In this document: one piece after another, positions 1-64,000 of the stretch
How positions within the stretch are numbered: the first letter of the stretch is position 1
How the letters are laid out: each line of letters starts with the position of its first letter
DNA from: Nitrospira sp.
GTDB taxonomy: Bacteria > Nitrospirota > Nitrospiria > Nitrospirales > Nitrospiraceae
Length of the DNA stretch: 64,000 nt
Assembly: GCA_018242685.1 (NCBI GenBank)
Contig: JAFEBM010000010.1
Span: forward strand, 1 to 64,000
Direction: 5' to 3'
Position numbers and translations under genes: made by a program
Notes under the pieces: model-generated
Databases searched by the model: none
Seen by the model: only the letters and a program-made list of their open reading frames with translations
Told to the model about the DNA's origin: nothing

Positions 1-37
1 TGTGATCTCCGGACACTACTGATAGACTGTTTTTCTT

Positions 38-66
38 CTCAGCACCCAGCACGCACTACTCAGCAC
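38..66. repeat. CTCAGCAC-type direct repeats upstream of RND gene
   Basis: CTCAGCACCCAGCAC at 38-52 and CTCAGCAC at 59-66 lie just before the pump gene start. Nearly the same 15-mer (one mismatch) recurs at 15283-15297 just before hpnA. Function unknown. Confidence 0.5.
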
Positions 67-73
67 TATCGTT

Positions 74-3000
74 ATGTGGCTGACCTTACTCGCATTGCGC
101 AATCGCGTCGGCATTCTGATGCTCTCGCTCGCGATGGTGGTATTGGGGCTGACATCTCTGCAGCGCTTACCGGTTGATCTCTTTCCGCAAATCTAGGTTC
201 CGGTCGCCTTCGTTGGTGTTATTTACAAAGGAGCACCTCCTCTCGACATTGAGCAAAGCGTCGTCTACCCGATTGAAAAAGCCGTCAGTTCTGCTTCCAA
301 TGTCGAACATGTCGAATCGTTCAGTAAACAGGGTCTCGGAGCCGTGCAAATCTGGTTCAACTGGGGGGCCGACATCAATGTCGGTCAAATGGAGGTGATG
401 CAGCGCATCACCCAGATTTTGAATAGCCTCCCACCGGGCATTCTGCAACCCTTTATCGTCAAGTTCGACGCGTTTCCAACATACCCGTTTCGATCGTTTC
501 GGTATCGAGCGATGGGTTGGACGAGCGGGCACTTTATGATCTCGCCTACAATACGATCGCCCCACAAATTGAGCAGATCGCCAATGTTGCAGCGGCAACT
601 GTCGAAGGGAGCAAGATCCGACAGATCAATATCAACCTTGATCCGGCGCTCCTCAGCGCCCGCGGGCTTTCCATTCTCGACGTCGTGAAATCCGTCAAAG
701 CCTCCAATTTGATTCTGCCTTCCGGCAATATCAAAGCCGGCAACCTTGACTACAATGTATTCACGAACAACCAGTTTCGAACGGTGGAGCCGATTCAAGA
801 CGTGATCGTGAAGGTGAATCCACAAGGCAACCCAGTCCGCGTTCGCGACATAGGGACCGTAACAGACTCTTCTGATATCCAAACGAACATTGTTCACGCC
901 GATGGAACCAGATCAGTGTTTCTTCGCGTGAACAAGCAACCGATCGCCAACACCGTCGAGGTTGTCGATGCCCTACGTGCAGCTCTTCCCAAGATGTTTG
1001 GTATCCCGGAAGGAGCGAAACTCGGATTTCGTTCGATCAGTCACTCTATATCCGCCAATCCATCCACAATCTGATTGAACAGGCCCTTCACGGCTCGCTA
1101 TTGGCCGCAGCCGTAATTCTCATCTTCTTGCGCAACCTCACGAGTACCGTGATCATTTCCGTGGCCATTCCGCTCTCCATGCTCGTGACGTTTATCGTCC
1201 TCTATTTTACCGGTCAGACCCTTAATGTCTTCACGCTTGGCGGGCTCGCACTCGGGATTGGGCGATTGGTTGATGACTCAATCGTGGAGCTGGAGAACAT
1301 CCAGCGCCATCTTAATACCAATTCCAGCCGGTGGAATAGTATCCTTGATGCCGCCAGGGAAGTCGCGATGCCGATCTTTGGTCGACCGTCACGACGGTGG
1401 TGGTTTTCCTCCCGATGTTCTTTGTCGTCGGGATCGCGCGTCTGTTGTTGATACCGTTGGCCGTGACGATCGCGATTGCGCTCTTCACTTCCTTCTTAGT
1501 CTCCCGCACGGTCACACCGGCGCTTTGCTACAAATTCCTCAAGCCTGAACAAGAGGCCTGGCGGTCAATGCCGAGCTGGTTTACCAAACTGATGGAGTGG
1601 AGCCGCAACCGATATGACTCTCTTGATAGAAGTTACGAAGACTCCTTGCGGTGGGTCCTGGGGCATCGCCGGATCTTTATGGCCTTGGTGCTGCTGCTCT
1701 TTGTTGGATCGCTCACGTTGGTTCCTCTGATCGGAACGGAATTCTTACCGGTTTCTGATGAGAGCCAGTTTCGCATCGTCCTGCGGGCGCCGGTCGGCCA
1801 ACGGGTAGAAAAGACCGAACAGCAGGTCTCAGAAGTCGAACGGGTGCTCCAGGCCAATATCCCCACGACCGAATTGGAAAAGATCGTCTCCAGTACAGGC
1901 GTCTTGTCGCAAGGCCGTTCGTCGCTCTTTAACCCCAATACAGGCCCCCATACGTCTTCGATTCAAGTGTACTTGGTCTCGCCGGACAAACGGAACAGAA
2001 CTCAAGTCGAGATCATGAACGATGTGCGGCCGAAGATCGTCAAACTGTTTGCCGGGGTCTCGATGTATTTCGATCCCGGTGGTCTCGTCAAACGCGTCAC
2101 AAGCTTCGGCTCTCAAAAGGCTGTTGATGTGGAAATCTACGGCTATGACTTCGAAAAAGCGAGGGATGTCATCGCTCGTGTCAAGGAGATCATGGAGCAA
2201 ACTCCCGGCCTGGCGGATATTGAACCGAGTCGGGAGGAAAACTATCCGAAGGTCAACGTCACAGTCGATCGAGAGAAGGCGGCTCTGCTCGGCATCAGCG
2301 AAGCCGACGTGGCCAATACTGTCCTGTTTTCTCTGAACGGAAACGGCCAAACCGACCCGATCATTTACACGGATCCGCCAAGCGGTAATGAATACTTCAT
2401 CAGCGCTTGGCTCGCTGAGGAGCACCGAAAGAGTCTCGCCGATCTGGAGAATATTCTCCTCACCACCAAAGTCGGCGAACCTGTCTTACTGAAGAATGTG
2501 GCGTCCCTCAAGTTGAACGCAGGCCCCCTGAAAGTCGATCGGAAGTATTTCCAGCGCGTGGTACACATAACGGCTAATCCTACTACCCGGACACTTGGCG
2601 AGATTGCCGAAGATCTCGAGTCGGCGTTCGCCACACTCCAATTGCCGGCGGGCTTCAGCATCAAGCTGGCAGGACAGATTCAGCAACAGCGCGACATCTT
2701 CCAAGGATTGCAGTTTGCGATCATCCTGGCGCTCTTACTGGTCTACATGGTCATGGCCGCACAATTTGAGTCGCTCATCGACCCATTCATCATCATGTTT
2801 TCAGTGCCGATGGGGTTTCCCGGTGTCATTTTGATCCTGTTTCCGACGAATACGACGCTGTCCACCACATCGATGATGGGCATCATCATGATGTTTGGGA
2901 TTGTCGTTTCGAACGGTGTCCTGTTGGTCGATTACACCAATGTGCTGAGGCGCAGAGGAGAGTCACTTCACCAAGCAGTCGTGACCGCCGCGCGAACAAG

Positions 3001-3259
3001 ACTGCGCCCGATTCTCATGACCTCACTGGCCACGGTCTTCGGCCTTCTTCCCATGGCGATCGGCCTTGGAACCGGCGGCAAAACCAACGCTCCCCTGGCA
3101 CGCGCGGTCGTCGGAGGGTTGAGCGTCTCTACACTCCTCACGTTGTTCCTCGTCCCGATGATGTACGCGATTTTAGAAGAACGGTTCCCGAGGAGACTTG
3201 CTTTGGAAATAAAAGATCACTACCAAGCTCAGGCGAGCGGGGTTCCTGCTCAGGAGTAA
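74..3259 (+). pseudogene. HAE1-family RND efflux transporter, inner-membrane subunit, disrupted
   Basis: The conceptual product is an AcrB/HAE1-type proton-driven RND pump of about 1060 residues that would extrude hydrophobic compounds with a membrane-fusion protein and an outer-membrane channel. The start ATG at 74 opens the usual first transmembrane helix; the frame then reads FPQI followed by an in-frame TAG (196-198), where the family continues VPVAFVG. Three frame changes follow: near 472 (after the residues KFDA), near 1027 (after AKLG; one base apparently missing) and near 1384 (after AMPIF). From 1397 to the end one long open frame carries the pump and docking domains and the final helices. 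Pieces on both sides of each lesion align as one protein. The window begins just upstream, so the expected fusion-protein gene cannot be seen. Either a genuine pseudogene or a cluster of sequence errors; four lesions in 1.4 kb with none in the next 1.8 kb favours early decay. Confidence 0.88.
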
Positions 3260-3265
3260 TGCTCG

Positions 3266-3604
3266 TTAACTCTCAACAACGTTCGGGAACAGGGATTTCA
3301 GCTGCATAGCCAGCCCGATATCCCCGGTGACTTGCAAACGTCCCGACATCGCCATCGTCATCCCGCTGAGCCGTCCATTCAGAACCCCGATGCAGTCTTC
3401 TCCGGTCATCGAGAGGGTCACATGCGGATCGGCATGGGTTCCATCCTTCACGACGCAGGTCCCATTTTGCACCAGCAGATGGTACTGGCCGGCTTGGATG
3501 CCTCGGAGGTCGAACTGATAGACGGCATCAAGATCTTCAGCCGCATCTTTATCGAGTTTTGATGGAAGTGAATCGAGCACCTCTTTGACGGTCGTGGCTT
3601 TCAT
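3266..3604 (-). CDS. SCP2 sterol-binding-domain protein
   Basis: A 112-residue protein that is essentially one SCP2 domain, a small hydrophobic-ligand-binding fold. It has the typical ending of the family: a VTLSMTGED-like strand, GRLSGMTMAMSGRLQVTGD and a final helix with MQLKSLFP. No signal peptide, so probably cytoplasmic. It is convergent with the broken RND gene, only 6 bases from its stop. Ligand cannot be deduced; lipid or isoprenoid handling is the usual suggestion for this family. Domain assignment is firm, physiological role is not. Confidence 0.85.
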   Translation of the reverse strand: MKATTVKEVLDSLPSKLDKDAAEDLDAVYQFDLRGIQAGQYHLLVQNGTCVVKDGTHADPHVTLSMTGEDCIGVLNGRLSGMTMAMSGRLQVTGDIGLAMQLKSLFPNVVES

Positions 3605-3700
3605 GGCTTGGCGATACCTATGGCATTGGATGGTTAAAGTATTCGGGGGCGCTCCACTAACCTAGCGCCCCCCAAAGCAAGATCCCTGTGAACAAAAGTT

Positions 3701-4141
3701 TTAGTACCGTAGTGTGGCGGTCGCAACACTACGACGGGCGCCGAAAAACTCCTTCGAAAACGACTCGACGACCGTGGGATCATACCCCTTGCAGCTGAAA
3801 ATGTCGAGGTAGGCGTGATTCGTTTCATTGGCAAAATGGCCGCTGATCAATGAGGTTGAGATCAGCTGCACCATAGAATAACCGGCTACACGGCCTTCGC
3901 CGAAATTGACGACCTGGCATTCACCGTACCGCTTCATGCCGATGAGTGCACAGAGCTCAACCACGTAGCGCTTGATATGATTCGCATCACGTATAAGGTC
4001 TGGATTGCAATCGTGGAGATCAACAGCGGTGCAGAGCCCCCATGCCTTGCCGCTTCCCACCATGTCCTGGACAGGTTGGGCAGCAGCCGCAGGGGTGTTG
4101 GATGGTAAGATCGCGGACTCGGAACTGGCTGAGGTACTCAT
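3701..4141 (-). CDS. S-adenosylmethionine decarboxylase-like protein (variant cleavage site)
   Basis: 146 residues; a Ser/Ala/Pro-rich N-terminal tail of about 30 residues precedes a domain that matches prokaryotic AdoMetDC (SpeH), the pyruvoyl enzyme supplying decarboxylated SAM for spermidine. The three catalytic positions keep exact spacing: Ser97 (pyruvoyl precursor), His102 five residues later and Cys117 fifteen after that (DIFSCKG). However, the residue before the serine, normally Glu in the AESH cleavage motif, is Thr96, and the motif reads STSLISGHF. It may process differently or be a non-processing homologue. No spermidine synthase is adjacent; a deoxyhypusine-synthase-like gene lies 20 kb away. 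Family assignment fairly sure, activity uncertain. Confidence 0.72.
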   Translation of the reverse strand: MSTSASSESAILPSNTPAAAAQPVQDMVGSGKAWGLCTAVDLHDCNPDLIRDANHIKRYVVELCALIGMKRYGECQVVNFGEGRVAGYSMVQLISTSLISGHFANETNHAYLDIFSCKGYDPTVVESFSKEFFGARRSVATATLRY

Positions 4142-4261
4142 AAGGAGTTGATCCCTTTCTGTAAAAGGTTATGTTGACAGGAACGATCATGCGTGAACTA
4201 TACCATAAATTCTCTTGTTATGAATAAGAGCTGCGAGGAATATTTCGGCTTTTGAAAAGGG

Positions 4262-4281
4262 ACCCGTCATCACCAATTGAT
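4262..4281. repeat. Left copy of 20-bp direct repeat (probable target-site duplication)
   Basis: ACCCGTCATCACCAATTGAT occurs here and again at 5664-5683 with no mismatch, exactly bracketing the insertion element. Long target duplications (over 20 bp) are known for IS1202-group elements. Confidence 0.85.
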
Positions 4282-5663
4282 GTAGATAGCAAGTTAAGTT
4301 GTCCGGTTGATGGAGCACATGATCTGTCCGGTCTTTCCGTTCGAATCATTTCAGCCGCGCGCCGAAATTTTTTTGTGCACAATTGCCCGAGGATCAACGA
4401 TCGATCGGTCGCCCGATCCACGGGGCGGGCTGCGACGACCTGGCTGTACCCCGTCCGGCTCGATCACCCGCCCATCCGACTGATACCGTGCCAAGCACCG
4501 TGGGCCATGAAACACCGCCAACGTGCCATCCGGATACGCGTGAACCCGCACCGTGACCTTCACGTAATGGAACCGGTGTTGGTCTGGCGGAATCTGTAGA
4601 TGCTGGCCCTGATAGCGCACCGTGTTGTCGTTGGCGACGACGCGGTCGTCCTGCACACACAGAATATCGGCCAGGGTCGGGCCAATCCACGGGACGAAGG
4701 CCGTCCCCGCTTCAGCGGCCGTCCCCGCAAAACGCCGATTGTAGGCCGGGAGAAACTGCTCAGCGAGATACTGATTGGCTGCCGCCATCGTCGTGATCCC
4801 GGCCAGGCCAATTCTTTGGGCAATCGATCTTGCAGCGTGCGGAAGACACGCTCGGAGCGGCCCCGGGCTTCCGGTGAATAGGCGGGGATCAGGGTGATCC
4901 CCACTTGCCGTAAGGCGCGATGCACCTGCGTGAGCCGTGTCTTATCGACCTTGCCTCCCGTCTCCTCCGTGTGCCAGTAGTGTGTCCCTCGATCGGTATA
5001 GAGGGAACTGAAGAGCCCCTTCGCCTCAATGACCTCCCGCAGCCCCTGAAAGCTGCTCATGGTTCCTTCTTCCTCGACAAAGAAGGCGGAGTAGAGCTGG
5101 GTGGTCGCATCATCAAGGGTCGCAATGAAATCCCACTGACAGCCCAGCACCCACTCATGCTTGGAGCCATCTTGGTGGAGCATCATCCCCGGCAACGGTT
5201 TGCGGAGCCGCTTCTTGCGATGGGCTCCGCGCCGGGGTGCCCGCGTCACATGTCCGGCCCGTTGCAGCCGGTTCTTGGTCCACGTGTAGGAGCGGGTCCC
5301 GCCATGGTCCGCTTGCCAGCGCTCGTGGAAATGTGTGACGGTCCATCCCGTGTAGCGGGTCTCATACAAAGTCACCATCTGCACGACTTCATCCACTGGG
5401 GCTGCTCGGGCAGAGGCTCGATTCAGGCGCCGATCCTCTAATCCCGACACGCCCTCGGCTTCGTAGCGGGTACTCCACCGCCGAAACGTGCGTTCCGTCA
5501 CGCCGAGCATCTCCGCCGCCTCCGCCATCGTGAGTTCCCGGCGTTGTCGCCGTGTATACAGCTCTTCAAATCGCATCCGTCTGACCTCCTGTAGGACTGT
5601 CGCCCGTGTCATGGTGGCCCTCCTTGAGGGCGCACCCTAAACCGGACAGATGATGGGCTAGCT
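4282..5663 (-). mobile_element. ISNCY/IS1202-type insertion sequence, about 1.38 kb
   Basis: Bounded by the 20-bp direct repeats. Both ends carry imperfect inverted sequences: GTAGATAGC near 4282 against GTAGCTAGC read inward from 5665, and TGTCCGGTT at 4300-4308 matched by AACCGGACA at 5640-5648. A further TGTCCGG at about 4326 makes the exact left inverted repeat uncertain. The element holds one transposase frame on the minus strand. The perfect repeats suggest recent insertion; the transposase frameshift suggests it is no longer autonomous. Confidence 0.82.
4351..5612 (-). pseudogene. ISNCY-family (IS1202-like) transposase, frameshifted
   Basis: A DDE transposase of about 420 residues split by one frame change near 4801. 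The N-terminal part (5612 down to about 4801) has a helix-turn-helix (TMAEAAEMLGVTERTFRRW) and an integrase-core catalytic domain with Asp in MMLHQDGSKHEW, Asp in SLYTDRGTHYW and Glu in SPEARGRSERVFRTLQ. The C-terminal part resumes at ITTMAAANQYL and has the family-typical RFHYVKVTVRVHAYPDG and FHGPRCLARY segments. One missing G in a G-run (CCGGGATC) explains the break. Without a second frameshift or programmed slippage the enzyme would be incomplete. Confidence 0.85.
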
Positions 5664-5683
5664 ACCCGTCATCACCAATTGAT
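5664..5683. repeat. Right copy of 20-bp direct repeat (probable target-site duplication)
   Basis: Identical to 4262-4281. The repeat is followed directly by TTGACA and the upstream region of the small Cys-rich gene at 5719, so the element landed in the intergenic region upstream of that gene. Confidence 0.85.
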
Positions 5684-5718
5684 TGACAAGGTCACGAAGC
5701 TCAGGAACAATATGCCTC

Positions 5719-5898
5719 ATGCCATCCGTCTCTAACATATCCCGGATCGAATTACCTGATCGCCTCTGCACTTGGTGCAAAGTCCTCATGAGGAAGCGCC
5801 TGGTGGGCGGCAACCAGTTCATCCATTACACCTGCCCCAAATGCATCTTTCAGCACACCACCAGGCTCGGATCCAAGCTTCAGAAGCCGGCTCCATGA
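5719..5898 (+). CDS. Small zinc-ribbon-like protein
   Basis: 59 residues if started at ATG 5719 (a TTG at 5683 would add 12). Two Cys pairs, LCTWCKVLMRKR and YTCPKCIFQHTTR, are about 21 residues apart, the layout of a small structural zinc ribbon. Basic and without a signal peptide, so probably cytoplasmic. The AGGA at 5702-5705 is somewhat far from the ATG. The IS element ends 36 bp upstream and may have altered its promoter. Convergent with the reductase gene. The Cys pattern argues for a real gene, but function is unknown. Confidence 0.55.
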   Translation: MPSVSNISRIELPDRLCTWCKVLMRKRLVGGNQFIHYTCPKCIFQHTTRLGSKLQKPAP

Positions 5899-5918
5899 TT
5901 CTGGCAAAACCCTCCGAT

Positions 5919-6623
5919 CTAATAGTACTTCTCCCGGTAAATCGGGCATAACCCCTTCGCTTGAATGTACGACGTCACGTCCTTAATCATGTTTCCATTG
6001 CCGCATAGATAGACCGCTAAATCCCGGACCGAAGTCACTCGTTCCTGGACGAGACTCGATACTCGCCCTCTACCTCCGGTCCACTCTGATCCTGGCTGCG
6101 AGAGGGTCATCACGAAGGAAAAATGCGGATAGCGGTCGGCCAAATCTTTGAACTCGTCTTGGTAATACAGGTCTCGCTCACTCCTGACTCCCCAGAACAG
6201 CATCAGAGGTCTGGTGCCGTCCCTCTCAAGGTACGAGAGGATCATGGATCGAAAGGGAGCAATTCCCGTCCCGGTCGCTACAAACAGCATCTGTTTGGTG
6301 GGATCCTCTCGCAGCGTGAAGGATCCGGCCGGCCCCTTAAAGCGCACGGGGTCTCCTTCCCGAAGACTGAATAGGTAGGTCGATCCAGGACCTCCCGGAA
6401 CCAGATTGAAGAGCAAGAGCACCCGATCGGAGGTTGAGGAAGGTGAAGCAATGGAATAGGGACGCGTGACCGGATAGGGATAGCCTTCCTTTGGTATGTC
6501 GAATGAGATAAACTGCCCGGCCTTAAAGCTTATGGCCGCAGGCTCACAGAGAATGAGCTCTAGTTCGCGGACATTGTGGGTTAAATCCCTGATCCGACTC
6601 ACCTTAGCCTGAACAGATTCCAT
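5919..6623 (-). CDS. Ferredoxin/flavodoxin--NAD(P)H reductase-family oxidoreductase
   Basis: 234 residues with the two-domain FNR plan. The N-terminal barrel carries the FAD-binding motif RPYSIASP (about residue 56) and the C-terminal domain the nucleotide-binding motif ATGTGIAPFRSM (about 116), then LFWGVRSERDLYYQDEF and CGNGNMIKDV, ending in an aromatic residue (REKYY). It would transfer electrons between NAD(P)H and a small iron-sulfur or flavin carrier in the cytoplasm. No partner carrier gene is adjacent, so the electron acceptor is unknown. Confidence 0.88.
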   Translation of the reverse strand: MESVQAKVSRIRDLTHNVRELELILCEPAAISFKAGQFISFDIPKEGYPYPVTRPYSIASPSSTSDRVLLLFNLVPGGPGSTYLFSLREGDPVRFKGPAGSFTLREDPTKQMLFVATGTGIAPFRSMILSYLERDGTRPLMLFWGVRSERDLYYQDEFKDLADRYPHFSFVMTLSQPGSEWTGGRGRVSSLVQERVTSVRDLAVYLCGNGNMIKDVTSYIQAKGLCPIYREKYY

Positions 6624-6858
6624 CGACGGCTGATTCCTCTATTCTGACTACCCATAGCGATTTCATTACGGAAACACATGTTATCTCTGACCGTTGGCAC
6701 CTCGCGAAGATCCTCCAACCCAACACCATTTTTCACTGGTGTGACGTGGAAAAGCTTGAGACCTATCGTCACCTGAGGAATGGCCTAGTCTATCTCCCCA
6801 ACCCCACTTTTCAAAGAAGGAACTGCAGGCGAGTGTGAGCTTCCGTGCGTCGAGGCGG

Positions 6859-7188
6859 CTAACCGCGGGAAAACCTATTCTGGACATGATCGTCGAGAAT
6901 ATGAGTCAATCGCTCTCGATCCTCCGGACTGATTGAGACAATTTTTGCGCCTAATTTAGGTGTACGTACGTGTATGATTTCCAACTCACAGGCTAAGGAT
7001 CTCCCATGCTCAAGTTCGATCCCGAGTTGAAGCACATCACCGCGCTTCACGAACAGACGGCTTTCTAGGCGAACGCCGGACTCGCTGACATCGAGCACCT
7101 TGCACGGCGCCGAGAGCGAGCCGCGCTGCAATCGGCCGACACAGCCCACATCCACACGCGAGTGCTTACGCTTGAAACCCATACCCAT
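6859..7188 (-). CDS. PilZ-domain protein (probable c-di-GMP receptor)
   Basis: 109 residues forming a single PilZ domain. The RKHSRVDV segment near the N terminus supplies the RxxxR switch and VLDVSESGVRLES the D/NxSxxG motif, the two elements that bind cyclic di-GMP. Stand-alone PilZ proteins act as adaptor effectors. No diguanylate cyclase or phosphodiesterase is in the window, so the output is unknown. Confidence 0.88.
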   Translation of the reverse strand: MGMGFKRKHSRVDVGCVGRLQRGSLSAPCKVLDVSESGVRLESRLFVKRGDVLQLGIELEHGRSLACELEIIHVRTPKLGAKIVSISPEDRERLTHILDDHVQNRFSRG

Positions 7189-7247
7189 CCTCCTATTTCC
7201 GGCATCATATCAGGAAGACGGATCCTGCCGAAGCAATTACAAAATAC

Positions 7248-7613
7248 CTAAAGCTTTCCTCCGACCAAGGTTCGCACCTGTTCCATACGTTTGCGATTGA
7301 CGCCCAGATCGCTATAGCCCGTGCGGGAAGCAGAACGGAAGTGAACCGTCTTCGTAGGTTCATCGAAGAGAAACTCCACATCATCGACGAAGCGGAGCAG
7401 CAGGCTGGTGAACTCGTAGTGGAGATAGGACTCGTCCTCATCGACGAGCTTGGTCCGAGGCAATGTTGTGAGCACCGCTTTCAACGCCTCTTTCGCCTCT
7501 GCGCAAGACTTCTTGTACTGAAACGGCGCGATGGCGTGGCCCTCATCAGTCGCCTGGGTCGAGACGCAGTTAGGCTTATCGGGGCACGTCGGTAAAGTCC
7601 GCGGGTTTGTCAT
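7248..7613 (-). CDS. DUF1499-family protein
   Basis: 121 residues. Features of the DUF1499 family are present: the N-terminal CPDKPNCVSTQATDE, an internal FRFVDDVEFLFDE-like strand and the ending HFRSASRTGYSDLGVNRKRMEQVR. The ATG at 7613 is preferred over an upstream TTG (7643) because GGGA lies six bases before it, while the TTG has its GGAG directly abutting. No signal peptide. Biochemical role of the family is not established. Confidence 0.85.
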   Translation of the reverse strand: MTNPRTLPTCPDKPNCVSTQATDEGHAIAPFQYKKSCAEAKEALKAVLTTLPRTKLVDEDESYLHYEFTSLLLRFVDDVEFLFDEPTKTVHFRSASRTGYSDLGVNRKRMEQVRTLVGGKL

Positions 7614-7719
7614 ATTCCATCCCTTCTTGCCGTCCAAGCTCAACTCCTTCGCAATGCTTCACGATCGTTTGCCTTACAGTAAGGAAGTAAGATATCCTGC
7701 CAATAGGAGGCATCGTTGT

Positions 7720-7959
7720 ATGTTAGCTAAAAAAACATCAAAGAACCAAGTGACGTTGCCCAAAAAGATCCTCAAAGGAATTCCAGAAACCGACTATTTT
7801 GATGTCTCTCTTCGGGAAGGGAGCGTAGTGCTTCGGCCTGTGACTGTCGCGGAACATCACAGCCGGCTCACAACGGTCAGGGAGAAGATCCGTGACCTGA
7901 GAATTACATCCACTGATATCGACAAGGCAATTCAGTGGGCCAGAGTACGCCTAACCTAA
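7720..7959 (+). CDS. AbrB/SpoVT-type antitoxin-like DNA-binding protein, without toxin
   Basis: 79 residues. The N-terminal MLAKKTSKNQVTLPKKIL is a swapped-hairpin AbrB-type DNA-binding motif as in antitoxins, and the C-terminal half is a charged helical tail that would wrap a partner toxin. The start is set by AGGAGG at 7705-7710, nine bases upstream. Such antitoxins are normally followed by a PIN-domain toxin, but here the next gene is convergent and its stop overlaps this stop by nine bases. It is therefore an orphan antitoxin or a stand-alone regulator. Confidence 0.72.
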   Translation: MLAKKTSKNQVTLPKKILKGIPETDYFDVSLREGSVVLRPVTVAEHHSRLTTVREKIRDLRITSTDIDKAIQWARVRLT

Positions 7960-8484
7960 CATCTCATATGGTTCAATGTCTGAAAGGACTCGAGTCGTAT
8001 AATCACCTTGCGCTAACTTGTGAAGCAAAAGGCGATGAAAAATCAACAGGATGAGGTGAGCATTGGTGTCTATCTGAACTTCATGCATTTGATGTTCTAA
8101 TCGACGACTCCACTCTGTGGCAGCTTCTGAATTCGGTAAGTACTGAGCACCTGGATAGGCATTCATGTAGTTGACGCCCCAGACATAGCCTTCAGGTTCA
8201 CCACTCTCCTGCCAAACATCATAATCTGTGAATTGGTCGTCCCAAGAGCGAGTCCATGACATGTCTGTAACTGTACTTGTGACCTTAGCTAAGACACAGT
8301 GTGTGAACCGAAACCGATAGCGACCTTCAAGGTATGATCCGGAATCATCCGGTGCTGCTGCCGTAGTCTCAATTATCACATCATAGTCTCGCATGTATGG
8401 CGTAAAACGATGCTCAACAATGGAGCAGTCAGCTAACGGCCATCTCTCCAGAAACTCTATTGCCCGTTGATCAAGACGTTCCAT
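7951..8484 (-). CDS. YxiG-like domain protein
   Basis: 177 residues. The segment LADCSIVEHRFTPYMRDYDVIIE (about residues 17-39), followed by a strand-rich region (RYRFRFTHCVLAKV) and a final QIDTNAHLILLIFHRLLL, resembles the YxiG-like domain found in small, often immunity- or toxin-associated proteins. No signal peptide or membrane segment. No toxin is adjacent; it overlaps the end of the AbrB-type gene. Family assignment is by pattern only and the role is unknown. Confidence 0.5.
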   Translation of the reverse strand: MERLDQRAIEFLERWPLADCSIVEHRFTPYMRDYDVIIETTAAAPDDSGSYLEGRYRFRFTHCVLAKVTSTVTDMSWTRSWDDQFTDYDVWQESGEPEGYVWGVNYMNAYPGAQYLPNSEAATEWSRRLEHQMHEVQIDTNAHLILLIFHRLLLHKLAQGDYTTRVLSDIEPYEMLG

Positions 8485-8557
8485 ACCTCACCCATTTTAT
8501 GATCAAGAATGCTCAACAAGATTTTTCAACCAGATCTCGGCCCAACGCCAATCTCTG

Positions 8558-9667
8558 CTAATAGGACACCGTCGCCAGCGTCGGTACTGTCTCAGCTGGT
8601 CCCTCCACCTGTACCGAGACTCGCCCAATGATACGTCCGTCCTGGGATTCGATATCGACCCGCCAATCGCCAGGGTCAAGGCGCTGCTTGAAACTATAGG
8701 CTCGATAGCCGCCCTCGCGCCCACCGGAAATCTTGAGGGGAATTCTATCCGCATGCATGAACGGCCTCTCGCTGTTCGGGCGGAAGTACCAATGGTGGTA
8801 AATGGTGGTATTGAGATCGACCGGCGCAAAGACGGCGGTGAAGCAATAGATCGGCTGGTTCGAGGGATAGGTCGTATCTGAACGTTTCCAGACCTGATAC
8901 CACCGCTTTTCATAAGAGAGCTCAAACTGGTCGCCGGTTCGCTTGATCTCATGATACATCCCGCCGAACTTCAGCGACAGCGGCACAGGCGGGATCCAAT
9001 TCAGGAAATAAAACCCGACCAGCATACCGATCAGAGCCGCGGCAGGAGCGGTCACACCGATTGCTTCACCTCGCGATCGACCCGGATTATTACAATAAAT
9101 CAACTGAGTCACTCGCAAGATGACCGCGACGCTCACCATCGCCCCAACCACAAAAATAGCAGCATTCATGTAGCCGGTCATCACGGGCAAAAAGAACGTG
9201 AAGAACGCAAAACAGACCACTGCATAAAGACTGATCAACAGCCGAAGATTTGAGAGTCGGTCGCGCAAAAACTCGTTGGTCACCAAGAGCAGGATCAGTA
9301 AGGCAAAAAAGACTGCCGTGCCGGTGAATGTAGCGCTTCGTGAGTAGAAGATTGTATAGGCGCTGAAGAGACCACCGAGCAAGAACTGACTCGCCATGGG
9401 ATAGTAGGGACGGCTCTCCAATACCCAACGCATGAAGGGAGAACATGATGCGAGCTGGGCCCGATCCGGCGGAGGCTCAATTCCCAATCGTCCCGTCAGT
9501 ACGATCAACGCACCCAGTAACGCCAGATACAGCATCAGCACGAGGTTATCCAAAAGCCGATCGATGCGCGTGAGAGTCACAGTGTCATAGGTGACACCCG
9601 AGAGAAAAAAGACAGCCGGCATGAACGGTTTGGTGAGCGCAGACTGAATCTTTGTGAGCGGGCTCAT
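8558..9667 (-). CDS. Polytopic membrane protein with C-terminal DUF2914 domain
   Basis: 369 residues. The first two thirds contain about eight hydrophobic segments. The last 100 residues (from about 255) form a soluble DUF2914 domain: YCFTAVFAPVDLNTTIYHHWYFRP, then GGREGGYRAYSFKQRLDPGDWRVDIESQDGRIIGR. The domain probably faces the periplasm. Family function is unknown. It is followed on the same strand by the YxiG-like gene 73 bp away. Confidence 0.8.
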   Translation of the reverse strand: MSPLTKIQSALTKPFMPAVFFLSGVTYDTVTLTRIDRLLDNLVLMLYLALLGALIVLTGRLGIEPPPDRAQLASCSPFMRWVLESRPYYPMASQFLLGGLFSAYTIFYSRSATFTGTAVFFALLILLLVTNEFLRDRLSNLRLLISLYAVVCFAFFTFFLPVMTGYMNAAIFVVGAMVSVAVILRVTQLIYCNNPGRSRGEAIGVTAPAAALIGMLVGFYFLNWIPPVPLSLKFGGMYHEIKRTGDQFELSYEKRWYQVWKRSDTTYPSNQPIYCFTAVFAPVDLNTTIYHHWYFRPNSERPFMHADRIPLKISGGREGGYRAYSFKQRLDPGDWRVDIESQDGRIIGRVSVQVEGPAETVPTLATVSY

Positions 9668-9744
9668 ATCACCACTGTGCGAAATCGACAGGAATTGGTC
9701 TATAAAAATCTGATTTGTGTGCCGGACGCTTCAGGCACAGGCTG

Positions 9745-9807
9745 AGGTCAAGACTGAGGTAAAACACGTGCATGATCTACTAAAAGCCTTCGCTTCAGCC
9801 TTGACCT
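9745..9807. terminator. Inverted repeat, probable terminator of the 366-aa gene
   Basis: AGGTCAAGACTGAGG (9745-9759) pairs with CTTCAGCCTTGACCT (9793-9807) with two mismatches across a 33-base loop. It lies just after the stop of the minus-strand gene at 9820. No clear T-run follows. Confidence 0.45.
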
Positions 9808-9819
9808 GAAACAGGTGCA

Positions 9820-10920
9820 TTAGACGAACGCCGGTAACGGGGCATATACGACGGGGTGACCGATCAACCGCTCCAACCATGGCGCCATCGCCTCTTCGTG
9901 GAGCGGAGCGTGATTGAGGCGCGCCTCGATCTTGAACTGCCCATTGACTCCGACGATGCCGATGATCGCAGAGGCATCCTCTGCGTCAGGCAACACCGCC
10001 TGCGTCTGAAATTCGCAGAGCGTGGCGTACAGGAGACCGTGCGGTTGAATCGCGCTCTGCACCTCCGGCAGATCATCCAACGGACAGTGGACGGAGCAGC
10101 GGTAGGCAAGCCGCGCTCCCGGCTCGATCCCCTGGAACTCTGTCAAGGCTGCTTCTGAAAACCCCGTGAGGTAGGCACGAACTCCGGCCGGTTCCGGATG
10201 GAAGGTCTCCGCAAGCTTGCTGGCCGGCACGAGAAATTCAAACGCATCGGACGTGTTGTATTCGAACTGACAAGGACCAAACGCATCAGGCCATGAGCAA
10301 AAGAACGGAATGGACGCATCGGAAGGGCGGACGATCACCACGTTCTTCTCCACGTGGGTCTCAATCTGCAGGTCCAACACGGTAATCGCGTCGAGGAAGG
10401 CGGCTCGCCTCTCATCCAACCAGCTGGTCCGATCGGCATCGCCACGCGTTTCGCCGGGCGTGATGACGACCTGAGTCTGGAGGCGAACCCGGATGAACGA
10501 ATGGGCATGCCGAAACCCAATCCAGAACATGGCACGTTGATCATGAAGCTGCAGGACTTCTCGAATGCGCCAGGGATGGCTGATGGAACAATACGTCCCG
10601 ATATCTTGATGACGCTGATAGATCGTATGATAGGCTCCGGATAGAAGAAAGAAATCGCCGCGCCATCGTTCTCGTACATGGACGAGCGTGACGTCTTCCG
10701 TGGCCCAGGGGTCGAGCTGATCGAAGTCGTCGAGCGACCCGACCGTCCAGTCCTCCACATAGCAGATCGCATCGCTGGCAGGCGAGATGGGCCTTAACCC
10801 GAAGGCGGCGAGCCGGTCCCCTACGGCAAGCGCCTCACCGAAACTCAAGGGCGTCTTCGTTTCCCACCGCCGCTCACGCACCGTGAGGGTTCCTTGAAGC
10901 CAGATCGAGGTGGTCGTCAA
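9820..10920 (-). CDS. Conserved-looking protein of unknown function (366 aa)
   Basis: Not recognised. 366 residues, no signal peptide or membrane helix, acidic, rich in Trp, His and Phe. The sequence has an N-terminal beta-strand-like half and a C-terminal half with IIGIVGVNGQFKIEARL, ending in APWLERLIGHPVVYAPLPAFV. It precedes, on the same strand, the DUF2914 gene and follows the YajG-like lipoprotein gene after 41 bp; the three could be co-transcribed. Codon use and frame integrity support a real gene. Confidence 0.7.
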   Translation of the reverse strand: MTTTSIWLQGTLTVRERRWETKTPLSFGEALAVGDRLAAFGLRPISPASDAICYVEDWTVGSLDDFDQLDPWATEDVTLVHVRERWRGDFFLLSGAYHTIYQRHQDIGTYCSISHPWRIREVLQLHDQRAMFWIGFRHAHSFIRVRLQTQVVITPGETRGDADRTSWLDERRAAFLDAITVLDLQIETHVEKNVVIVRPSDASIPFFCSWPDAFGPCQFEYNTSDAFEFLVPASKLAETFHPEPAGVRAYLTGFSEAALTEFQGIEPGARLAYRCSVHCPLDDLPEVQSAIQPHGLLYATLCEFQTQAVLPDAEDASAIIGIVGVNGQFKIEARLNHAPLHEEAMAPWLERLIGHPVVYAPLPAFV

Positions 10921-10961
10921 CCTTCAAAAACTCAATGCCCGTTCCACTGGGTCGCAACGGT

Positions 10962-11636
10962 TCACTCTTGCAGAAGTCGCCGTGACGGGCGTAACGCCTT
11001 GTTGTCGATCGTCGTGTCGACGATCAGCCGATCCAGTCCGTCCTTCAAGGTCGCCGTCAATTGTTCTCGCACATCATCCTCATTAAACCAAAACACCGTT
11101 CGACTCCGCCCCCCTTCAATAGTGCGAATGGTCGTGCTTCGGTCGACAAGGTTCCTGGCCTGAATAGTAAACCGGCTGCTGGTGTCGATCACGGTGGAAA
11201 AGACGCGGCTCTTCACGGTCGCGGAGAAATCTTGCACCTGCCCGCTGATGACAATATCGGCATCCGCGGCAGATCCAGCCGAGGCCACACGTACGTTCCA
11301 TACCCGATCTCGCCACCCACGAGTTCTTAACCGATCGGCGAGTCGCTGAGTGAGCAAGCCCGCAAGTCGATCACCCGACACATCGAACTGCGTGGTTCCT
11401 CCCCAGAGATGAGTGCGCGTCCCCACACGCCCCTTGTCCGCCCGTCGATCGTCAAACGGCTCGATGGCGATTTTAACCGGCTCAATGTCGGTCACCTGCA
11501 CCATCGGCGGCTTCTCGCGCAAATCCAGATAGCGCATTTCTCCTGTTCCCCTACAGCCGACCAGCATGGTCACCGTCATGAGGGCACAGCCCAGAACTCG
11601 TAAGGACGATTGCTTCACAGGCTTCCTCCCTATCAA
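10962..11636 (-). CDS. YajG-like lipoprotein
   Basis: 224 residues with a lipoprotein signal: positively charged start, hydrophobic stretch and the lipobox MLVGC at about residue 28. The mature part has the pattern of YajG-like outer-membrane lipoproteins: IAIEPFDDRRADKGRVGTRTHLWGG, a LAGLLTQRLADRLRTRGW helix, and DADIVISGQVQDFSATVKSR. Probably anchored to the inner leaflet of the outer membrane. Function of the family is poorly defined. Confidence 0.75.
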   Translation of the reverse strand: MIGRKPVKQSSLRVLGCALMTVTMLVGCRGTGEMRYLDLREKPPMVQVTDIEPVKIAIEPFDDRRADKGRVGTRTHLWGGTTQFDVSGDRLAGLLTQRLADRLRTRGWRDRVWNVRVASAGSAADADIVISGQVQDFSATVKSRVFSTVIDTSSRFTIQARNLVDRSTTIRTIEGGRSRTVFWFNEDDVREQLTATLKDGLDRLIVDTTIDNKALRPSRRLLQE

Positions 11637-11702
11637 GGTTCAAAACGAGTGGCGGCCCAGTCTACCCAAGTTCGCCGTCAGAGACAATTAGGATAAAAAA
11701 GT

Positions 11703-12371
11703 TTACGGGGTGACGAGGGGATGCATTAATCGAAAGGTTTCGCATGCCATCCGGGCCAACTGCCCCTCCCGTACTCGTGGGTCTTCTAAGGGCACACAGC
11801 GAAGGACCTTCAGGAACGATCGTTCAGCCACCACGGCAGCGATCTGCGCCTTGCGGTCATGGGTAATCGGCAGCGTATAACCCTCCCCGCGTTTCCACTC
11901 CCATAACGACGGCGCCAGAGAAACCTCTAGGTCTCTTCCCGCGAGCTGGTGGAATCGGCCGAAAAGCTGGCGCTTGTATCGCCCCATCTCCGAACCTTCC
12001 AACAAGATCGCATAGGTCACATGATGCCCCCACCACACCAGCGTACGAAACGTGAACGTGTTCGCGCCGGAGAAGTGTTTGGGACAATCAAGGTATTGAT
12101 ACGGGAAATCCTCCAGATGCTCGCCTTTGACCAGCTGATGGAGGTTGAGATCGAAATCGGGAGGGACGACGAGCGACAGACCTTTCAGGTCATTCCGCAA
12201 TGCGCCATGCGTCGCCTCAAGCATGGCTCGTATTTTGGTCGTGATCGCAGCCTTTTTCCGAAAGAACTGTGCGTCGGCCAGCAGCGCCGTCTCATCGTCG
12301 GTGAACAGCATAGACTGGGCAGTTATGGTATGCGATGGTTCACGAAGATGATGAAAAAGTTCGTCCAGCAA
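11703..12371 (-). CDS. Unknown protein (222 aa)
   Basis: Not recognised. 222 residues, soluble, with HITAQSMLFTDDETALLADAQFF near the start, a Trp/His-rich centre (FRTLVWWGHHVTYAILLEGS) and a helical C terminus. The start shown is a TTG; the frame stays open upstream without an ATG, and the first internal ATG is at 12311, so the true N terminus is unsettled. Located between the lipoprotein gene and two small Cys-pair genes on the same strand. Confidence 0.62.
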   Translation of the reverse strand: MLDELFHHLREPSHTITAQSMLFTDDETALLADAQFFRKKAAITTKIRAMLEATHGALRNDLKGLSLVVPPDFDLNLHQLVKGEHLEDFPYQYLDCPKHFSGANTFTFRTLVWWGHHVTYAILLEGSEMGRYKRQLFGRFHQLAGRDLEVSLAPSLWEWKRGEGYTLPITHDRKAQIAAVVAERSFLKVLRCVPLEDPRVREGQLARMACETFRLMHPLVTP

Positions 12372-12469
12372 GGCCGCAGCGAGCGAAAGGCCGAGGCGTA
12401 CGCGGTTGGTACGTTGAGGCCTTGAGCGATGCGAGAACGACGCTGGAGAGCTTTTGCAACATCCTCAAG

Positions 12470-12847
12470 CTACTTGTGGCGTGTTTCAAACGCCGAAACC
12501 GTCAGTTCGTACTGCCGTCGGCAGTCGGCACAGCGCAGTCGAACAAGATCCTGAAATACATCCATCTCACGGAGCGTCAGAGAAGCCTGATGCGTGGAGA
12601 CGCAGGCCTTGAGAAAGTCCTCTCCCGATGGCTCGTCTCGTAGCGCGTTGCCTCCGACTATTTGTTGAGCCGAGGACGCTTTCGAACTGACCGTGGCAAC
12701 CGTGAGATAATGGGCCGACTTGCATGAACTGCAAGAGAGCACCACCGCACGCTCGTCCGTCATTCGTTTGACAGTCACACAGAGGGGATGGACCGACCAG
12801 CACTGTTGCAGAAACGCCCCGCTTCGGATGATCTGCGTCATGCTCAT
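12470..12847 (-). CDS. Small protein with two CxxC pairs
   Basis: 125 residues from ATG 12847 (a TTG at 12886 would add 13). Two Cys pairs, LSCSSCKSAHYL and LRCADCRRQYEL, sit about 60 residues apart in similar local contexts (CxxCxxxxxL), suggesting a duplicated zinc-knuckle half. No signal peptide. Function unknown. It lies 72 bp upstream, on the same strand, of nothing obvious but directly after another Cys-rich gene at 12919-13209, so the two may form a unit. Confidence 0.62.
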   Translation of the reverse strand: MSMTQIIRSGAFLQQCWSVHPLCVTVKRMTDERAVVLSCSSCKSAHYLTVATVSSKASSAQQIVGGNALRDEPSGEDFLKACVSTHQASLTLREMDVFQDLVRLRCADCRRQYELTVSAFETRHK

Positions 12848-12918
12848 CTCAATCAACAGTGACGCGGTGTGTAGTCCCCTCGGCAACGTTCAAGAATCAC
12901 ACAGGAGTAGCAGAAAAT

Positions 12919-13209
12919 TCAGGGCATAGCTGCCACAGGAGCCCCATCCTTCTTCGGAGAAGGAGAGACGATCCCTTCCTGAACCGAACGACAGGTTTTG
13001 CATACCCGGGGGCGTGCTTTTAAGAAAGAGACCTTTCCACTGGCAAGGCAACTGTAATGAACAAACTCGTCACAGACCGTGCAGCGAGACCAGCCTCCCC
13101 GGAGCATCGTCTTGTCCCGATAGAGATCTTCTTGGCAGACTCTGCACAGGCGTGGTTGAATTGGAAGCGTCATCGGCTCCCACTCGCCGCCTGCTTTTCG
13201 AATACTCAT
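12919..13209 (-). CDS. Small Cys-rich zinc-finger-like protein
   Basis: 96 residues from ATG 13209. Six or seven Cys plus His form a cross-brace-like set: CRVCQEDL, SRCTVCDEFVHYSC and VCKTC. The CxxC...CxxCxxxxHxxC...CxxC order resembles B-box or RING-like zinc modules, but bacterial proteins of this size usually have no known function. An upstream open frame to 13314 exists but the ATG at 13209 fits the domain better. Confidence 0.62.
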   Translation of the reverse strand: MSIRKAGGEWEPMTLPIQPRLCRVCQEDLYRDKTMLRGGWSRCTVCDEFVHYSCLASGKVSFLKARPRVCKTCRSVQEGIVSPSPKKDGAPVAAMP

Positions 13210-13332
13210 AAGAGGTAGAGTATAGCGGGGCGATCGGCGGAAAAACAAGCAAGAGAGCGGCGCAGGGGACGAGAGAGTGCCATGGTCGTGTTTGATTACA
13301 AGAAGCGACCCCAATTTGGCTGCATTTTTTCG

Positions 13333-13689
13333 TTAGGTTCTTTGTGGCGAGTGCAATTTGTCTTTGATGCTCTCACAGAGCGAACTCCACAAATCACGGT
13401 CGAGCTTCTCTTGTGTATTTGGGGCAATGTACAAGCAGCCGTCGCTCTCTACGATCCGAAAGTGCTTCAGATATGTTCGGTCGGTCTGGTCTGTGTTTAT
13501 TACACAAAAATCCCGTCGTGAGCGACTGAGGGCTACCAGACGCGGGTAGTCTCTGTCCTGCCCCGTCAAAAAGTAGAGCTTCTTGGCGACTCTCGGGATG
13601 AGCACTGCGACCGCAGCCGCAACAGTGGCTTCGATCTCCGCGTCGGCCAGATCGATACGAACGTTTGTGTCACTGACTTTGATGCGCAT
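13333..13689 (-). CDS. Unknown protein (118 aa)
   Basis: Not recognised. 118 residues beginning MRIKVSDTNVRIDLADAEIEATVAAAVAVLIPRVAKKLYFL, then a basic stretch and a helical C terminus. No signal peptide. The start lies about 30 bp from an inverted-repeat element (13719-13861), which may carry or disrupt its promoter. Confidence 0.55.
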   Translation of the reverse strand: MRIKVSDTNVRIDLADAEIEATVAAAVAVLIPRVAKKLYFLTGQDRDYPRLVALSRSRRDFCVINTDQTDRTYLKHFRIVESDGCLYIAPNTQEKLDRDLWSSLCESIKDKLHSPQRT

Positions 13690-14322
13690 TGATGCGGAAT
13701 GAACCTACCAATCTTTAGGCTGATCCGCATAAGAATCGGATCTGCCCATTTCTGTCCGTATAACACGCTACTACTGTTCGCGAACAATACGCCATGACCG
13801 TTATCGGTTCAATGGATTGCAACGGTGGGACAACTTATCACGGGTTCTTATGCAGATCGGCATAACACCCGTCCTTGAGTGGGCTCAGATCTAATCCGGC
13901 GGGCTCTGCCTATCCGGCCCTCGGTGATGTACATGCGTGAAAGTCATCGTCGTCTTGGCGTCGCATGGCCCAACAACTCCTGAACAGTTCGAATGCCTGC
14001 CTGTGCATCGCACGCGGGCAGTTCAGAACCGTTTTCCAGCAGGTTTGAATTGGGCGTCCTTTTCGCCCTTGCTTATCCCCCTTCAGGAGAAGGGGGCTCG
14101 GTGGTCTCCTACTGCGCGCATGCACCGAGCACCAAACAAAACTTGTTCGACCCGGAGCCCGTAACAGTGATCTTGGCGACGGGATAAGCACCTCTCTTGC
14201 GTGTGCGCGGTGCGCGAGCACAGGAGACCACGAGATCCCTTTCCCACCTGCTCCGTTTGACTCATCTCCCCTCGTTTGCTACTCTCCGCGCGGGTTGAGG
14301 AGTCCTCAGGAACACAGACTAT
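13690..14322. other. 633-bp stretch without a convincing gene
   Basis: Short open frames on both strands here look like chance frames. The stretch holds the inverted-repeat element at 13719-13861 and a second loose inverted pair, GTGGTCTCCT near 14102 and AGGAGACCAC near 14221, about 110 bp apart. The promoter of the prenyl synthase gene should lie at its right end. Confidence 0.5.
13719..13861. repeat. 143-bp element with 19-bp terminal inverted repeats (MITE-like)
   Basis: GCTGATCCGCATAAGAATC at 13719-13737 and the complement of GGTTCTTATGCAGATCGGC at 13843-13861 match at 16 of 19 positions. The interior has no open frame. Size and ends fit a miniature inverted-repeat element or a remnant of a larger one; no target duplication was found. 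Confidence 0.5.
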
Positions 14323-15213
14323 ATGAACATCGCGGAGTATCTTGAACAGCAACGACTCGATGTCGATCAATTTCTCGACCTCATCGCGCCGACGGCTGTC
14401 ACACCACCAACGACCTTGCATGAAAGCCTGCGCTACAGTCTGCTGGCTGGTGGAAAGCGGATCAGACCGATCTTGGCGATTGCCGCAGCGGAAGCGATCG
14501 GTGCGGCGGCACCAGGCCTCATGCCGGTGGCATGTTCGCTGGAATTCATTCACACCTATTCGTTGATCCACGACGATTTGCCTTCGATGGACAACGACGA
14601 CTTTCGCCGTGGCAAACCGACGAACCACAAAGTATATGGCGAAGCGATGGCGATTCTCGCCGGCGATGCGCTGCTTACCATGGCGTTCGACATCATCAGC
14701 CGTCCCGATCTGATGAAAGGCTGCGACCCAGTGCGGCAGGTGCGGTTGGTTCAAGAGCTGGCCTATGGTTCGGGGAACAGAGGGATGGTAGGGGGACAGG
14801 TCTTTGACATTCAGGCCGAAAACAAAAACATCGATCTGGATACGCTCCAGACCATTCACAAACACAAGACCGGGATGTTGATTCGAGCCGCTGTCCGAAT
14901 GGGCGCGGTTGCCGCCGGGGCCACCGAGCGGCAGCTGGACGACCTGACCGGCTATGCCGAGGACATCGGCCTGGCGTTTCAAATCGCCGATGACGTGTTG
15001 AATGTGACGGGCACACGCGAAGAGCTCGGGAAGAACCCGAATACCGATGCCGAACGGGGCAAGAAAACCTATCCGACCTTCCATGGCGTGGAAGGGGCAA
15101 AGAAGCTGGCCGACGACTGTGTGAGCCGCGCCATCAACCGGCTCTCATCATTTGGTCCTTCCGCCGATCCATTGCGCGAGATCGCCCGGTATATTACGGC
15201 ACGAAAAAACTAG
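14323..15213 (+). CDS. ispA: Polyprenyl diphosphate synthase (farnesyl/geranylgeranyl type)
   Basis: 296 residues of the trans-isoprenyl diphosphate synthase family, condensing IPP with an allylic diphosphate in the cytoplasm. Both Asp-rich Mg-binding motifs are present: DDLPSMDNDD (about residue 83) and DDVLN (about 224), together with GGKRIRP near residue 43 and the GxxFQIADD helix. Length matches bacterial IspA (C15). Downstream genes (HpnA and a carotenoid-type protein) suggest the product feeds hopanoid and carotenoid synthesis; chain length cannot be fixed from sequence alone. Confidence 0.92.
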   Translation: MNIAEYLEQQRLDVDQFLDLIAPTAVTPPTTLHESLRYSLLAGGKRIRPILAIAAAEAIGAAAPGLMPVACSLEFIHTYSLIHDDLPSMDNDDFRRGKPTNHKVYGEAMAILAGDALLTMAFDIISRPDLMKGCDPVRQVRLVQELAYGSGNRGMVGGQVFDIQAENKNIDLDTLQTIHKHKTGMLIRAAVRMGAVAAGATERQLDDLTGYAEDIGLAFQIADDVLNVTGTREELGKNPNTDAERGKKTYPTFHGVEGAKKLADDCVSRAINRLSSFGPSADPLREIARYITARKN

Positions 15214-15297
15214 TGCTGAGCTATGAGTGCTGATTTTGGGAACACAATCCCTCCTCTCTCCGATTTCACTGAAGACTCAGCCCTCAGCACCCAACAC
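15213..15297. repeat. Inverted and direct CTCAGCAC repeats between ispA and hpnA
   Basis: GTGCTGAG (15213-15220) is the exact complement of CTCAGCAC (15283-15290), and a further GAGTGCTGA lies near 15225. The right arm belongs to CTCAGCACCCAACAC, nearly identical to the repeat at 38-52. Could be a weak terminator or a dispersed repeat. Confidence 0.45.
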
Positions 15298-15302
15298 TTC
15301 TT

Positions 15303-16286
15303 ATGAAGGTTCTCGTCACAGGCGCGACCGGGTTCGTTGGAGCGGCGGTGGCGCGAGCACTTGTACGAACCGGCGGCGAGGTTCGCGTGTTGGCGCGACC
15401 GGATTCCGATCTGCGGAACCTCGACGGTCTTCCGGTTGAACGAGTCGCAGGGGACCTCCGCGACCCCGCATCCCTCCGCAAAGCCCTCACCGACTGCCGG
15501 CAGCTCTACCATGTCGCCGCCCACTATGCCCTGTGGGCGAAAAACCCCTCGATCTTTTATGACATCAACGTGGCAGGCACCAGAAATCTGCTGGCAGCAG
15601 CACGTGACGTCGGTGTGGAACGCACGGTCTATTGCAGTACCATCGGCGCGATCGGCTTACCGCCGGGTGGCGGACTCGGCACGGAGCAAACCCCGGTATC
15701 CCTCGAACAAATGGCCGGCCATTATAAGCGCTCGAAGTACCTTGCCGAGCAAGAAGTGCACAGGTTGGCTAAAGAAGGATTGCCGGTTGTCATCGTGAAT
15801 CCGAGTGCGCCGGTCGGCGAAGGCGATGTGAAACCGACACCCACCGGTCAAGTCATTGTCGATTTCATGAAGGGACGGATGCCGGCCTATATTGAAACCG
15901 GCATGAACATCATCGATGTCGATGACGTGGCCACCGGCCATCTGCTTGCCATGCAGAAGGGCCGGCAGGGTGAACGATATATTCTTGGCTCGAACAATCT
16001 ATTGCTTCGTGAAGTGTTTGAGATCCTCAGCAAGTTGACCGGTCTCAAGGCTCCAGCCCTGAAATTACCGAGAGCCGCCGTGCTCCCGCTCGCCTATCTC
16101 AATCATTGGTTGGCCAACCTAACCGGCCAGCCGCCACGCATTCCGCTGGAAGGGGTGAAGATGGCCAAGTATAAGATGCATTACGATTGCAGCAAGGCGG
16201 TCCGAGAACTCGGGCTGCCGCAAAATCCCCCCGAAGTGGCGCTGGAGAAAGCCGTACGATGGTTTCGCGATCATAAGTACGCATGA
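15303..16286 (+). CDS. hpnA: Hopanoid-associated sugar epimerase HpnA
   Basis: 327 residues, extended short-chain dehydrogenase/epimerase. The N terminus holds the dinucleotide motif GATGFVG (residues 7-13); the active-site Tyr and Lys are in HYKRSKYLAE (about residue 140); PSAPVGEGDVKPTPTG and the HVAAHYALWA segment are typical of HpnA. It acts on the sugar part of hopanoid side chains or a related nucleotide sugar in the cytoplasm. No squalene-hopene cyclase gene is nearby, so the rest of the pathway must be elsewhere. Confidence 0.88.
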   Translation: MKVLVTGATGFVGAAVARALVRTGGEVRVLARPDSDLRNLDGLPVERVAGDLRDPASLRKALTDCRQLYHVAAHYALWAKNPSIFYDINVAGTRNLLAAARDVGVERTVYCSTIGAIGLPPGGGLGTEQTPVSLEQMAGHYKRSKYLAEQEVHRLAKEGLPVVIVNPSAPVGEGDVKPTPTGQVIVDFMKGRMPAYIETGMNIIDVDDVATGHLLAMQKGRQGERYILGSNNLLLREVFEILSKLTGLKAPALKLPRAAVLPLAYLNHWLANLTGQPPRIPLEGVKMAKYKMHYDCSKAVRELGLPQNPPEVALEKAVRWFRDHKYA

Positions 16287-16357
16287 GAGAGAATTCAGGA
16301 TCCGGTTGTCAATGATGAGTGCTTGGCTCTTCGTTAATTAGACTCACAACCCAACAC

Positions 16358-17152
16358 ATGATGGAAGTCTTCGATCTCTTTATCAAGACGATCATCCTCC
16401 GCCCCTATGTCTTTATTTTCCTTGCCGCGTTTCTCTTCTCCTCCATCCACTTGATCGGCTGGCCGCGCACCTGGCGTTTCTGGCTCATCAGCTGGATCAC
16501 GGCGTTCGTCTGCGAGTTCTCGTCCACACGCACCGGCATCCCATTCGGTTGGTACTTCTACAACGGCTCAACGGTCGGTCAAGAGCTCTACTTTTCCAAC
16601 GTGCCGTTCATGGATTCCATTTCCTTTAGCTTCCTGCTGTTTGCTTCTTATTGCGTGGCGCTAGGACTCCTCCTGCCGTTTGATTCCTCTCCGAGAGTCG
16701 AGGCTGCACCTCTTAACCAGTTGCGCTTCGACGTGGAGACCCGCACGACTTGGGCTGTTTACGCGCTGACCGCGTTTCTGTTTGCCTTTGTTGATATGGT
16801 GATCGATCCGGTCGCCCTGCGTGGCGACCGTTGGTTCTTGGGCAAGATCTACTACTATCCTGACCCAGGCCGGCATTTCGGCGTCCCTTTCGCGAACTAC
16901 ATAGGCTGGGCTGTGGTCGGACTGATTTCGCTGGCCATCTATTTCCCGCTGGATCGGCGACTCCCTCCCATTTCATCGCCCTCTCCAATTACACCACGGC
17001 TGTTGCTGGGTATCGGTCTGTATTATGGAGTCTTGGCCTTTAACCTCGGCGTGACGTTCTGGATCGGGGAACCTTTTATGGGAATGAGCGGTGTGCTGAT
17101 GCATCTGCCTGTCCTGATCATCTTGCTCATTCGGCTCACTCGGGTCAATTAA
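16358..17152 (+). CDS. Carotenoid biosynthesis membrane protein (CruF/DUF422 type)
   Basis: 264 residues with about seven hydrophobic helices. The segments ITAFVCEFSSTRTGIPFGWYFYN and FVDMVIDPVALRGDRWFLGKIYYYPDPGRHFGVPFANYIGWAVVG are hallmark regions of the CruF/bisanhydrobacterioruberin hydratase-like family, which hydrates end groups of acyclic carotenoids in the membrane. Of two adjacent ATGs the first (16358) is used; an upstream GTG at 16319 would add 13 residues. It follows hpnA in the same direction, consistent with an isoprenoid cluster. Family is fairly sure; substrate is not. Confidence 0.8.
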   Translation: MMEVFDLFIKTIILRPYVFIFLAAFLFSSIHLIGWPRTWRFWLISWITAFVCEFSSTRTGIPFGWYFYNGSTVGQELYFSNVPFMDSISFSFLLFASYCVALGLLLPFDSSPRVEAAPLNQLRFDVETRTTWAVYALTAFLFAFVDMVIDPVALRGDRWFLGKIYYYPDPGRHFGVPFANYIGWAVVGLISLAIYFPLDRRLPPISSPSPITPRLLLGIGLYYGVLAFNLGVTFWIGEPFMGMSGVLMHLPVLIILLIRLTRVN

Positions 17153-17222
17153 TGGCCGCCGCCTGCTGAAGGGTGGCATTCACTTTGCGGAGTTGGTAGA
17201 GTGACGAGAAAGGTCTTCGCAT

Positions 17223-17789
17223 ATGCTCAAGATTCTATTGTCACTACTGGCTATAACTGGACTCTTGGCGCTCAGCGGAACGCTCTGGCTGGGATATGGG
17301 CTGTATGCGAGCGGCTTCAGCGCCAGAGCCGAACCGCATCCGCTTGAAGTAACCGTGGTGCGACAATTTCGGCGTTTTGCCATTCCAAAGGTGATCCGCA
17401 ACCTGCCCAATCCTGTTCCCATGAGTCCAGCCGTGTTGATTGAAGGGCTTGATCATTTTGCCGACCATTGCGCCGGTTGCCATGCCAATAACGGCAGCGG
17501 TGAGACACAGATCGGTAAAGACGTGTATCCAAGAGTACCGGACCTGCGTCGCCAAGAGATTCAATCGATGTCCGACGGTGAACTGTTCTTTATCATTCGC
17601 AACGGCATCCGCTTCACTGCGATGCCGGCCTGGGCGGAAGGCGACATGGAGAAGGATAGAGGAAGCTGGAAGTTGGTGCATTTCATACGGCATTTGCCTC
17701 ACCTGACCCACGAGGAACTGGAGCGCATGCAGTCGTTGAATCCCAAGGGGCCTCACCATGACGAAGGCGCCGAACACCACCATCACTAG
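17223..17789 (+). CDS. Periplasmic monohaem c-type cytochrome
   Basis: 188 residues. An N-terminal hydrophobic segment (about 5-28) works as signal or anchor. One haem-binding motif, CAGCH, occurs near residue 84 in HFADHCAGCHANNGSGE, and the distal ligand is probably Met in FTAMPAWAEG. The C terminus is His-rich. Likely a membrane-anchored electron carrier facing the periplasm. Its place after isoprenoid genes does not identify a redox partner. Confidence 0.88.
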   Translation: MLKILLSLLAITGLLALSGTLWLGYGLYASGFSARAEPHPLEVTVVRQFRRFAIPKVIRNLPNPVPMSPAVLIEGLDHFADHCAGCHANNGSGETQIGKDVYPRVPDLRRQEIQSMSDGELFFIIRNGIRFTAMPAWAEGDMEKDRGSWKLVHFIRHLPHLTHEELERMQSLNPKGPHHDEGAEHHHH

Positions 17790-17797
17790 ACGTCTCT

Positions 17798-18142
17798 ATG
17801 TTAAAGAACTACGAGGGTCCGGTAAGAAGCTGCATGATCCTGCTGGCAACGTGCGTGTTGCCCACCATCGTCATAGCTGCCGGCACAGACCTTCACGTGT
17901 TAGGCATTGTGACGGCCGTCGATGCGACGCACATCGACGTCAAGACGGCCAAGGGGCCGACCGTTTCCGTCCTGCTCAACAAGCAGGTGAAATTCAAGAA
18001 CAAAAACAACCCCAAATCAATCGATCCGCCGACTGTGGGTGACCGTGTCATCATTGAGGCGACGAAGGACGACAAGACCAAGAAGGTATCCGCAACGGTG
18101 GTTCATTATTCACCCGTAAAGGCTGCGTCACCACCTCAGTAG
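17798..18142 (+). CDS. Small secreted DUF5666-like beta protein
   Basis: 114 residues. A hydrophobic segment (SCMILLATCVLPTIVIAAG) acts as signal peptide; the mature part (LGIVTAVDATHIDVKTAKGPTVSVLLNKQVKF ... VGDRVIIEATKD) has the short OB-like repeat of DUF5666-type periplasmic proteins. Starts nine bases after the cytochrome stop, so probably the same operon. Function unknown. Confidence 0.7.
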   Translation: MLKNYEGPVRSCMILLATCVLPTIVIAAGTDLHVLGIVTAVDATHIDVKTAKGPTVSVLLNKQVKFKNKNNPKSIDPPTVGDRVIIEATKDDKTKKVSATVVHYSPVKAASPPQ

Positions 18143-18145
18143 TCG

Positions 18146-18601
18146 ATGCCGATGATTCGCTTTGAGAGGGCTGTGCACGAGTCACCGTTCCACGGAGGGA
18201 TGCGCCATGCTCTCACGCGCATCCTCATCACGGGAATTGCGGTATTCTTGGCGATCTCGATTGTCCCCGGCCTGGACGCAGACAGCGTGACAGCCGGCAT
18301 CGCAGCGGTCCTGGTCCTTACCTTCTTGAACGTGATCCTTCGGCCTATCCTTTTCCTGCTCACTTTACCGCTGATTGTGTTTACGCTCGGACTCTTCCTC
18401 GTGGTCTTGAATGCGCTCCTGTTGGAAATTACGGCGCTCTTGGTGAAAGGGTTCACCGTCTCAGGATTCTGGCCTGCCGTCGGTGGCGCGCTGATCATCA
18501 GTCTGGTTACGACCATCCTCAACAGCTGGACCGTCGACCGCCGCCTCCCGGATCTCCCGGACGAACCGCGCCGTCCGCCCAAAATCATCAATCCGGATTG
18601 A
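18146..18601 (+). CDS. Four-helix membrane protein, phage holin family 4 (PF04020-like)
   Basis: 151 residues with four hydrophobic helices: RILITGIAVFLAISIVPG, GIAAVLVLTFLNVILRPIL, LTLPLIVFTLGLFLVVLNALLL and WPAVGGALIISLVTTILNSW. The NVILRPILFLLTLPLIVFTLG core is typical of the mycobacterial-type 4-TMS holin-like family, which is chromosomal and usually not phage-derived. An internal ATG at 18200 may be the true start. Immediately follows the preceding gene. Confidence 0.78.
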   Translation: MPMIRFERAVHESPFHGGMRHALTRILITGIAVFLAISIVPGLDADSVTAGIAAVLVLTFLNVILRPILFLLTLPLIVFTLGLFLVVLNALLLEITALLVKGFTVSGFWPAVGGALIISLVTTILNSWTVDRRLPDLPDEPRRPPKIINPD

Positions 18602-18736
18602 AGCGTTCGACAATTCACGAAGAATTCGCGATTGACGGAACGACCTTCTCTTTCAGTTCCACCAATGGAAGAATCCCCACAGTTGTGCTCAAATTGTCGG
18701 GAGCATCAGAGGGGCGGGATAGCAGGGGACGATTCC

Positions 18737-19228
18737 GTGGCTCAGCGATTCAGACCTATTCTCTTCGCTGCGGTGCTGGGCGGTCTCTTCGTTCAAATCG
18801 CGTGGGCGGATGACCGCCCGGCGCCAAAGAGTTTATGGCAGATCGTTACGACTCTGCCTCCCACCGGTCAATCATCAATGCCGAGCAGGCCGTGGGTTCT
18901 CCGCGAGCGGGAGATCCTACTCGATCTTCCGCTCCTGCACGTGCTGAAGGATGCTGGAGCCAGACCCCTCCCCAGGATCACCATAGAGCTCTTCGATAAA
19001 TCTAATCCCGAACTGGATGTCACCTCCACGGTATCTCGTATCAACGACACCGCCGTCATCCGCGGCACCTTCAAGCCACCCTCTGTGGGCAACTTTACTT
19101 TTGTGGTCACCGGCAATGTCCTGACAGGAACGATCCAGATGGGGGATCGGCTCTATAAGACGGAACACATTGCCAATAGTCGGCTGCGGCTGGTCGAAAT
19201 CGATCCCGGCAAAATGCCGCCGGACTAA
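18737..19228 (+). CDS. Secreted protein of unknown function (163 aa)
   Basis: Start chosen at GTG 18737: AGGGGA lies six bases upstream and the N terminus then becomes a clean signal peptide with cleavage after AWA. A longer frame from 18632 would place the signal peptide internally. The mature protein is strand-rich, with LPRITIELFDKSNPELDVTSTV and SVGNFTFVVTGNVLTGTIQMGD. No family recognised; probably periplasmic. Confidence 0.68.
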   Translation: MAQRFRPILFAAVLGGLFVQIAWADDRPAPKSLWQIVTTLPPTGQSSMPSRPWVLREREILLDLPLLHVLKDAGARPLPRITIELFDKSNPELDVTSTVSRINDTAVIRGTFKPPSVGNFTFVVTGNVLTGTIQMGDRLYKTEHIANSRLRLVEIDPGKMPPD

Positions 19229-19329
19229 TTAATCGATGTGCTATCAGTCGATCCACATTCTCCCAGCATAGAGAGATAACCGTTCTGATCGAGGGACTCG
19301 TGACGATGTAGCAGCCTATTCCTCGACCT

Positions 19330-19370
19330 TTGACCTTGCCCCTATCACTCCTGTATGATTTTGTCATACA
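19330..19370 (+). promoter_or_regulatory. Promoter and palindromic operator of the toxin-antitoxin pair
   Basis: TTGACC (19330-19335) and TATGAT (19354-19359) are separated by 18 bp, a good sigma-70-type promoter. The -10 is embedded in a perfect palindrome, TGTATGA (19352-19358) and TCATACA (19364-19370) with a 5-base centre, ideally placed for repression by the antitoxin. The antitoxin ATG follows ten bases later. Confidence 0.72.
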
Positions 19371-19380
19371 AGAGGAACTC

Positions 19381-19626
19381 ATGAAACGTCCGCGCGTACC
19401 GATCACCGTCTCGCTCCCGTCGAATCTTGCCGAGAGCTTTGATCGACTTGCGAAGGTAGAAGCCAAGAACAAGAGCCAACTGTTCAGGGAAATGCTCGCT
19501 GTCTATGAGCAACGACGGCGGGAAGAACAGTTCCACGAGTTACAACGCTACGGAGTGAAGAAAGCGAAGAGGAAAGGAGTGCTGACCGAAGCCGACGTGG
19601 AAAAACTGGTGTTCCAAGACCGCTGA
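19381..19626 (+). CDS. Ribbon-helix-helix-like antitoxin
   Basis: 81 residues from ATG 19381, with AGAGGA five bases before it; the longer frame from 19330 runs through the promoter and operator and is rejected. The N-terminal RVPITVSLPSNLAESFDRLAKVEAKNKSQLFREML is a CopG/MetJ-type DNA-binding ribbon-helix-helix; the charged C terminus would bind the toxin. Stop and toxin start are separated by two bases, the usual arrangement for autoregulated antitoxin-first modules. Confidence 0.8.
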   Translation: MKRPRVPITVSLPSNLAESFDRLAKVEAKNKSQLFREMLAVYEQRRREEQFHELQRYGVKKAKRKGVLTEADVEKLVFQDR

Positions 19627-19628
19627 AC

Positions 19629-20030
19629 GTGCGCGTCGTCTTTGACACGAACATCTACATCTCGGCGCTTGCTCTTCCCGGCGGCAACGCTGAAGCAGCC
19701 TACCTTCAAGCGATTAGGGGCAGATTCGAGCTGTATACCTCAGTCGCCATCCTGACAGAAACCGCCAGAGTGCTCCAAATGAAGTTCGATTGGGAGGAAG
19801 GCAGGATTCGGTCGGCCGTGCAGGAAATCGGCCAGGTCGCAACAGTGCTCCGTCCACGCCCAACCCTACACATTCTTAAAGACGAGCCAGATAATCGAAT
19901 CCTCGAATGTGCTATAGCTGCCCAAGCGCAAAGGATTATTTCAGGTGATCGTCACCTCCTGTCGCTCAAGCGTCATGCGGATTGTGAGATCATCTCGCTG
20001 GCAGGTTTTCTGGCCGAACTGGATAAGTAA
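19629..20030 (+). CDS. PIN-domain toxin (putative ribonuclease, COG1569 type)
   Basis: 133 residues starting with GTG. The PIN acidic residues are visible: Asp6 in VVFDTNIYISAL, Glu in ILTETARVL, Asp in DEPDNRILECAIAAQA and Asp in ISGDRHLLSLK. Such toxins cleave RNA in a Mg-dependent manner and are neutralised by the upstream antitoxin. All catalytic positions are intact, so the module looks functional. Confidence 0.86.
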   Translation: MRVVFDTNIYISALALPGGNAEAAYLQAIRGRFELYTSVAILTETARVLQMKFDWEEGRIRSAVQEIGQVATVLRPRPTLHILKDEPDNRILECAIAAQAQRIISGDRHLLSLKRHADCEIISLAGFLAELDK

Positions 20031-20065
20031 CCGTTACCGTTCAGCGAGACGATCTGTAGACACGC

Positions 20066-20818
20066 TCACCGATAGCTCTGACATCTTCCTGTAATTCGCT
20101 CGACACTCTCTGACATCCTAATGGCTGATGAATTAATGCGAGCACCGCTTGTTCTGGCCGCCATTCGTCGCCCAACGCCGATTCCCATCAACCCGAGCAG
20201 ACCCGAGCCAAACAACAGCAGCACTCCAGGTAACGGAACTGGCGCTAACGTGAGAGAAGTCAGTGTGCCTCCTGTTCCAATTGGATTTCCCGTCGCTGGA
20301 AAGAAACTCATGCTGATTCCGGGGCGACTCCCGGAGGGGCCGCTCAGAGAAGGCGGCATGAGGGGAAGAGCATCACTAGAGAAAATACCGCTACCAGAGA
20401 ATTGGGAGCTCTGTAGAGTCAGACCGTTTATGGGGTCGGGACCGCTGAGGCTCCGCGGAAAGGGAGTCACAAAATACGAGTTTCCTCCTCCAACATCGAT
20501 AACTCCCATCCCTGGTGTAATCATCGAATAAGTTCGGCCTAGCAAAGTGATTGAATAGTCGCTGAGGGCATAGCGCCCGTATGACGGATTGTTGGGGAAT
20601 TGATCGGGGGCAGTGGATTCGAACGTGTAGAAACCTGAAAATGGGGTATTAGAAAGAATCGGTGGATTCAACTGTGAGGGTATCGTGTTGAACATTGTCC
20701 CCTCAAAATTGAAGGTGATCAGCGCCGCCTGCGCCATGCCGTTGATCGACAGGCACAAAGCCAAGCACGACACTCCAACTGTCAACCAACGTGAAACTTG
20801 TCTGTTTTTCGTGCGCAT
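20066..20818 (-). CDS. PEP-CTERM-type sorted surface protein
   Basis: 250 residues. N-terminal signal peptide ending MAQA; mature part Ser/Gly/Pro-rich. Near the C terminus VPLPGVLLLFGSGLLGLMGIGVGRR is a PEP-CTERM anchor variant (VPLP in place of VPEP), recognised by exosortase. Unusually, about 30 residues follow the RR; most family members end within a few residues. Strong AGGAGG-type site before the ATG. Exosortase is not in the window. Passenger domain function unknown. Confidence 0.82.
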   Translation of the reverse strand: MRTKNRQVSRWLTVGVSCLALCLSINGMAQAALITFNFEGTMFNTIPSQLNPPILSNTPFSGFYTFESTAPDQFPNNPSYGRYALSDYSITLLGRTYSMITPGMGVIDVGGGNSYFVTPFPRSLSGPDPINGLTLQSSQFSGSGIFSSDALPLMPPSLSGPSGSRPGISMSFFPATGNPIGTGGTLTSLTLAPVPLPGVLLLFGSGLLGLMGIGVGRRMAARTSGARINSSAIRMSESVERITGRCQSYR

Positions 20819-21165
20819 GATTCCTCCTTTACCCTGCCCTGTTGATTACCCTCTCATCCTGTGCTGCTCAGCTCCGGTGAAATGGCTTACACCTTTCACA
20901 TTAGTGCGAATTCTACTCTTATCTGCACTACGAACAATACTCAAAAATGACCCTACCCAGCAGGGCCATTTGGACAGACTGGAAACCGGGCGGCTAGCGA
21001 TACGTCGTCAACATGCCGGATCATGGCCGCTCGTCCAAGTTATGCGTCATTCTGAATCCAATAAGATGTCAAGAAGTCTCGTCGTGCAAACGGTTGCGAC
21101 GGGTTACACCGAAGTGTCGCAACAGCCCTGAGAGAGAGTAGCTATTCCCAGACGTTCCCGCTACA
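20819..21165. other. 347-bp divergent intergenic region
   Basis: Separates the divergent PEP-CTERM and kinase genes. It holds a hairpin (GTTGCGAC 21093-21100 and GTCGCAAC 21116-21123, 15-base loop) 43 bp before the kinase start, a possible operator or leader structure. No small gene is evident. Confidence 0.5.
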
Positions 21166-23022
21166 ATGCCGTCGTTTATATTTGTATTGGAAGGTATGAC
21201 CACCGCGACTCCTCAAACAAGATCGACCCCTGAAACGCACCTTCAACGGACGTTGAACGCCTCGTTGAACGACATCGGTACGGATGCCGCAATGGCAGCC
21301 ATCTTCCATCAAGAAAATGGCCCGCTCGTCGAGCACGCATCGCGCGGGTTCACACCGAGAGATGTCCAAGCCATTCTTCGTACCCTGTCGACGCAACGTG
21401 CCGCAGCCTTGGCCCCGACCACCCAAGATCCGGACGGTGGGCGCGCCATCCGCCTGCGGTTGCTCACCCCGGGGGCGAAATCCTTGCTCGTTGTTCCGCT
21501 TCGCCACTTCAATAGCGTCTATGGTTGCCTGGTCATTGGACGGAAAGAGGGCGCAGCCTTCTCCAAAAAGGACAAGTCCAACCTGGAACAGATGTGCGAC
21601 GGCATGACGAAGACGCTGGATCGCGAAGGGCTCTTCAATACCAACGCGGTGTTGAGTCGTTCCTACGTCACACAGGAGCCCGTTGCTTCTCAGCAAGCCG
21701 AGGTGGACCTGTTTCCCCCGATGATTAAACATTTTTCACCCGAGCTCCAAGAAAAGATCGAGGCGGTCTTGACTGAAGCTGATCAATACGTGACGTATGA
21801 CCGCGCCTGGGCCTGCTATTACGATCCGTTGGCGGGAAACGTCGAGGTCTTGGGAATCGCCGGTGATGTGAAAGTAGATCCAAAAGACGCTAAGAAGGAT
21901 TTGAAACCCGGTCAGCGTCTGACGCTCGACAGTTCGGCAGCAGGATGGGCCGTCCGTCATCGCAAGCCCCGCGTCGATCACGATCTGGCTTCCACCCAAG
22001 GCCGCTTTCTCGACCACAAACATCTCTTCAAGGACCGGTTTCAGTCGTCGCTGGTCATTCCCTTCTTCGTCAAGGGACAGGTCGGCGGGACGTTTACGTT
22101 GGGGTCGAAAGACCCGCAACGGTACCAGACTACCGATGCCCGGACGCTGGAGCCCATTATTCTCAAACTCGCGGAGCTCTTACAGGCACCGGTCCCGCGT
22201 GCTGCCGCCCCTTCTCCGACAAACGACATCGGAACACCGGCCTCCCGACCTCCCGTGGCCGCCCCGTCCGAGCCCATTATTCGAAAGCAAGAACGCCAGG
22301 CCGCGATTGTGGAGTTCAGCGGGTTCTTGGCGACGGAGATTCGAGAACCGCTCGCATCCATCCGCTCACAACTCGAAGAAGTGACCGGTGAAGGAATCCT
22401 CGACTTCGATCCCCAGACCCGTGTCGAAAATGCGATGCGCGACTTAATACGGATTGAAGCGATTTTGAACGAGACCCTCGACTTCGCCAAACCGCTCGAA
22501 CTGAATCGCCATCTGTGCCGTATTCCGGAAGTGCTTGAGAGCGCTCTCGTGGTGGTCGGAACCGACTTGGAAGCGACCCGTATCCAAGTCTCCAAAGACT
22601 ACGCCAATGTCATCGCTCCCGTGCGCGGCGATGAGGCCAAGCTTCAACAGACGTTCTTGAGTATCTTCCGGAACGCGTGCGAGGCCATGTCTCCCGGCGG
22701 CCATCTCCATATCCAGGTCACGCAACATCGAGCCGGACGAGGGCTCGAAGTTCAAATTCTCATTCAAAATGATGGAGTCCCCATCCCGGCTGAAATCGTC
22801 GACAAAGTTTTTGAGCCATTTTTTACGACCAAACAATCCGGCACCGGGTTGGGTCTCTCCAGCGTCAAAAAAATCGTTGAGGAACACGGGGGAACCATTG
22901 CGATCGGCAGTGCTCCCGGTGAAGGCACCACCGTCACCATCCGTCTCCCCGGTATCAGCCGCGGACCGGCATTTCGGCACCGCCGCCCTGGTCGGCGCCA
23001 CCCACCACGGCGACCGAACTGA
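21166..23022 (+). CDS. GAF-GAF histidine-kinase-like protein lacking the phospho-acceptor His
   Basis: 618 residues, soluble. Two GAF-like sensory domains (about 30-170 and 190-340), a Pro/Ala linker, a dimerisation helix pair (about 380-460) and a HATPase domain. The ATP-binding boxes look intact: FRNACEAM (N box), DKVFEPFFTTKQSGTGLGLSSVKKIVEEHGG. The H box, however, reads LATEIREPLASI: Thr390 (ACG, 22333-22335) replaces the His of the usual HE(I/L)RxPL. It may regulate by binding rather than phosphotransfer, or phosphorylate another site. No response regulator is adjacent. An ATG at 21196 is an alternative start. Confidence 0.85.
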   Translation: MPSFIFVLEGMTTATPQTRSTPETHLQRTLNASLNDIGTDAAMAAIFHQENGPLVEHASRGFTPRDVQAILRTLSTQRAAALAPTTQDPDGGRAIRLRLLTPGAKSLLVVPLRHFNSVYGCLVIGRKEGAAFSKKDKSNLEQMCDGMTKTLDREGLFNTNAVLSRSYVTQEPVASQQAEVDLFPPMIKHFSPELQEKIEAVLTEADQYVTYDRAWACYYDPLAGNVEVLGIAGDVKVDPKDAKKDLKPGQRLTLDSSAAGWAVRHRKPRVDHDLASTQGRFLDHKHLFKDRFQSSLVIPFFVKGQVGGTFTLGSKDPQRYQTTDARTLEPIILKLAELLQAPVPRAAAPSPTNDIGTPASRPPVAAPSEPIIRKQERQAAIVEFSGFLATEIREPLASIRSQLEEVTGEGILDFDPQTRVENAMRDLIRIEAILNETLDFAKPLELNRHLCRIPEVLESALVVVGTDLEATRIQVSKDYANVIAPVRGDEAKLQQTFLSIFRNACEAMSPGGHLHIQVTQHRAGRGLEVQILIQNDGVPIPAEIVDKVFEPFFTTKQSGTGLGLSSVKKIVEEHGGTIAIGSAPGEGTTVTIRLPGISRGPAFRHRRPGRRHPPRRPN

Positions 23023-23231
23023 TATGTCCATCTTTATCTCGCCCACATTCCTCGTATGATCTGCAGCTCGTCACGACATGATGTGAATCAATCGATAATG
23101 TCCGCCCTGTCTTGCCCGTTTGACAGAATGACCCTCCATCGCTATGATTCAGCCCGTGCGGCAAGTCCTTTGATTTGAATGTTCAGAACACATGATTCTC
23201 ATTCATCCATAATCTTAAAGGGAGAACGAGC

Positions 23232-23597
23232 ATGAAACTTCTTACCGGTGCAGTCGCAACAGTCTCCTCGATCCTCCTTGCCTGTTCTGTAGCTTCGGCC
23301 AATCCAGCACTACTGCCCAAACATGACGGCTACCCCATGAAGAACGATGGTAGTCCCGTGAACGGCCAACCGACGGCGAATGATCCCGGCCAAACAGACG
23401 CACACGGAGCGTCCACATTGCTGAAGTCGGCGGAGTCCGTCCAAAACGCCGAACAGAAGCTGGTAAAGACCGATAATGCGCGAATCACGGAAGGGCAGGG
23501 TGCCGGAAGGCTTCCAAACGTAGAGGGGCCTCAGATTCAAATTGCTCCGCCGGTAACCTCTGCAACTAAGATCACCGGCGATCGCCAGATCGACTAG
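23232..23597 (+). CDS. Small secreted protein of unknown function
   Basis: 121 residues with a signal peptide cleaved after ASA (about residue 23); the mature part is hydrophilic, low in complexity and probably disordered (Asn, Gln, Gly, Pro-rich), with one helical stretch around AESVQNAEQKLVKTD. Good ribosome site (AGGGAGAA). A hairpin terminator follows. No family recognised. Confidence 0.7.
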   Translation: MKLLTGAVATVSSILLACSVASANPALLPKHDGYPMKNDGSPVNGQPTANDPGQTDAHGASTLLKSAESVQNAEQKLVKTDNARITEGQGAGRLPNVEGPQIQIAPPVTSATKITGDRQID

Positions 23598-23613
23598 CCG
23601 CTTCCGTGACGAA

Positions 23614-23640
23614 GGGGGAAATCTTTCCAAGGTTTCCCCC
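23614..23640. terminator. Hairpin terminator after the small secreted gene
   Basis: GGGGGAAA (23614-23621) and TTTCCCCC (23633-23640) are perfect arms, with an extra CTT/AAG pair inside. It lies 17 bp after the stop and between convergent genes, so it may act in both directions. Confidence 0.65.
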
Positions 23641-23684
23641 GATCAGCCGCCCTGTTTCCTTCCTTACCTAACAAAGGGTACCTT

Positions 23685-24227
23685 TTAGCCGACGACCCCT
23701 CCCAATCGAAACCGCCAGGGTTTTTTCGCCCATATCCCTGCATAATCCACCCCGATTCTTGGGAATGTGCCGACCTGCTTGCTGGGAACCCGCACGCCCC
23801 GATCCTCGAACCAGAGGGATCGTCCATGTGTCATGTCGAGTCGATTCAATGACCCATCGATCCCTAATGCACGGCAGAGTTTTCCCGGCCCGTCAATCAA
23901 CTCACCATCGACTTCGATCGCTCGAATGAGCACGGCTGCGGGAAACTCCATCCGCTCCGTCACCACATTCAACATGTGGTACATGCCGTAAATGAGGTAG
24001 ACATACGACATTCCGGGAGGTCCAAAGAGAACCTCCGTCCTTGCTGTCCTTCCTTTCGAAGCATGGCACGCTTTGTCCTCGGGACCGACATAGGCTTCCA
24101 CCTCGATGATTTGTCCTGCGACCGTCCCCTTCCCGTTCTCACGCACCAGATACTTGCCGACTAGCGACCGAGCCACAGTCAGCGTGGGGCGGTTGAAGTA
24201 TCTCTTCGAGAGGATTGTGTCGGCCAT
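23685..24227 (-). CDS. 3-methyladenine DNA glycosylase, AAG/MPG family
   Basis: 180 residues. Removes alkylated purines from DNA. Family marks: ARSLVGKYLVRE, the catalytic Glu region GQIIEVEAYVGPEDKACHASKGRTART, then PPGMSYVYLIYGMYHMLNVV and ARGLGI-like CRALGIDGSLNRLDM. Length is close to other bacterial members. Stand-alone repair gene; neighbours do not add to the function. Confidence 0.9.
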   Translation of the reverse strand: MADTILSKRYFNRPTLTVARSLVGKYLVRENGKGTVAGQIIEVEAYVGPEDKACHASKGRTARTEVLFGPPGMSYVYLIYGMYHMLNVVTERMEFPAAVLIRAIEVDGELIDGPGKLCRALGIDGSLNRLDMTHGRSLWFEDRGVRVPSKQVGTFPRIGVDYAGIWAKKPWRFRLGGVVG

Positions 24228-24245
24228 TCCGGTTGTTTCAATTCT

Positions 24246-25223
24246 CTACCAGCCGAGGACATACGCGAAGATCAACGGCGCAACGATCGAGGCATCGGAT
24301 TCAATGATGAATTTCGGCGTCTCCACACCCAATTTCCCCCATGTAATTTTTTCGTTCGGGACAGCCCCGGAATACGATCCGTAACTGGTGGTCGAATCGC
24401 TGATTTGACAAAAGTATCCCCAGAAGGGGACCTGCTCTTTTCGAAGGTCCTGACTCAGCATGGGAACCACACAGATGGGGAAATCACCGGCAATCCCGCC
24501 TCCGATCTGGAAAAATCCGAGCGAATTCGCTTCCGTGACCTTTGGATACCATTCGGCCAAGTGCATCATATATTCGATGCCGGTTCGCACCGTGTGAACG
24601 CTCTTGATCGTTCCCGTCAGGCAGTGCGCTGCATACATATTCCCCAGTGTGGAATCCTCCCATCCCGGAACAAACAGCGGGAGATTCCGCTCCGCCGCCG
24701 CGTACATCCAACTGTCATCAGGATCGATTTGGTAGTATTCCTTGAGCTTCCCATCCCGCAAGAGCCGGTACAGAAACTCATGAGGGAACGCTTGAACACC
24801 ACTGCGGTCGGCTGCCACCCATTCGGAAGCGACTGCGGCTTCAATACGGCGCATCGCCTCGGCTTCTGGAATACAGGTGTCGGTCACCCGATTCAAGTGT
24901 CGGTCGAGCAACGCCCGTTCATCCTGAACGGTCAATTCACGATATGATGGGATACGCACGTAATGTTTTTGCGCAACGAGATTAAAGAGGTCTTCCTCGA
25001 GATTCGCGCCTGTGCAGCAAATAGCATGAACCTTGTCCCTGCGGATCATTTCCGCCAAGGATAAACCCAGTTCACCTGTGCTCATTGCGCCCCCCAGGGT
25101 CACCAGCATTTTCCCACCCTTGTCCAAGTGAGCCCTATAGGCATGTGCCGCGTCTTTCATCGCCGCCGCATTGAAATGCCGATAATGATGGTCAATGAAT
25201 TGAGAAATGGAATTCTGTTTCAT
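24246..25223 (-). CDS. Deoxyhypusine-synthase-like protein
   Basis: 325 residues, Rossmann-like, of the deoxyhypusine synthase family, NAD-dependent enzymes that transfer the aminobutyl group of spermidine. Seen here: the GGAMSTGELGLSLAEMIR nucleotide region, TGANLEEDLFNL, IGGGIAGDFPICVVPML and the catalytic-lysine segment NEKITWGKLG (WGK). Bacteria lack the eIF5A target of the eukaryotic enzyme, so the substrate is probably another amine, as in homospermidine-type synthases. A degraded copy of its last 19 codons lies at 27661. Confidence 0.85.
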   Translation of the reverse strand: MKQNSISQFIDHHYRHFNAAAMKDAAHAYRAHLDKGGKMLVTLGGAMSTGELGLSLAEMIRRDKVHAICCTGANLEEDLFNLVAQKHYVRIPSYRELTVQDERALLDRHLNRVTDTCIPEAEAMRRIEAAVASEWVAADRSGVQAFPHEFLYRLLRDGKLKEYYQIDPDDSWMYAAAERNLPLFVPGWEDSTLGNMYAAHCLTGTIKSVHTVRTGIEYMMHLAEWYPKVTEANSLGFFQIGGGIAGDFPICVVPMLSQDLRKEQVPFWGYFCQISDSTTSYGSYSGAVPNEKITWGKLGVETPKFIIESDASIVAPLIFAYVLGW

Positions 25224-25351
25224 ACGAAGATTTCCTTCCTACTTTAAAAAAACCATATCTATACATCACAGCTCACCGGTGATGCAAACCCATAACTCTT
25301 CACTACGACCCTTCAGTACCAGACAACGGTCTCTGAGACAATAGTATTAAA

Positions 25352-25389
25352 AATGCCATGCAACTCCTCTCATGTGCGCGGGTTTCCAG
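25352..25389 (-). pseudogene. Fossil of a TonB-dependent receptor C terminus
   Basis: Read on the minus strand this gives GNPRT, then after a 4-base gap MRGVAWHF and a stop. The intact receptor at 27795 ends GNPRTFMGGVAWHF, and about 30 of 39 aligned bases agree. C-terminal GxPRT...F is the receptor signature. It lies just upstream of the DHS-like gene. Confidence 0.55.
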
Positions 25390-25390
25390 A

Positions 25391-25843
25391 TCACCGTACG
25401 TCTCCTTGTCCAAATCCGCGCTCAGCCGCACGGGCCACCGCCTTCGCTTTGACCTCCGGATCATCCAGTGAACCCTCCGTCAATCCGTTCAGACCATGGG
25501 CGATCCGATTACCTCCAATGGCCACGAGCGTCACTATTTTTTCTTCCCCCGGTTCAAAGCGGGCCGACGCGCCAGCCGGAATGGCTAGTCGAAACCCGAA
25601 CGCCTGTGCACGATTGAATGTGAGCGCACGATTGACCTCAAAGAAGTGATAATGCGACGCGACCTGAATCGGCCGATCGCCCACATTCTTGACGGTTACT
25701 TCTTTCGTCTCTCGTCCTTTGAAGATTTCAATCTCACCGTCCATCGACATAATTTCGCCGGGGATGATCGGTCGAGACAGCTCCGCTTTGACCGCCGCCG
25801 CTAAAGCTTCTTTTGATCCCTGTGGCGCATCTTGTTGTTCCAT
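25391..25843 (-). CDS. ureB: Urease beta subunit, orphan
   Basis: 150 residues from ATG 25843, chosen for AGGAGG seven bases before it; an in-frame extension to 25933 has no such site. The core IIPGEI...VKNVGDRPIQVASHYHFFEVNRALTF...RLAIPAGASARFEPGEEKIVTLVAIGG is a complete urease beta (UreB) domain, with extra residues at both ends (about 35 N-terminal, 30 C-terminal). UreB normally sits between ureA and ureC, but neither lies in this window. It may serve a remote urease or be a relic. The window does hold nickel uptake genes. Confidence 0.88.
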   Translation of the reverse strand: MEQQDAPQGSKEALAAAVKAELSRPIIPGEIMSMDGEIEIFKGRETKEVTVKNVGDRPIQVASHYHFFEVNRALTFNRAQAFGFRLAIPAGASARFEPGEEKIVTLVAIGGNRIAHGLNGLTEGSLDDPEVKAKAVARAAERGFGQGDVR

Positions 25844-26024
25844 TTTGGCTCCTCCTGCTCTACTGATTTTTGACCAGGGATTCATCGGTAGTTCGTCTTT
25901 CCATAACGCGAGTCCGATATCATCGAAAGACACGCGACAACATGGATCATTGCCTCAGGAACAGGCATCGAACGCCGGCGACGATCGTGAGTACGGGAAA
26001 TATTGTGTAAAAACAGAGAGCTGA

Positions 26025-26585
26025 TCATAAGGGTCGATCGGGGTCGCACTCTGCACATAAGTTACTCAATAATTGATCCGGCTCTTTTTCTACCATGAGC
26101 ATGGAATGGTGAGACGGCAAAAGATGCTCATCGGTGGCATGATCAAGAAATGAAAGCAAATCATCGTAGAATCCTTCGACATTTAATAATCCGCACGGCT
26201 TGCGAGTTTCAGCCCGTTGCACCAACGTAAGCACTTCCCAAAATTCTTCCAATGTTCCGATTCCGCCTGGAAGCACTATGAAGGCATCGGATAGTTCGGC
26301 CATCAGCCCCAGCCGCTCAGGAGTCGTGCTCGCCACATACACGCGTGTGAGGCTTTTGTGGACTTTCTCTTCTGCAGCAAATTGACGACTGACCACTCCG
26401 GTCACTTCCCCACCGGCGTCTAACGCGGCGTCCGCGACGGCACCCATCAGTCCCAGTGTCCCACCTCCATAGACAAGCCCTATCCCTCGGCGGGCGAGCC
26501 CTGTGCCCAGGTTTTGTGCAGCGTGAAGGTAGGCGATTCGCCATCCCAATTGTGATGCACAAAACACGCAGATCCGTTTCATCGT
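26025..26585 (-). CDS. LOG-family protein (nucleoside monophosphate phosphoribohydrolase)
   Basis: 186 residues from ATG 26585. Contains the LOG signature PGGIGTLEEFWEVLT and the N-terminal Rossmann-like ICVFCAS with LVYGGGTLGLMGAVADAAL. Members remove ribose phosphate from AMP-type or cytokinin nucleotides. The reading frame extends to 26648 but the ATG that starts MTMKRICVFC matches the family's usual N terminus. Confidence 0.88.
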   Translation of the reverse strand, partial: TMKRICVFCASQLGWRIAYLHAAQNLGTGLARRGIGLVYGGGTLGLMGAVADAALDAGGEVTGVVSRQFAAEEKVHKSLTRVYVASTTPERLGLMAELSDAFIVLPGGIGTLEEFWEVLTLVQRAETRKPCGLLNVEGFYDDLLSFLDHATDEHLLPSHHSMLMVEKEPDQLLSNLCAECDPDRPL

Positions 26586-26648
26586 CATCTCATATCGAAG
26601 ACGGAGGCACAGAGTCAGGCACAACCGGTCGACACACCCGAGAGTCAA

Positions 26649-27677
26649 CTAACGTGGGGATTCTTCTGAGCCCAAGACACGTCCGCCTTCAAGATAATTA
26701 ACGACATAGTCTTGCACGGCGATGTCGAGCGACATGGGACAGCGGGAATAGCCCGTCGCGCGCAATCTTCGGATGTCGGCCTGCGTGAAATATTGATATC
26801 GCGCCCGCAACTCCATCGGCATGTCGATAAACTCGATGGCGAGCGTTCGATTCATCGCTCGGCAAACAGAAGAGGCCAGCTCAAGCCAGGTATGAGCAAC
26901 TCCCGATCCGATGTTAAAGAGACCGACTGCTTCACGATGCGTCGCGAGATGAAGGGTCATCTCGACGGCATCTTTTATGTAGAGAAAGTCTCGTTGCTGT
27001 TCTCCGTCCTTGAACTCCGGACGATAGCTCTTGAACAACTGGATCGTGCCCGCCGTCTGCACTTGCATGGTAGCTTTGTGCGCCATACTGCGCATGTCAC
27101 CCTTATGGTCTTCATTGGGGCCGAACACATTGAAATACTTCAGCCCGATGATTCGATCGAGCAGTCCATTTCGCCACGCATATCGATCGAAGAGATGTTT
27201 CGAAAACCCATACGCGTTCAAGGGTCGCAGCTTGTCAAGAGCTGGATCAGTATCACTCATGCCTATCGTCCCGTCACCATAGGTGGCTGCGGAAGAGGCA
27301 TAGAGGAATCGGGCCTTTGACTGTACCGCCCAGTGACTGAGAATTTTCGTAAATTCAAAGTTGTTTTGAATGAGATAAGTGGCATCGCGCTCAGTAGTCG
27401 AGGAACAGGCGCCGAAATGTAAGATTGCTTGAAATGTTCCGAGCGAACCGGTTTGTAGACGAGGAAGCAAGTGGTCGGCTTCCAGATAATCACGGAACCG
27501 GAGAGGGGCCAAGTGCCGCCATTTGTCTGTTTGTCGCAAGCGATCGACCACGACGATGTTGTCACACCCTCGTTGATTCAGGCCCCAGATGACGGCGCTT
27601 CCGATAAACCCCGCACCGCCCGTGACGAGCACTCGCCAGTCCTGTATGGAATGCAAGGACCTACCAGCCGAGGACAT
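26649..27677 (-). CDS. hldD: ADP-L-glycero-D-manno-heptose 6-epimerase
   Basis: 342 residues, NAD(P)-dependent epimerase making ADP-L-glycero-heptose for the lipopolysaccharide inner core. Dinucleotide motif GGAGFIGS at about 20; YASSAATYGDG and the catalytic Tyr/Lys in AYGFSKHLFD; KYFNVFGPNE. The annotated ATG overlaps the degraded DHS stop codon (27661-27663) in another frame, so the first eight or so codons were taken from the fossil or the start is the TTG at 27656. Confidence 0.9.
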   Translation of the reverse strand: MSSAGRSLHSIQDWRVLVTGGAGFIGSAVIWGLNQRGCDNIVVVDRLRQTDKWRHLAPLRFRDYLEADHLLPRLQTGSLGTFQAILHFGACSSTTERDATYLIQNNFEFTKILSHWAVQSKARFLYASSAATYGDGTIGMSDTDPALDKLRPLNAYGFSKHLFDRYAWRNGLLDRIIGLKYFNVFGPNEDHKGDMRSMAHKATMQVQTAGTIQLFKSYRPEFKDGEQQRDFLYIKDAVEMTLHLATHREAVGLFNIGSGVAHTWLELASSVCRAMNRTLAIEFIDMPMELRARYQYFTQADIRRLRATGYSRCPMSLDIAVQDYVVNYLEGGRVLGSEESPR

Positions 27678-27771
27678 ATGCGAAGATCACCGGTGCAACG
27701 ATTGTGTCGTCGGATTCGATGCCATGGTCATTTCTCACAACGCGCCGGAGCGTGAGACCATACTCTTTCAT
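27661..27771 (-). pseudogene. Fossil of a deoxyhypusine-synthase-like gene, C-terminal end
   Basis: A 36-residue frame from ATG 27771 ends IESDDTIVAPVIFAYVLGW, against IIESDASIVAPLIFAYVLGW at the end of the intact gene at 24246. About 50 of 60 bases agree over 27661-27720. The first half has no match to that protein. It lies directly downstream of the second TonB receptor, the mirror of the arrangement at 25352. Confidence 0.7.
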
Positions 27772-27794
27772 TTCCAAACACACCCAGAGCGATC

Positions 27795-29846
27795 TCAGAA
27801 GTGCCATGCCACCCCTCCCATGAAGGTGCGGGGGTTGCCCGGCACAAAATGAATGTCGGTAACGCCAGCCGGTTCAGTTTTTAGCCTCGATTCGAACGCG
27901 AAGGTTGCTTGCTCCCAATCCGTATTGAACAGATTCTGAATGAAATAAAAAGCTTCCACCTGACCATACGGTAACTTGATCGGCAACCGATACCGCTGGG
28001 TCCAGTCGAAGACGATCCACGAAGGCGACTTGATGCTCCGATCTTCAACGAGCGGCCGGACCCCGAGATAGGTCGCTTGCAATTGAGAGGTCATGCCTTC
28101 AGGCCATCTCAAAATGGCCGCGCCATAGGCAGTGAACTCCGGAGCTAATGGGATGGCATCGCCATTGCGAAATTTGGCTTGTGTCCATGTAAAACTGCCG
28201 TTCACATAGAGCGGGCCCCAGATTTGCCCGCGCGCGGCCACTTCAAAACCCTGCCGTCTGCTGGGTCCATTAATCTCCGTCGTGCCTTCATCTCCAGAGA
28301 AGACCAATTCCGACTGCAGGTCGATGCGCCAGGCCGTGAGCGTCATTTCGAGCCCTTCCGGTCCCCAAGGTCTGCTCCGAAGTCCCACCTCATAGCTCCG
28401 GGATCGAGCCAGTGGGACACCTCCCACCTGTACGACTGACCGGGCATCATTGCTGTGAAAACCCTCCCCATAATTGACGAAAAATTCCGTTTTGGCCCAC
28501 GGGCCCAGGATCATACTCATCTTGGGTAAGAGCATGCCCGAACTGGTGCGCCCAGCCGGTTGCAAAGCACAGGTGGTGCAGAGATTGCGCACATTGAAGG
28601 TAAATGTTTCCCACCGTAGCCCGCCCACGAACCGAATCCACGAGGCCGGCTGGGCTTCGCCTTTGATATATGGGGCATAGGACGCCTCAAGCACATGGCT
28701 GTCCGTGATAGTCCCAGTCGAGGTGCGCTTCGTTTGCGTCCCCAGCCTTGGATGGATATCATCCACGCGCGCTTGCATGCCGACGGTCCCCACCGTCGGA
28801 ATTCCAAAAAACTCCCAGCGTTGCTTGTACCCGACTTCGCCGCCGGACATGACGCGGCGATCGGACTGCTTGATGCCGTCGCCGTCGACCGGATTGTTCA
28901 AGAAGAACGTAAAATCCGTAAACAAGTCCAGTCGATAATATTGCCCGTAGGCATTGGCAAAGAACTGACCGTTGGTCGTTGTGTCGTAGTGATAGTGCAT
29001 GACTCCGGTCGTGCGCAGAGTCGAGCCGCCTTCCGTCGGATCAATCGCCCCGAACCGGTCGATCAGACCGTCACTCACCGCCCGCAGGGGGATTTCGCCA
29101 GAGGCATTCCATTTGGCTTTTTCAAAAGTAGTCTTCAGGCTGAATTCGTCTCGGCCCGTGAAGCTGGTGGTCAGTTTTCCCAACACGTTGGTGCGCAGAT
29201 ACCGATTATCGTGGTCGAATGGTCCGTTGGTGTAGTAGTTCTCAGCGGCGAACAAGGTCTTAACCTTGCCCTTGGTGGGGGAGAACATCAACAGATAGCG
29301 TTGCGTATCGAATTGCCCACCGGTGGCCTGCGCCACCCCTTCCTGCACCACTTGGCGGGTGCGGAAGTTAATCGATCCAGCTGTTGCAAAGTCTCCGATC
29401 TCGGGAAGGTACGCGCCTTTTGCGGCATCGATCCCTTCAATCGTTTCGGGGATGATGAAATTCAAATCACTATACCCCTGTCCATGCGCATGAGTCCGGA
29501 GATTGATCGGCATCCCGTCCGAGAAGAACGCGACATCCGTGCCATGATCGGCATCGAAGCCGCGCAAGAAATATTGATCGGCCTTGCCGGCCCCGCCGGA
29601 GTGCTCGACGGCCAGCATGCCGGGGATTAAACGGAGCACTTGCGCCGGCCTGCCTTGTGGCTGAAGCACGATTTCTTTGTCGGGAATGAATTGTTGAGAG
29701 GAGGCGGCCACCGGTTTTTCCCCGATGACAGCGACTTCCGGCACTTCCAGTTCAGGCTCGTCCGGCTCCTGGGCTTGGGCGCTCTCCCACATGCCCAGAA
29801 CGACTGTAACCGCAAGTACAACTATCAATGCGCGTGTCCTATCCAC
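27795..29846 (-). CDS. TonB-dependent outer-membrane receptor
   Basis: 683 residues from GTG 29846 (GGAAGA just upstream, followed by a signal peptide ending AQA); the frame is open to 29900. Plug domain: VPEVAVIGEKPVAA (TonB box region), FIPDKEIVLQPQGRPAQVLRLIPGMLAVEHSGG and FLRGFDADHGTDVAFFSDGMPIN. The rest is a 22-strand barrel ending in the C-terminal signature GNPRTFMGGVAWHF. Ligand unknown; nikR and DUF4198 in the same run point to nickel or cobalt. Preceded by one copy of the 36-bp repeat. Confidence 0.9.
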   Translation of the reverse strand: MDRTRALIVVLAVTVVLGMWESAQAQEPDEPELEVPEVAVIGEKPVAASSQQFIPDKEIVLQPQGRPAQVLRLIPGMLAVEHSGGAGKADQYFLRGFDADHGTDVAFFSDGMPINLRTHAHGQGYSDLNFIIPETIEGIDAAKGAYLPEIGDFATAGSINFRTRQVVQEGVAQATGGQFDTQRYLLMFSPTKGKVKTLFAAENYYTNGPFDHDNRYLRTNVLGKLTTSFTGRDEFSLKTTFEKAKWNASGEIPLRAVSDGLIDRFGAIDPTEGGSTLRTTGVMHYHYDTTTNGQFFANAYGQYYRLDLFTDFTFFLNNPVDGDGIKQSDRRVMSGGEVGYKQRWEFFGIPTVGTVGMQARVDDIHPRLGTQTKRTSTGTITDSHVLEASYAPYIKGEAQPASWIRFVGGLRWETFTFNVRNLCTTCALQPAGRTSSGMLLPKMSMILGPWAKTEFFVNYGEGFHSNDARSVVQVGGVPLARSRSYEVGLRSRPWGPEGLEMTLTAWRIDLQSELVFSGDEGTTEINGPSRRQGFEVAARGQIWGPLYVNGSFTWTQAKFRNGDAIPLAPEFTAYGAAILRWPEGMTSQLQATYLGVRPLVEDRSIKSPSWIVFDWTQRYRLPIKLPYGQVEAFYFIQNLFNTDWEQATFAFESRLKTEPAGVTDIHFVPGNPRTFMGGVAWHF

Positions 29847-29911
29847 TCTTCCTATTCTCCTATTCCTCGTCGAGGTTCTGTAGACGGATGAGACGCCCAC
29901 AATGATTGAGT

Positions 29912-29947
29912 GACAGCCGACTCATCGACCGGCGCAGACCCTCGTGG
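29912..29947 (-). promoter_or_regulatory. 36-bp conserved leader element, copy 1
   Basis: Exact match over 36 bases to 33272-33307. It lies 65 bp before the receptor start (29846) on the transcribed strand. As RNA it can form GCCGG/UCGGC with an 8-base loop (UCGAUGAG). No known riboswitch class was recognised. Bases on either side do not match. Confidence 0.6.
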
Positions 29948-30162
29948 CCGGATGTTTTGACCAGGGTCGGAAACAACGAAAGGAATCTCGAAATGCTCCC
30001 TCTTCATGAAGACCAACGCTGGGTGTCATGGTCAGATCAATCATCCGTGTGAATGAAGATGATCTCCCCTCACTTCAACTCTGTCCCTTCTAATCAGGAC
30101 CGATAATTTATTGTCCGGCGCCAGAAGAGCCGCACGTGCCAGCACAATTTGCAGATTTCCCT
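29948..30162. other. Rest of the 316-bp gap (29847-30162) between receptor and DUF4198 genes
   Basis: No gene seen. AT-rich stretch near 30105-30115 (ATAATTTATTGT) could hold the receptor promoter. Confidence 0.4.
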
Positions 30163-30999
30163 TCAGTGACTTTTCGATCCAAGATCAACCGCATGGGAAA
30201 TTAAGCGGGGCGGAAGCACGAAACTCAAAGTGGCGTTATGTAAGTCATGCGCAGCGAGCTCTGGATAAACACCAGGCACGAGATAATCCACGACAAGAAG
30301 TTGCGGGCCGACTTTGGCAAGGGGAATGGCCGCGATCCCCTGTTCATCTGTTTTAAAGCGCGGAATATTCTCCTCTTCCATGGGCGTGATTCCATCCCCC
30401 AGTTCAACGAACACCCCACTTAATGGCTTGCCCTCAAAATACACCTTCACGGAGAGCGACTCTCCCGACTTCATGGTAAACGGATCATCAAGCGGAACCA
30501 GTTCGAGCCGATGCCCTACGATTTTTGTGTATAGGTTCGATGTTGCTGAACGGATTTGAAGCAATGCCTTCGCATACTTCATGGAGGAGAGGCTCTCGGC
30601 ACCGTCCGGGACCTGAAGTTTGCTCGTATTGCGATGCCCGTGTGTCGTCTGAACCCAGAAGCCATTGTCGTACTGGGCGGCCAACAGGATGACGTCCGAT
30701 TCGGCAAGGATAGGTAGCGGAGCGGTGATGAGAATCGGAATACTGTTGTGGTGGACGGCACGCATAATTCCCGGAAGGAGCGATGTCTGCGACTGGGTAC
30801 CGGTGAAGATATCCAATGTGAAGAGCTTGTCCGGGTCCGGCACTTTACGATCCCCCGGATGGCCATGGTTGACGATTGCTCTGTGGCCTCCGTCCCTCTC
30901 GTCACTCGTCGTGATCCAGATGTCATGCGCCTCGACCCGAAGAAGCATCGGTTCAAGCATGGTCAGCAATGTCATCACCAGTAATGTTCTTCTCAACAT
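30163..30999 (-). CDS. DUF4198 (NikM-like) periplasmic protein
   Basis: 278 residues, signal peptide ending VEA before HDIWITTSDE. The His-Asp just after cleavage, and the strand-rich architecture with GESLSVKVYFEGKPLSGVFVELG and a C-terminal TDEQGIAAIPLAKVGPQLLVVDYL, are typical of DUF4198 proteins associated with nickel/cobalt transport (NikM/CbiM accessory type). The stop-to-start gap to the upstream receptor is two bases, so the two form an operon. Confidence 0.8.
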   Translation of the reverse strand: MLRRTLLVMTLLTMLEPMLLRVEAHDIWITTSDERDGGHRAIVNHGHPGDRKVPDPDKLFTLDIFTGTQSQTSLLPGIMRAVHHNSIPILITAPLPILAESDVILLAAQYDNGFWVQTTHGHRNTSKLQVPDGAESLSSMKYAKALLQIRSATSNLYTKIVGHRLELVPLDDPFTMKSGESLSVKVYFEGKPLSGVFVELGDGITPMEEENIPRFKTDEQGIAAIPLAKVGPQLLVVDYLVPGVYPELAAHDLHNATLSFVLPPRLISHAVDLGSKSH

Positions 31000-31001
31000 G
31001 C

Positions 31002-33200
31002 TTACCTCATACCAGCAGGTGGCCTTATGTCTTCAGATTGTCTCTCTTCCACAGCTCCCGCACGTTGTGTGCCCGTCGGAAATCGATAGGTCACACCGAC
31101 CATGAACTGAAAGGGGGCTTGCGGATTGACGACGATATCGGAAGGAGACGCTCCCACTCCCGGTCCCAGATTGATCGCGGTTTCACTCAATCGGTCACCC
31201 GGATACCAGATCACATCGGCATAAACCATCCATCCGCTCTTTTGATGCGCATAGCCGAGCCGACCGGAGATCCGTGGATACGGGCTACTGGTGATCACAC
31301 CGTCTTCCGTCAAATGTTTCTTTCCATAATACGTTCCATAGGCGAGACCGAAGACCCGATGCGGAGTCTCCCGCCCTCCGATTGGAACATCGAAGTCGGA
31401 GCCGATGTTGAAGATATACGCGGGAACATTGGGGACGAACTCGGAAGGCGCGCGATTCAAGAGAACGGCGCGAATTTGGGTGAAGTTGGCGAACAAGGAA
31501 GCTCGGCCTTGTGGATCCTGTCGGATGTAGTACCGACCCTCAAGTTCGTACCCTTCGCGTCGCGACCGACCAAGGTTTTGGAGCGGCAACCCGGGAGCGG
31601 GCTGAAAGATTTCCCGCTCAAGGGTTGTGGTGTACACATCAGCTTGAAACCGGAATTTCGAGTACTGTACTTGGACGCCCACTTCTTGGCTCAGGAGCTT
31701 CAGCGGTTTCAAATTCGGCGAGCTGATGACCTCATCAATCGCGCTCGGCGAGCGAAATCCTTCGCCGTAATTCGCATAGAATTCGAGCCACGACACCGGC
31801 GTTATCGCAATGCCGCCCTTCGGGCTCAGCACTCCTGTGTCGCTCTTGGGCACTGAACTTGATGCGAGATGATCATCGATGTCATACCAGAAATGATCGT
31901 AGCGACCGCCACCCGTGAGCTTAAGCCAGGACAGGGGCTTGATCTGAGCCTGCATATATTGGCCCCAGCCGATTTCCGTATAGTTCACATCCGTGGTATT
32001 GGGCCCGCTGGGATTGCGGGCGATGGTGGGAACTCTGATGACTCCGACCGAATCATTCCGGAAGTTCGTGCCCACCATAAATTGGGCGGGCAGCATGAAA
32101 ACCTTGCCGGTCCAGACCTTCCGCAGGGTGAGCCCCGTGGTTACGCGGTTCTCCTGCGCTAGACTTTGGCCGCTGCCAAAGTCGGCAAACCGAGAAAAGG
32201 TATCGTGATTCAAAAACCCGGTGAACGTGAGCGCCTGATCCGATTCGCCCAACGCATAGTTGGCCACAACATTCTGAAAATCCTTCTTGCCTCCATCCGT
32301 TCCATTGACGGGAGCCTTCGGGCTCAGTACTCCCGATTGCACGAGACTCCGTGAAATATAGCCGGGCGAGCCCCAGTCGCCGCCGTAGAACTGCGTGCGA
32401 ACAGAAAGGTCGCCGTACCGGCTCGGGATCGTGAATTTCCCGAAGAGGTTGTAGCGCTTATAGTTCTGATTATCGCGATACCCGTCCGAGTTGTATCCCT
32501 CAAATACGAGGAAAGGCGCAATGGTCCCCTCCGTTCGAGGACGCGCGTAGGTAACGACGCCACGCACAGTATTGAAATAGCCTCCATACGCTCCGACCGA
32601 TCCCTTATTGTCGAATCGTTTGGTGATAATATTCACCGAGCCTCCAAGATTGGCATCTCCATAAAGGGGATTGAAAGGACCGCGAGTGATTTCCAACCGC
32701 TCAACCGTTTCGGGAATCAGGATATTCAGATCTGCATAGTTTGGCGTTTGCACGCTGGAGACTTCATTGACCGGCACACCGTCGATGAAATACGCGACAT
32801 CCCGCCCGTGCTCGATGTCTGTAAAACCACGGATCGAAATGCCATATCCCAAGCCGCCCTGTCCGAAGTTGTTCACGTCCACCCCTGGGAGTTGCCGCAG
32901 GAGATCTCCATAGGTGCCTGTATAGGGTGATTGCTGAATATATTTCGAATCCAAAATCGTCGTGGGCGCGGGTAATGTCGCGGGATTCGCTGTCACTTCG
33001 GTTCTTGATTGAGGCCAATACGCTTGAGAACGTTCCCCTGAGACGATAACTTCAGGGACCGTGATCTCGACATCGGGCTGATCACGAGACTTCTCTGTTG
33101 ATTCATCTTGCGCCATCGCGATGGTCACCGCGGGCAGTGTCGTTCCCCCAAACAAAAATCCGACCGCCAACCCCATCGCACATGCTCGATCCCGTTTCAT
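31002..33200 (-). CDS. TonB-dependent outer-membrane receptor, probable nickel/cobalt uptake
   Basis: 732 residues. ATG 33200 is preferred over 33227: GAGGGG precedes it and the signal peptide then starts MKRDRACAMG. The plug contains VPEVIVSGE, TILDSKYIQQSPYTGTYGDLLRQLPGVDVNNFGQGG and ISIRGFTDIEHGRDVAYFIDGVPVNE; the barrel follows. DUF4198 partner, TonB-like protein and NikR on the same strand support nickel or cobalt as ligand; this is inference from context. Confidence 0.9.
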   Translation of the reverse strand: MKRDRACAMGLAVGFLFGGTTLPAVTIAMAQDESTEKSRDQPDVEITVPEVIVSGERSQAYWPQSRTEVTANPATLPAPTTILDSKYIQQSPYTGTYGDLLRQLPGVDVNNFGQGGLGYGISIRGFTDIEHGRDVAYFIDGVPVNEVSSVQTPNYADLNILIPETVERLEITRGPFNPLYGDANLGGSVNIITKRFDNKGSVGAYGGYFNTVRGVVTYARPRTEGTIAPFLVFEGYNSDGYRDNQNYKRYNLFGKFTIPSRYGDLSVRTQFYGGDWGSPGYISRSLVQSGVLSPKAPVNGTDGGKKDFQNVVANYALGESDQALTFTGFLNHDTFSRFADFGSGQSLAQENRVTTGLTLRKVWTGKVFMLPAQFMVGTNFRNDSVGVIRVPTIARNPSGPNTTDVNYTEIGWGQYMQAQIKPLSWLKLTGGGRYDHFWYDIDDHLASSSVPKSDTGVLSPKGGIAITPVSWLEFYANYGEGFRSPSAIDEVISSPNLKPLKLLSQEVGVQVQYSKFRFQADVYTTTLEREIFQPAPGLPLQNLGRSRREGYELEGRYYIRQDPQGRASLFANFTQIRAVLLNRAPSEFVPNVPAYIFNIGSDFDVPIGGRETPHRVFGLAYGTYYGKKHLTEDGVITSSPYPRISGRLGYAHQKSGWMVYADVIWYPGDRLSETAINLGPGVGASPSDIVVNPQAPFQFMVGVTYRFPTGTQRAGAVEERQSEDIRPPAGMR

Positions 33201-33271
33201 GACTCTACACCCCTCACATCGACGCATGACATGCGTGAGCGGTGCCGAGCGAAACGCTCACGTGATCTTTC

Positions 33272-33307
33272 GACAGCCGACTCATCGACCGGCGCAGACC
33301 CTCGTGG
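33272..33307 (-). promoter_or_regulatory. 36-bp conserved leader element, copy 2
   Basis: Same 36 bases as copy 1, 72 bp before ATG 33200. It ends about 31 bp from the stop of the DUF3842 gene, so it sits inside a short intergenic leader. Confidence 0.6.
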
Positions 33308-33338
33308 TCTCGCAACTCAGGACAAAATGGTAATGCAG

Positions 33339-33782
33339 TTATGCGTGGCAGGTTGCCTGGACGGCAACACTGACGCGTGAGAGGCACTCGTCGATCAACG
33401 TATCCATCGTGCGGCCTTCAGTCCCCACGATTTCTACCCGGACTCGATTCAATGGCAACAGCACCTTCTTGGCCTTCGCTTCAAGAATCGTTTTGGCGAC
33501 CTCAGGAGTGACTTCACCGAGCATGGCGCCGGGCAAGACAAAGTTCAACGAGGCGACAATGACATCGACAGTCGGCAACAGTTTGGCCATCGCCTCGCCT
33601 CCCGATGTGACCTGATCTGCCCCGGCCTTCCCCATCGCTTCAGCGGCCGCTTGATTGGTTCCCCACGCCAAGATTTGGCACTCGGGATCCAGAGTTTTTC
33701 GCAACCCCGTGACCAACCGGCAACCCAGCCCTCCACCTCGGCCGTCCATCACACAGATTGTGCGTTTCAAGACGTGACCCAC
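33339..33782 (-). CDS. DUF3842-family protein
   Basis: 147 residues. Begins TICVMDGRGGGLGCRLVTGLR, the N-terminal pattern of DUF3842, and has a second conserved part VDVIVASLNFVLPGAMLGEVTP and a final KKVLLPLNRVRVEIVG. A Rossmann-like single-domain protein of unknown function that is common beside metal or cofactor genes. Placed between tonB and the receptor. Confidence 0.8.
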   Translation of the reverse strand: MGHVLKRTICVMDGRGGGLGCRLVTGLRKTLDPECQILAWGTNQAAAEAMGKAGADQVTSGGEAMAKLLPTVDVIVASLNFVLPGAMLGEVTPEVAKTILEAKAKKVLLPLNRVRVEIVGTEGRTMDTLIDECLSRVSVAVQATCHA

Positions 33783-33843
33783 CTTGCTTGCCTAGTGATA
33801 TCTGTCCGTTGTCGCCCTTCCATAGCGGCTCCCTGCGCAGTCT

Positions 33844-34881
33844 TTAATTTGCGAGCTTGTAGACGAGTGGGACTGTGACAGTGATTTGCGCACGGCCCAA
33901 TTCGCGCCGCAAATGCATAGGACTCGCCTCCCGCATGGTCTGCATTGCAGCCGCATCCAGCTCCTCGTGACCGGAACTTTTCTGCACCGACACGTCAGCC
34001 AAATGTCCGTCGGCTAGGATCACGGCCCGGAGCAGCACCTTGCCTTCCAACCCACTACTGCGAGCCACCGCCGGATAGCGTTTCAGCTCTGCCAGCCGTG
34101 TACTGAGAGATTCGATCAGCCATCCATAGTCGGCCCGAGCTGACGGCGTCTGTTGCATCGCTTTCATTGTTTTCTGAACCGACTCGACGGACCACAACGG
34201 AGAAATCAAGTCCTGCGGCACAGCCACCAATTGCGATGGAACATTGCCATGTGAGGCATCGGCATCGACCTTCTGCCGAGTTTTTTCAGACGGCGAAGAA
34301 TCGGTCTCAGTCGATGCGGTCGGTTGCATAGCTAATGGTTTCTCTGTTTCAGCTATTGAAGCGGCGGCAGATCCCGTTACCGATTCAGGCATCGGTACGG
34401 TTTCATGGACCAGATTCGCTTCGCTGACCGGCTTCAGGGTTTGAACGCCGGTCGGGACTTGCTGTTCGACCACAGAAGACGGTACGGCGGGTTGAAGAAC
34501 CTGTCGCTCTATCAACTTCGTCGCTTCAAAAGATTGCCGTGGCGCTTTGGCGGCAAAACTCGACTGGCGAGTTTGCACTTCTTGCAGCACTGCCTGAGAA
34601 GCTGAGGAGACCTGTTTCATGGGTCGGACCTGCGGCTGTGACACAAGCATGGGTGGCATGGCGTCGCCCTGTGTTTCGGCTGGCTGCTCCTGCGCCAGCT
34701 CAACGAGCGACACGTTCCAGTGAAATACTTCCTGCAGTGGAATCGGCTTCATTTGGGCTACCAACAAGGCTGCGAGCATCACGGCAATGCCATGTAGAAT
34801 AAACGATGCGCCCCACGCCTGAGCATATAATCCGCGTTCGCCCGCCTCCATCACCTTGCCATGGCTTTCAGAAACCGGCAC
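33844..34881 (-). CDS. TonB-family energy transducer
   Basis: 345 residues. One N-terminal membrane helix (about 25-42), a long Pro/Gln/Ser-rich linker across the periplasm and a C-terminal TonB domain with RYPAVARSSGLEGKVLLRAVILADGHLADVSVQKSSGHEELDAAAMQTMREA. The motif QEVFHWNVSLVE after the helix is also found in the second TonB-like protein at 39111 (ELFHWDVTLVQ), marking them as paralogues. ExbB/ExbD are not in the window. Confidence 0.88.
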   Translation of the reverse strand: MPVSESHGKVMEAGERGLYAQAWGASFILHGIAVMLAALLVAQMKPIPLQEVFHWNVSLVELAQEQPAETQGDAMPPMLVSQPQVRPMKQVSSASQAVLQEVQTRQSSFAAKAPRQSFEATKLIERQVLQPAVPSSVVEQQVPTGVQTLKPVSEANLVHETVPMPESVTGSAAASIAETEKPLAMQPTASTETDSSPSEKTRQKVDADASHGNVPSQLVAVPQDLISPLWSVESVQKTMKAMQQTPSARADYGWLIESLSTRLAELKRYPAVARSSGLEGKVLLRAVILADGHLADVSVQKSSGHEELDAAAMQTMREASPMHLRRELGRAQITVTVPLVYKLAN

Positions 34882-34973
34882 ATTGTGCAGCCTAAAATCA
34901 TATTTGTTTTAAGAGCCAGCTCCGACCAGCACGATCTCATCGTCTTCCATGGCGGTATCATTTCGTCCAACCA

Positions 34974-35402
34974 TCACCCTATGGCCTTTCCGGTCGTTGT
35001 CATCGTCAGCTTGCCGTGTTTCACGCCTTTGACTGACACTAAGGCATCCGCCACCTTTCTGATCTCCGATCCCTTGCCTTTTACCACCAACACCTCAAGA
35101 CAATGGTCATGATCGAGATGCACATGCATGCCCGACAGAATCTGCGCATGGTAATCGTGTTGAATATCCGTCAATTTACTGGTCAGGTCCCGCACATGAT
35201 GGTCATACACGAACGTAATCGTGCCGACCGTTTCTTTATTCTCATCCCATTCTTGACCGACTAAATTATTGCGGATGAGATCGCGCAACGCTTCCGAGCG
35301 GTTGGTGTATTTCCGCCGTTCGATATGGCGATCGAATGCATCCAACAGATGGTGATCGAGGGACACTCCGAAGCGCACCAACTTGGTCATACCCTTGTTC
35401 AT
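34974..35402 (-). CDS. nikR: Nickel-responsive repressor NikR
   Basis: 142 residues. N-terminal ribbon-helix-helix ([37 protein letters not shown]) and C-terminal ACT-like nickel-binding domain. The four ligands equivalent to E. coli H76, H87, H89 and C95 are present as His82, His93, His95 and Cys101 in the [14 protein letters not shown] region. It would repress the neighbouring receptor and TonB genes when nickel is plentiful. A clear canonical NikR operator was not found by eye. Confidence 0.92.
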
Positions 35403-35553
35403 ACCCTTTATCCCTTTACTGGTGTCACGAATTTAAATTTAGTAGCACAGCACTTTTCAAAAATCAATCGTTGATGCTCGTACTGTCTATCTTACGGTAA
35501 TTCACCGATGATTGGATTCACGAGGACACGAAGAAACCGAGCCCTGCGAATAC

Positions 35554-36459
35554 CTATCGCAGCATCTCGTTTTGTGGTGAAGAGATCACGAGCAGCAGAC
35601 ACCCTTCGTCCGTCGATGTATCATGATGCACAGTCCCTGTTTCGGCCCGATGATAGTCTCCAACCGTCATCTCGCGGCCGGCGATATTGCATCCGCCTTC
35701 GAGGACATAGAGTTCTTCCACTGCGGTATGACGATGCGGGGCGTAGCTGGTGCCGGGTGCAAAACGGAGGACCGTGGTGGTCCTTCGGGAAGTCGGATCA
35801 AAGGACAGCAACTTAGCCGTCACTCCCGGAGCGATTCCCCTCCAGGTTCCTTCCGACGCGCTGATGAAGGTAAGACCCTTCGTCGGGTGTTGAAGCGCGA
35901 TCTTGTCCTTCCAATACCTGACTCGCTCCGAGGTCACGGAACGAATAAGCATGGTCCCCAGGAAATTCGAAACAGCCGTCCAGAAAGATCGCGACCGACT
36001 GAAGAGGGAGCCACCCTCACTTTCATTCCTCATCCTATCATCCTGCAAGACAGGCGTTTCGCTTAGGACCTGCGCCGAGTCTGTCGCATCGAGTCGGATA
36101 TCCGAATGCCCTTCGATCCGTGAGAGGAGCCGTTCACGTACAGAATCGCGAGGCTTTACTGGAAGGGACGCCGAAGCCAATGTATTTGCAGCGAGCTCAA
36201 ACTGTTCAGCGTCGCGAGCAGCATCCAACGCCACCTCCTTGACAAGCCGTTCGCGAAGGGTCGAGGAAGGCGTCACCGGCGCAACGACTGCGGCCAATGC
36301 ACCCGTTGTCGCTTGATACGCTGTCGCTGTTTTGCGCAAGAGATCGGATTCTCCTCGCAGTCTCACCATAAATGCCCGGTGATCGTCCTGCTCCAATATC
36401 CCGAGGGCATGGAGAATCGCCTGTTCTTCCAATTCTTCCGGTAGTTTGAGTTCGGTCAC
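35554..36459 (-). CDS. ChrR-like cupin anti-sigma factor
   Basis: 301 residues. An N-terminal helical anti-sigma domain (about 1-110) is followed by a linker and a C-terminal cupin: GVTAKLLSFDPTSRRTTTVLRFAPGTSYAPHRHTAVEELYVLEGG and YHRAETGTVHHDTSTDEGCLLLV. The HRH...E...H set could bind a metal. Its ATG overlaps the sigma gene stop by four bases, so the two are translationally coupled. Similar ChrR proteins release their sigma factor in response to singlet oxygen or other stress; the signal here is unknown. Confidence 0.82.
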   Translation of the reverse strand: MTELKLPEELEEQAILHALGILEQDDHRAFMVRLRGESDLLRKTATAYQATTGALAAVVAPVTPSSTLRERLVKEVALDAARDAEQFELAANTLASASLPVKPRDSVRERLLSRIEGHSDIRLDATDSAQVLSETPVLQDDRMRNESEGGSLFSRSRSFWTAVSNFLGTMLIRSVTSERVRYWKDKIALQHPTKGLTFISASEGTWRGIAPGVTAKLLSFDPTSRRTTTVLRFAPGTSYAPHRHTAVEELYVLEGGCNIAGREMTVGDYHRAETGTVHHDTSTDEGCLLLVISSPQNEMLR

Positions 36460-37058
36460 GGCGTTAAACCTGCCTCATAAGGCGCGAGCGCTTCGCGCAA
36501 TTTCATCATACCCAATCTGATTCTCGTCTTCACCGTCCCGAGGGGCAGCTGCAGTTTCTCCGCGATTTCACTTTGACTTAGGCCATAGAAATAGGCCAGT
36601 GCGATTGCTTGCCGCTGTTCCGCCGTGAGGACTGCCAACGCCTGTCGTACATACCGTCGACGCTCCTGACCTTCGACATCCTGCTCCGGCGTGTCGTCGG
36701 CGCTGACAAGTAGTTCGACCGCATCCAACGATTCAATGCGCCCGTATTCGGCAGCCCCGGCACGAAACCGGTCGATCGCCCTGGTACGGGCCAAGGTCAT
36801 CAACCAAGCCCCCGGTGCGCCACGTGCGTGGTCATAGGTATGGGCCTGACGCCACACCTGCGTGTAGACGTCCAAGGTGACTTCTTCAGCGGCCTCGCGA
36901 TTATTAAGAATTTTGAGGACAAGCCCAAAGACCTGCGGGCTCGTACGATCGTACAACGTGGCAAGCGCGGTCTGATCGCCCTGCGCTGTCAGAGCAATCA
37001 GTTGTGTCCATTCTTGGTCTTGAGCCGCTTTGGTCGTTTCCGGCGACATGAGCAACAT
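36456..37058 (-). CDS. ECF RNA polymerase sigma factor
   Basis: 200 residues from ATG 37058, chosen for the GGGGGAGA site; the frame is open to 37286 but that extension has no such site. Region 2: ATLYDRTSPQVFGLVLKILNNREAAEEVTLDVYTQVWRQA; region 4: LAVLTAEQRQAIALAYFYGLSQSEIAEKLQLPLGTVKTRIRLGMMKLREAL. Divergent from the DUF4331 operon, which it likely controls. Confidence 0.9.
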   Translation of the reverse strand: MLLMSPETTKAAQDQEWTQLIALTAQGDQTALATLYDRTSPQVFGLVLKILNNREAAEEVTLDVYTQVWRQAHTYDHARGAPGAWLMTLARTRAIDRFRAGAAEYGRIESLDAVELLVSADDTPEQDVEGQERRRYVRQALAVLTAEQRQAIALAYFYGLSQSEIAEKLQLPLGTVKTRIRLGMMKLREALAPYEAGLTP

Positions 37059-37304
37059 AGCAATCTCCCCCTTCAATCTGTACGAGTGAATGAGGGAGAT
37101 CGGATTGCCGGTTTTAAAATATGTTTTTGCTCGCCCTGGAGGCCTAACTATAGCACCAGATAAACAACCCCTCAAGCAGCCTCCCCTCACGATGAGATCC
37201 AAACTAAGAAACTTCTCGTAGTGGAAAGCAGACCACCAGTAGGTGCTCACTACAAAGACGGATTCATAACAGTGGCATTTCACCATTTAGAGGAGAGGAG
37301 AGCC

Positions 37305-37529
37305 ATGAAACCACCCATGTCTTGGTCACTGGGATTCGTTTTCACCGTCGGACTGTTATCCGGCTGCAGCGGAAGCGACACCACGCCCATTATTACGCCT
37401 CCAAGCGGACCGACGGCCGCAGCGGAAGATCAGCGCACTCCGCAATCGGATGCGCTCACATCGGACGAGGCAGCGCTGGTCAGCCAGGCTGACTCGGAAC
37501 CCAATCCGGCGCCGAAACCGGATCTGTAA
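37305..37529 (+). CDS. Small lipoprotein
   Basis: 74 residues. ATG 37305 preceded by AGGAGAGGAG. Lipobox LLSGC at about residue 22; the mature part is short, Pro/Ala/Asp-rich and probably unstructured. First gene of the DUF4331 operon. Function unknown. Confidence 0.75.
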   Translation: MKPPMSWSLGFVFTVGLLSGCSGSDTTPIITPPSGPTAAAEDQRTPQSDALTSDEAALVSQADSEPNPAPKPDL

Positions 37530-37566
37530 CCAATCATTCACGAGAAAGATTCACAAGGAGGACACC

Positions 37567-39057
37567 ATGTTCGCTCGAATTCGACCGTTCATCCTGATGA
37601 TACTGGCTGTGTGCATGGCGACGCCGGTCTTAGCTGCGAGCCATCGCGAGGCTCCGCTGATCGCGAATGATCCGACGGCGGATATCACGGATTTCTATTT
37701 CTTCCGCAGCTGGCAGGACCCCGACAACGCCATTCTGATCATGAATGTGATCCCAAGCCAGGAGCCGGGATCCGGCCCCAACTACTTCAACTTCGCGGAC
37801 GACGTGCTGTATGAAATTCATATCGACAACAACAAGGACAACATCGCGGGGAACATCGTCTATCAGATCCGATTCAAAACAGAGATCCGTCAACCAGGAA
37901 ACGTGTTCCCACTAGCCTATGTCGCGTTGCCTCCCATCACGGCCCTCACCGGTGGAGGATCGGAAGGGTTGCTCGTGCGGCAAAGCTACACCGTCACGGA
38001 GCGGCGGTCCGGTCGATCGCCACGCGATCTCGGCGCCGGTCCGATGTTCGCCGTGCCGTCGAACGTCGGCCCTCGCACCACGCCGAATTATGAACAGCTG
38101 GCAGCCAAAGGGGTTTTCCCGCTGAAAAACGGAGGGAGAGTCTTCGCCGGCCAACGGGATGAGACCTTCTACATCGACTTAGGAGGAACATTCGACACGT
38201 TGAACCTACATATCTCCCCGATTCTTTCCAATGCGGACGACGCCAACGACGCCGTCATCGTCGGAGCGCCGGGCGCCGGTACCGCCGATACCTTCAGCGG
38301 CTTCAACGTGAACACGATCGCGCTGGAAATTCCCATCAGCGAGCTTCTCGGCCCGAACGGCAACAAGGTGCTCGGCGCCTACGCCAGCACGAGCCGGCCC
38401 AAGGTCAGCGTCATCAAGAAAAACGGCGACCGTGACAACAGCTCTCGCTTCGTTCAAGTGGCGCGTATGGGGAATCCGCTTGTCAACGAGTTGATCATCG
38501 CGACGAACATGAAGGACAAGTGGAATGCCACGGATGCGGAAGACGAGAACGATTTCGTTCCGTTTTACTGCAACTCGGCGCTGGCCACGGCACTCAACGC
38601 GGTCTTCGGCACCGGTTTCCCGACGGCGAATCGAGAAGATCTCGTGAACGCCTTGCTCCGGTATGCGCCCGGCCCACCGGTCTGCGGATCCGGCAAAACC
38701 CATGAAGCCCTGGCTGAGCTCCTGCGAGTCGATTTGGACGTCCCACCGACCCAGGCCGACGGCCAGAGGCGACTGGGCCCTCTCGCCCATGACGCGAGCG
38801 GCAATGCCACGCCGGATAAAGCCGGCTGGCCGAACGGCCGGAGGCCGAACGACGATGTCACTGATGTGGCCTTGCGCGTCGTAGCCGGAATTCTGACGAA
38901 CCCTGCCGTCCCGAACCTCGGCGACGGTGTCAACTTCAACGTCGGATCAGTCGGCGGCAACAAAACAGCGAACGGGATTGCAACAGTGTTTCCGTTCCTT
39001 CCGACGCCGTTCGACGGCCGTGATCGTCGCCACATCGATCCACGAGAGGCCTTCTAG
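37567..39057 (+). CDS. DUF4331-family secreted protein
   Basis: 496 residues, start at ATG 37567 with AAGGAGG upstream. Signal peptide ends LAA before SHREAPLIANDPTADITDFYFFRSW, the typical DUF4331 mature N terminus. Further on, PNYEQLAAKGVFPLKNGGRVFAGQRDETFYIDLGG and IALEIPISEL are family features. Beta-rich, periplasmic or surface protein of unknown activity. Followed by a perfect hairpin and the TonB/TPR/HupE genes. Confidence 0.88.
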   Translation: MFARIRPFILMILAVCMATPVLAASHREAPLIANDPTADITDFYFFRSWQDPDNAILIMNVIPSQEPGSGPNYFNFADDVLYEIHIDNNKDNIAGNIVYQIRFKTEIRQPGNVFPLAYVALPPITALTGGGSEGLLVRQSYTVTERRSGRSPRDLGAGPMFAVPSNVGPRTTPNYEQLAAKGVFPLKNGGRVFAGQRDETFYIDLGGTFDTLNLHISPILSNADDANDAVIVGAPGAGTADTFSGFNVNTIALEIPISELLGPNGNKVLGAYASTSRPKVSVIKKNGDRDNSSRFVQVARMGNPLVNELIIATNMKDKWNATDAEDENDFVPFYCNSALATALNAVFGTGFPTANREDLVNALLRYAPGPPVCGSGKTHEALAELLRVDLDVPPTQADGQRRLGPLAHDASGNATPDKAGWPNGRRPNDDVTDVALRVVAGILTNPAVPNLGDGVNFNVGSVGGNKTANGIATVFPFLPTPFDGRDRRHIDPREAF

Positions 39058-39067
39058 TCGTCGCCAA

Positions 39068-39097
39068 GCGGGTGCCGCTTGCACATGCGGCACCCGC
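39068..39097 (+). terminator. Strong hairpin between DUF4331 and TonB-like genes
   Basis: GCGGGTGCCGC (39068-39078) and GCGGCACCCGC (39087-39097) are perfect 11-bp arms with an 8-base loop. There is no T-run, so it may slow decay of the upstream message or reduce read-through rather than terminate fully. Confidence 0.7.
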
Positions 39098-39110
39098 GCT
39101 GCCAAAGAGC

Positions 39111-40022
39111 ATGAACGTGAACCAGGAGGCAACAACACAAGGATTGAGGATGCGATTCCTGCACAGCTGGCTCGTCTCAATCGCGCTCCACGGACTCTTT
39201 CTTTTCAGCCTCTTCCCCCTATTCCGTCAGTCGATACCGACCTTGCCCGAGGAACTGTTTCACTGGGATGTTACGCTCGTGCAATCGGCACCAACAGCTC
39301 ATGAGTCGGTTCAAACCGCCGATACCACAAAGTCGGATGTGCCGAAACAACCTGAACACAGTTCAACATTCACTCACGCCAAACGCACGATCCAACACGC
39401 CACCTCATCTACCGAGCGCATCACGCCTCTCAAACCACAGACTGACGCACCTGCTGCACCGAATTCCATGCCTGACAGTCCTTTGCCGGTCACATCAGTG
39501 AGCGAGATGGCCACAACTTCGATACCGAATGAATTATCCCCTCCGTCGGCACAGGCAACTGAACCTTTGTCACAACAGACTAAGACGCCGATTGACTCAA
39601 CGGCATCAGCACCACCACGACTCGAAACGATCAATCCCGCCACTCCCCTAGAAGAGAGCACACCTACCGACAGCACCCTGTCACCGCCGCTCCTCTCCAC
39701 AGCGTCAGATGTCGCCACCGGTTCCTCGATACGACCCGACTACGGGTGGCTTCAGCAAGCAATCTTCCGCCGGCTGGAGGAACTCAAGCGATCTTCTCGC
39801 CCATCACTCGATGAATCGCGCCCCCTCAAAGTCACGGTCAAGGCAGTGGTCTCGAAGGAAGGAATCTTACTGGATTCTGCAGTGGTGAAAAGCTCCGGCC
39901 TGGATCACGTTGATCAAGAAGCGATCGCGCTCGTGCAACGGGTCTTTCCCATGCAGTTCGACCGTGCATTGGACCGGCAACAAATCGCCATGCGCATTCC
40001 CATCACCTATTCGCGCGAGTAG
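39111..40022 (+). CDS. TonB-family energy transducer, second copy
   Basis: 303 residues from ATG 39111 (39150 is an alternative). Membrane helix at about 17-35, ELFHWDVTLVQ, a Ser/Thr/Pro-rich spacer and a TonB C-terminal domain: LKVTVKAVVSKEGILLDSAVVKSSGLDHVDQEAIALVQRV. The spacer is Thr/Ser-rich instead of Gln-rich as in its paralogue. Genes 3' of it overlap or abut, so this is an operon. Confidence 0.85.
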   Translation: MNVNQEATTQGLRMRFLHSWLVSIALHGLFLFSLFPLFRQSIPTLPEELFHWDVTLVQSAPTAHESVQTADTTKSDVPKQPEHSSTFTHAKRTIQHATSSTERITPLKPQTDAPAAPNSMPDSPLPVTSVSEMATTSIPNELSPPSAQATEPLSQQTKTPIDSTASAPPRLETINPATPLEESTPTDSTLSPPLLSTASDVATGSSIRPDYGWLQQAIFRRLEELKRSSRPSLDESRPLKVTVKAVVSKEGILLDSAVVKSSGLDHVDQEAIALVQRVFPMQFDRALDRQQIAMRIPITYSRE

Positions 40023-40025
40023 TCC

Positions 40026-41213
40026 ATGATTCGGTTGCTTACAGTTGGAAGCGTGATCGGATGGCTCATGTTGAGCCACGTCGGCACCACGTACGCCGAA
40101 CCCTACCGGCCGACGGACGATGCCCAGATCCTTGAGCGACTCAGTTTTAAGGCCTCCGATCCGCTCGCGCGCGAGCTCGAATCGTTACGAGTCAATCTGC
40201 GAAACAACCCTCGGCATCTCGAATCAGCGGTGAAACTGGCCACTCGCTATATCGAACAAGGCCGGTCGGAAGGCGATCCTCGTTTCCTTGGGCAAGCACA
40301 GGCAGTCCTCACCCCTTGGTGGAACGAGCCGACGCCTTCACCGGCAACGCTCCTCTTACGAGCCACCATCCGGCAGAACGCCCACGAGTTCAATGAGGCC
40401 CTAGCAGACCTCGATCAGGTATTGGTGGTCCAGCCGGCCAACGCCCAGGCTTGGCTCACCAAAGCATCGATTCTGCAAGTGCAGGCACGCTACGAAGAGG
40501 CGCGCCGAGCCTGTCAGCGGCTCGCGCGGTCGGCTGCCGCTCACGTGCTGCTTGGCTGCTTGAACGATATCGCCGGCGTGACCGGTCACTCGGCGAAGAG
40601 CCAAGAGCTGCTCCGACAGGTTCTTTCTGCGCCGACTCTCTCGGGACGCGAACGAATCTGGATTGCGACCATCCTGGCTGAAACAGCCACGCGCACCGGA
40701 GCCATACGAGAGGCTGAAGAGTATTTTGTCGAAGCCTTCAAGGTCGGCATCAAGGATCAGTACTTGTTGAGCGCCTACGCTGACTTTCTGCTGGATCAAC
40801 ACCGTTATCAAGGCGTCATTTCCCTCCTCCAATCTGAGACGAGAGCCGATGGGTTGCTCCTGCGTCTGGCGCTCGCGGAGCAGGCATTGAATCTGTCCAC
40901 GTTCCAGAGCCACATCGCCGAACTGGCGGCCCGCTTTGCCGCAAGCCGCGAACGCGGAACAACCGTCCATGTGAGAGAAGAAGCACGATTCACATTGGCC
41001 TTATTGCACGATGCCGAACGGGCGCTGCCGCTCGCCCAGGTCAATTGGAAGATGCAGCGAGAACCGGCGGACGCCAGGATTCTCCTAGAATGTGCGCTCT
41101 CCAACAAGAATCGAGCGGCAGCCCAGCCGGTGCTCGATTGGCTGAGCCACAACCATGTTGAAGACGTTCGACTGCGACAACTTGCGAAGCAGATTCAGGA
41201 GGCCACATTCTAA
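40026..41213 (+). CDS. Secreted TPR-repeat protein
   Basis: 395 residues; signal peptide ending TYA. Several tetratricopeptide-like helical repeats follow (LLLRATIRQNAHEFNEALADLDQVLVVQPANAQAWLTKASILQVQARYEEARRACQRL). Probably a periplasmic scaffold. The stop overlaps the HupE/UreJ start (TAATG). Its steady pairing with DUF4331 and HupE/UreJ suggests a common complex. Confidence 0.82.
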   Translation: MIRLLTVGSVIGWLMLSHVGTTYAEPYRPTDDAQILERLSFKASDPLARELESLRVNLRNNPRHLESAVKLATRYIEQGRSEGDPRFLGQAQAVLTPWWNEPTPSPATLLLRATIRQNAHEFNEALADLDQVLVVQPANAQAWLTKASILQVQARYEEARRACQRLARSAAAHVLLGCLNDIAGVTGHSAKSQELLRQVLSAPTLSGRERIWIATILAETATRTGAIREAEEYFVEAFKVGIKDQYLLSAYADFLLDQHRYQGVISLLQSETRADGLLLRLALAEQALNLSTFQSHIAELAARFAASRERGTTVHVREEARFTLALLHDAERALPLAQVNWKMQREPADARILLECALSNKNRAAAQPVLDWLSHNHVEDVRLRQLAKQIQEATF

Positions 41214-42334
41214 TGCGTACCTTGCTCGTCATCGCCTGGCTTCTCCTGAGCCTTCCCGCCTGGGCTCATAAGCCCAGCGACAGCTATCTCTCACTATCGA
41301 TTCAGAACGAGCGCGTTGAGGGACGATGGGATATCGCCTTGCGCGACCTCGCCGATGCCATCGGATTAGATGGGGATGGAAACGGCCAACTCACCTGGGG
41401 AGAGGTCCGGAACAAGCATGACGAGATCAGGGCCTACGCACTGTCTCGCCTTGCTCTATCAGTTAATCTGCAGGCCTGTACGATTGAGTTGCTGGAGCAA
41501 CTCATCGATCACCACACGGACGGAGCTTACTCAGTTCTGCGCTTCCGTTCTGATTGCGGCAGATCCATCGAACGGCTCGCGGTGGACTACCGACTCTTGT
41601 TCGATATTGACGCACAACATAAGGGCCTCCTGCGACTTACTCAAGGTGGACGGACCAGCACCGCCATTTTCAGCAAAGAATCACCGGTCCAGGAATTTTC
41701 GATCGCCCAGTGGTCGCGCTGGACCGAGAGCATGCAATTCATTCACGAGGGCATCTGGCACATCTGGCTGGGGTTCGACCATGTCTTGTTCTTGCTCGCG
41801 CTTTTGCTTCCGGCGGTCTTGATCCTGGCGGAAGGTCGCTGGCAAGCGGCGTGTGACTTTTCATCGGTCTGGTGGAATGTCGTCAGCATCGTCACGGCCT
41901 TTACCGTAGCCCACTCGCTGACGTTGAGTCTGGCCGCCCTGGATGTCGTACGGCTCCCATCTCGATTGGTGGAGTCAACCATCGCGGCTTCGGTGGTCCT
42001 TGCCGGTCTTGGCAATTTGTATCCAATGATGATAAGTCGGCGTTGGCTGGTGGCTTTTGGCTTCGGCCTGATTCATGGATTTGGATTTGCCGCCGTGCTC
42101 ACGGATCTCGGCCTGCCTCACGACTCATTGTTGCTGAGTCTGTTGAGCTTCAACGTGGGAGTGGAAATCGGCCAACTCGCCATCGTCGGCGCCTTCTTGC
42201 CTCTTGCTTATCTGATCCGCCGATCCTGGTCCTATCCGAGATTGGTGCTCACCGGCGGATCACTGGCGGTGATCGCCATCGCACTCGTCTGGTTCACCGA
42301 ACGAGCGTTCGATCTACAGCTGCTTCCCCTCTGA
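41213..42334 (+). CDS. HupE/UreJ-family membrane protein
   Basis: 373 residues. A secreted N-terminal domain (AHKPSDSYLSLS after the signal peptide) precedes about seven helices carrying the HupE/UreJ signature HEGIWHIWLGFDHVLFLLALLLP and FGFGLIHGFGFAAVLTDLGLP with conserved His. Members transport nickel or act as accessory permeases for hydrogenase/urease, but many of this architecture are of unknown function. Here it ends the DUF4331 operon. Confidence 0.85.
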   Translation: MRTLLVIAWLLLSLPAWAHKPSDSYLSLSIQNERVEGRWDIALRDLADAIGLDGDGNGQLTWGEVRNKHDEIRAYALSRLALSVNLQACTIELLEQLIDHHTDGAYSVLRFRSDCGRSIERLAVDYRLLFDIDAQHKGLLRLTQGGRTSTAIFSKESPVQEFSIAQWSRWTESMQFIHEGIWHIWLGFDHVLFLLALLLPAVLILAEGRWQAACDFSSVWWNVVSIVTAFTVAHSLTLSLAALDVVRLPSRLVESTIAASVVLAGLGNLYPMMISRRWLVAFGFGLIHGFGFAAVLTDLGLPHDSLLLSLLSFNVGVEIGQLAIVGAFLPLAYLIRRSWSYPRLVLTGGSLAVIAIALVWFTERAFDLQLLPL

Positions 42335-42351
42335 GTTGATGGACATAACGT

Positions 42352-42490
42352 CTAGCAGGCTGCGGAAAAACTCGATCTCTGTGCTTCGATAGGCTCAGCA
42401 CGAACGGAAAACCTCAGTACATTCAATGACTGCTCCGTTCGTCCTGAGGCTCTCGAAGGGTGAACGGATAGTTTTTTCACAGCCTGTTAG
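42352..42490. repeat. Palindromic MITE-like element, 139 bp
   Basis: Ends CTAGCAGGCTGCGGAAAAACT (42352-42372) and GTTTTTTCACAGCCTGTTAG (42471-42490) are inverted copies. An inner pair, CTCAGCACGAACGGA and TCCGTTCGTCCTGAG, makes a long hairpin; the CCGTTCGT...CTGAG...TCGAAG core is a repeat known from many bacterial genomes. No coding potential. Confidence 0.7.
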
Positions 42491-42530
42491 AGCGAGGATA
42501 CTGTAAGAACGCTGGAGTCAGCGGTACAGA

Positions 42531-42869
42531 TCACGAGGTGAACGATCCAGGGATCGTGATGGGCCTCCTGATAGTGCGCGAGCAGCTGATTATTAAAAGA
42601 CTCCGTCGAAAGTCCGGTACTCGGATGTGAAGGCATTGCGCCAACAGGTGTGGCAACTTTCGTGGAGCCCCGCCAAGCATTTCTGGGCCGGCTCGTTGCG
42701 TCGCGCCGACCACAATCAGCCGATTACCGGCCTGCAACAGACTCGACTCCACAGCTCCCTTAAAAGTGATCGCAAACCAGGGTGAGCTGTCCTGTTGGGT
42801 GCTCGTCTGGCTAGACGCTGGAGCGGAAACCCCACACGTTCCAAGCGTTCCTGTCGTCAGGGCCAGCAT
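42531..42869 (-). pseudogene. Truncated Slp-lipoprotein copy (duplicate A)
   Basis: The segment WFAITFKGAVESSLLQAGNRLIVVGATQRAGPEMLGGAPRKLPHLLAQCLHI is nearly identical to residues about 105-155 of the intact protein at 46552. The N-terminal signal and lipobox are missing, and after QCLHI the reading changes. Beyond it the DNA encodes a fragment (SFNNQLLAHYQE) also present downstream of copy B (SFDNQLIAWYRE). Not expected to be functional. Confidence 0.75.
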
Positions 42870-42878
42870 CCGGAAGGT

Positions 42879-43379
42879 TCACCAACACGCCTCATCTTCC
42901 GTAAGTCCGCCTGCCCGCCATCTGTCTGTCGCCTTCTCTGGCACTGACCAGCGGCGTTGAGCTTCCAGCATATGGGTGATCATATCTCTCTGACCGAATC
43001 GAGGGTCATCCGTGTCTGAGATGGCCGTCGAAAGGACATGGATCAATTTCTCGGTATCGATTGGTTTGGGCAGACAGGCAGAAGCTCCGTGAGCCATCGC
43101 CGGCCAGACAATATCGAGGAGATTACCGGACATGAGAATGACGGGCAGCTGCGGCCACACCAGGTGACATTGACGGAGGAGGTCGAGACCATCAAGGTAC
43201 GGCATATGTAGGTCGGTGATCACGGCATCGAAATGGCGGTGGTGAAGTTCCCTCAAGGCCTGCAAGCCATCTGCGACTGCCACCGCCGCGAAGCAATGCA
43301 TCTCCAGATACTCCACGAGCAGATGTCCTATATGTTCCTCATCGTCAACGACTAACACGCGTTTGCCATATGCCATCAT
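42879..43379 (-). CDS. Single-domain response regulator, duplicate A
   Basis: 166 residues: a receiver domain without output domain. Acidic pair in VVDDEEHIG, phospho-acceptor Asp in AVITDLHMPYLDG, Thr/Ser site LMSGN and Lys in CLPKPID. About 80% similar to 47235-47675. Its C terminus runs about 20 residues longer than copy B because the stop is lost. Such receivers pass phosphate or act by binding. Confidence 0.88.
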   Translation of the reverse strand: MMAYGKRVLVVDDEEHIGHLLVEYLEMHCFAAVAVADGLQALRELHHRHFDAVITDLHMPYLDGLDLLRQCHLVWPQLPVILMSGNLLDIVWPAMAHGASACLPKPIDTEKLIHVLSTAISDTDDPRFGQRDMITHMLEAQRRWSVPEKATDRWRAGGLTEDEACW

Positions 43380-43533
43380 CGTGTTCTCCTCTTACCAGAA
43401 GTGATTCTTCATTCCTCGACGCGAATCCGGGAGAGGCGACAGGAAAGCGGCCTCCACCCCGCACTCGGACCGAGCTTGGAGGCCGGCGCTCGGACACGAC
43501 CATCAAGGCAATTCGCTCGAATCGACCGACATC

Positions 43534-44142
43534 TCACTTCCGATCGTCCCCCATTGGCTCATTATCAGAGAGAAGGGCCGATTCCTGTGAACCGCTTGTC
43601 ACCGCAGTATGGTCCAGATAGAGGACGCGCTCGTGACGCTCAGTTACATTTCCACAGGTTGATCCGTGATGCCGCTCGCGCATCTTCGCTTTCCAGCCTT
43701 CGCGCTGATCCGGCGTCAACACTGCGAGCGCGGTCCGGATGGCTTTTACGCGATCGAGCCGCTCCGTCGTGGTGGCCATTTCGGATTTCCGCAGCGCAGC
43801 CTCGAGCGCCGACAGCTCCGATTGCGGGTTCCTCATGAGAGCTTTTACATCCACTTCCGCCAGGTCCACCACAGCCCGGTTCCGAATCCTGGTCCTCGCA
43901 TAGTCTGCGGCCAGCCCTTCGAGCTTTTCCACTTGTTCAGGGGAGAGATTGAAGTCTTTGCGATCTTGGAGCAGCAACCGAAATGTTCGGCCGGCAAAAT
44001 CTTTCTTCTGTTCCCAATGACGAAACCAAGTGCCCCCACCTGGATCCGTATAGCCCTCGTTCGGAACAAGCAAGACAGCGGCCAGGCCTATTCCTGCAAC
44101 ACACATGGTCACCGCCCACCGGCTCAATCGCGCTTGTAACAT
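43534..44142 (-). CDS. Spy/CpxP-like periplasmic protein
   Basis: 202 residues from ATG 44142; AAAGGAG is eight bases upstream, whereas the neighbouring ATG at 44148 is too close. Signal or anchor segment followed by an all-helical domain with the LTxxQ-like motifs FNLSPEQVEKLEGLAADYARTRI and LAVLTPDQREGWKAKM, typical of Spy/CpxP chaperone or metal-sensor proteins. Present only in copy A of the duplication. Confidence 0.8.
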   Translation of the reverse strand: MLQARLSRWAVTMCVAGIGLAAVLLVPNEGYTDPGGGTWFRHWEQKKDFAGRTFRLLLQDRKDFNLSPEQVEKLEGLAADYARTRIRNRAVVDLAEVDVKALMRNPQSELSALEAALRKSEMATTTERLDRVKAIRTALAVLTPDQREGWKAKMRERHHGSTCGNVTERHERVLYLDHTAVTSGSQESALLSDNEPMGDDRK

Positions 44143-44200
44143 GTACATTCTCCTTTCTGTAGAAAGCCCCATCCATACCTGACCGTCTGCTCTGTTCCGC

Positions 44201-44488
44201 TCAACAACGTTGCTTCTCCCACGTACGCAGGACTCCGTTACGGTCAAAAGTCAGCCAAAGATCTTGACAGAACGGCGTGAAGTCCTGGCCGCCTATCCCG
44301 CTCCCTTCACGGCGATAGAGCCACAGCCGTTGTCCTGTTTCGAGGACTTGTTCGTGACTGGGGTGTCCTAAGACCTGTTCGAGTTCCACCGCCGTCGCAT
44401 GATCAGTGGCCTGCGTGAGGTACCCGTCCTGCGCCGAGCGACATCCCGTTAGGAGCATAAGTACGAACAGGCCGTCCGTCCTCGCCAT
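44201..44488 (-). CDS. OmlA/SmpA-like lipoprotein (duplicate A)
   Basis: 95 residues from ATG 44488 (GGTGG six bases upstream); the frame is open to 44752 but that part overlaps the ECF promoter. Lipobox LLTGC. Mature part: VELEQVLGHPSHEQVLETGQRLWLYRREG and LWLTFDRNGVLRTWEKQRC, similar to BamE/OmlA-type domains. Intact in this copy, broken in copy B. Confidence 0.72.
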   Translation of the reverse strand: MARTDGLFVLMLLTGCRSAQDGYLTQATDHATAVELEQVLGHPSHEQVLETGQRLWLYRREGSGIGGQDFTPFCQDLWLTFDRNGVLRTWEKQRC

Positions 44489-44699
44489 GCGAAACCACCA
44501 TCGACAAATCTTGGAACAAGTTCGCAATGTCTCGTGACGCGCCTTATGCCCATTGGGGTCATATCGCCGGCCCATCGAAGCCTCCGATTTGCCCTCCACC
44601 TCTAGGACGGAACGGAGGACGGAAAAGTTACACGCGATGTGGGTGTGAATGAATGATCGGAGCGGATAGTGATATCTCCTCTCTGATTTGGCGAAGACC

Positions 44700-44728
44700 T
44701 GTAACCTTTTGATCCGTCGTTTCGTCTT
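44700..44728 (+). promoter_or_regulatory. ECF-type promoter of sigma gene, copy A
   Basis: TGTAACC (44700-44706) and CGTCTT (44723-44728) with 16 bases between AACC and CGTC match the AAC/CGTC layout of ECF promoters. It lies upstream of the ECF sigma gene at 44838, suggesting autoregulation. A near copy stands at 48196. Confidence 0.65.
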
Positions 44729-44837
44729 GAGACAGAAAGGGAGAGCTGGCATCCTTCCTATGGGGATGCCCCCGCGTATGGTCGAGTACTACTACCCTAC
44801 GAGAGGCATATCCCTTGAGGTGTTGCCGGGGGGCAGG

Positions 44838-45422
44838 ATGGCTCAGTCGGAGGGGGCTGATGGTGACTTGGTGCGTCGGGTAGTCGCAGGGGAGACCGAG
44901 CGCTTCGAAGATTTGATGCTCCGCCATCGGGATCATGTGAGGCGAATAGTCGGAGGTCACATCCCGCCCGACCGAGTGGCCGAAGTCGCACATGAGGTCT
45001 TTGTGAAGGCCTACATCGGACTCGGAACCTATCGGTTTGAAGAACCCTTCCCCCATTGGTTGGCCACAATCGCCGTCCGCACCTGTTACGACTTTTGGCG
45101 GACGCAACAGGCGGCAGATTTGCCGGTGAGCACGCTCACGGCTGAGCACCAGCGCTGGATCGACCAAGTGATGGCGGCCCAGTCGGATGATGGCTTTGCC
45201 GAACAGTCCCGCCGGCAAGAAGCCAGTGAGGTGTTACAGTGGGCATTGGCCCGCCTGTCGCCTGAAAACCGTTTGGTCGTGACCTTGGTGCATCTCGACG
45301 GTTATTCCGTCCGAGAGGCGGCCGTGTTATTAGGGTGGAGCGTGATCAACGTCAAAGTGCGCGCGCATCGAGCCCGGCGGCTCCTGCGCACGATCCTCAG
45401 AGAGGAGGTCGTCAAACAATGA
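44838..45422 (+). CDS. ECF RNA polymerase sigma factor, second
   Basis: 194 residues from ATG 44838 (GGGGG upstream). Region 2: LMLRHRDHVRRIVGGHIPPDRVAEVAHEVFVKAYIGLGTYRFEEPFPHWLATIAVRTCYDFWR; region 4: LARLSPENRLVVTLVHLDGYSVREAAVLLGWSVINVKVRAHRARRLLRTIL. The stop overlaps the next start (ATGA), coupling it to the putative anti-sigma factor. The upstream frame from 44688 lies across the promoter. Confidence 0.88.
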   Translation: MAQSEGADGDLVRRVVAGETERFEDLMLRHRDHVRRIVGGHIPPDRVAEVAHEVFVKAYIGLGTYRFEEPFPHWLATIAVRTCYDFWRTQQAADLPVSTLTAEHQRWIDQVMAAQSDDGFAEQSRRQEASEVLQWALARLSPENRLVVTLVHLDGYSVREAAVLLGWSVINVKVRAHRARRLLRTILREEVVKQ

Positions 45423-45736
45423 ACACTGTCGACGACGAGCGGCTGCGAAAGTTGGAAGAGGCGCTCACTGAAGCCCACCGGGCACGACACACGCCGTCGT
45501 GGCGAGCGGGATGGGTCGAGGGCGTGATGCAGGAGGTCCGTCGTGCGGCGAGACGTCCGCCACAGGTCAGCGCAAACGGTGACGTCGTGCGCCTGGTATG
45601 GCGGACGGCCGGTTTCGCGGCGGTTCTTTCGATCTTTCTGCTGGTGTCTTTCCTGATGCAATCTACTATGACCGTGAGTGAAGAAGGCGGTCTCATAGCG
45701 GAAGACGTCGAGGTGGGCTCATTGTTTTTTGAGTAG
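45419..45736 (+). CDS. Putative anti-sigma factor
   Basis: 105 residues. A hydrophilic N-terminal helix-rich part (about 1-60) and one membrane helix (VLSIFLLVSFLMQS), with a short periplasmic tail. No zinc motif seen. Position right after an ECF sigma gene with four-base overlap and ahead of a Spy-like gene argues for anti-sigma function. Confidence 0.72.
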   Translation: MNTVDDERLRKLEEALTEAHRARHTPSWRAGWVEGVMQEVRRAARRPPQVSANGDVVRLVWRTAGFAAVLSIFLLVSFLMQSTMTVSEEGGLIAEDVEVGSLFFE

Positions 45737-45762
45737 ATGCGCAGGAAAAGGAGGCAGGTACA

Positions 45763-46272
45763 ATGTCACGAGGTGTAGTCATCGGAGGGCTGGTCGTCAT
45801 CTTTGTCGCCGGCGTGCTGTGCGGCGTTGCGGGCATCAGTTTCTATCACACGTACGAACGCGAGCAACGCAAGGAACGTGGGGCTGCCGCGCAGCACGAC
45901 CGAATCATGACACGTCTCACGCAGGAGTTGGCGCTGACGGCCGAGCAGCGAGCGGACATTGAACCGATTGTGACGGGAGCCCATGTGGCCATCCTGGAAT
46001 TACGATTTGCGCATCAGGCCGAGATCGAGGCCATCTTGATGCACGGCATGGCGGCGCTCAAAACGAAATTGTCCTCCGAGCAACAGACACGGCTCGAGGC
46101 AATGTACGCACGGCTACAACGGCGCTGGACAAAATCGCGAGACTATCTTGAGTCCATGAAGAAACGCTTGACCTGGCTTGAGCCATCCTATCCGCCGAGT
46201 GACAGTGAACTCCTGATGCATACGCATCTTGGTATGGACGCTCTTGACAAGGTGAACGAGCAAGCGCATTGA
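45763..46272 (+). CDS. Spy/CpxP-like periplasmic sensor protein
   Basis: 169 residues: N-terminal anchor (VVIGGLVVIFVAGVLCGVAG), then helices with ELALTAEQRADIEPIV and KLSSEQQTRLEAMYARLQRRW, the LTxEQ pattern of the heavy-metal resistance/Spy family. AGGAGG upstream of the ATG. Third gene of the sigma operon; likely senses periplasmic stress or metal and feeds the anti-sigma step. Confidence 0.8.
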   Translation: MSRGVVIGGLVVIFVAGVLCGVAGISFYHTYEREQRKERGAAAQHDRIMTRLTQELALTAEQRADIEPIVTGAHVAILELRFAHQAEIEAILMHGMAALKTKLSSEQQTRLEAMYARLQRRWTKSRDYLESMKKRLTWLEPSYPPSDSELLMHTHLGMDALDKVNEQAH

Positions 46273-46551
46273 TGTGAAGAACGGGAACCTTTGACTGCTC
46301 CCCGTGGCTGCGTTGTGAGAATCCGCGACACCGACCACAGGGCTCACTGAGAGCCTCAGACAATAACAGGTCGAGGAGGCGCTCATGATTCACCTCCCGA
46401 TACCACGCGATTAGCTGATTGTCAAAAGATTCCGCCCAAGGCGAGGCACTCGTCGGCCTCGGCAAGGCACAGGCTCGATCTTGAGCCATTCCGATCGACC
46501 TCGACACAGAGCGACGGGCTCCATTCTTGAACGACCCAATAGCCGCCTGTT
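46273..46551. other. Gap with a remnant of a duplicated unknown gene
   Basis: Minus-strand translation includes AESFDNQLIAWYREVNHERLLDLLL, matching SFNNQLLAHYQEAHHD downstream of copy A near 42540-42610. No start or complete frame is seen, so it is a shared relic of the duplicated block. Confidence 0.5.
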
Positions 46552-47166
46552 TTATGAGCCTCCAGAGGCCTTCTTCACGTTGCCTTGGCTGTCGCTGGGC
46601 GAGGAACCAGCAGTGCTACCCTCAAGACAGAAGGTACGCTCCTCCGGAGGATGATGTCCCATGGGGCCTCCATAATAAGAAAAGTTCGCCATTTCCGATT
46701 CACGGGTATTCCAGATGTGAAGGCATTGCGCCATCAGGTGTGGCAGCATTCGTGGAGCGCCGCCGAGCATTTCTGAGCCGGCTCTGTGCGTCGTGCCGAC
46801 CACAGTCAGCCGATTACCGGCCTGCAACAGACTCGGCTCCACAGCCCCCTTAAAAGTGATTGCGAACCAAGGTGCGCCGTCCTGTTGGGGGCTCGCCTGA
46901 CTGGACGTTGGATTGGTATCAAGAGGCTGTTCCTCGGCCAGAATGACCACACCGTCTGGCTTCTGAATCACTCGTATGATCTCACCGGCTAACTCCACTT
47001 TATGCGGGACAAAGGCGGCGCTCGATGGGTGATAGGCCTGGTCCTCCCAGGTCTTGGCGTCAAAGGTGTTAGCTTCGACGTCTTTCATAATTGTCGGTGG
47101 GAACATCGGAGTGGTTGAGCAAGCGCTCAACCACACACTCATCGTGACCAATCCGATCACACGCAT
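46552..47166 (-). CDS. Slp-family outer-membrane lipoprotein (duplicate B, intact)
   Basis: 204 residues from ATG 47166. Lipobox WLSAC. The mature region KVELAGEIIRVIQKPDGVVILAEEQPLD resembles the Slp core (GGxIVxVxNxxDxTxLEVLxxPL), then WFAITFKGAVEPSLLQAGNRLTVVGTTHRAGSEMLGG. Slp proteins are starvation/stress-induced. Followed by the relic shared with copy A. Confidence 0.8.
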   Translation of the reverse strand: MRVIGLVTMSVWLSACSTTPMFPPTIMKDVEANTFDAKTWEDQAYHPSSAAFVPHKVELAGEIIRVIQKPDGVVILAEEQPLDTNPTSSQASPQQDGAPWFAITFKGAVEPSLLQAGNRLTVVGTTHRAGSEMLGGAPRMLPHLMAQCLHIWNTRESEMANFSYYGGPMGHHPPEERTFCLEGSTAGSSPSDSQGNVKKASGGS

Positions 47167-47234
47167 GAGTGACTCTTCTTTCATCAACGCGCCTCATCTT
47201 CCATGAGTCCACTCGTCTACTCGATATCTGTCCC

Positions 47235-47675
47235 TCACACGGCCCAGCATCGTTGGGCTTCCGGCATGTGAGAGAGCATATCGATCTGACTGGATCGGGA
47301 ATCATCCGTGTGCGTGAAAGCTTCTGAAAGAACATGGATCAATTTCTCGATATCAACTGGTTTGGATAGATAGGCAAAGGCTCCCTGGGCCGTCGTCGGC
47401 CGAACAACACCGGAGAGATTACCGGACATGAGAATGACGGGTAGCCGAGGCCATATCAGGTGACATTGACGGAGGAGATCGAAACCATCAAGGTACGGCA
47501 TATGTAAATCGGTGATGACGGCATCAAAATGGCGTTGGTGGAGTGCTCCCAGAGCCTGCAAGCCGTTCGCGACAGCCACCGCTGCAAAGTAGTGCAACTC
47601 TAGGTGCCTCACCAGAAGGCGGCCGACCTGTTTTTCATCGTCAACCACTAACACGCGCTTGCCGTATCCCATCAT
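47235..47675 (-). CDS. Single-domain response regulator, duplicate B
   Basis: 146 residues from ATG 47675 (AAGGAGA upstream). Receiver with VVDDEKQVG, phospho-acceptor Asp in AVITDLHMPYLDG, LMSGN and YLSKPVD. Ends EAQRCWAV, shorter than copy A. Both copies keep all catalytic residues. Confidence 0.88.
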   Translation of the reverse strand: MMGYGKRVLVVDDEKQVGRLLVRHLELHYFAAVAVANGLQALGALHQRHFDAVITDLHMPYLDGFDLLRQCHLIWPRLPVILMSGNLSGVVRPTTAQGAFAYLSKPVDIEKLIHVLSEAFTHTDDSRSSQIDMLSHMPEAQRCWAV

Positions 47676-47789
47676 CGTGTTCTCCTTCCATTTGAAATGA
47701 TCCCAGAGACTTTGATGTGAGGCCGGGGTAGAGGCACAGGGAGGGCGGCCTCCACCCCGCACTCGGTCCGAGCTGAGAAGTTGGAAGCC

Positions 47790-48020
47790 CAGACCTGACC
47801 ATCACTAGAACTCCGTCGAGGCGATAGAGGCAGAGCCGTTGTTCTGCCTCAAGGACTTGCCCTTGGCTGAGGCGCCTCAGGACCTGTTCAACTTCCACCG
47901 CTGTCACATGATCGGTGGCCTGCGCGAGATAACTGTCTTGCGTCGAATGGCATCTTGTCGGGAGCATGAGCAAGAAGCAGGCCGTTCGTACTCGCCGTGT
48001 AAAACCACCATCGAAGCAGC
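47790..48020 (-). pseudogene. Broken OmlA-like lipoprotein (duplicate B)
   Basis: YLAQATDHVTAVEVEQVLRRLSQGQVLEAEQRLCLYR matches the copy A protein closely. The start codon is ACG where copy A has ATG, one extra base shifts the signal region, the lipobox is lost, and the C-terminal third is missing, with the DNA joining directly to the leader of the regulator gene. Non-functional. Confidence 0.75.
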
Positions 48021-48195
48021 TTGGAACAGGTCCGCGAGGTCTCGTGACGCGCCTTGTGACCATGGCGTTGATCCATCCAAGTCTCTGATTGTTCTACTTC
48101 TAGGACGGAGCGAAGGACGGAAAGGTTACGCGCGATATGCGTTGTAGGTGATCGAAACGGATAACGATATTCTACTCTTTGGTACGTCGGAGATC

Positions 48196-48224
48196 TGTAA
48201 CCTTTTGACCCGTCGTATCATCTT
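48196..48224 (+). promoter_or_regulatory. ECF-type promoter-like sequence, copy B
   Basis: TGTAACC (48196-48202) then CATCTT (48219-48224) at the same 16-base spacing as copy A, whose -10 is CGTCTT. Points into the 3' end of the HtrA gene; the sigma gene it once served is absent here. Probably a relic. Confidence 0.5.
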
Positions 48225-48280
48225 GATACAGAAAGGGAACTGAATAGCGACGCGAGCACGTGAGGCAGGCTGGCCGACCT

Positions 48281-49693
48281 CTACTCTCCTTGAATCGGGA
48301 TATACATGACGTTGCCCTGGCGATTGACGAGCAGCAGAGCAAGATCGGTGGGTTTGAGGGGATCGGCGAGGCGTTGGAGTATCGCAAAACTGCTTACATG
48401 CTGTCGATTCATTTCCAATACGACGTCACCCGGCTGCAAACCGGAAGTTTCGGCTAGGCTGCCTTCTTCAATATCGGTCACGACGACGCCGTTATTCACC
48501 GGCAAATCCATCTGCCGTGCCAGAGGGGAAGTGATGTCATCGAAGACGACGCCTGCCAGCGGATGAACCGTCGAGACAGCCGACGAGGCAATCTGACTTT
48601 TTTTCGTGCGTTCACGCGGCGCTTCCTGAATAACCAGATCGGCCTGGTACTGCTTCCCATCTCGAATGAGATCCACGCGGTGTTTGCTGCCGATCGGCGA
48701 TTGCGCCACGAGATTCCGCAATTGGCCGCTGTCCATGATGTCCCGACCGTCGAAACGCACCACGACATCGCCTCGTTTCAGACCCGCCCGTTCGGCAGAG
48801 CCCTTGGATTGCACATCGGTGACAATCGCGCCTTTGACATCCGGCAAACGAAAAATCTTCCCCAGTGGAGGGCTGACGTCTTGCGTCGAAGCTCCCAAAA
48901 AGCCTCGCACCACGCGGCCCGTCTTCATAAGACTCTGCATGGCGGCACGGGCCATGTTGCTGGGAATCGCGAACCCGACACCTACGCTCCCGCCGGTAGG
49001 ACTCGCAATGGCCGTATTGATCCCGATCAGCTCGCCATGGATATTGACCAGCGCTCCACCTGAATTCCCTGGGTTGATCGGCGCATCCGTCTGGATGAAG
49101 TCTTCGAAGTCCGCCACTCCGACATCCGCGCGACCGACCGCGCTGACGATGCCGAACGTGACGGTGCGACTCAATCCCAGCGGGTTGCCGATCGCAAGCA
49201 CGAAATCACCGACGGCCAAATGGCTCGAATCCCCCCAGATCGCAGTGGGAAGATTCGACGCATGAATCTTCACGACCGCCACGTCGGTTTTTGGATCGGT
49301 GGCGACGACCTTCCCTTTATATTGACGCCGATCCGCCAGGATCACTTCCACATCGACGGCATCGGCCACGACATGGTTGTTCGTGACGATGTAACCGTCC
49401 GGCGTCACAATCACGCCCGACCCCTGGCCATATTGCCGTCTGGTCGGCGGCTCTTTGAACAGACCGAACGGCAAGGCTTCGTCGCTGAAAGCCTGATCGC
49501 GCACCATGACGGTTGACGCGATGCTCACCACCGCCGGAATGACCTTATTGGCGGTACCCTTGACTTGGCTCTGCAAATCGTGGCTGTTCACCGTCGGAAT
49601 CTGCTGGGTGCCAGTCAGTCCAGAACCTGAGAATAACAGGCTACCGAAGATTCCCCAAACGACCATCTGCATCATGAGCCCGCTGTTATTCAC
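48281..49693 (-). CDS. htrA: HtrA/DegP-type periplasmic serine protease
   Basis: 470 residues from GTG 49693; AGGAGA precedes it and the frame then begins with a short hydrophobic anchor (MMQMVVWGIFGSLLFSGSG). Trypsin-like domain with His in YIVTNNHVV, Asp in PKTDVAVVKI and Ser in APINPGNSGGAL, followed by two PDZ domains (GFLGASTQDVSPPLG... and LAGVVFDDITSPLARQMDLP...). Degrades or refolds damaged envelope proteins. Convergent with nothing; lies beside the stress-regulator block. Confidence 0.93.
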   Translation of the reverse strand: MNNSGLMMQMVVWGIFGSLLFSGSGLTGTQQIPTVNSHDLQSQVKGTANKVIPAVVSIASTVMVRDQAFSDEALPFGLFKEPPTRRQYGQGSGVIVTPDGYIVTNNHVVADAVDVEVILADRRQYKGKVVATDPKTDVAVVKIHASNLPTAIWGDSSHLAVGDFVLAIGNPLGLSRTVTFGIVSAVGRADVGVADFEDFIQTDAPINPGNSGGALVNIHGELIGINTAIASPTGGSVGVGFAIPSNMARAAMQSLMKTGRVVRGFLGASTQDVSPPLGKIFRLPDVKGAIVTDVQSKGSAERAGLKRGDVVVRFDGRDIMDSGQLRNLVAQSPIGSKHRVDLIRDGKQYQADLVIQEAPRERTKKSQIASSAVSTVHPLAGVVFDDITSPLARQMDLPVNNGVVVTDIEEGSLAETSGLQPGDVVLEMNRQHVSSFAILQRLADPLKPTDLALLLVNRQGNVMYIPIQGE

Positions 49694-50031
49694 CAATGCG
49701 CTCTCCTGGGTAGGTGCTTCTGAGATCCCTTTGTCTGCCGTGCGCCAGCCTATCACGTGGAAACAGCGCACGCATGCATAATTCGACATGACATACATGA
49801 CGTCTTACAGACGACTGTTTTCTCACTGACCCATTCTTCGCCTTCTGCGGGCAGGATAGTACCTGCCACCAGGCACTGTGTAAATACTACGGTGGCTTTC
49901 GCGTCGCGACAAGCCTGTTCACCGCCGGTTCGACGTCGCCGGTTGTGGATTGGGAGGTAGACGTACCGTTGTGTTAGGATGATCACCGACTCTTTCCACT
50001 TAAGAATTAATTACTATTCAAGAGGCACACG

Positions 50032-50769
50032 ATGACACGTCTCGCGAACTTCATTACCTCTCTTCTGCTGACGACGGCGGCGGGACTTCTTGTCTCCCCT
50101 GGGCATGCCGAAGAAGGCAAGTTTGGAACTCCCAAGGGAGAAGAAGGCACCAGGATTTTCAAAGCCGCTGAGCATCCTCATTACAGCGGCGAATTCCACA
50201 TCAAGGGTGATCGGGGCACTCTGATCGGTAGCATGCGTGATGCCGCTCCGTGGGACCACCTCGACTATGCGGGCAAACATCTGAATGCGGTGAAGGGGAC
50301 GATTGAGATCGAAGTGAATGAACTGACCAACACGGGTCGAGTGGTAGCCGAGTTTGTCGAAGGCGTTGACCGGTATCGCATTGTCTTCGAGCGGTTTGCC
50401 GCGAAAGCGCCGTTCCAAGATGGAGGGATTGCCACCAGAATCTATGAACATGGAGATTCGAACAATGGCGATCCGTTATATCCAAAGACCTGGCTGTACT
50501 TGGGTGGCTGGGGGACCGCGACGATGTACAAGGATGACCAGATGCTCTACAAGGACTATGACGCGCACTTCATGGTGATGGAGCGCTCTCGCGATCCCAA
50601 AACCCATGAGGTCCGATATCCAATCAAACGCAGCTTGCCCGGCGGTGAAACCGACCCGGCTGGAATGGAAATCGATCTCTGGGTACGATCGAAGGAACAA
50701 AACACGAACAACTTTCCTCCCTTTGAGACCTTCGTTCATCTCTGCTGGGAAGAAGTGACCTGGCGATAG
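50032..50769 (+). CDS. Periplasmic protein of unknown function (245 aa)
   Basis: 245 residues; signal peptide ending GHA. The mature part is rich in aromatic residues and strands (YSGEFHIKGDRGTLIGSMRDAAPWDHLDYAGKHLNAVKGTIEIEVNELTNTGRVVAEF). No family recognised. The next gene starts four bases after its stop, so the two are probably co-expressed. Confidence 0.72.
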   Translation: MTRLANFITSLLLTTAAGLLVSPGHAEEGKFGTPKGEEGTRIFKAAEHPHYSGEFHIKGDRGTLIGSMRDAAPWDHLDYAGKHLNAVKGTIEIEVNELTNTGRVVAEFVEGVDRYRIVFERFAAKAPFQDGGIATRIYEHGDSNNGDPLYPKTWLYLGGWGTATMYKDDQMLYKDYDAHFMVMERSRDPKTHEVRYPIKRSLPGGETDPAGMEIDLWVRSKEQNTNNFPPFETFVHLCWEEVTWR

Positions 50770-50772
50770 GCC

Positions 50773-51438
50773 ATGAGCAGATCTCTCCAACACCTTCTCC
50801 TGATCAGCATCTTGATGACAGCCGCACCGGCGATCGGATCTTCGTCTGAGGACACAACACATACGTGGACCTTTGACAATGATCCACCAGAGACACTTCC
50901 CTCTGGGTTCCAGGTGGGTACCTTGTTTGATGGGAGGACTGCCGGAGAGTGGAAGGTGATTGAAACTGTTCAAGCGAAAAGTCAGCCCCGCGTGCTGGGA
51001 CAGCTTATGGGAAAGGGTGCAGAACACGCGTACAAGACGGTACTTATGAGGGGGACCCAGGCATCCAACCTCGAGCTTCAAGTCTCACTCTTGCCGATCG
51101 AGGGCAAGGCCGACATGGGAGGCGGCCTCATCTGGCGAGCCACAGATGATCGCAACTACTACCTGACGAGGGCCAATCCCTTGGAGCAGAATATTCGGAT
51201 CTATCGGGTCGTGAAGGGGGTCCGACATATGCTCAAGAACTTCGACCACGTCATTGATGTCCGGCAGTGGCATACCCTCCGCGTCATCACCAAAGGATGT
51301 CAGGTCCAAGTCTTCTTTGATGACAAGCCGGTGTTTGACCTCTGTGATCAGACCTTCACAGCCGGCCGGGTCGGACTTTGGACCAAGTCCGATGCCGTGA
51401 CCTATTTCGACGATCTGAAGCTCCAACTTGTCCGCTGA
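50773..51438 (+). CDS. Secreted LamG/DUF1080-like beta-sandwich protein
   Basis: 221 residues; signal peptide ending AIG. The fold pattern GTQASNLELQVSLLPIEGKADMGGGLIWRATDDRNYYLTRANPLEQNIRIYRVVKGVRHML...WHTLRVITKGCQVQVFFDDKPVFDLCDQTFTAGRVGLWTKSDAVTYFDDLKL is that of concanavalin-like carbohydrate-binding/DUF1080 domains. Two Cys may form a disulfide. Substrate unknown. Confidence 0.78.
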   Translation: MSRSLQHLLLISILMTAAPAIGSSSEDTTHTWTFDNDPPETLPSGFQVGTLFDGRTAGEWKVIETVQAKSQPRVLGQLMGKGAEHAYKTVLMRGTQASNLELQVSLLPIEGKADMGGGLIWRATDDRNYYLTRANPLEQNIRIYRVVKGVRHMLKNFDHVIDVRQWHTLRVITKGCQVQVFFDDKPVFDLCDQTFTAGRVGLWTKSDAVTYFDDLKLQLVR

Positions 51439-51487
51439 GGAAAATTTGCCACCGCCGACAAGGGCCTCTGCCCGCAGATAGGAAGCC

Positions 51488-51877
51488 TCACTCTTTGACT
51501 TCCTCAACCCCATGCTGACAACAGGTCGACATTTCTGAGCTTGTTCCACCACTCATACAATCTTTATAGGCCGTATAAGCCTTGAGCGCCCATTCCTCAC
51601 CGGGACAACCTTGCATTGTCATCGCGACTTCGAGGAATTCAACCAATTCTTCCTGGGTGATCCCCTGGTGGTGAGCCATCAGTACGTAGGCTCGAACACA
51701 AGGCTCGCAGCGAATCGCGATCGAAATGGCCATGGCAGTGAGTACTTTGTACTTGCCTGCCACAGCCCCATCTCGATACGCCTGTTGCCGCATGCGCAAC
51801 AGCCCGCCGGTGACCACGGGGCTCAACTTCCGTAGTTCAGCGAACAGATTATTTGGAGCGTTCGTCTCGTGAGTCAT
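51488..51877 (-). CDS. Carboxymuconolactone decarboxylase/AhpD-family protein
   Basis: 129 residues. AhpD-like helical fold with LLRMRQQAYRDGAVAGKYKVLTAMAISIAIRCEPCVRAYVLMAHHQGITQEELVEFLEVA; the redox pair is CEPC (about residues 58-61) with the family His in AHHQG. Ends with extra Cys near the C terminus (STCCQHG). Located 48 bp after merP on the same strand, so perhaps part of the mer operon, supplying thiol-redox capacity. Role inferred. Confidence 0.85.
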   Translation of the reverse strand: MTHETNAPNNLFAELRKLSPVVTGGLLRMRQQAYRDGAVAGKYKVLTAMAISIAIRCEPCVRAYVLMAHHQGITQEELVEFLEVAMTMQGCPGEEWALKAYTAYKDCMSGGTSSEMSTCCQHGVEEVKE

Positions 51878-51924
51878 GAAAACGCCTCCTTCAAGCTCGT
51901 GGTCCGAGAATGAATGACCGTTAT

Positions 51925-52278
51925 CTACCTATCGCGCAACTGAGCTCGGTATTTCGACAATGGGTTGCCCGCTGCTTCGACGGTCCTGATCAATGTGTCC
52001 ACATTCGTCTTCTGTGGATCAAACGTCACTGACGCGCTGGCATCTGAATAATCAGGGAACCAGATCCACTTCTTCCCCGTGCTGAGCCCAACCTCGCTGA
52101 CACCGGACACCTTGGCCAGCGCGGCTTTGACATCCTTGACGCATCCTCCGCAAGTCATGCCTTCGATCTGCAGTGTGACGGTCTGCTGGCTTTGGCCCGC
52201 CGCGACAAGGCTCTGGAATCCGGTCAAGCTCAAGGTCACAACACCGATCACGATCATCGTATGAACGAATCTCCACAT
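51925..52278 (-). CDS. merP: Periplasmic mercury-binding protein MerP-like
   Basis: 117 residues. Signal peptide, then a heavy-metal-associated domain with the metal motif GMTCGGC (about residues 40-46) and the ferredoxin-like pattern KDVKAALAKVSGVSEVGLS. Binds Hg(II) and hands it to MerT. Between merT and the AhpD-like gene. Confidence 0.88.
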   Translation of the reverse strand: MWRFVHTMIVIGVVTLSLTGFQSLVAAGQSQQTVTLQIEGMTCGGCVKDVKAALAKVSGVSEVGLSTGKKWIWFPDYSDASASVTFDPQKTNVDTLIRTVEAAGNPLSKYRAQLRDR

Positions 52279-52372
52279 GGTCGTTTCCTCCTTTCCATCG
52301 CCTCGCTTCCCCCTCGAAAGACAGGCCGGCTGGAAATGACGCTACCATCTCACATCTCTCGCTTCACGGAAA

Positions 52373-52783
52373 TCATATGCCCAACCAATAAGGCGCCAGA
52401 ACCAGTGCCAGCGCCAGCGACGCCATGATCCAAAGCCATGTCCGGTTCCTACCTCTCTGATTTTCTTGAGCACACACTTCTCCCGGCACGCATCGTGTTG
52501 GCTCCGGCTTCCTATAAGCAAAATAAAAGCCGATACCCAACAGGAGTATCGTCAAGCCGATGAAGGCTGGTCGATACGGCAAGAGTCCCTTCAAGACCCC
52601 AGCCGTACCGGCCAAGAATCCGGTAGCCCCGACTCCCACACCAAGCGCCGCAAAGATCAGCGGCCCAATGCAGCAGACAGAAGCCAGCAACGCTGCGCTC
52701 AGTCCACCAACCGAGAGAATCGTCACGGGTTTGCTCGGCGGTTTGGATCTGGAAGTGGGTTCTCGATACAAAGGCATGGCCAT
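52373..52783 (-). CDS. merT: Mercuric transport protein MerT
   Basis: 136 residues, three hydrophobic helices. The first helix carries the vicinal Cys pair in ASVCCIGPL, and a loop pair in PTRCVPGEVCAQE resembles the cytoplasmic Cys of MerT. Imports Hg(II) across the inner membrane. Its ATG overlaps the merR stop (TAATG). No merA reductase lies nearby, which is odd for a functional operon. Confidence 0.88.
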   Translation of the reverse strand: MAMPLYREPTSRSKPPSKPVTILSVGGLSAALLASVCCIGPLIFAALGVGVGATGFLAGTAGVLKGLLPYRPAFIGLTILLLGIGFYFAYRKPEPTRCVPGEVCAQENQRGRNRTWLWIMASLALALVLAPYWLGI

Positions 52784-53203
52784 TACCTGCTCGGCGTCGT
52801 ATCCTTATCCAATCTCCTGAGAATCGGACAACGATCGGTCGGTTGCCCTGCCCGGCAAGTGCGGATCAAGCTTTTGAGCGCCCGCGAAAGCGCCAGTAAA
52901 CCCCGTGCCTTTGCTTCCACCTGTTTGAGCTTGGCTTGCGCCTTCACCTGAATGGTTCCGCACCGCGCGACTGAGCTGACCCGGAGATTCAGTAACTCGT
53001 TGACCTCACGAAGAGTAAACCCCAACACCTGCGCATTCTTGATGAAGCGCAGTCGCCTCAACGCATCGTCACCATACACTCGATATCCAGACGTTTTACG
53101 GTCTGTGGGCTGGAGCAGGTTACGTCGCTCATAAGTAGCGGACAGTTTGCACATTCACTCCCGCCATCTTGGCAAGCTGTCCGATCGTTAGTCCCGATGC
53201 CAT
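52783..53203 (-). pseudogene. merR: MerR mercury regulator, frameshifted
   Basis: Conceptual 139-residue MerR. The first 24 codons from ATG 53203 (ASGLTIGQLAKMAGVNVQTVRY) run into a stop after one inserted T in TACTTATGAG; with it removed the protein continues YERRNLLQPTDRKTSGYRVYGDDALRRLRFIKNAQVLGFTLREV. The three mercury ligands Cys (ARCGT, RTCRAG and DRCPI) remain. 421 bases from start to stop, one more than a multiple of three. Confidence 0.85.
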
Positions 53204-53212
53204 GGCTTAGAA

Positions 53213-53243
53213 TGGTAAACCCTCTACCGTGGTACAGAGTCAA
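53213..53243 (-). promoter_or_regulatory. mer-type promoter/operator
   Basis: On the minus strand TTGACT (53243-53238) is followed by 19 bases containing an imperfect dyad CTCTGTACCACGGTAGAG and then a poor -10 (TTACCA). The overlong spacer and dyad are typical of MerR-controlled promoters. About 10 bp before the merR ATG. Confidence 0.5.
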
Positions 53244-53312
53244 GGGGACACAGGAAATGGGCTCTTGAGTCCAAACGCCGAACTATGAAGAATGGTACCC
53301 ACTCCTTCTTCC

Positions 53313-53642
53313 TCATGTCCTGGGAGCATACATGATGACGACCATGCCGCCCAAACAGAGCATCGCTCCTATCGCGTCATAGACATCCGGACGATCCCCG
53401 TCGATACTCCAACCCCACAAGAGGGACAATACGATAAACATGCCGCCATAGGCGGCATACACACGACCAAAATGGGCGGATTGAAATGTTGGGATGATGC
53501 CGTAGAGAATGAGAATAGCCGCTCCCACAATTCCATAAGCAAAGGGCCGTCCTTCGCGGAACCAAAGCCACACAAGATACCCACCTCCGATCTCGCACAA
53601 TCCGGCGAGTACGAATAAAGCAATGGAAATCGGTAGACTCAT
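53313..53642 (-). CDS. YnfA/SMR-like small membrane protein
   Basis: 109 residues from ATG 53642 (AGGAGG five bases upstream). Four helices: [61 protein letters not shown] and [20 protein letters not shown]. Family of unknown function (YnfA), related to small multidrug transporters. Sits upstream of the broken CzcA stub. Confidence 0.86.
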
Positions 53643-53684
53643 GAAATCCTCCTGCGGTGCTTGAAACCGTTCGTCCATGTCGCT

Positions 53685-53832
53685 TCAAATTGTCGCTTCC
53701 TTGTTCAGCCGTGAGACCAGCGCTGGAGACTGTGCCTCACGTGGTTGAGTGATTCTTCGCTCCATCCACAGATAGAACACGGGAAGCACGACCAACGTCA
53801 ACGCCGTCGAGGGAAACAGGCCTCGATCACCA
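53685..53832 (-). pseudogene. C-terminal stub of a CzcA/CusA-type RND pump
   Basis: Minus-strand translation GLFPSTALTLVVLPVFYLWMERRITQPRE, ending in a stop at 53687-53685, matches GLISSTALTLVVLPVLYRWMEQRIVQRRE of the pump at 62753. Upstream of about 53832 no homology continues. The rest of the gene is gone. Confidence 0.75.
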
Positions 53833-54228
53833 AGCGTTGAAAATTGGCTTCACGCGCGGTTCGGCCTGACGGTGCGTCGGCTCTCGAACTCCGAACAGAC
53901 CGGCACAGTTGTCATGGACACTTTCTGACGGCCGCATCGCATGTTTCTTAAAAAGACACGTAATTGTATCCGTCAGATTCGCGCGCCTCCGCACAGACCG
54001 CACACTACTCGCGAAACAATACGAGGTAAATGTATCGGATAAGATACGTACTCGTATCTAATAAGATACGCGTGAATCCGCATAGACTGCACGTTGGTCC
54101 TCGAAATGGGATGAAAAACAGAGAAGGTCATTTCGCTGAGTCAGAGGCAAGATAAATGCACCGGCACGATGCGTAGCAAACTCATTCATATCGCACGATG
54201 TGAGAGGTGAAGCGGGAAGGAGGGGGCC
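53833..54228. other. 396-bp region before the peptidase island
   Basis: No gene seen. Contains a cluster of GATACG/CGTATC motifs (see next entry) and AT-rich stretches, a plausible regulatory region for the downstream phosphoesterase gene and the left border of the island. Confidence 0.5.
54032..54072. repeat. Clustered inverted and direct AGATACG repeats
   Basis: AGATACG (54042-54048), CGTATCT (54053-54059) and AGATACG (54064-54070) alternate; the first two make a perfect 7-bp hairpin with a 4-base loop. GTATC also occurs at 54032 and 53969. Looks like a multi-site operator. Confidence 0.55.
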
Positions 54229-55230
54229 ATGCCAAGTCCGATTGAGCACGTGGTAATAATCGTAAAAGAGAATCACACGTTCGATAACTACTTTGGAACA
54301 TTCCCTTCGGCCGAAGGTGTGAAACTAACACCGGCATCAAACCCGCCGCCCAATGATCCACATCATGATCACGAAACCTGGATGCGCCGGGCCAGTAATC
54401 CACGATATCACGTTCAATACGGGGAAAAAGATATCCCCGCCTATTTTGCGTACGCCCGTCAATTCACGTTGTGCGACCACTATTTCTCAGAGGTGGCAGG
54501 GCCCAGCACGCCGAACCATCTTATGTTGATTTGCGGGGATGCACCGATCATTAACAACCCCTCTCGCCAGTACCACCCTCGCCCCGGAGATGCCTATCGA
54601 CTTGCATCGTTGCCGGAGCAACTGGAAGAGGCGGGTTTGTCATGGGGGAATTACGGCGGCTATGCGTTTCATTTCATCGCCGGCCTCGCGGGCCATCACA
54701 GGAACCATACGCGAGACTTGTTTCAGCACCATGCAACGAAGGGCAAGCTCCCTTCCGTTTCGTGGGTCTATGCAGACGGCCGCCCGTCGCTGACCGAACA
54801 TCCGACCCAAAATATCACGGATGGAATGCAATGGACGGTCGACCAGATCAACGCCATTGTCGCAGGAGGCTTGTGGGATCGCACCGCTGTTTTTATCACA
54901 TGGGATGATTGGGGTGGATGGTTCGATCACGTCGAGCCGCCTCTAGTCGAAAAGTGGGATAGCTCAAGGGCTCAGCGGCCGCCGGACGCACACCCTGAAT
55001 TCAACGGCCAGCAGTTTCGCTACGGCTCTCGGGTCCCCTGCCTTGCCCTCAGTCCCTATGCAAAGCGCGGGCATGTCTGTTCACAAACTAATTCCCATGT
55101 GAGCCTCGTGAAATTCTGCCAGACGACCTTCGGCTTGCCCTCGCTCAACGAGCGAGACGGCGGGTCGAACGGTATGACTGACTGTTTCGATTTTGCGCAA
55201 AACCCGCTCCCTCCGCCTCAGGTGGAATAA
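54229..55230 (+). CDS. Phosphoesterase/phospholipase C-family protein (PF04185-like)
   Basis: 333 residues. Starts IEHVVIIVKENHTFDNYFG, the metal-site opening of the alkaline-phosphatase-like phosphoesterase family; further conserved parts are EVAGPSTPNHLMLICGDA, AVFITWDDWGGWFDHVEPP and RVPCLALSPYAKRGHV. Metal ligands (Glu14, Asp and His in these motifs) look intact. Members hydrolyse phospholipids or phosphate esters and are usually exported; no signal peptide is present here. First gene of the island. Confidence 0.86.
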   Translation: MPSPIEHVVIIVKENHTFDNYFGTFPSAEGVKLTPASNPPPNDPHHDHETWMRRASNPRYHVQYGEKDIPAYFAYARQFTLCDHYFSEVAGPSTPNHLMLICGDAPIINNPSRQYHPRPGDAYRLASLPEQLEEAGLSWGNYGGYAFHFIAGLAGHHRNHTRDLFQHHATKGKLPSVSWVYADGRPSLTEHPTQNITDGMQWTVDQINAIVAGGLWDRTAVFITWDDWGGWFDHVEPPLVEKWDSSRAQRPPDAHPEFNGQQFRYGSRVPCLALSPYAKRGHVCSQTNSHVSLVKFCQTTFGLPSLNERDGGSNGMTDCFDFAQNPLPPPQVE

Positions 55231-55364
55231 TCGCATGCTGAGACAGGGAACATCGTTTCAAAGGACACGCGCATGGGAGGTTAACAGTCCATCTTATTCA
55301 CGGGGGGCTTCCTGTCTCCTATCGACAGAGGCCCTATTCATAGGAATTCACAACGGAGGACACC

Positions 55365-56948
55365 ATGCCTACAAATCACAATCGCGTCACAGTTCGCGGC
55401 AGCGAGCGCAGCCCCCATCACGGAGCGCATGTCGATGGTCCTGTTCCAAACGACGAGCGATTTGAAGTGACTGTTCGCATTCGTCGAAAGACCTCTCTCC
55501 AGAGCCTGGCCGACGGATTTCATACCGACAAACTGCCCATGAACCGTCGCTACCTCACACGTGAACAGTACGCCTCGTCGCACGGCGCCGACTCGGCGGA
55601 TATGGCGAAGGTCGAAGCGTTCGCTCAAGCGCACAACCTCGTCGTCGTCGAAAAGAGCACGGCCCGGCGCAGTATTTTTCTCTCGGGCACCGCTGCCGAC
55701 TTCGCGAGAGCGTTCGGAACAACTATTGAACATTACGAACATGACGGGGGCACTTACCGTGGTCGGGTCGGCCCTCTGACGGTGCCGGCTGAGTTGGACG
55801 GAATCGTGGAAGGGGTGTTCGGGATCGACGACCGACCTGTGGCAAAACCGCATTTTCAACGGCGCAAAATGACCGGCGGTATGCAGCCCCGCGCGACGGG
55901 AGAATCATTTACCCCCGTCGAACTGGCAACACTCTATAATTTCCCGACCGACTTGGACGGCTCCGGGCAATGTATCGCCATCATCGAACTCGGCGGCGGC
56001 TATCGCAAGGCCGACATCAAGGCGTACTTTCAAAAGCTCGGTCGGCCCGCGCCAAAAGTCAAAACGGTTCGTGTCGATGGCGGCAAGAACCATCCCTCTA
56101 ACGCCGACAGCGCCGACGGGGAGGTCATGTTGGACATCGAAGTAGCGGCCGCTGTGGCACCGAAGGCGTTGATCGCGGTTTACTTTGCGCCGAACACCGA
56201 CAAAGGATTCCTCGACGCCGTCACCAAGGCGATCCATGACACGACCCACAAGCCTTCGGTGATTTCGATCAGTTGGGGCGGCGCGGAGGACAACTGGACC
56301 GAGCAGGCGATGACGTCGTTTGACCAGGCATTCCAGACAGCAGGTGCGCTCGGCGTGACGGTCTGTTGCGCGGCGGGGGATAACGGATCTGCTGACGGCG
56401 AGAAGGATGGGAAGGCACATGTAGATTTTCCGGCATCCAGCCCGTTTGCGTTGGGCTGCGGGGGCACCAAACTGACCGCTTCCGGAAACACGATAACCAA
56501 TGAAGTCGTCTGGAATGAATCAGCCGATAGCGCCACTGGTGGAGGTGTGAGCGATTTCTTTCCTGTGCCGCAATATCAGAACACCGTCGGCATCCCGCCA
56601 TCGACAAACCCCGGCAGACACAAGGGCCGTGGCGTCCCTGATGTCGCGGGCGATGCAGACCCTGCCACCGGCTATGTGGTCCGTGTCGACGGAGAGGAGC
56701 TTGTAATCGGCGGAACGAGCGCGGTCGCTCCCCTATGGGCCGGCTTGATCGCGCTGATGAACCAGAAGCTCAGTCATCCAGTAGGGTTTCTGAACCCGCT
56801 CATCTACCAACCGCTCGCCGGCAAGGGCTCCTTCCGAGATATCTCGTCGGGCGACAATGGCGCCTACTCCGCCAAACAGGGCTGGGATGCATGCACGGGA
56901 TGGGGCACGCCTAACGGAGCAAAGCTCCTCCAGGCGCTCGGAGGATAA
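55365..56948 (+). CDS. S53 (sedolisin/kumamolisin-like) serine-carboxyl peptidase
   Basis: 527 residues. Kumamolisin-like pro-domain (about 1-170, with the AASHGADSADMAKVEAFAQAHNL pattern) and a catalytic domain. Catalytic residues: Glu253 and Asp257 in DGEVMLDIEV, Asp339 in AAGDNGSADG and Ser452 in GGTSAVAPLWAGL. The C-terminal calcium site is DISSGDNGAY...DACTGWG. Active at acid pH in this family. No signal peptide, as in kumamolisin. A distal membrane/secretion route is unknown. Confidence 0.94.
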   Translation: MPTNHNRVTVRGSERSPHHGAHVDGPVPNDERFEVTVRIRRKTSLQSLADGFHTDKLPMNRRYLTREQYASSHGADSADMAKVEAFAQAHNLVVVEKSTARRSIFLSGTAADFARAFGTTIEHYEHDGGTYRGRVGPLTVPAELDGIVEGVFGIDDRPVAKPHFQRRKMTGGMQPRATGESFTPVELATLYNFPTDLDGSGQCIAIIELGGGYRKADIKAYFQKLGRPAPKVKTVRVDGGKNHPSNADSADGEVMLDIEVAAAVAPKALIAVYFAPNTDKGFLDAVTKAIHDTTHKPSVISISWGGAEDNWTEQAMTSFDQAFQTAGALGVTVCCAAGDNGSADGEKDGKAHVDFPASSPFALGCGGTKLTASGNTITNEVVWNESADSATGGGVSDFFPVPQYQNTVGIPPSTNPGRHKGRGVPDVAGDADPATGYVVRVDGEELVIGGTSAVAPLWAGLIALMNQKLSHPVGFLNPLIYQPLAGKGSFRDISSGDNGAYSAKQGWDACTGWGTPNGAKLLQALGG

Positions 56949-57122
56949 TCTGAAGAACAGGGCTTAGCCAAGCATTTGACCCTGCTAAGCGCGGCGAGAG
57001 CACAGAATTAATCGACCCTTCTCGCCGCGCAAGGCCGGTGCGTTTCCCTCGAATTCGACGTCTATTGAACATTGCTGCGCGGAGAGTGCCCTATCAATAT
57101 CCAGCTCAAGAGGAGGTCCAAG

Positions 57123-59345
57123 ATGGCAAAGGACAAGAAACAAGTGCTGACACCGGGCGGAATGCGACCCGAATCCGTCGTTCATCATGTCCAACCCGGT
57201 CAGATCGTAAAGGTGACAGAGATTGCCGTCACGAGCCGCGACGAACCAGCCGGGATGCGGCCGACATCTCAGGTTCAGGATGTCGTCTCTGGTCCAATGG
57301 CGATGGGCACCGGCACGACGGGCGAGGACAGCGACGAGCCTCCAGGAGTACGGCCAGCGTCCACCGTTCAAGATGCCACATCCAACCCAATGGCGCCGGG
57401 CGGCGGCATGGTCGGGACAACCGGGGATGAGCCGGCAGGAATGCGCCCCCAGTCCCTTGTTTCTCCTGCCGCACCCGGCCTCAGGACCGCAGCCGTCAGT
57501 CCATCAACAGACGAGGCCGAGCATCAGCTGACGCCCGGCGGATACCGGCACAGATCGCTGGTGCATCACATCGAGCCGGGGCACCACCTGGACTTGGCGA
57601 GCGGAAATATAAGGAAGATGCACAGCTCGGGACTTGAGGTGCTCGATTTCGGCCCGCTGCGCATTCGACCGGGGACTGAGCCGCTGATGCCTGCTAACGT
57701 CGCGCGGCACCCGAGCAGGCAGCCGGCCCTAGGGTCAGGATGGATCACCTATGCCTACTGGACCAATGACACCGGCCATCCGGTTTCGCGGTTTGCCACC
57801 ACATGGGTGGTCCCGCCCGCCCCGGCGACAGACCACGGCCAAACGATCTTCCTGTTCAACGGTATCCAGAACTCCACCATGATTTACCAGCCGGTGCTGC
57901 AGTGGGGTCCTTCAGCTGCGGGCGGAGGCAGCTACTGGGCGGTGGCGAGCTGGTACGTGGACGGTCAAGGCGGCGTGGCGTTCCATTCCACCCTGGTCAG
58001 CGTGAATCCCGGTGATGTGCTGGTCGGCGTGATGAGGCAGACGGGCCAATCAGGCAGCCAGTTCAGCTACGCCTGCGAATTCGTGGGCATCGCCAACGCA
58101 AGTCTGCCAATCAGCAACGTAGAGGAGTTGACATGGAACATCGAGACTCTGGAAGCGTACGGGATTCAGCAATGCTCCGACTATCCGAACACGAATTTCA
58201 CGGCGTTCGTAGGGATCGACCTGCAGACCAGCGCGGGCAATCCGTCGATCACTTGGACGCCGGTGAATAGTGTGACCGATTGCGGGCAAAACACACACGT
58301 GGTGAGCAACGCGAACGCGGGCGGAGAAGTCGATATTTATTATCTCGCGCGGGTGGCAGCCACGGCATCGACCGCTTCAATCAACAGCGACGGGCGCCTC
58401 GAAACGTTCGTGCTCGCCATGAACGGTTCGGTGTGGAACATCTGGCAGACGGTTCCGCATGCAGGCCCGTGGAGTCGCATTAACGATCTCGGGGGCATCG
58501 TCAAAGGGCCTGTGTGTCAGGCGCTGAACTCCGATGGGCGGTTGGAGATTTTCGGGATCGGGACGGACAATGCGGCGTACAACAACTGGCAGACGGCGCC
58601 CCACGCCGGACCTTGGAGCGGCTGGAACCGGCTCGGCGGCTGGGTTGCACAGCTCGCAATCGCGTGCAACAGCGACGGCCGGCTGGAACTGTTCGGGATC
58701 GGCGGTGACGGCGCACTCTACAATATGTGGCAGACCGCGCCCCACTCGGGACCATGGAGCGGCTGGAATCGTCTCGGCGGCGTGGTCAAGCAGATTTGCG
58801 TCTCGCTCAACAGCGATGGCCGCCTCGAAGTGTTCGGCATCGGCTCAGACAATGCTCTCTACAACATCTGGCAAACGGCGCCGCACGCGGGACCCTGGAG
58901 CGGGTGGAACCGGCTCGGCGGCTGGGTCTCGCAAATCGCGTCAACGATCAATTCCGACGGACGTCTGGAAGTGTTCGGCATCGGCGGCGACGGCGCGCTC
59001 TACAATATCTGGCAGACGGTGCCGCACGCGGGACCCTGGAGCGGGTGGAACCGGCTCGGCGGCTGGGTGAAGCAGATCGTCCCCACACGCAACAGCGACG
59101 GACGTCTGGAAGTGTTCGGCATCGGCGGCGACAGCGCACTCTATAATATCTGGCAGACAGTGCCGCACGCGGGACCCTGGAGCGGGTGGAACCGGCTCGG
59201 CGGCTGGGTAAGTCAGATTTCGGCGGCGCTGAACTCCGACGGGCGGTTGGAGGTGTTCGGCATCGGGTCGGACAGCGACCTCTACAACATGTGGCAGACG
59301 GTACCCCATGCGGGTCCATGGAGCGGCTGGAATAAGCTCACATAG
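57123..59345 (+). CDS. Five-repeat N terminus, eqolisin-like domain and seven-bladed DUF346 propeller
   Basis: 740 residues from ATG 57123 (GAGGAGG before it). (1) Residues about 8-170: five spaced repeats of the type PxGxRPxSxVxxxxPG. (2) About 200-415: a beta domain with TTWVVPPAPATDHGQTIF, Gln260 in PVLQWG, and Trp338-Glu341-Glu344 in LTWNIETLEAYG, resembling the glutamic peptidase (G1, eqolisin) patterns ILQxG and EWIVEDFE. (3) About 418-740: seven repeats of about 46 residues with SDGRLEVFGIG...WQT.PHAGPWSGWNRLGG, a DUF346/PLL-lectin-type propeller. No signal peptide. Confidence 0.82.
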   Translation: MAKDKKQVLTPGGMRPESVVHHVQPGQIVKVTEIAVTSRDEPAGMRPTSQVQDVVSGPMAMGTGTTGEDSDEPPGVRPASTVQDATSNPMAPGGGMVGTTGDEPAGMRPQSLVSPAAPGLRTAAVSPSTDEAEHQLTPGGYRHRSLVHHIEPGHHLDLASGNIRKMHSSGLEVLDFGPLRIRPGTEPLMPANVARHPSRQPALGSGWITYAYWTNDTGHPVSRFATTWVVPPAPATDHGQTIFLFNGIQNSTMIYQPVLQWGPSAAGGGSYWAVASWYVDGQGGVAFHSTLVSVNPGDVLVGVMRQTGQSGSQFSYACEFVGIANASLPISNVEELTWNIETLEAYGIQQCSDYPNTNFTAFVGIDLQTSAGNPSITWTPVNSVTDCGQNTHVVSNANAGGEVDIYYLARVAATASTASINSDGRLETFVLAMNGSVWNIWQTVPHAGPWSRINDLGGIVKGPVCQALNSDGRLEIFGIGTDNAAYNNWQTAPHAGPWSGWNRLGGWVAQLAIACNSDGRLELFGIGGDGALYNMWQTAPHSGPWSGWNRLGGVVKQICVSLNSDGRLEVFGIGSDNALYNIWQTAPHAGPWSGWNRLGGWVSQIASTINSDGRLEVFGIGGDGALYNIWQTVPHAGPWSGWNRLGGWVKQIVPTRNSDGRLEVFGIGGDSALYNIWQTVPHAGPWSGWNRLGGWVSQISAALNSDGRLEVFGIGSDSDLYNMWQTVPHAGPWSGWNKLT

Positions 59346-59464
59346 CGTTATCCTTGGCACAATAAACGGACGAGAATATCGTGCGTCGATTTTCGCAAGA
59401 AGACTACTTGCAAATACAACTGAGTGTGGCGGATAGACACAAACCCAGAAGAGAGGGATAAGTC

Positions 59465-62400
59465 ATGGCACTCACAACGACCGGCCTCACGAATGGCGGA
59501 ACGACCACCCACTATCAATTCCAATACGATGATTCTCTTGCTGGAGCCGGAGGGCCGGAACCGGCGAGGACAAATGCCATGATTGCCGCGTGTGAGAACG
59601 ACTTCAATCTCATGTCCGGCTGGTTCGGCAATATCGCTTTGACTGTATCCACTCCCATCGCGGTTAACGTCGTACCAGGCCCCTATGCCAGCGCCGGTTG
59701 GGGTCCTCCGATTACGCTGACGCCGGGTAACGCATCTAATGCCATCTTGTGCCGATATTTGCTGGTATCCGAGGTGACGGAAATGTTCATGCTCGCCCAG
59801 AACAGAGGCTGGTTTGCCCCTGACGGCAGCAATGAAGGAAGCGCAGGAGAGGGACTTTCCCGATTCCTTGCCTCCCAGTTCCTCGTATCCATCGGTCAAC
59901 CACCTGCCATGCCGGGTTTTGGTTTGGCCAACAGCTGGATGAATAGCCCGAGACAGGATTTCGTCAATCACATAGATACGGGCGATCATGGGATAGACGC
60001 AAAGACCGGTTGCGCTATTCTTTTTATCTACTACCTCTTCACCCAACTTGGCTTCACGATTAATCAGATCGTCGCCGCAGCCGCCTCGGAATTGGCTGGC
60101 GTTTATGCAAACGTCACCGGTGATGGAAGCGATCCCTTTCCCTTTTTCAAGCAACTACTCGACACGGCATACCCTGGCACAACGACCATTGGCGGAGCCA
60201 ATCCTGACAATCCTTTCCCGCTGGGCATTCTCTCGTTCTGGGTGGATAAGAGCACGTTCGGTCGAGATGAAGTGACGGACGTTATCAGTTCGGCGAGCAA
60301 CGGCACATTCCCGAATGCCTACTGGCTTGTACTGGAAGGTTTCAACAAAAACAAGTTCAATAGCCTTGGTATAATCACGCCGACGTTCTTCGGTCCGTTT
60401 GCCAACCTCCCCGGCATCGGGATCTCGGCCGACGGTTCCGGCGTTAGTTTCGAGACGTCCGACACTAAAATTCCGCAGCGTATCCGGTTCCCTTTTGACA
60501 TCAGTTTTACGAACACCACATTAGGTTCATTCCCGGCCCCAGGCAGCGCCCCCCTTCAGGAACCGCTCACCGCAGTGATCAATGTGGGCGGGGCTCCACT
60601 GTTGGGCGCATCGGCACTCACCGAGTTCGAGTTGATTTCCGGCTCCGATCCCTACTACACGAATATAGACACCACGCAGAACAACGTCTTCTGGCTGAGC
60701 CAAGATTTGCGGGTATTCACGGCATCGCCAAGCCTGAACAATACACCCGTTCCGGGCGCGCCCGCCTTTTCTTCCGATAGTTTCTCCGGCGCATACAACT
60801 ACATCAAGGGTCTGCTTGCATTTCTCAACAACCCTGCGAACCATTTTACCGACGGCACCAACGATCCGTTCGCTTCGGGCGTCATCCCCGACCAGGCGGG
60901 ATCCCTCACGGCCGATTCCTCCGTGTTTCGATTCACGCTTGCCGGTTTCCCGCCTCAATTCCACAGCAACTACAATTTCGCCGTCGCGCGCGTCCGCTTG
61001 CGCGGTACCGCAGGCCCGGCCGGCCAGGCTCAGCATGTCAAGGTCTTTTTCCGGCTCTGGTCGACACAGACAGCGGATACCGGTTTCGATCCGGGTTCCA
61101 CCTACCTGAGTCATCAGGATGGCGGGCATCCGCACTGGCCGCTGCCCGCACCCGACGCCCATACAATTCCGTTTTTCGCCACGGGCAATAGCCCGAATCT
61201 CAGCGATCCGAATAATCCCGAATACGGAATCAATGGGATCAACAACCAGACCATTGCGATCGTCTCAGGCGATAAGGGCTATGCATACTTCGGGTGCTTC
61301 CTGAATGTATATGACCCCGGGAATGTAGTGAATGGTGCGCAAGTACAGGCATTGTTGGCGGGCACGCATCATTGTCTCGTCGCCGAAATCGCCTATGATG
61401 ATGCACCTATCATCAATGCCAATGGCATCGTAGCTGGACCTGAAAGATCCGATAAACTCGCGCAACGTAATTTACAGTTGACCTTTTCCGATAATCCGGG
61501 TCCGGCGGACACCCACCGCATACCACAAACCTTCGACTTGCGGCCTGCTCCGGCCATCGCATCCCGTGCCGGAGCCTTGCTTGATTATCCCGACGAGCTC
61601 ATGATTGATTGGGGCCGCACTCCAGCGGGAGCCGTCGCCCACATCTACTGGCCGCAGATCAATGCCGCTAAAGTTTTAAGTTTGGCTGGTCGTTTGTACG
61701 GCACGCATCTCCTTTCCGCCAGCGACAGCAATACAATCGATTGCCAAGTGACGAACGGTGTGAGCTATATTCCAATACCGCCGGGGAATATCGAGAACAT
61801 CGCCGGACTGTTGACAGTGGACTTGCCTCAAACAGTGTCGATCGGGCAAGAGTTCAACATTATCGTGCGGCGCATTTCGACGCGGCGGTTCAAACAGGAT
61901 CCTATACCCGCCGGACGCGAGCCGGCGGTCAATACACTACTTGAACTCTCGCTGGACAAACGCGGTACTGAATCCGGGCCGATCGAGGAGCCCAAAGAAC
62001 CTCGCCCCGTTCCACCGATGCGAAACTGGCGCTACGTGACCGGTACCTTCCAAGTGAAAATTCCCGTCACGACTCCGCAAATCATGCTACGTCCAGATGA
62101 AGACGCGCTAGCCGTGATGAAGTGGCGTCTACAATCCATGTCGCCGACCAACCGCTGGCATCTCGTGCTCAAGCGCTATATCGAATATGTATCGGCTCGG
62201 ATCGCGGGGCTTGGCGGCAACCCCAACGCAATTCCCCCGTCGCCCAATGGGGCTCCCGGGCCCACCGGCGTCAAGGACGTGGTCGTGCATACTGGGAAGG
62301 TGGTCGAGATTATCTATGATTGTTTCGGTCGCTTCGAAGCGCTTGTATTGAATGAATGCGGCGTACTGCATACATTCCAGTCACGAGAATGCGAGATTGA

Positions 62401-62500
62401 GAAAATCGCCTTGCGGGCTTGTCGAGACTGTTTACTGCTGTCAGTTTACGTTGAAGAGAACAATCAGCAGCGGATTCGGAGGTTGGCGATCAAATGCTGA
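59465..62500 (+). CDS. Large unknown protein (1011 aa)
   Basis: Not recognised. 1011 residues, start ATG with GAGAGGGA upstream. N-terminal part (about 1-300) has a helical core (LLVSEVTEMFMLAQNRG, GEGLSRFLASQFL, DAKTGCAILFIYYLFTQLGFTINQIVAAA), a large beta-rich middle (300-830), a proline-rich linker (EPKEPRPVPPMRNW) and a C-terminal domain with VVEIIYDCFGRFEALVLNECGVLHTF and several Cys. The helical N-terminal part looks like the metallopeptidase-like folds, but HExxH is absent. No signal peptide. Downstream 250 bp has no gene. Confidence 0.75.
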   Translation: MALTTTGLTNGGTTTHYQFQYDDSLAGAGGPEPARTNAMIAACENDFNLMSGWFGNIALTVSTPIAVNVVPGPYASAGWGPPITLTPGNASNAILCRYLLVSEVTEMFMLAQNRGWFAPDGSNEGSAGEGLSRFLASQFLVSIGQPPAMPGFGLANSWMNSPRQDFVNHIDTGDHGIDAKTGCAILFIYYLFTQLGFTINQIVAAAASELAGVYANVTGDGSDPFPFFKQLLDTAYPGTTTIGGANPDNPFPLGILSFWVDKSTFGRDEVTDVISSASNGTFPNAYWLVLEGFNKNKFNSLGIITPTFFGPFANLPGIGISADGSGVSFETSDTKIPQRIRFPFDISFTNTTLGSFPAPGSAPLQEPLTAVINVGGAPLLGASALTEFELISGSDPYYTNIDTTQNNVFWLSQDLRVFTASPSLNNTPVPGAPAFSSDSFSGAYNYIKGLLAFLNNPANHFTDGTNDPFASGVIPDQAGSLTADSSVFRFTLAGFPPQFHSNYNFAVARVRLRGTAGPAGQAQHVKVFFRLWSTQTADTGFDPGSTYLSHQDGGHPHWPLPAPDAHTIPFFATGNSPNLSDPNNPEYGINGINNQTIAIVSGDKGYAYFGCFLNVYDPGNVVNGAQVQALLAGTHHCLVAEIAYDDAPIINANGIVAGPERSDKLAQRNLQLTFSDNPGPADTHRIPQTFDLRPAPAIASRAGALLDYPDELMIDWGRTPAGAVAHIYWPQINAAKVLSLAGRLYGTHLLSASDSNTIDCQVTNGVSYIPIPPGNIENIAGLLTVDLPQTVSIGQEFNIIVRRISTRRFKQDPIPAGREPAVNTLLELSLDKRGTESGPIEEPKEPRPVPPMRNWRYVTGTFQVKIPVTTPQIMLRPDEDALAVMKWRLQSMSPTNRWHLVLKRYIEYVSARIAGLGGNPNAIPPSPNGAPGPTGVKDVVVHTGKVVEIIYDCFGRFEALVLNECGVLHTFQSRECEIEKIALRACRDCLLLSVYVEENNQQRIRRLAIKC

Positions 62501-62752
62501 TCGGTCGCGAAGCGATAGAAACGGAAACAGGCTGCCTGCGAACGGCGACCGGCCCTTTGAGTATCGGCCGCGAAGACCGCTGAGGTCACCGGAGCCGGCA
62601 ACGCCTCGACACAATGCGAGCTTTCGCCGCCACCACGGCATCGAACAGCGGAGGGGAATCAAGAGAGCAACGGGAATGAGTCGCCGACTCGATGATTGAT
62701 CCTGGCCGTTAAGCAAGTGGCGCGGTCGTATCGAGCTCATAAGGCGCTTCCA
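62501..62752. other. Right border of the island
   Basis: 252 bp between convergent genes; no gene, tRNA or clear hairpin seen. Confidence 0.4.
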
Positions 62753-64000
62753 CTATGGTCTCGTTTCCATTACAGGCCGTGAGGCGACCGTTCGGCAATC
62801 GGCTTCACGTCGTTGAACGATCCGCTGTTCCATCCATCGATACAAGACCGGCAAAACCACCAGCGTCAACGCTGTGGACGAAATCAATCCACCGATGACG
62901 ACAGTCGCCAATGGTCTTTGCACTTCGGAACCAGGCCCGCTTGCGAAGAGTAACGGCGTGAGTCCAAGCGCCGCCACGGTCGCAGTCATCAGCACAGGAC
63001 GCAACCGCAAGACCATGCCAGTGAGCACTGCTTCGTCCAACGGCATCCCCTGCTCCCGCAGCTGGGTGATGTAGGCAATTTTCACTACCCCATTGAGCAC
63101 CGCCACACCGAACAAGGCAATGAAGCCGACGGACGCCGGAACTGAAAGATACAGCCCACTCAACAACAACGCCAGCAAGCCGCCGACCATGGCGAACGGA
63201 ATCGCGAGGAGAATGAGCGCCGCGTGCCGCAGATTTCCAAACGTGAAATAGAGCAACAAAAAGATCAGGCCGATGACCAGCGGTACGACCACGGCTAGCC
63301 GCGCCATGGCCTGCTGTTGATTTTCGAATTGACCACCCCACGTGACATAATAGCCCGGCGGCAGCTGCACCAGACGTGCGACTCCTGTTTGAGCCTCTTC
63401 TACGGCGCCGACCAGATCGCGTCCGACCACATTCGCCTCGATCACGATCCGGCGACTCGCATGCTCACGACTGATTTGCGCCGGTCCTTCCACAATTCGA
63501 ATGTCGGCCAGCTCGCGAAGAGGAATTCGTGAGCCGTCCGGGGCTGTCACCCACAAGGCCGCAATGGTCTCCACATCGGTGCGCCGATCGTCGGGAAACC
63601 GCACCATGATCGGAAAACGCCACTGTCCTTCGAACACCTCTCCGGCAGCAATGCCGACACCGACGGCTTCAATCACTTCCGTGATCTCCGCGACGTTGAT
63701 CCCATATCGCGCAATCCTGGCACGGTCGATGTCGATCTTCAGATAATACAGGCCCGACACCTGCTCGACTCGTAGATCGGAAATGCCGCGCACCTGCCGC
63801 AGCGCCCGCGAGATTTCGTCCGCCTTCACCCGCAAGGTCTCAAGGTCATCGCCGAACAGTTTAATGGCGACCTGAGATCGAACTCCCGAGACTAGTTCAT
63901 CAACGCGCATGGCAATCGGCTGTGAAAGCCCGAACAAAATACCGGGCACTTGCTCCAGCCGCAGGCGGACCTGCTCCTCGATCTCAGTTTTGGACTGCGT
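62753..64000 (-). CDS. CzcA/CusA-type heavy-metal RND pump, 5' end beyond window
   Basis: The last 415 or so residues of a heavy-metal efflux RND pump; the frame is open to the window edge (TQSKTEIEEQVRLRLEQVPGILFG before the first internal Met). Seen: porter domain (SQVAIKLFGDDLETLRVKADEI), QINREHASRRI-like region, and the final helices FIALFGVAVLNGVVKIAYI, RPVLMTATVAALGLTPLLFA and GGLISSTALTLVVLPVLYRWMEQR. Exports divalent metals with a fusion protein and outer-membrane channel not in view. Confidence 0.9.
   Translation of the reverse strand, partial: TQSKTEIEEQVRLRLEQVPGILFGLSQPIAMRVDELVSGVRSQVAIKLFGDDLETLRVKADEISRALRQVRGISDLRVEQVSGLYYLKIDIDRARIARYGINVAEITEVIEAVGVGIAAGEVFEGQWRFPIMVRFPDDRRTDVETIAALWVTAPDGSRIPLRELADIRIVEGPAQISREHASRRIVIEANVVGRDLVGAVEEAQTGVARLVQLPPGYYVTWGGQFENQQQAMARLAVVVPLVIGLIFLLLYFTFGNLRHAALILLAIPFAMVGGLLALLLSGLYLSVPASVGFIALFGVAVLNGVVKIAYITQLREQGMPLDEAVLTGMVLRLRPVLMTATVAALGLTPLLFASGPGSEVQRPLATVVIGGLISSTALTLVVLPVLYRWMEQRIVQRREADCRTVASRPVMETRP

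Follow-up and report, generated by a model that had tools for sequence, protein, structure and literature searches.

The 64,000-nucleotide stretch of Nitrospira sp. DNA analysed here (contig JAFEBM010000010.1; hereafter the window) carries two genes for TonB-dependent receptors whose leaders contain the same 36 bases, which raises the questions of what this repeat is and why it stands there twice. Exact repeat search and whole-genome search confirmed, as the preliminary description had reported, two copies in the same orientation before the receptor genes, at 29912–29947 (copy A) and 33272–33307 (copy B), 100% identical and spaced by 3360 bp. Their functional strand is the minus strand, the same as that of both receptor genes. 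When up to 3 mismatches were allowed, the window held these 2 copies compared with 0 in 100 dinucleotide-preserving shuffles, and the 4.2-Mb genome held no others. The distances first given to the receptor starts, 65 and 72 nt, agree with the GTG at 29846 (receptor A) and the ATG at 33200 (receptor B), which we chose over the longer starts of the ORF list, judged less likely.

Both receptors belong to an operon on the minus strand whose first gene is a genuine nikR (34974–35402; PF08753/PF01402), as had been noticed nearby, since it scored 207.7 bits with the NCBIfam equivalog NF003381 against a cut-off of 105. It is followed by a tonB-like gene (33844–34881; PF03544), a DUF3842 gene (33339–33782; PF12953), receptor B (31002–33200; Pfam Plug and beta-barrel), a DUF4198 gene (30163–30999) and receptor A (27795–29846; Pfam Plug).

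The 36-mer forms the core of a folded leader RNA of ~80 nt that is absent from Rfam. As a complete unit it was ruled out by conservation that spans ~80 nt, so that the 36-bp core first described is real but is not the true unit. A model of 81 positions and 29 rows (R1), which has copy A as a row and from which copy B was excluded, matched the first element (29880–29959, aligned with 28 relatives) at 29879–29959 with 83.8 bits and the second (33235–33319), independently of the building of R1, at 33234–33319 with 79.5 bits. The original statement that there is no similarity on either side of the repeat stands for an ungapped comparison of A with B, but R1 matches the whole of both. Likewise, the small hairpin proposed corresponds to a conserved stem, H2, although the 36-mer by itself folds no better than shuffles (z +1.27); among the whole leaders, that of copy A folds no better (z 0.02) and that of copy B slightly better (z -1.55).

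In copy A, minus strand throughout, S1 (CCACGAGGGTCT, 29936–29947) is the 5' strand of a long-range helix, P1, and its first bases are also found in a hairpin, H1 (29946–29949 with 29937–29940). H2 (29914–29931) is a 5-bp stem with the loop GATGAGTC, in which 5/5 pairs covary. S2 (29897–29908) is the 3' strand of P1 and also the 5' arm of a third hairpin, H3 (29880–29900; GTGGGCG / TCTCATC / CGTCTAC), whose loop is complementary to the H2 loop and whose 3' arm we call S3. In copy B, H2 (33274–33291, minus strand) falls within the identical 36-mer, and H3 (33235–33261, minus strand; GTGAGCG / 13-nt loop / CGCTCAC), read from the sequence and the R1 alignment, differs from that of copy A in arm sequence with its pairing preserved.

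Covariance and sequence searches of 175 genomes of the Nitrospira family gave 72 accepted places in 70 genomes, all 72 directly before a TonB-dependent receptor gene. The element is a structured cis element of receptor leaders, as had been suggested, and is not scattered without regard to receptor genes. R1 contributed 61 places, 57 of them real and 4 weak and false on reading; the fetched leaders yielded 14 more diverged elements at the same junction, and G007 a variant. The weak R1 matches L092–L095 and L085:2071 were discarded after reading, the last lying by eye within a P-type ATPase coding sequence. A pattern search of 395 genomes of the phylum revealed no convincing element outside the family, the matches in 7 out-of-family genomes (G413, G408, G444, G390, G288, G244 and G217) being taken as chance ones, with the rest of the element missing by eye, and likewise 7 in-family matches (G031:C218, G053:C1:3292226, G061, G064, G095, G114 and G139).

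The gene order is nikR-(tonB)-DUF3842-element-receptor, with the element inside the operon ~30 nt past the DUF3842 stop. The receptor-leader context first proposed is correct, but most genomes have a single copy with a single receptor behind it, and presence follows DUF3842, a gene that the preliminary description did not mention. The element is carried by 68/68 genomes with DUF3842 (by one as a diverged variant) and by 2/107 without it. Among leaders, it was found in 67/67 with DUF3842 (62+2 by a strict core pattern and 3 by eye, genome G120 being entered twice) and in 0/79 examined leaders without DUF3842, where nikR directly abuts the receptor. The DUF3842 state shows ~21 changes on the NikR tree. 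In G058 and G124, the element persists before the receptor with nikR gone from its side and DUF3842 absent from the genome.

This near-perfect co-occurrence would favour a reading in which the same RNA structure is a protein binding site, the DUF3842 protein (or another) binding the leader to control the receptor. The ribosomal protein uL1 is a known mRNA-binding repressor, and it supplies the top weak PDB matches of the DUF3842 profile (E 0.04), although the match is not significant. We consider such a site unlikely, given that G058 and G124 retain the element without the gene and that the predicted DUF3842 fold, a single Rossmann-like domain most similar to a UbiX-like flavin enzyme (E 5e-4, TM ~0.5) and to NAD-binding domains, does not support an obvious RNA-binding protein. 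The position just past DUF3842, almost confined to the DUF3842-bearing operon form, would also suit an intercistronic RNA that does not switch, its stable fold governing how the mRNA is processed or decays and so adjusting the ratio of DUF3842 to receptor protein, and the leaders contain no terminator-like site, which led us to reject a transcription terminator. However, the element remains with the receptor where DUF3842 is 3.4 kb off (the window) or missing (G058 and G124), and the exclusion between P1 and H3, the conserved S3 complementarity and the covarying kissing loops, all described below, exceed the needs of a stabilising hairpin, making this explanation distinctly improbable.

Covariation was evaluated in 65 sequences against a tree-simulated null, taking as the measure the share of changed cells that are still paired. 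H2 (87% vs 41+-12 in the null; 0/600), H3 (78% vs 57; 19/600) and the kissing interaction between their loops (62% vs 38; 7/600) covary beyond the null, so that covariation in homologues, on which the preliminary description had made its proposal depend, is present. P1 gave a weaker signal (60% vs 48; 65/600) because S1 is nearly invariant. In this alignment, knowledge of the structure guided the hand alignment of 14 rows, 2 rows were re-registered, and H2 was cut from 7 bp in the 81-position model to 5 bp because its two inner pairs break in L077–L082. With the hand-aligned rows removed, the 49 MAFFT rows gave 4/600 for H2, 6/600 for H3, 3/600 for kissing and 181/600 for P1. An all-pairs test over the whole alignment returned no single pair at E < 0.05 (the best, an H2 pair, at 0.1), and the A2 alignment of 29 close relatives held no double changes, support coming only from diverged homologues. 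The loops complement their own partner better than permuted ones (0/5000; 0/5000 for 35 distinct loop pairs and 4/5000 within genus g14), and whole-block permutation gave 0/5000 for P1, H2, H3 and kissing. The kissing interaction is missing in g15/g4, L084 and L090, whereas L075 and L051 have it in reduced form.

Inverted repeats such as H2 and H3, in an operon headed by nikR, could instead be bound as DNA by NikR or a different repressor, as its operator. G-U cells greatly exceed A-C cells (H1 40:0, H2 47:7, H3 63:9, P1 92:21), which indicates that selection acts on the sense RNA and is not expected of double-stranded DNA. Moreover, the element lies within the operon, ~30 nt after a gene, and the dyad that recurs upstream of nikR (GTGCTA-N15-TAGCAC, exact in 14/124 leaders) is unlike it and not present in it, which led us to reject a NikR operator there; an operator of any kind seems scarcely credible.

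It also seemed very unlikely that the conserved unit is a translated uORF, a leader peptide MSRLSxDHRGRLIRP starting from an ATG in the H2 loop and controlling the receptor by translational coupling. Its frame is kept in most copies of genera g1 and g17, and its end overlaps the receptor start by ATGA in five copies, two of which are frameshifted, but a stop or frameshift interrupts it in L058, L066, L061, L069 and L078 without loss of the RNA helices, and neither g14 nor g15 yielded it. Counted by codon position, the changes (43 in 16, 29 in 15 and 49 in 15 columns) show a slight third-position bias, and H1, upstream of the ORF, is equally conserved. A frame kept in all homologues together with third-position bias was not found, and we judged the uORF secondary.

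We consider it reasonably likely that the ~80-nt leader RNA controls translation of the downstream TonB-dependent receptor in nikR operons of the Nitrospira family, probably by switching receptor synthesis on and off. P1 (S1:S2) and H3 both use S2 by construction and are therefore mutually exclusive. In one putative fold, S1 (CCACGARGGTCT) and S2 would form a helix of up to 12 bp tipped by H2, and the free S3 would pair with the stretch that separates the Shine-Dalgarno sequence from the start codon, turning the receptor off; in the other, S2 and S3 would form H3, its loop would kiss that of H2, and S1 would close the small hairpin H1, leaving the start region freer and the receptor on, with some signal moving the balance between the two. 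Predicted energies suggest that P1 is the off state and translation the controlled step: the P1 fold lies below H1+H3 in 54/65 leaders, and the energy model lowers the accessibility of the Shine-Dalgarno region in 46/65 and of the start codon in 47/65 with P1 formed. These differences are modest (0.37 vs 0.48; 0.34 vs 0.50), ~18/65 leaders show no drop, the Wilcoxon p makes too much of them because the rows are related, and the start codons were chosen by script, those of L033, L041, L061 and L088 being doubtful. In L133–L135, P1 reaches 11–12 bp and S3 lies over the AUG. Complementarity of S3 to its own start region exceeds that to permuted ones (-9.0 vs -8.2 kcal/mol; 1/5000), a comparison confounded by clade.

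With its conserved structure (H2, H3 and kissing covarying) and its place in leaders of genes that share one function (72/72 places), the element resembles a riboswitch. In agreement with the failure to recognise a known class by eye, no Rfam 15 family reached its gathering cut-off: there were 0 matches in the 64-kb window and, at 5 element loci up to E 5, just 4 chance miRNA/sRNA/lncRNA matches away from the elements; its cobalamin and NiCo models did not match at the element in the window or the 5 loci. Known NiCo riboswitches precede exporters and have a four-way junction, whereas the element precedes a presumed importer, without such a junction. Sensing of Co2+/Ni2+ is reported for the NiCo (czcD) riboswitch (PMC7917058); for the element these ions are candidate ligands. 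The cobalamin riboswitch before btuB is likewise a structured leader of a TonB-dependent receptor, controlling translation initiation in micronutrient uptake (PMC11162775), but the element measures ~80 nt and sits in a nickel (nikR) operon, not a cobamide one. The guanidine-II riboswitch also has two hairpins, with a presumed kissing of their loops (PMC7544219); the element, again with no Rfam match, differs from it in loop sequences, helix lengths and gene context. With the NikR regulon it shares an operon that begins with nikR and a recurring dyad-like NikR-type site upstream of that gene, but it differs in sequence, and any action it has would be at the RNA level, downstream from both nikR and DUF3842.

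Nitrite oxidisers and complete ammonia oxidisers are both found among Nitrospira-type bacteria, for which nickel is of importance in urease at the least (PMC12342949). From the context of the element we would guess that cellular Ni2+ (or Co2+) is the signal, with uptake repressed when metal is plentiful, adding post-transcriptional control below that by NikR; the ligand that suggests itself is Ni2+/Co2+, with the DUF3842 protein as the main alternative. The full proposal is tentative and somewhat doubtful: a new riboswitch class in Nitrospira-type nitrifiers whose kissing-loop fold would sense Ni2+ (or Co2+) and set the translation of a nickel receptor of the outer membrane, forming under NikR a second layer of control, at the RNA level, that comes and goes with the uncharacterised protein DUF3842. 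Among the open-licence PMC papers searched, none contained the phrase 'nickel riboswitch' and none named DUF3842. Where their gene context is clear, riboswitch-like RNAs missing from the catalogues offer direct test cases for new ligands, and the element is a first handle on DUF3842, whose presence tracks the RNA in 68/68 genomes.

Finally, why the window holds two copies is answered by the relatives, which show the order DUF3842-element-receptor A without the intervening genes. Receptor A, with an ortholog in 157/175 family genomes, is the ancestral partner of the element, and receptor B is present in 3/175. The two copies arose from a receptor-DUF4198 cassette entering between DUF3842 and the original receptor, the DUF4198 gene having come in with receptor B, a pair found also in G007. 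This cassette of 3360 bp (29948–33307; element B, receptor B and DUF4198) is flanked by the 36-bp direct repeat; copy A retains the ancestral downstream (3') half of the element and copy B the ancestral upstream (5') flank, its H3 being re-sequenced with the pairing intact. The second receptor cassette would have been inserted by recombination through the element, suggesting that a regulatory RNA can act as a recombination point for the swapping of receptor genes.

The two identical 36-base copies that the preliminary description had reported before two TonB-dependent receptor genes were confirmed exactly, at 29912-29947 (copy A, before receptor A) and 33272-33307 (copy B, before receptor B), on the strand opposite to the printed one, which is that of both receptor genes. 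Allowing up to 3 mismatches, the 36-mer gave 2 matches in the window compared with none in 100 shuffles, 2 in the whole genome (4,206,459 bases), and was present in 33 of 175 family genomes, in single copy in each except the source genome. This genome-wide and cross-species search, which had been proposed as a check, placed both genomic copies in receptor leaders, and the elements of relatives likewise precede a receptor. The 36 bp did not hold up as the unit, since conservation extends about 35 nt past and about 10 nt before the 36-mer in the 32 loci read, delimiting a leader RNA element of about 80 nt. A covariance model of this element (R1), built from 29 sequences, matched 61 places in the family (E up to 0.01) and none outside it among 395 sampled genomes of the phylum (E up to 0.001). 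Four matches (G100:C99, G098:C69, G169 and G008) were discarded on reading, leaving 57 places in 55 genomes, with two copies in the source genome and in G136. The earlier impression that no known riboswitch class is represented stands, as Rfam gave no match in the window at the gathering cut-off; at E up to 5, five loci showed no match near the element, and no description of it was found in the titles and opening lines of abstracts of a mainly open-access literature.

The element can be drawn as three hairpins (H1-H3), a kissing interaction between the H2 and H3 loops, and a helix, P1, formed by strands S1 and S2 and continued by H2. In 51 sequences, H1, H2, H3 and the loop-loop interaction showed standard pairs in 97.4% of cells, against 34-51% in slid controls, and 6 pairs were changed on both sides, compared with a shuffled mean of 1.2 (0 of 500 shuffles as high); P1 was paired in 92.4% of cells. 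The suggested covariation analysis was run on 65 sequences (49 rows as from MAFFT, 2 re-registered and 14 aligned by hand), comparing the share of changed cells still pairing with 600 simulations along the tree of the same sequences. Pairing was kept beyond this null in H2 (87% vs 41%, 0 of 600), H3 (78% vs 57%, 19 of 600) and the kissing pairs (62% vs 38%, 7 of 600), while the values were 60% vs 48% (65 of 600) for P1 and 98% vs 87% (75 of 600) for H1. Restricting the alignment to the 49 MAFFT rows gave 4 of 600 for H2, 6 for H3, 3 for kissing, 181 for P1 and 471 for H1. All 5 H2 pairs reached p <= 0.012 in a single-pair test, and no pair fell below E 0.1 in an all-pairs test. The kissing loops co-vary as GATGAG/CTCATC, GAGAGG/CTTCTC, GAGAGG/CCTTTT, GCTAGG/CCTAGT and GGCAAG/CTTGTC, permuted partners reaching the observed match in 0 of 5000 trials (4 of 5000 within genus g14 alone); these loops are absent in genera g15 and g4 and in leaders L084 and L090. 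G-U cells exceeded A-C cells in H1 (40:0), H2 (47:7), H3 (63:9) and P1 (92:21), as expected for RNA of the gene strand and against a DNA palindrome.

P1 and H3 exclude each other, because S2 serves as 3' strand in the former and as 5' arm in the latter. P1 formed 11 of 12 pairs in L133, 12 of 12 in L134, 11 of 11 possible in L135, and 12 of 12 in each of L084, L085 and L086. Folding constrained to P1 instead of H1 and H3 lowered accessibility in the region upstream of the start codon in 46 of 65 leaders (mean 0.37 against 0.48) and at the start codon itself in 47 of 65 (0.34 against 0.50). In a model without kissing energy, 54 of 65 leaders favoured the P1 fold energetically, the average advantage over all 65 being 6.0 kcal/mol, and S3, the 3' arm of H3, pairs straight across the AUG in L133-L135. 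The modelling supports a translational switch whose direction is taken from the energies: it would be OFF when S1:S2 pairing makes the start region less accessible, and ON when S2 is held in H3 and the start region is more accessible. Several g14 leaders (L085, L088, L137, L143 and others) offer S1 another possible partner, CGTGATCTGA or a similar stretch immediately 3' of H3, which would give a further alternative helix. Separately, a short frame, MSRLSxDHRGRLIRP, starts in the H2 loop (from 29925, minus strand, in copy A) and spans the 3' half of the element; it occurs in most g1/g17 copies, terminates in an ATGA overlap with the start of the receptor gene in 5 copies, 2 of them frameshifted, and is broken early in 5.

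The order in the loci examined is nikR, sometimes tonB, DUF3842, element and receptor A ortholog. Receptor A orthologs occur in 157 of 175 genomes, many more than carry the element, and we retrieved the upstream regions of 97 receptor genes at which R1 had found nothing; among these, L131, L199 and L208 were left unclassified (contig ends) and L202 is a paralog without nikR or motif. Where nikR directly abuts the receptor, the core motif was absent in 79 of 79 leaders, and where DUF3842 lies between them, the element was found in 67 of 67, a count that takes in loci already matched by R1, represents G120 twice and includes 3 leaders with a substituted core, judged by eye. This survey added 14 diverged elements missed by R1. 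A Pfam search placed DUF3842 in 68 of 175 genomes, namely 53 with an R1 match, the 14 with diverged elements, and G007, which has a variant element (AGACCATGAGGGTCT) before receptor B. The gene (33339-33782 in the window) is always found together with the RNA element. Elements in genomes lacking DUF3842, where the diverged form was sought at the nikR-receptor junction only, were found only in G058, in which about 55 nt resembling the DUF3842 3' end remain (by eye), and in G124, in which a MerR gene lies upstream and the element precedes a receptor A paralog of 52% identity. DUF3842 state changed about 21 times on the NikR tree, an upper figure because NikR is a short protein. In each of G024, G143, G058 and G124, one receptor A-type locus carries the element and a second lacks it, a natural pairing in which regulation could be compared.

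Of the ancestral flanks, the upstream one (directly after DUF3842) survives at copy B and the downstream one (before receptor A) at copy A; removing the 3360 bp that separate the copies would give the arrangement of the relatives. This inserted piece (29948-33307) contains the genes for receptor B and DUF4198. Only 3 of 175 genomes have receptor B: the source genome, G136, where it lies behind nikR-DUF3842-element (L084), and G007, where it lies behind nikR-DUF3842-variant element (L209) and a C-terminal receptor A remnant of 28 aa follows DUF4198. The receptor B-DUF4198 cassette has been inserted before receptor A in the window, and in G007 it has taken the place of receptor A. The two copies are most simply explained by recombination through the element that the loci have in common. 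The third hairpin of copy B has other arms (GTGAGCG/CGCTCAC) with pairing kept.

The NikR of the operon is genuine by family-profile match, and nikR leaders repeatedly show the dyad GTGCTA-N15-TAGCAC, in its exact form in 14 of 124 loci; NikR therefore probably controls operon transcription at its start, and the element would add a further layer of control at the receptor. In the nikR upstream regions compared (about 35403-35560 in the window, and 123 other loci), the dyad and the word TCGTGCTAC immediately ahead of the gene form a likely NikR operator of the Nitrospira family. Ni2+ or Co2+ as the signal of the element is a guess from gene context. The receptors had no substrate-specific family match above cut-off, and the solved structures nearest receptor A are remote. 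DUF3842 is predicted with high confidence (pLDDT 88) to be a Rossmann-like domain, and its predicted fold is nearest UbiX-like proteins (TM about 0.5), a resemblance that does not settle its role. Beside the nikR operon, a neighbourhood conserved in many relatives (35554-42334 in the window) has genes for an ECF sigma factor, a ChrR-like cupin, a DUF4331 protein and a HupE/UreJ_2 protein, by its family name possibly a nickel/cobalt permease, together with a second tonB-like gene.

Follow-up and report, generated by a model that had tools for sequence, protein, structure and literature searches.

Glutamic peptidases cut proteins with glutamate and glutamine and form a rarely seen catalytic class. 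In scytalidoglutamic peptidase (SGP), residue W67 positions Q53, and E69 is strictly conserved throughout family G1 (PMC6154417). Members of G1 cleave proteins under acid conditions and are insensitive to pepstatin. The Q-E spacing of known G1 proteins, derived from Table 1 of PMC3009609, ranges from 81 to 95 residues. In neprosin, E188 sits at the position of SGP Q53 (PMC9343461). The PLL lectins, for their part, have no recognised signal peptides, yet PLL2 and PLL3 are found outside the cell (PMC12203525).

Here we analyse a window of 64,000 nucleotides of Nitrospira sp. DNA (contig JAFEBM010000010.1), in which one gene appears to join elements of both kinds. We consider its product to be a lectin-targeted glutamic endopeptidase, with a probability of roughly 0.68. 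The open frame, placed at 57123-59345 by an earlier, sequence-only reading, runs on the forward strand from an ATG at 57123 and encodes 740 residues. AGGAGG lies just 5′ of this start codon, and the alternative start, TTG at 57072, was judged less likely. No signal peptide is evident on the protein, its N-terminus being judged by eye. Three full-length relatives (L011, L010 and L009) share the architecture at 65-75% identity to the window protein. The features of the gene are as follows.

57123..59345, + strand: whole gene, 740 residues; N-terminal motif region, glutamic-peptidase-like domain and seven-bladed propeller (open frame).
57123..57722, + strand: N-terminal region, residues 1-200, degenerate TPGGxRPxSxVHHVxPG repeats (motif listing, N-termini of relatives; present once in the genome).
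57528..57722, + strand: last motif copy and linker, candidate propeptide (conserved in L005 and L009-L018).
57723..58358, + strand: predicted glutamic-peptidase-like beta-sandwich domain, residues 201-412 (AlphaFold2 model, PDB matches 2ifr/2ifw, hhalign to G1).
57888..57890, + strand: codon of Gln256 in IYQPVL, proposed catalytic Gln and counterpart of SGP Q53 (invariant in all family rows).
57900..57902, + strand: codon of Gln260, the candidate of the sequence-only reading (not kept in distant relatives).
57951..57953, + strand: codon of Trp277, counterpart of SGP W67 (invariant in the 14-row alignment).
58152..58154, + strand: codon of Glu344, proposed catalytic Glu and counterpart of SGP E136 (invariant).
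58380..59342, + strand: seven-bladed beta-propeller of the PLL lectin type, residues 420-740 (seven 47-residue repeats, phmmer to PLL).

The AlphaFold2 model of residues 201-412, built from a 14-row alignment, comprises 212 residues, is all-beta and has moderate confidence (pLDDT 76, pTM 0.77). Foldseek against the PDB ranked SGP 2ifr first (E 5.3e-7), followed by neprosin and by SGP again; a fold search of BFVD gave weak, generic sandwich matches only. With VIA-align, 178 residues of the model superpose on SGP 2ifw at 2.7 Å (Z 17.1, 12% identity). Neprosin follows at Z 16.6, then Bacillus CPAVM1 (15.5), YncM (14.6) and HC7 (13.3). The prediction, with SGP as its best match, agrees with the G1-like fold that had been supposed for this middle domain. 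By the predicted fold alone G1 and neprosin are not separable, the two being tied within 1 Z.

The window protein has no match to Peptidase_A4 (PF01828) up to E 10, none to Neprosin (PF03080) in Pfam, and none to the NCBIfam glutamic peptidase profiles even at E 10; the domain alone, searched by sequence against Pfam, NCBIfam and the PDB, returned nothing. Distant members tested against Pfam Peptidase_A4 do not match either. The same profile gives 128 bits to L021 and 73 to L022, both true Peptidase_A4 members.

A link to G1 is found between profiles. The comparison set, composed of genuine Peptidase_A4 proteins together with SGP and aspergilloglutamic sequences, reproduced Q53, E136 and E69 by count. 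Aligned by hhalign against this set, all family members together gave E 2e-4, and the window protein with its distant members, set against 16 G1 sequences, gave a probability of 91%, a score of 48.8 and E 9e-7, both E-values applying to a single comparison and not to a database search. As controls, 200 column shuffles reached a score of at most 23.3, and reversed columns 11.4. When close relatives alone are used the alignment is weak, and its register slips by one to three residues. Finally, the family HMM picks out known G1 members above shuffled controls; L027 scores 25.8 bits, against 7.3 for the best shuffle. The strictly conserved E69 of G1 has no counterpart in the family, where the residue aligned with it, next after W277-Y278, is V, A, C or the like, and D43 is likewise not kept. 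Of the G1 kinship proposed earlier, the profile-profile link stands and formal Peptidase_A4 membership does not. By profile and by the missing E69 the domain is outside the formal G1 family; because E69 is absent, it looks like a divergent sister branch of G1 rather than a clean member.

The sequence-only reading had placed the dyad regions at Q260, in VLQWG, and at W338, E341 and E344, in WNIETLEAYG. Its numbering is right, the wider contexts being QPVLQWGPS and TWNIETLEAYG, and its choice of residues holds in part. Among 14 aligned relatives, E344 and Q256 (E144 and Q56 of the domain) are invariant and Q260 (Q60) is nearly so; given this conservation, the dyad motifs are not a product of chance. 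Every hhalign run with distant relatives puts Q256 on Q53 and E344 on E136, at a spacing of 88 residues that lies inside the known G1 range. Glu344 is thereby retained as the candidate catalytic Glu. Gln260 gives way to Gln256, which alone is invariant and sits on Q53. Glu341 is dropped, its position being Q in L015 and L016 and L in L019. From this invariance and from the profile alignment with Q53 and E136, and since Q260 and E341 vary, we propose Q256 and E344 as the dyad. A truncated model starting at Met253 compares weakly with aspergilloglutamic peptidase (pLDDT only 60, Z 4.7): the first residue of the model corresponds to residue 23 of the chain, and the catalytic Gln is residue 24 by alignment, so that with a constant offset assumed Q256 lies 2 residues and Q260 6 residues from the catalytic Gln, which leans slightly toward Q256.

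N-terminal to the domain, degenerate copies of TPGGxRPxSxVHHVxPG occur at residues ~9, 40, 71, 102 and 136. The last copy and its linker directly precede the domain and are common to nearly all close relatives; across the relatives, the motif TPGGxRxxSxVHHVxPG appears one or more times before the domain. In L019 and L039, two of the distant members and both secreted, a related TPxG...V...pG stretch separates the domain from the signal sequence, and the region thus fits a propeptide. It may serve as one, in which case it would keep the enzyme latent.

C-terminal to the domain, SDGRLE motifs at residues 422, 470, 517, 564, 611, 658 and 705 (spacing 48/47/47/47/47/47) mark seven repeats with a mean pairwise identity of 73%. 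In phmmer searches the propeller matches PLL5 (8q83) at E 5e-128 and PLL2 at 2.8e-127, and PHL was also matched. The NCBIfam profile beta_propeller_lectin finds it at E 7e-30, yet below the profile's cut-off. Repeat count and phmmer bear out the PLL-like propeller of seven SDGRLE repeats described earlier: with seven repeats and sequence homology to PLL, it is, as judged from its sequence, a PLL-type lectin, and would presumably bind glycans, L-fucose or O-methylated sugars being the ligands expected of this lectin type.

Other readings of the sandwich domain have to be weighed. It could be catalytically dead or non-proteolytic and serve, next to the propeller, as another domain that binds carbohydrate or protein. 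Many binding proteins contain a concanavalin-like sandwich; with our model, galectins, GH43 accessory domains and glucanases reach Z 9-12, and the loss of D43 and E69 of G1 fits such a role. We nevertheless hold it to be unlikely, as the residues kept invariant across very distant relatives coincide in alignment with those of the G1 dyad and with W67, and as G1 and neprosin exceed glucanases and binding proteins by at least 3 Z. The same comparison bears on a glycoside hydrolase or lyase of concanavalin-like, GH16-like fold. The non-peptidase 1,3-1,4-beta-glucanases give Z about 12 or less, and those at 11-12 lend this reading what appeal it has. The protein has no Pfam glycosidase match, however, the glucanase Z lies below that of G1, and the conserved residues fit the G1 dyad, which leaves it the least probable of all the alternatives.

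Two further possibilities concern the dyad itself. The domain might be neprosin-like, with Glu/Glu, or belong to another glutamic class instead of Gln/Glu. The near-equal Z of neprosin and SGP would allow this, and the di-glutamate mucinase HC7 matches the model as well. The position aligned with Q53, which is that of E188 in neprosin, nevertheless holds Gln in every family row and never Glu, and this together with the lacking Pfam Neprosin match makes the idea very improbable. We give slightly less credence still to a dyad of Gln260 with Glu341 or Glu344. VLQWG does resemble the LQTG of G1, and the 344-260 spacing of 84 is close to the 83 of SGP; but Q260 is replaced by Ala in L003 and L020 and by Gly in L039 and L040, it falls on Q53 in no hhalign run, the spacing from Q256 fits G1 equally, and E341 is not conserved.

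We therefore return to a lectin-targeted glutamic endopeptidase as the preferred reading. Residues 201-412 would fold as a G1/neprosin-type beta-sandwich, its cleft carrying Gln256 and Glu344. By analogy with SGP, Glu344 would serve as general base and activate a water molecule bound between it and Gln256, while Gln256 would steady the intermediate, a role carried over from the same enzyme. Proteolysis by this putative catalytic domain is likely; it would cut peptide bonds, probably with an acid optimum as in the analogous enzymes. The PLL-type propeller would bind glycans and so keep the enzyme attached to a glycosylated target. We infer that delivery outside the cell takes place without a recognisable signal peptide.

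Relatives occur sporadically in soil bacteria. Across the genome collection there are 12 such loci, in Arthrobacter, Sinomonas, Actinoplanes, Cellulomonas, a Micrococcales MAG, Caballeronia, an Acetobacteraceae MAG, a Proteobacteria MAG, two Acidobacteria, a Nitrososphaerales archaeon and Streptomyces. Two viral contigs carry further members; more distant ones come from two Acidobacteria-phylum genomes and from plasmids in Halocatena and Streptomyces clavuligerus. Members are rare: besides the seed, each phylum sample contained 0 to 2 of them (three samples, 297-396 genomes). The nearest relative, from the Proteobacteria MAG, is 84% identical, and the GC content of the gene's region, about 62%, is above most of its surroundings (53-59%). 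As the nearest relatives belong to other phyla and the GC is raised, horizontal acquisition of the gene is likely. The tree of the domain is resolved in only a minor part. Four distant members (L039, L040, L019 and L002) are stand-alone secreted proteins with a Sec- or Tat-like N-terminus, hosted by Acidobacteria-phylum genomes, a Nitrososphaerales archaeon and a haloarchaeal plasmid; where tested, they have no Peptidase_A4 match.

Relatives keep the N-terminal motif and the domain and differ in the C-terminal part. It is of PLL/DUF346 type in L009, L010, L011 and L016, a tachylectin-like propeller in L012, and made of other repeats in L013, L015 and L017; L014 ends in a short non-repeat tail, and the phage copy L005 in a unique one. 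C-terminal modules are thus exchanged among relatives. The phage-contig copy (L005:4983-6512, with identical sequence in L004) follows gp80-type fibre genes and an 815-residue gene with endolysin-like matches, and small genes come after it. Its first ~45 residues are identical to part of the Micrococcales MAG protein L018, which suggests a recent transfer between host and phage.

In the window, a kumamolisin-type S53 peptidase (55365-56948; E 1.6e-162 to 1t1e) lies directly upstream; it has a pro-domain and no evident signal peptide. Further upstream is a phosphoesterase-family protein by Pfam (54229-55230). Downstream, a 1011-residue protein (59465-62500) is matched by no profile of Pfam, NCBIfam or PHROG. 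On a Paraburkholderia sprentiae plasmid, a relative that is 31% identical to this protein adjoins three tyrosine recombinases, and Bradyrhizobium plasmids encode relatives of the protein's first 250 residues. No S53, phosphoesterase or 1011-residue relative is found beside the relatives of our gene, whose neighbours differ. As no window neighbour recurs there, the S53 association is local, and a functional pair with the S53 neighbour is not supported. By eye, the hydrolase cluster is bordered at 51925-53154 and 62753-64000 by an RND efflux pump and by genes resembling those of mercury resistance (MerP-, MerT- and MerR-like), an arrangement like that of an acquired island.

A broader proposal remains tentative, and we would put it at somewhat less than even: the domain may stand for a family of Gln/Glu glutamic peptidases in its own right, so far undescribed and marked by a TPGG propeptide-like motif. 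Horizontal transfer would have carried it through soil bacteria, archaea and a phage as a catalytic cassette exchanged between many kinds of propeller lectins, giving glycan-aimed proteases. What is new is a glutamic-peptidase-like branch without a name in Pfam or NCBIfam, with Q256/E344 as its likely dyad. Combining the putative catalytic domain with differing lectin-type propellers would be a natural way to aim proteases at glycosylated targets, and the phage-borne copy suggests that phages can be vehicles for glutamic peptidases.

Among known systems, SGP (scytalidopepsin B, of the MEROPS G1 eqolisins) and Alicyclobacillus pepG1 (PMC3009609) resemble the window domain in predicted fold, in the aligned Gln/Glu pair, in the W67 equivalent and in Q-E spacing. 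They differ from it in that the domain shares only ~12% identity in structural alignment, has no Peptidase_A4 match and does not keep D43 or E69, and in that the window protein has no evident signal peptide and carries a fused C-terminal propeller. Neprosin, a glutamic prolyl endopeptidase, has the same predicted fold and is a zymogen with an N-terminal pro-domain (PMC9343461), and the same may hold for the window protein; neprosin is a secreted plant enzyme with a Glu/Glu dyad, whereas the window domain has Gln/Glu. HC7, a Bacillus cereus mucinase with a CBM5 (mentioned in PMC13003899), shares the general fold and the principle proposed here of a sugar-binding module directing a glutamic peptidase, although dyad and binding module differ. 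Lastly, the propeller clearly belongs to the family of the Photorhabdus lectins (PLL, PLL2-5 and PHL), which likewise have no recognised signal peptides (PMC12203525); those are stand-alone lectins, whereas here the propeller forms the C-terminal part of a putative peptidase.
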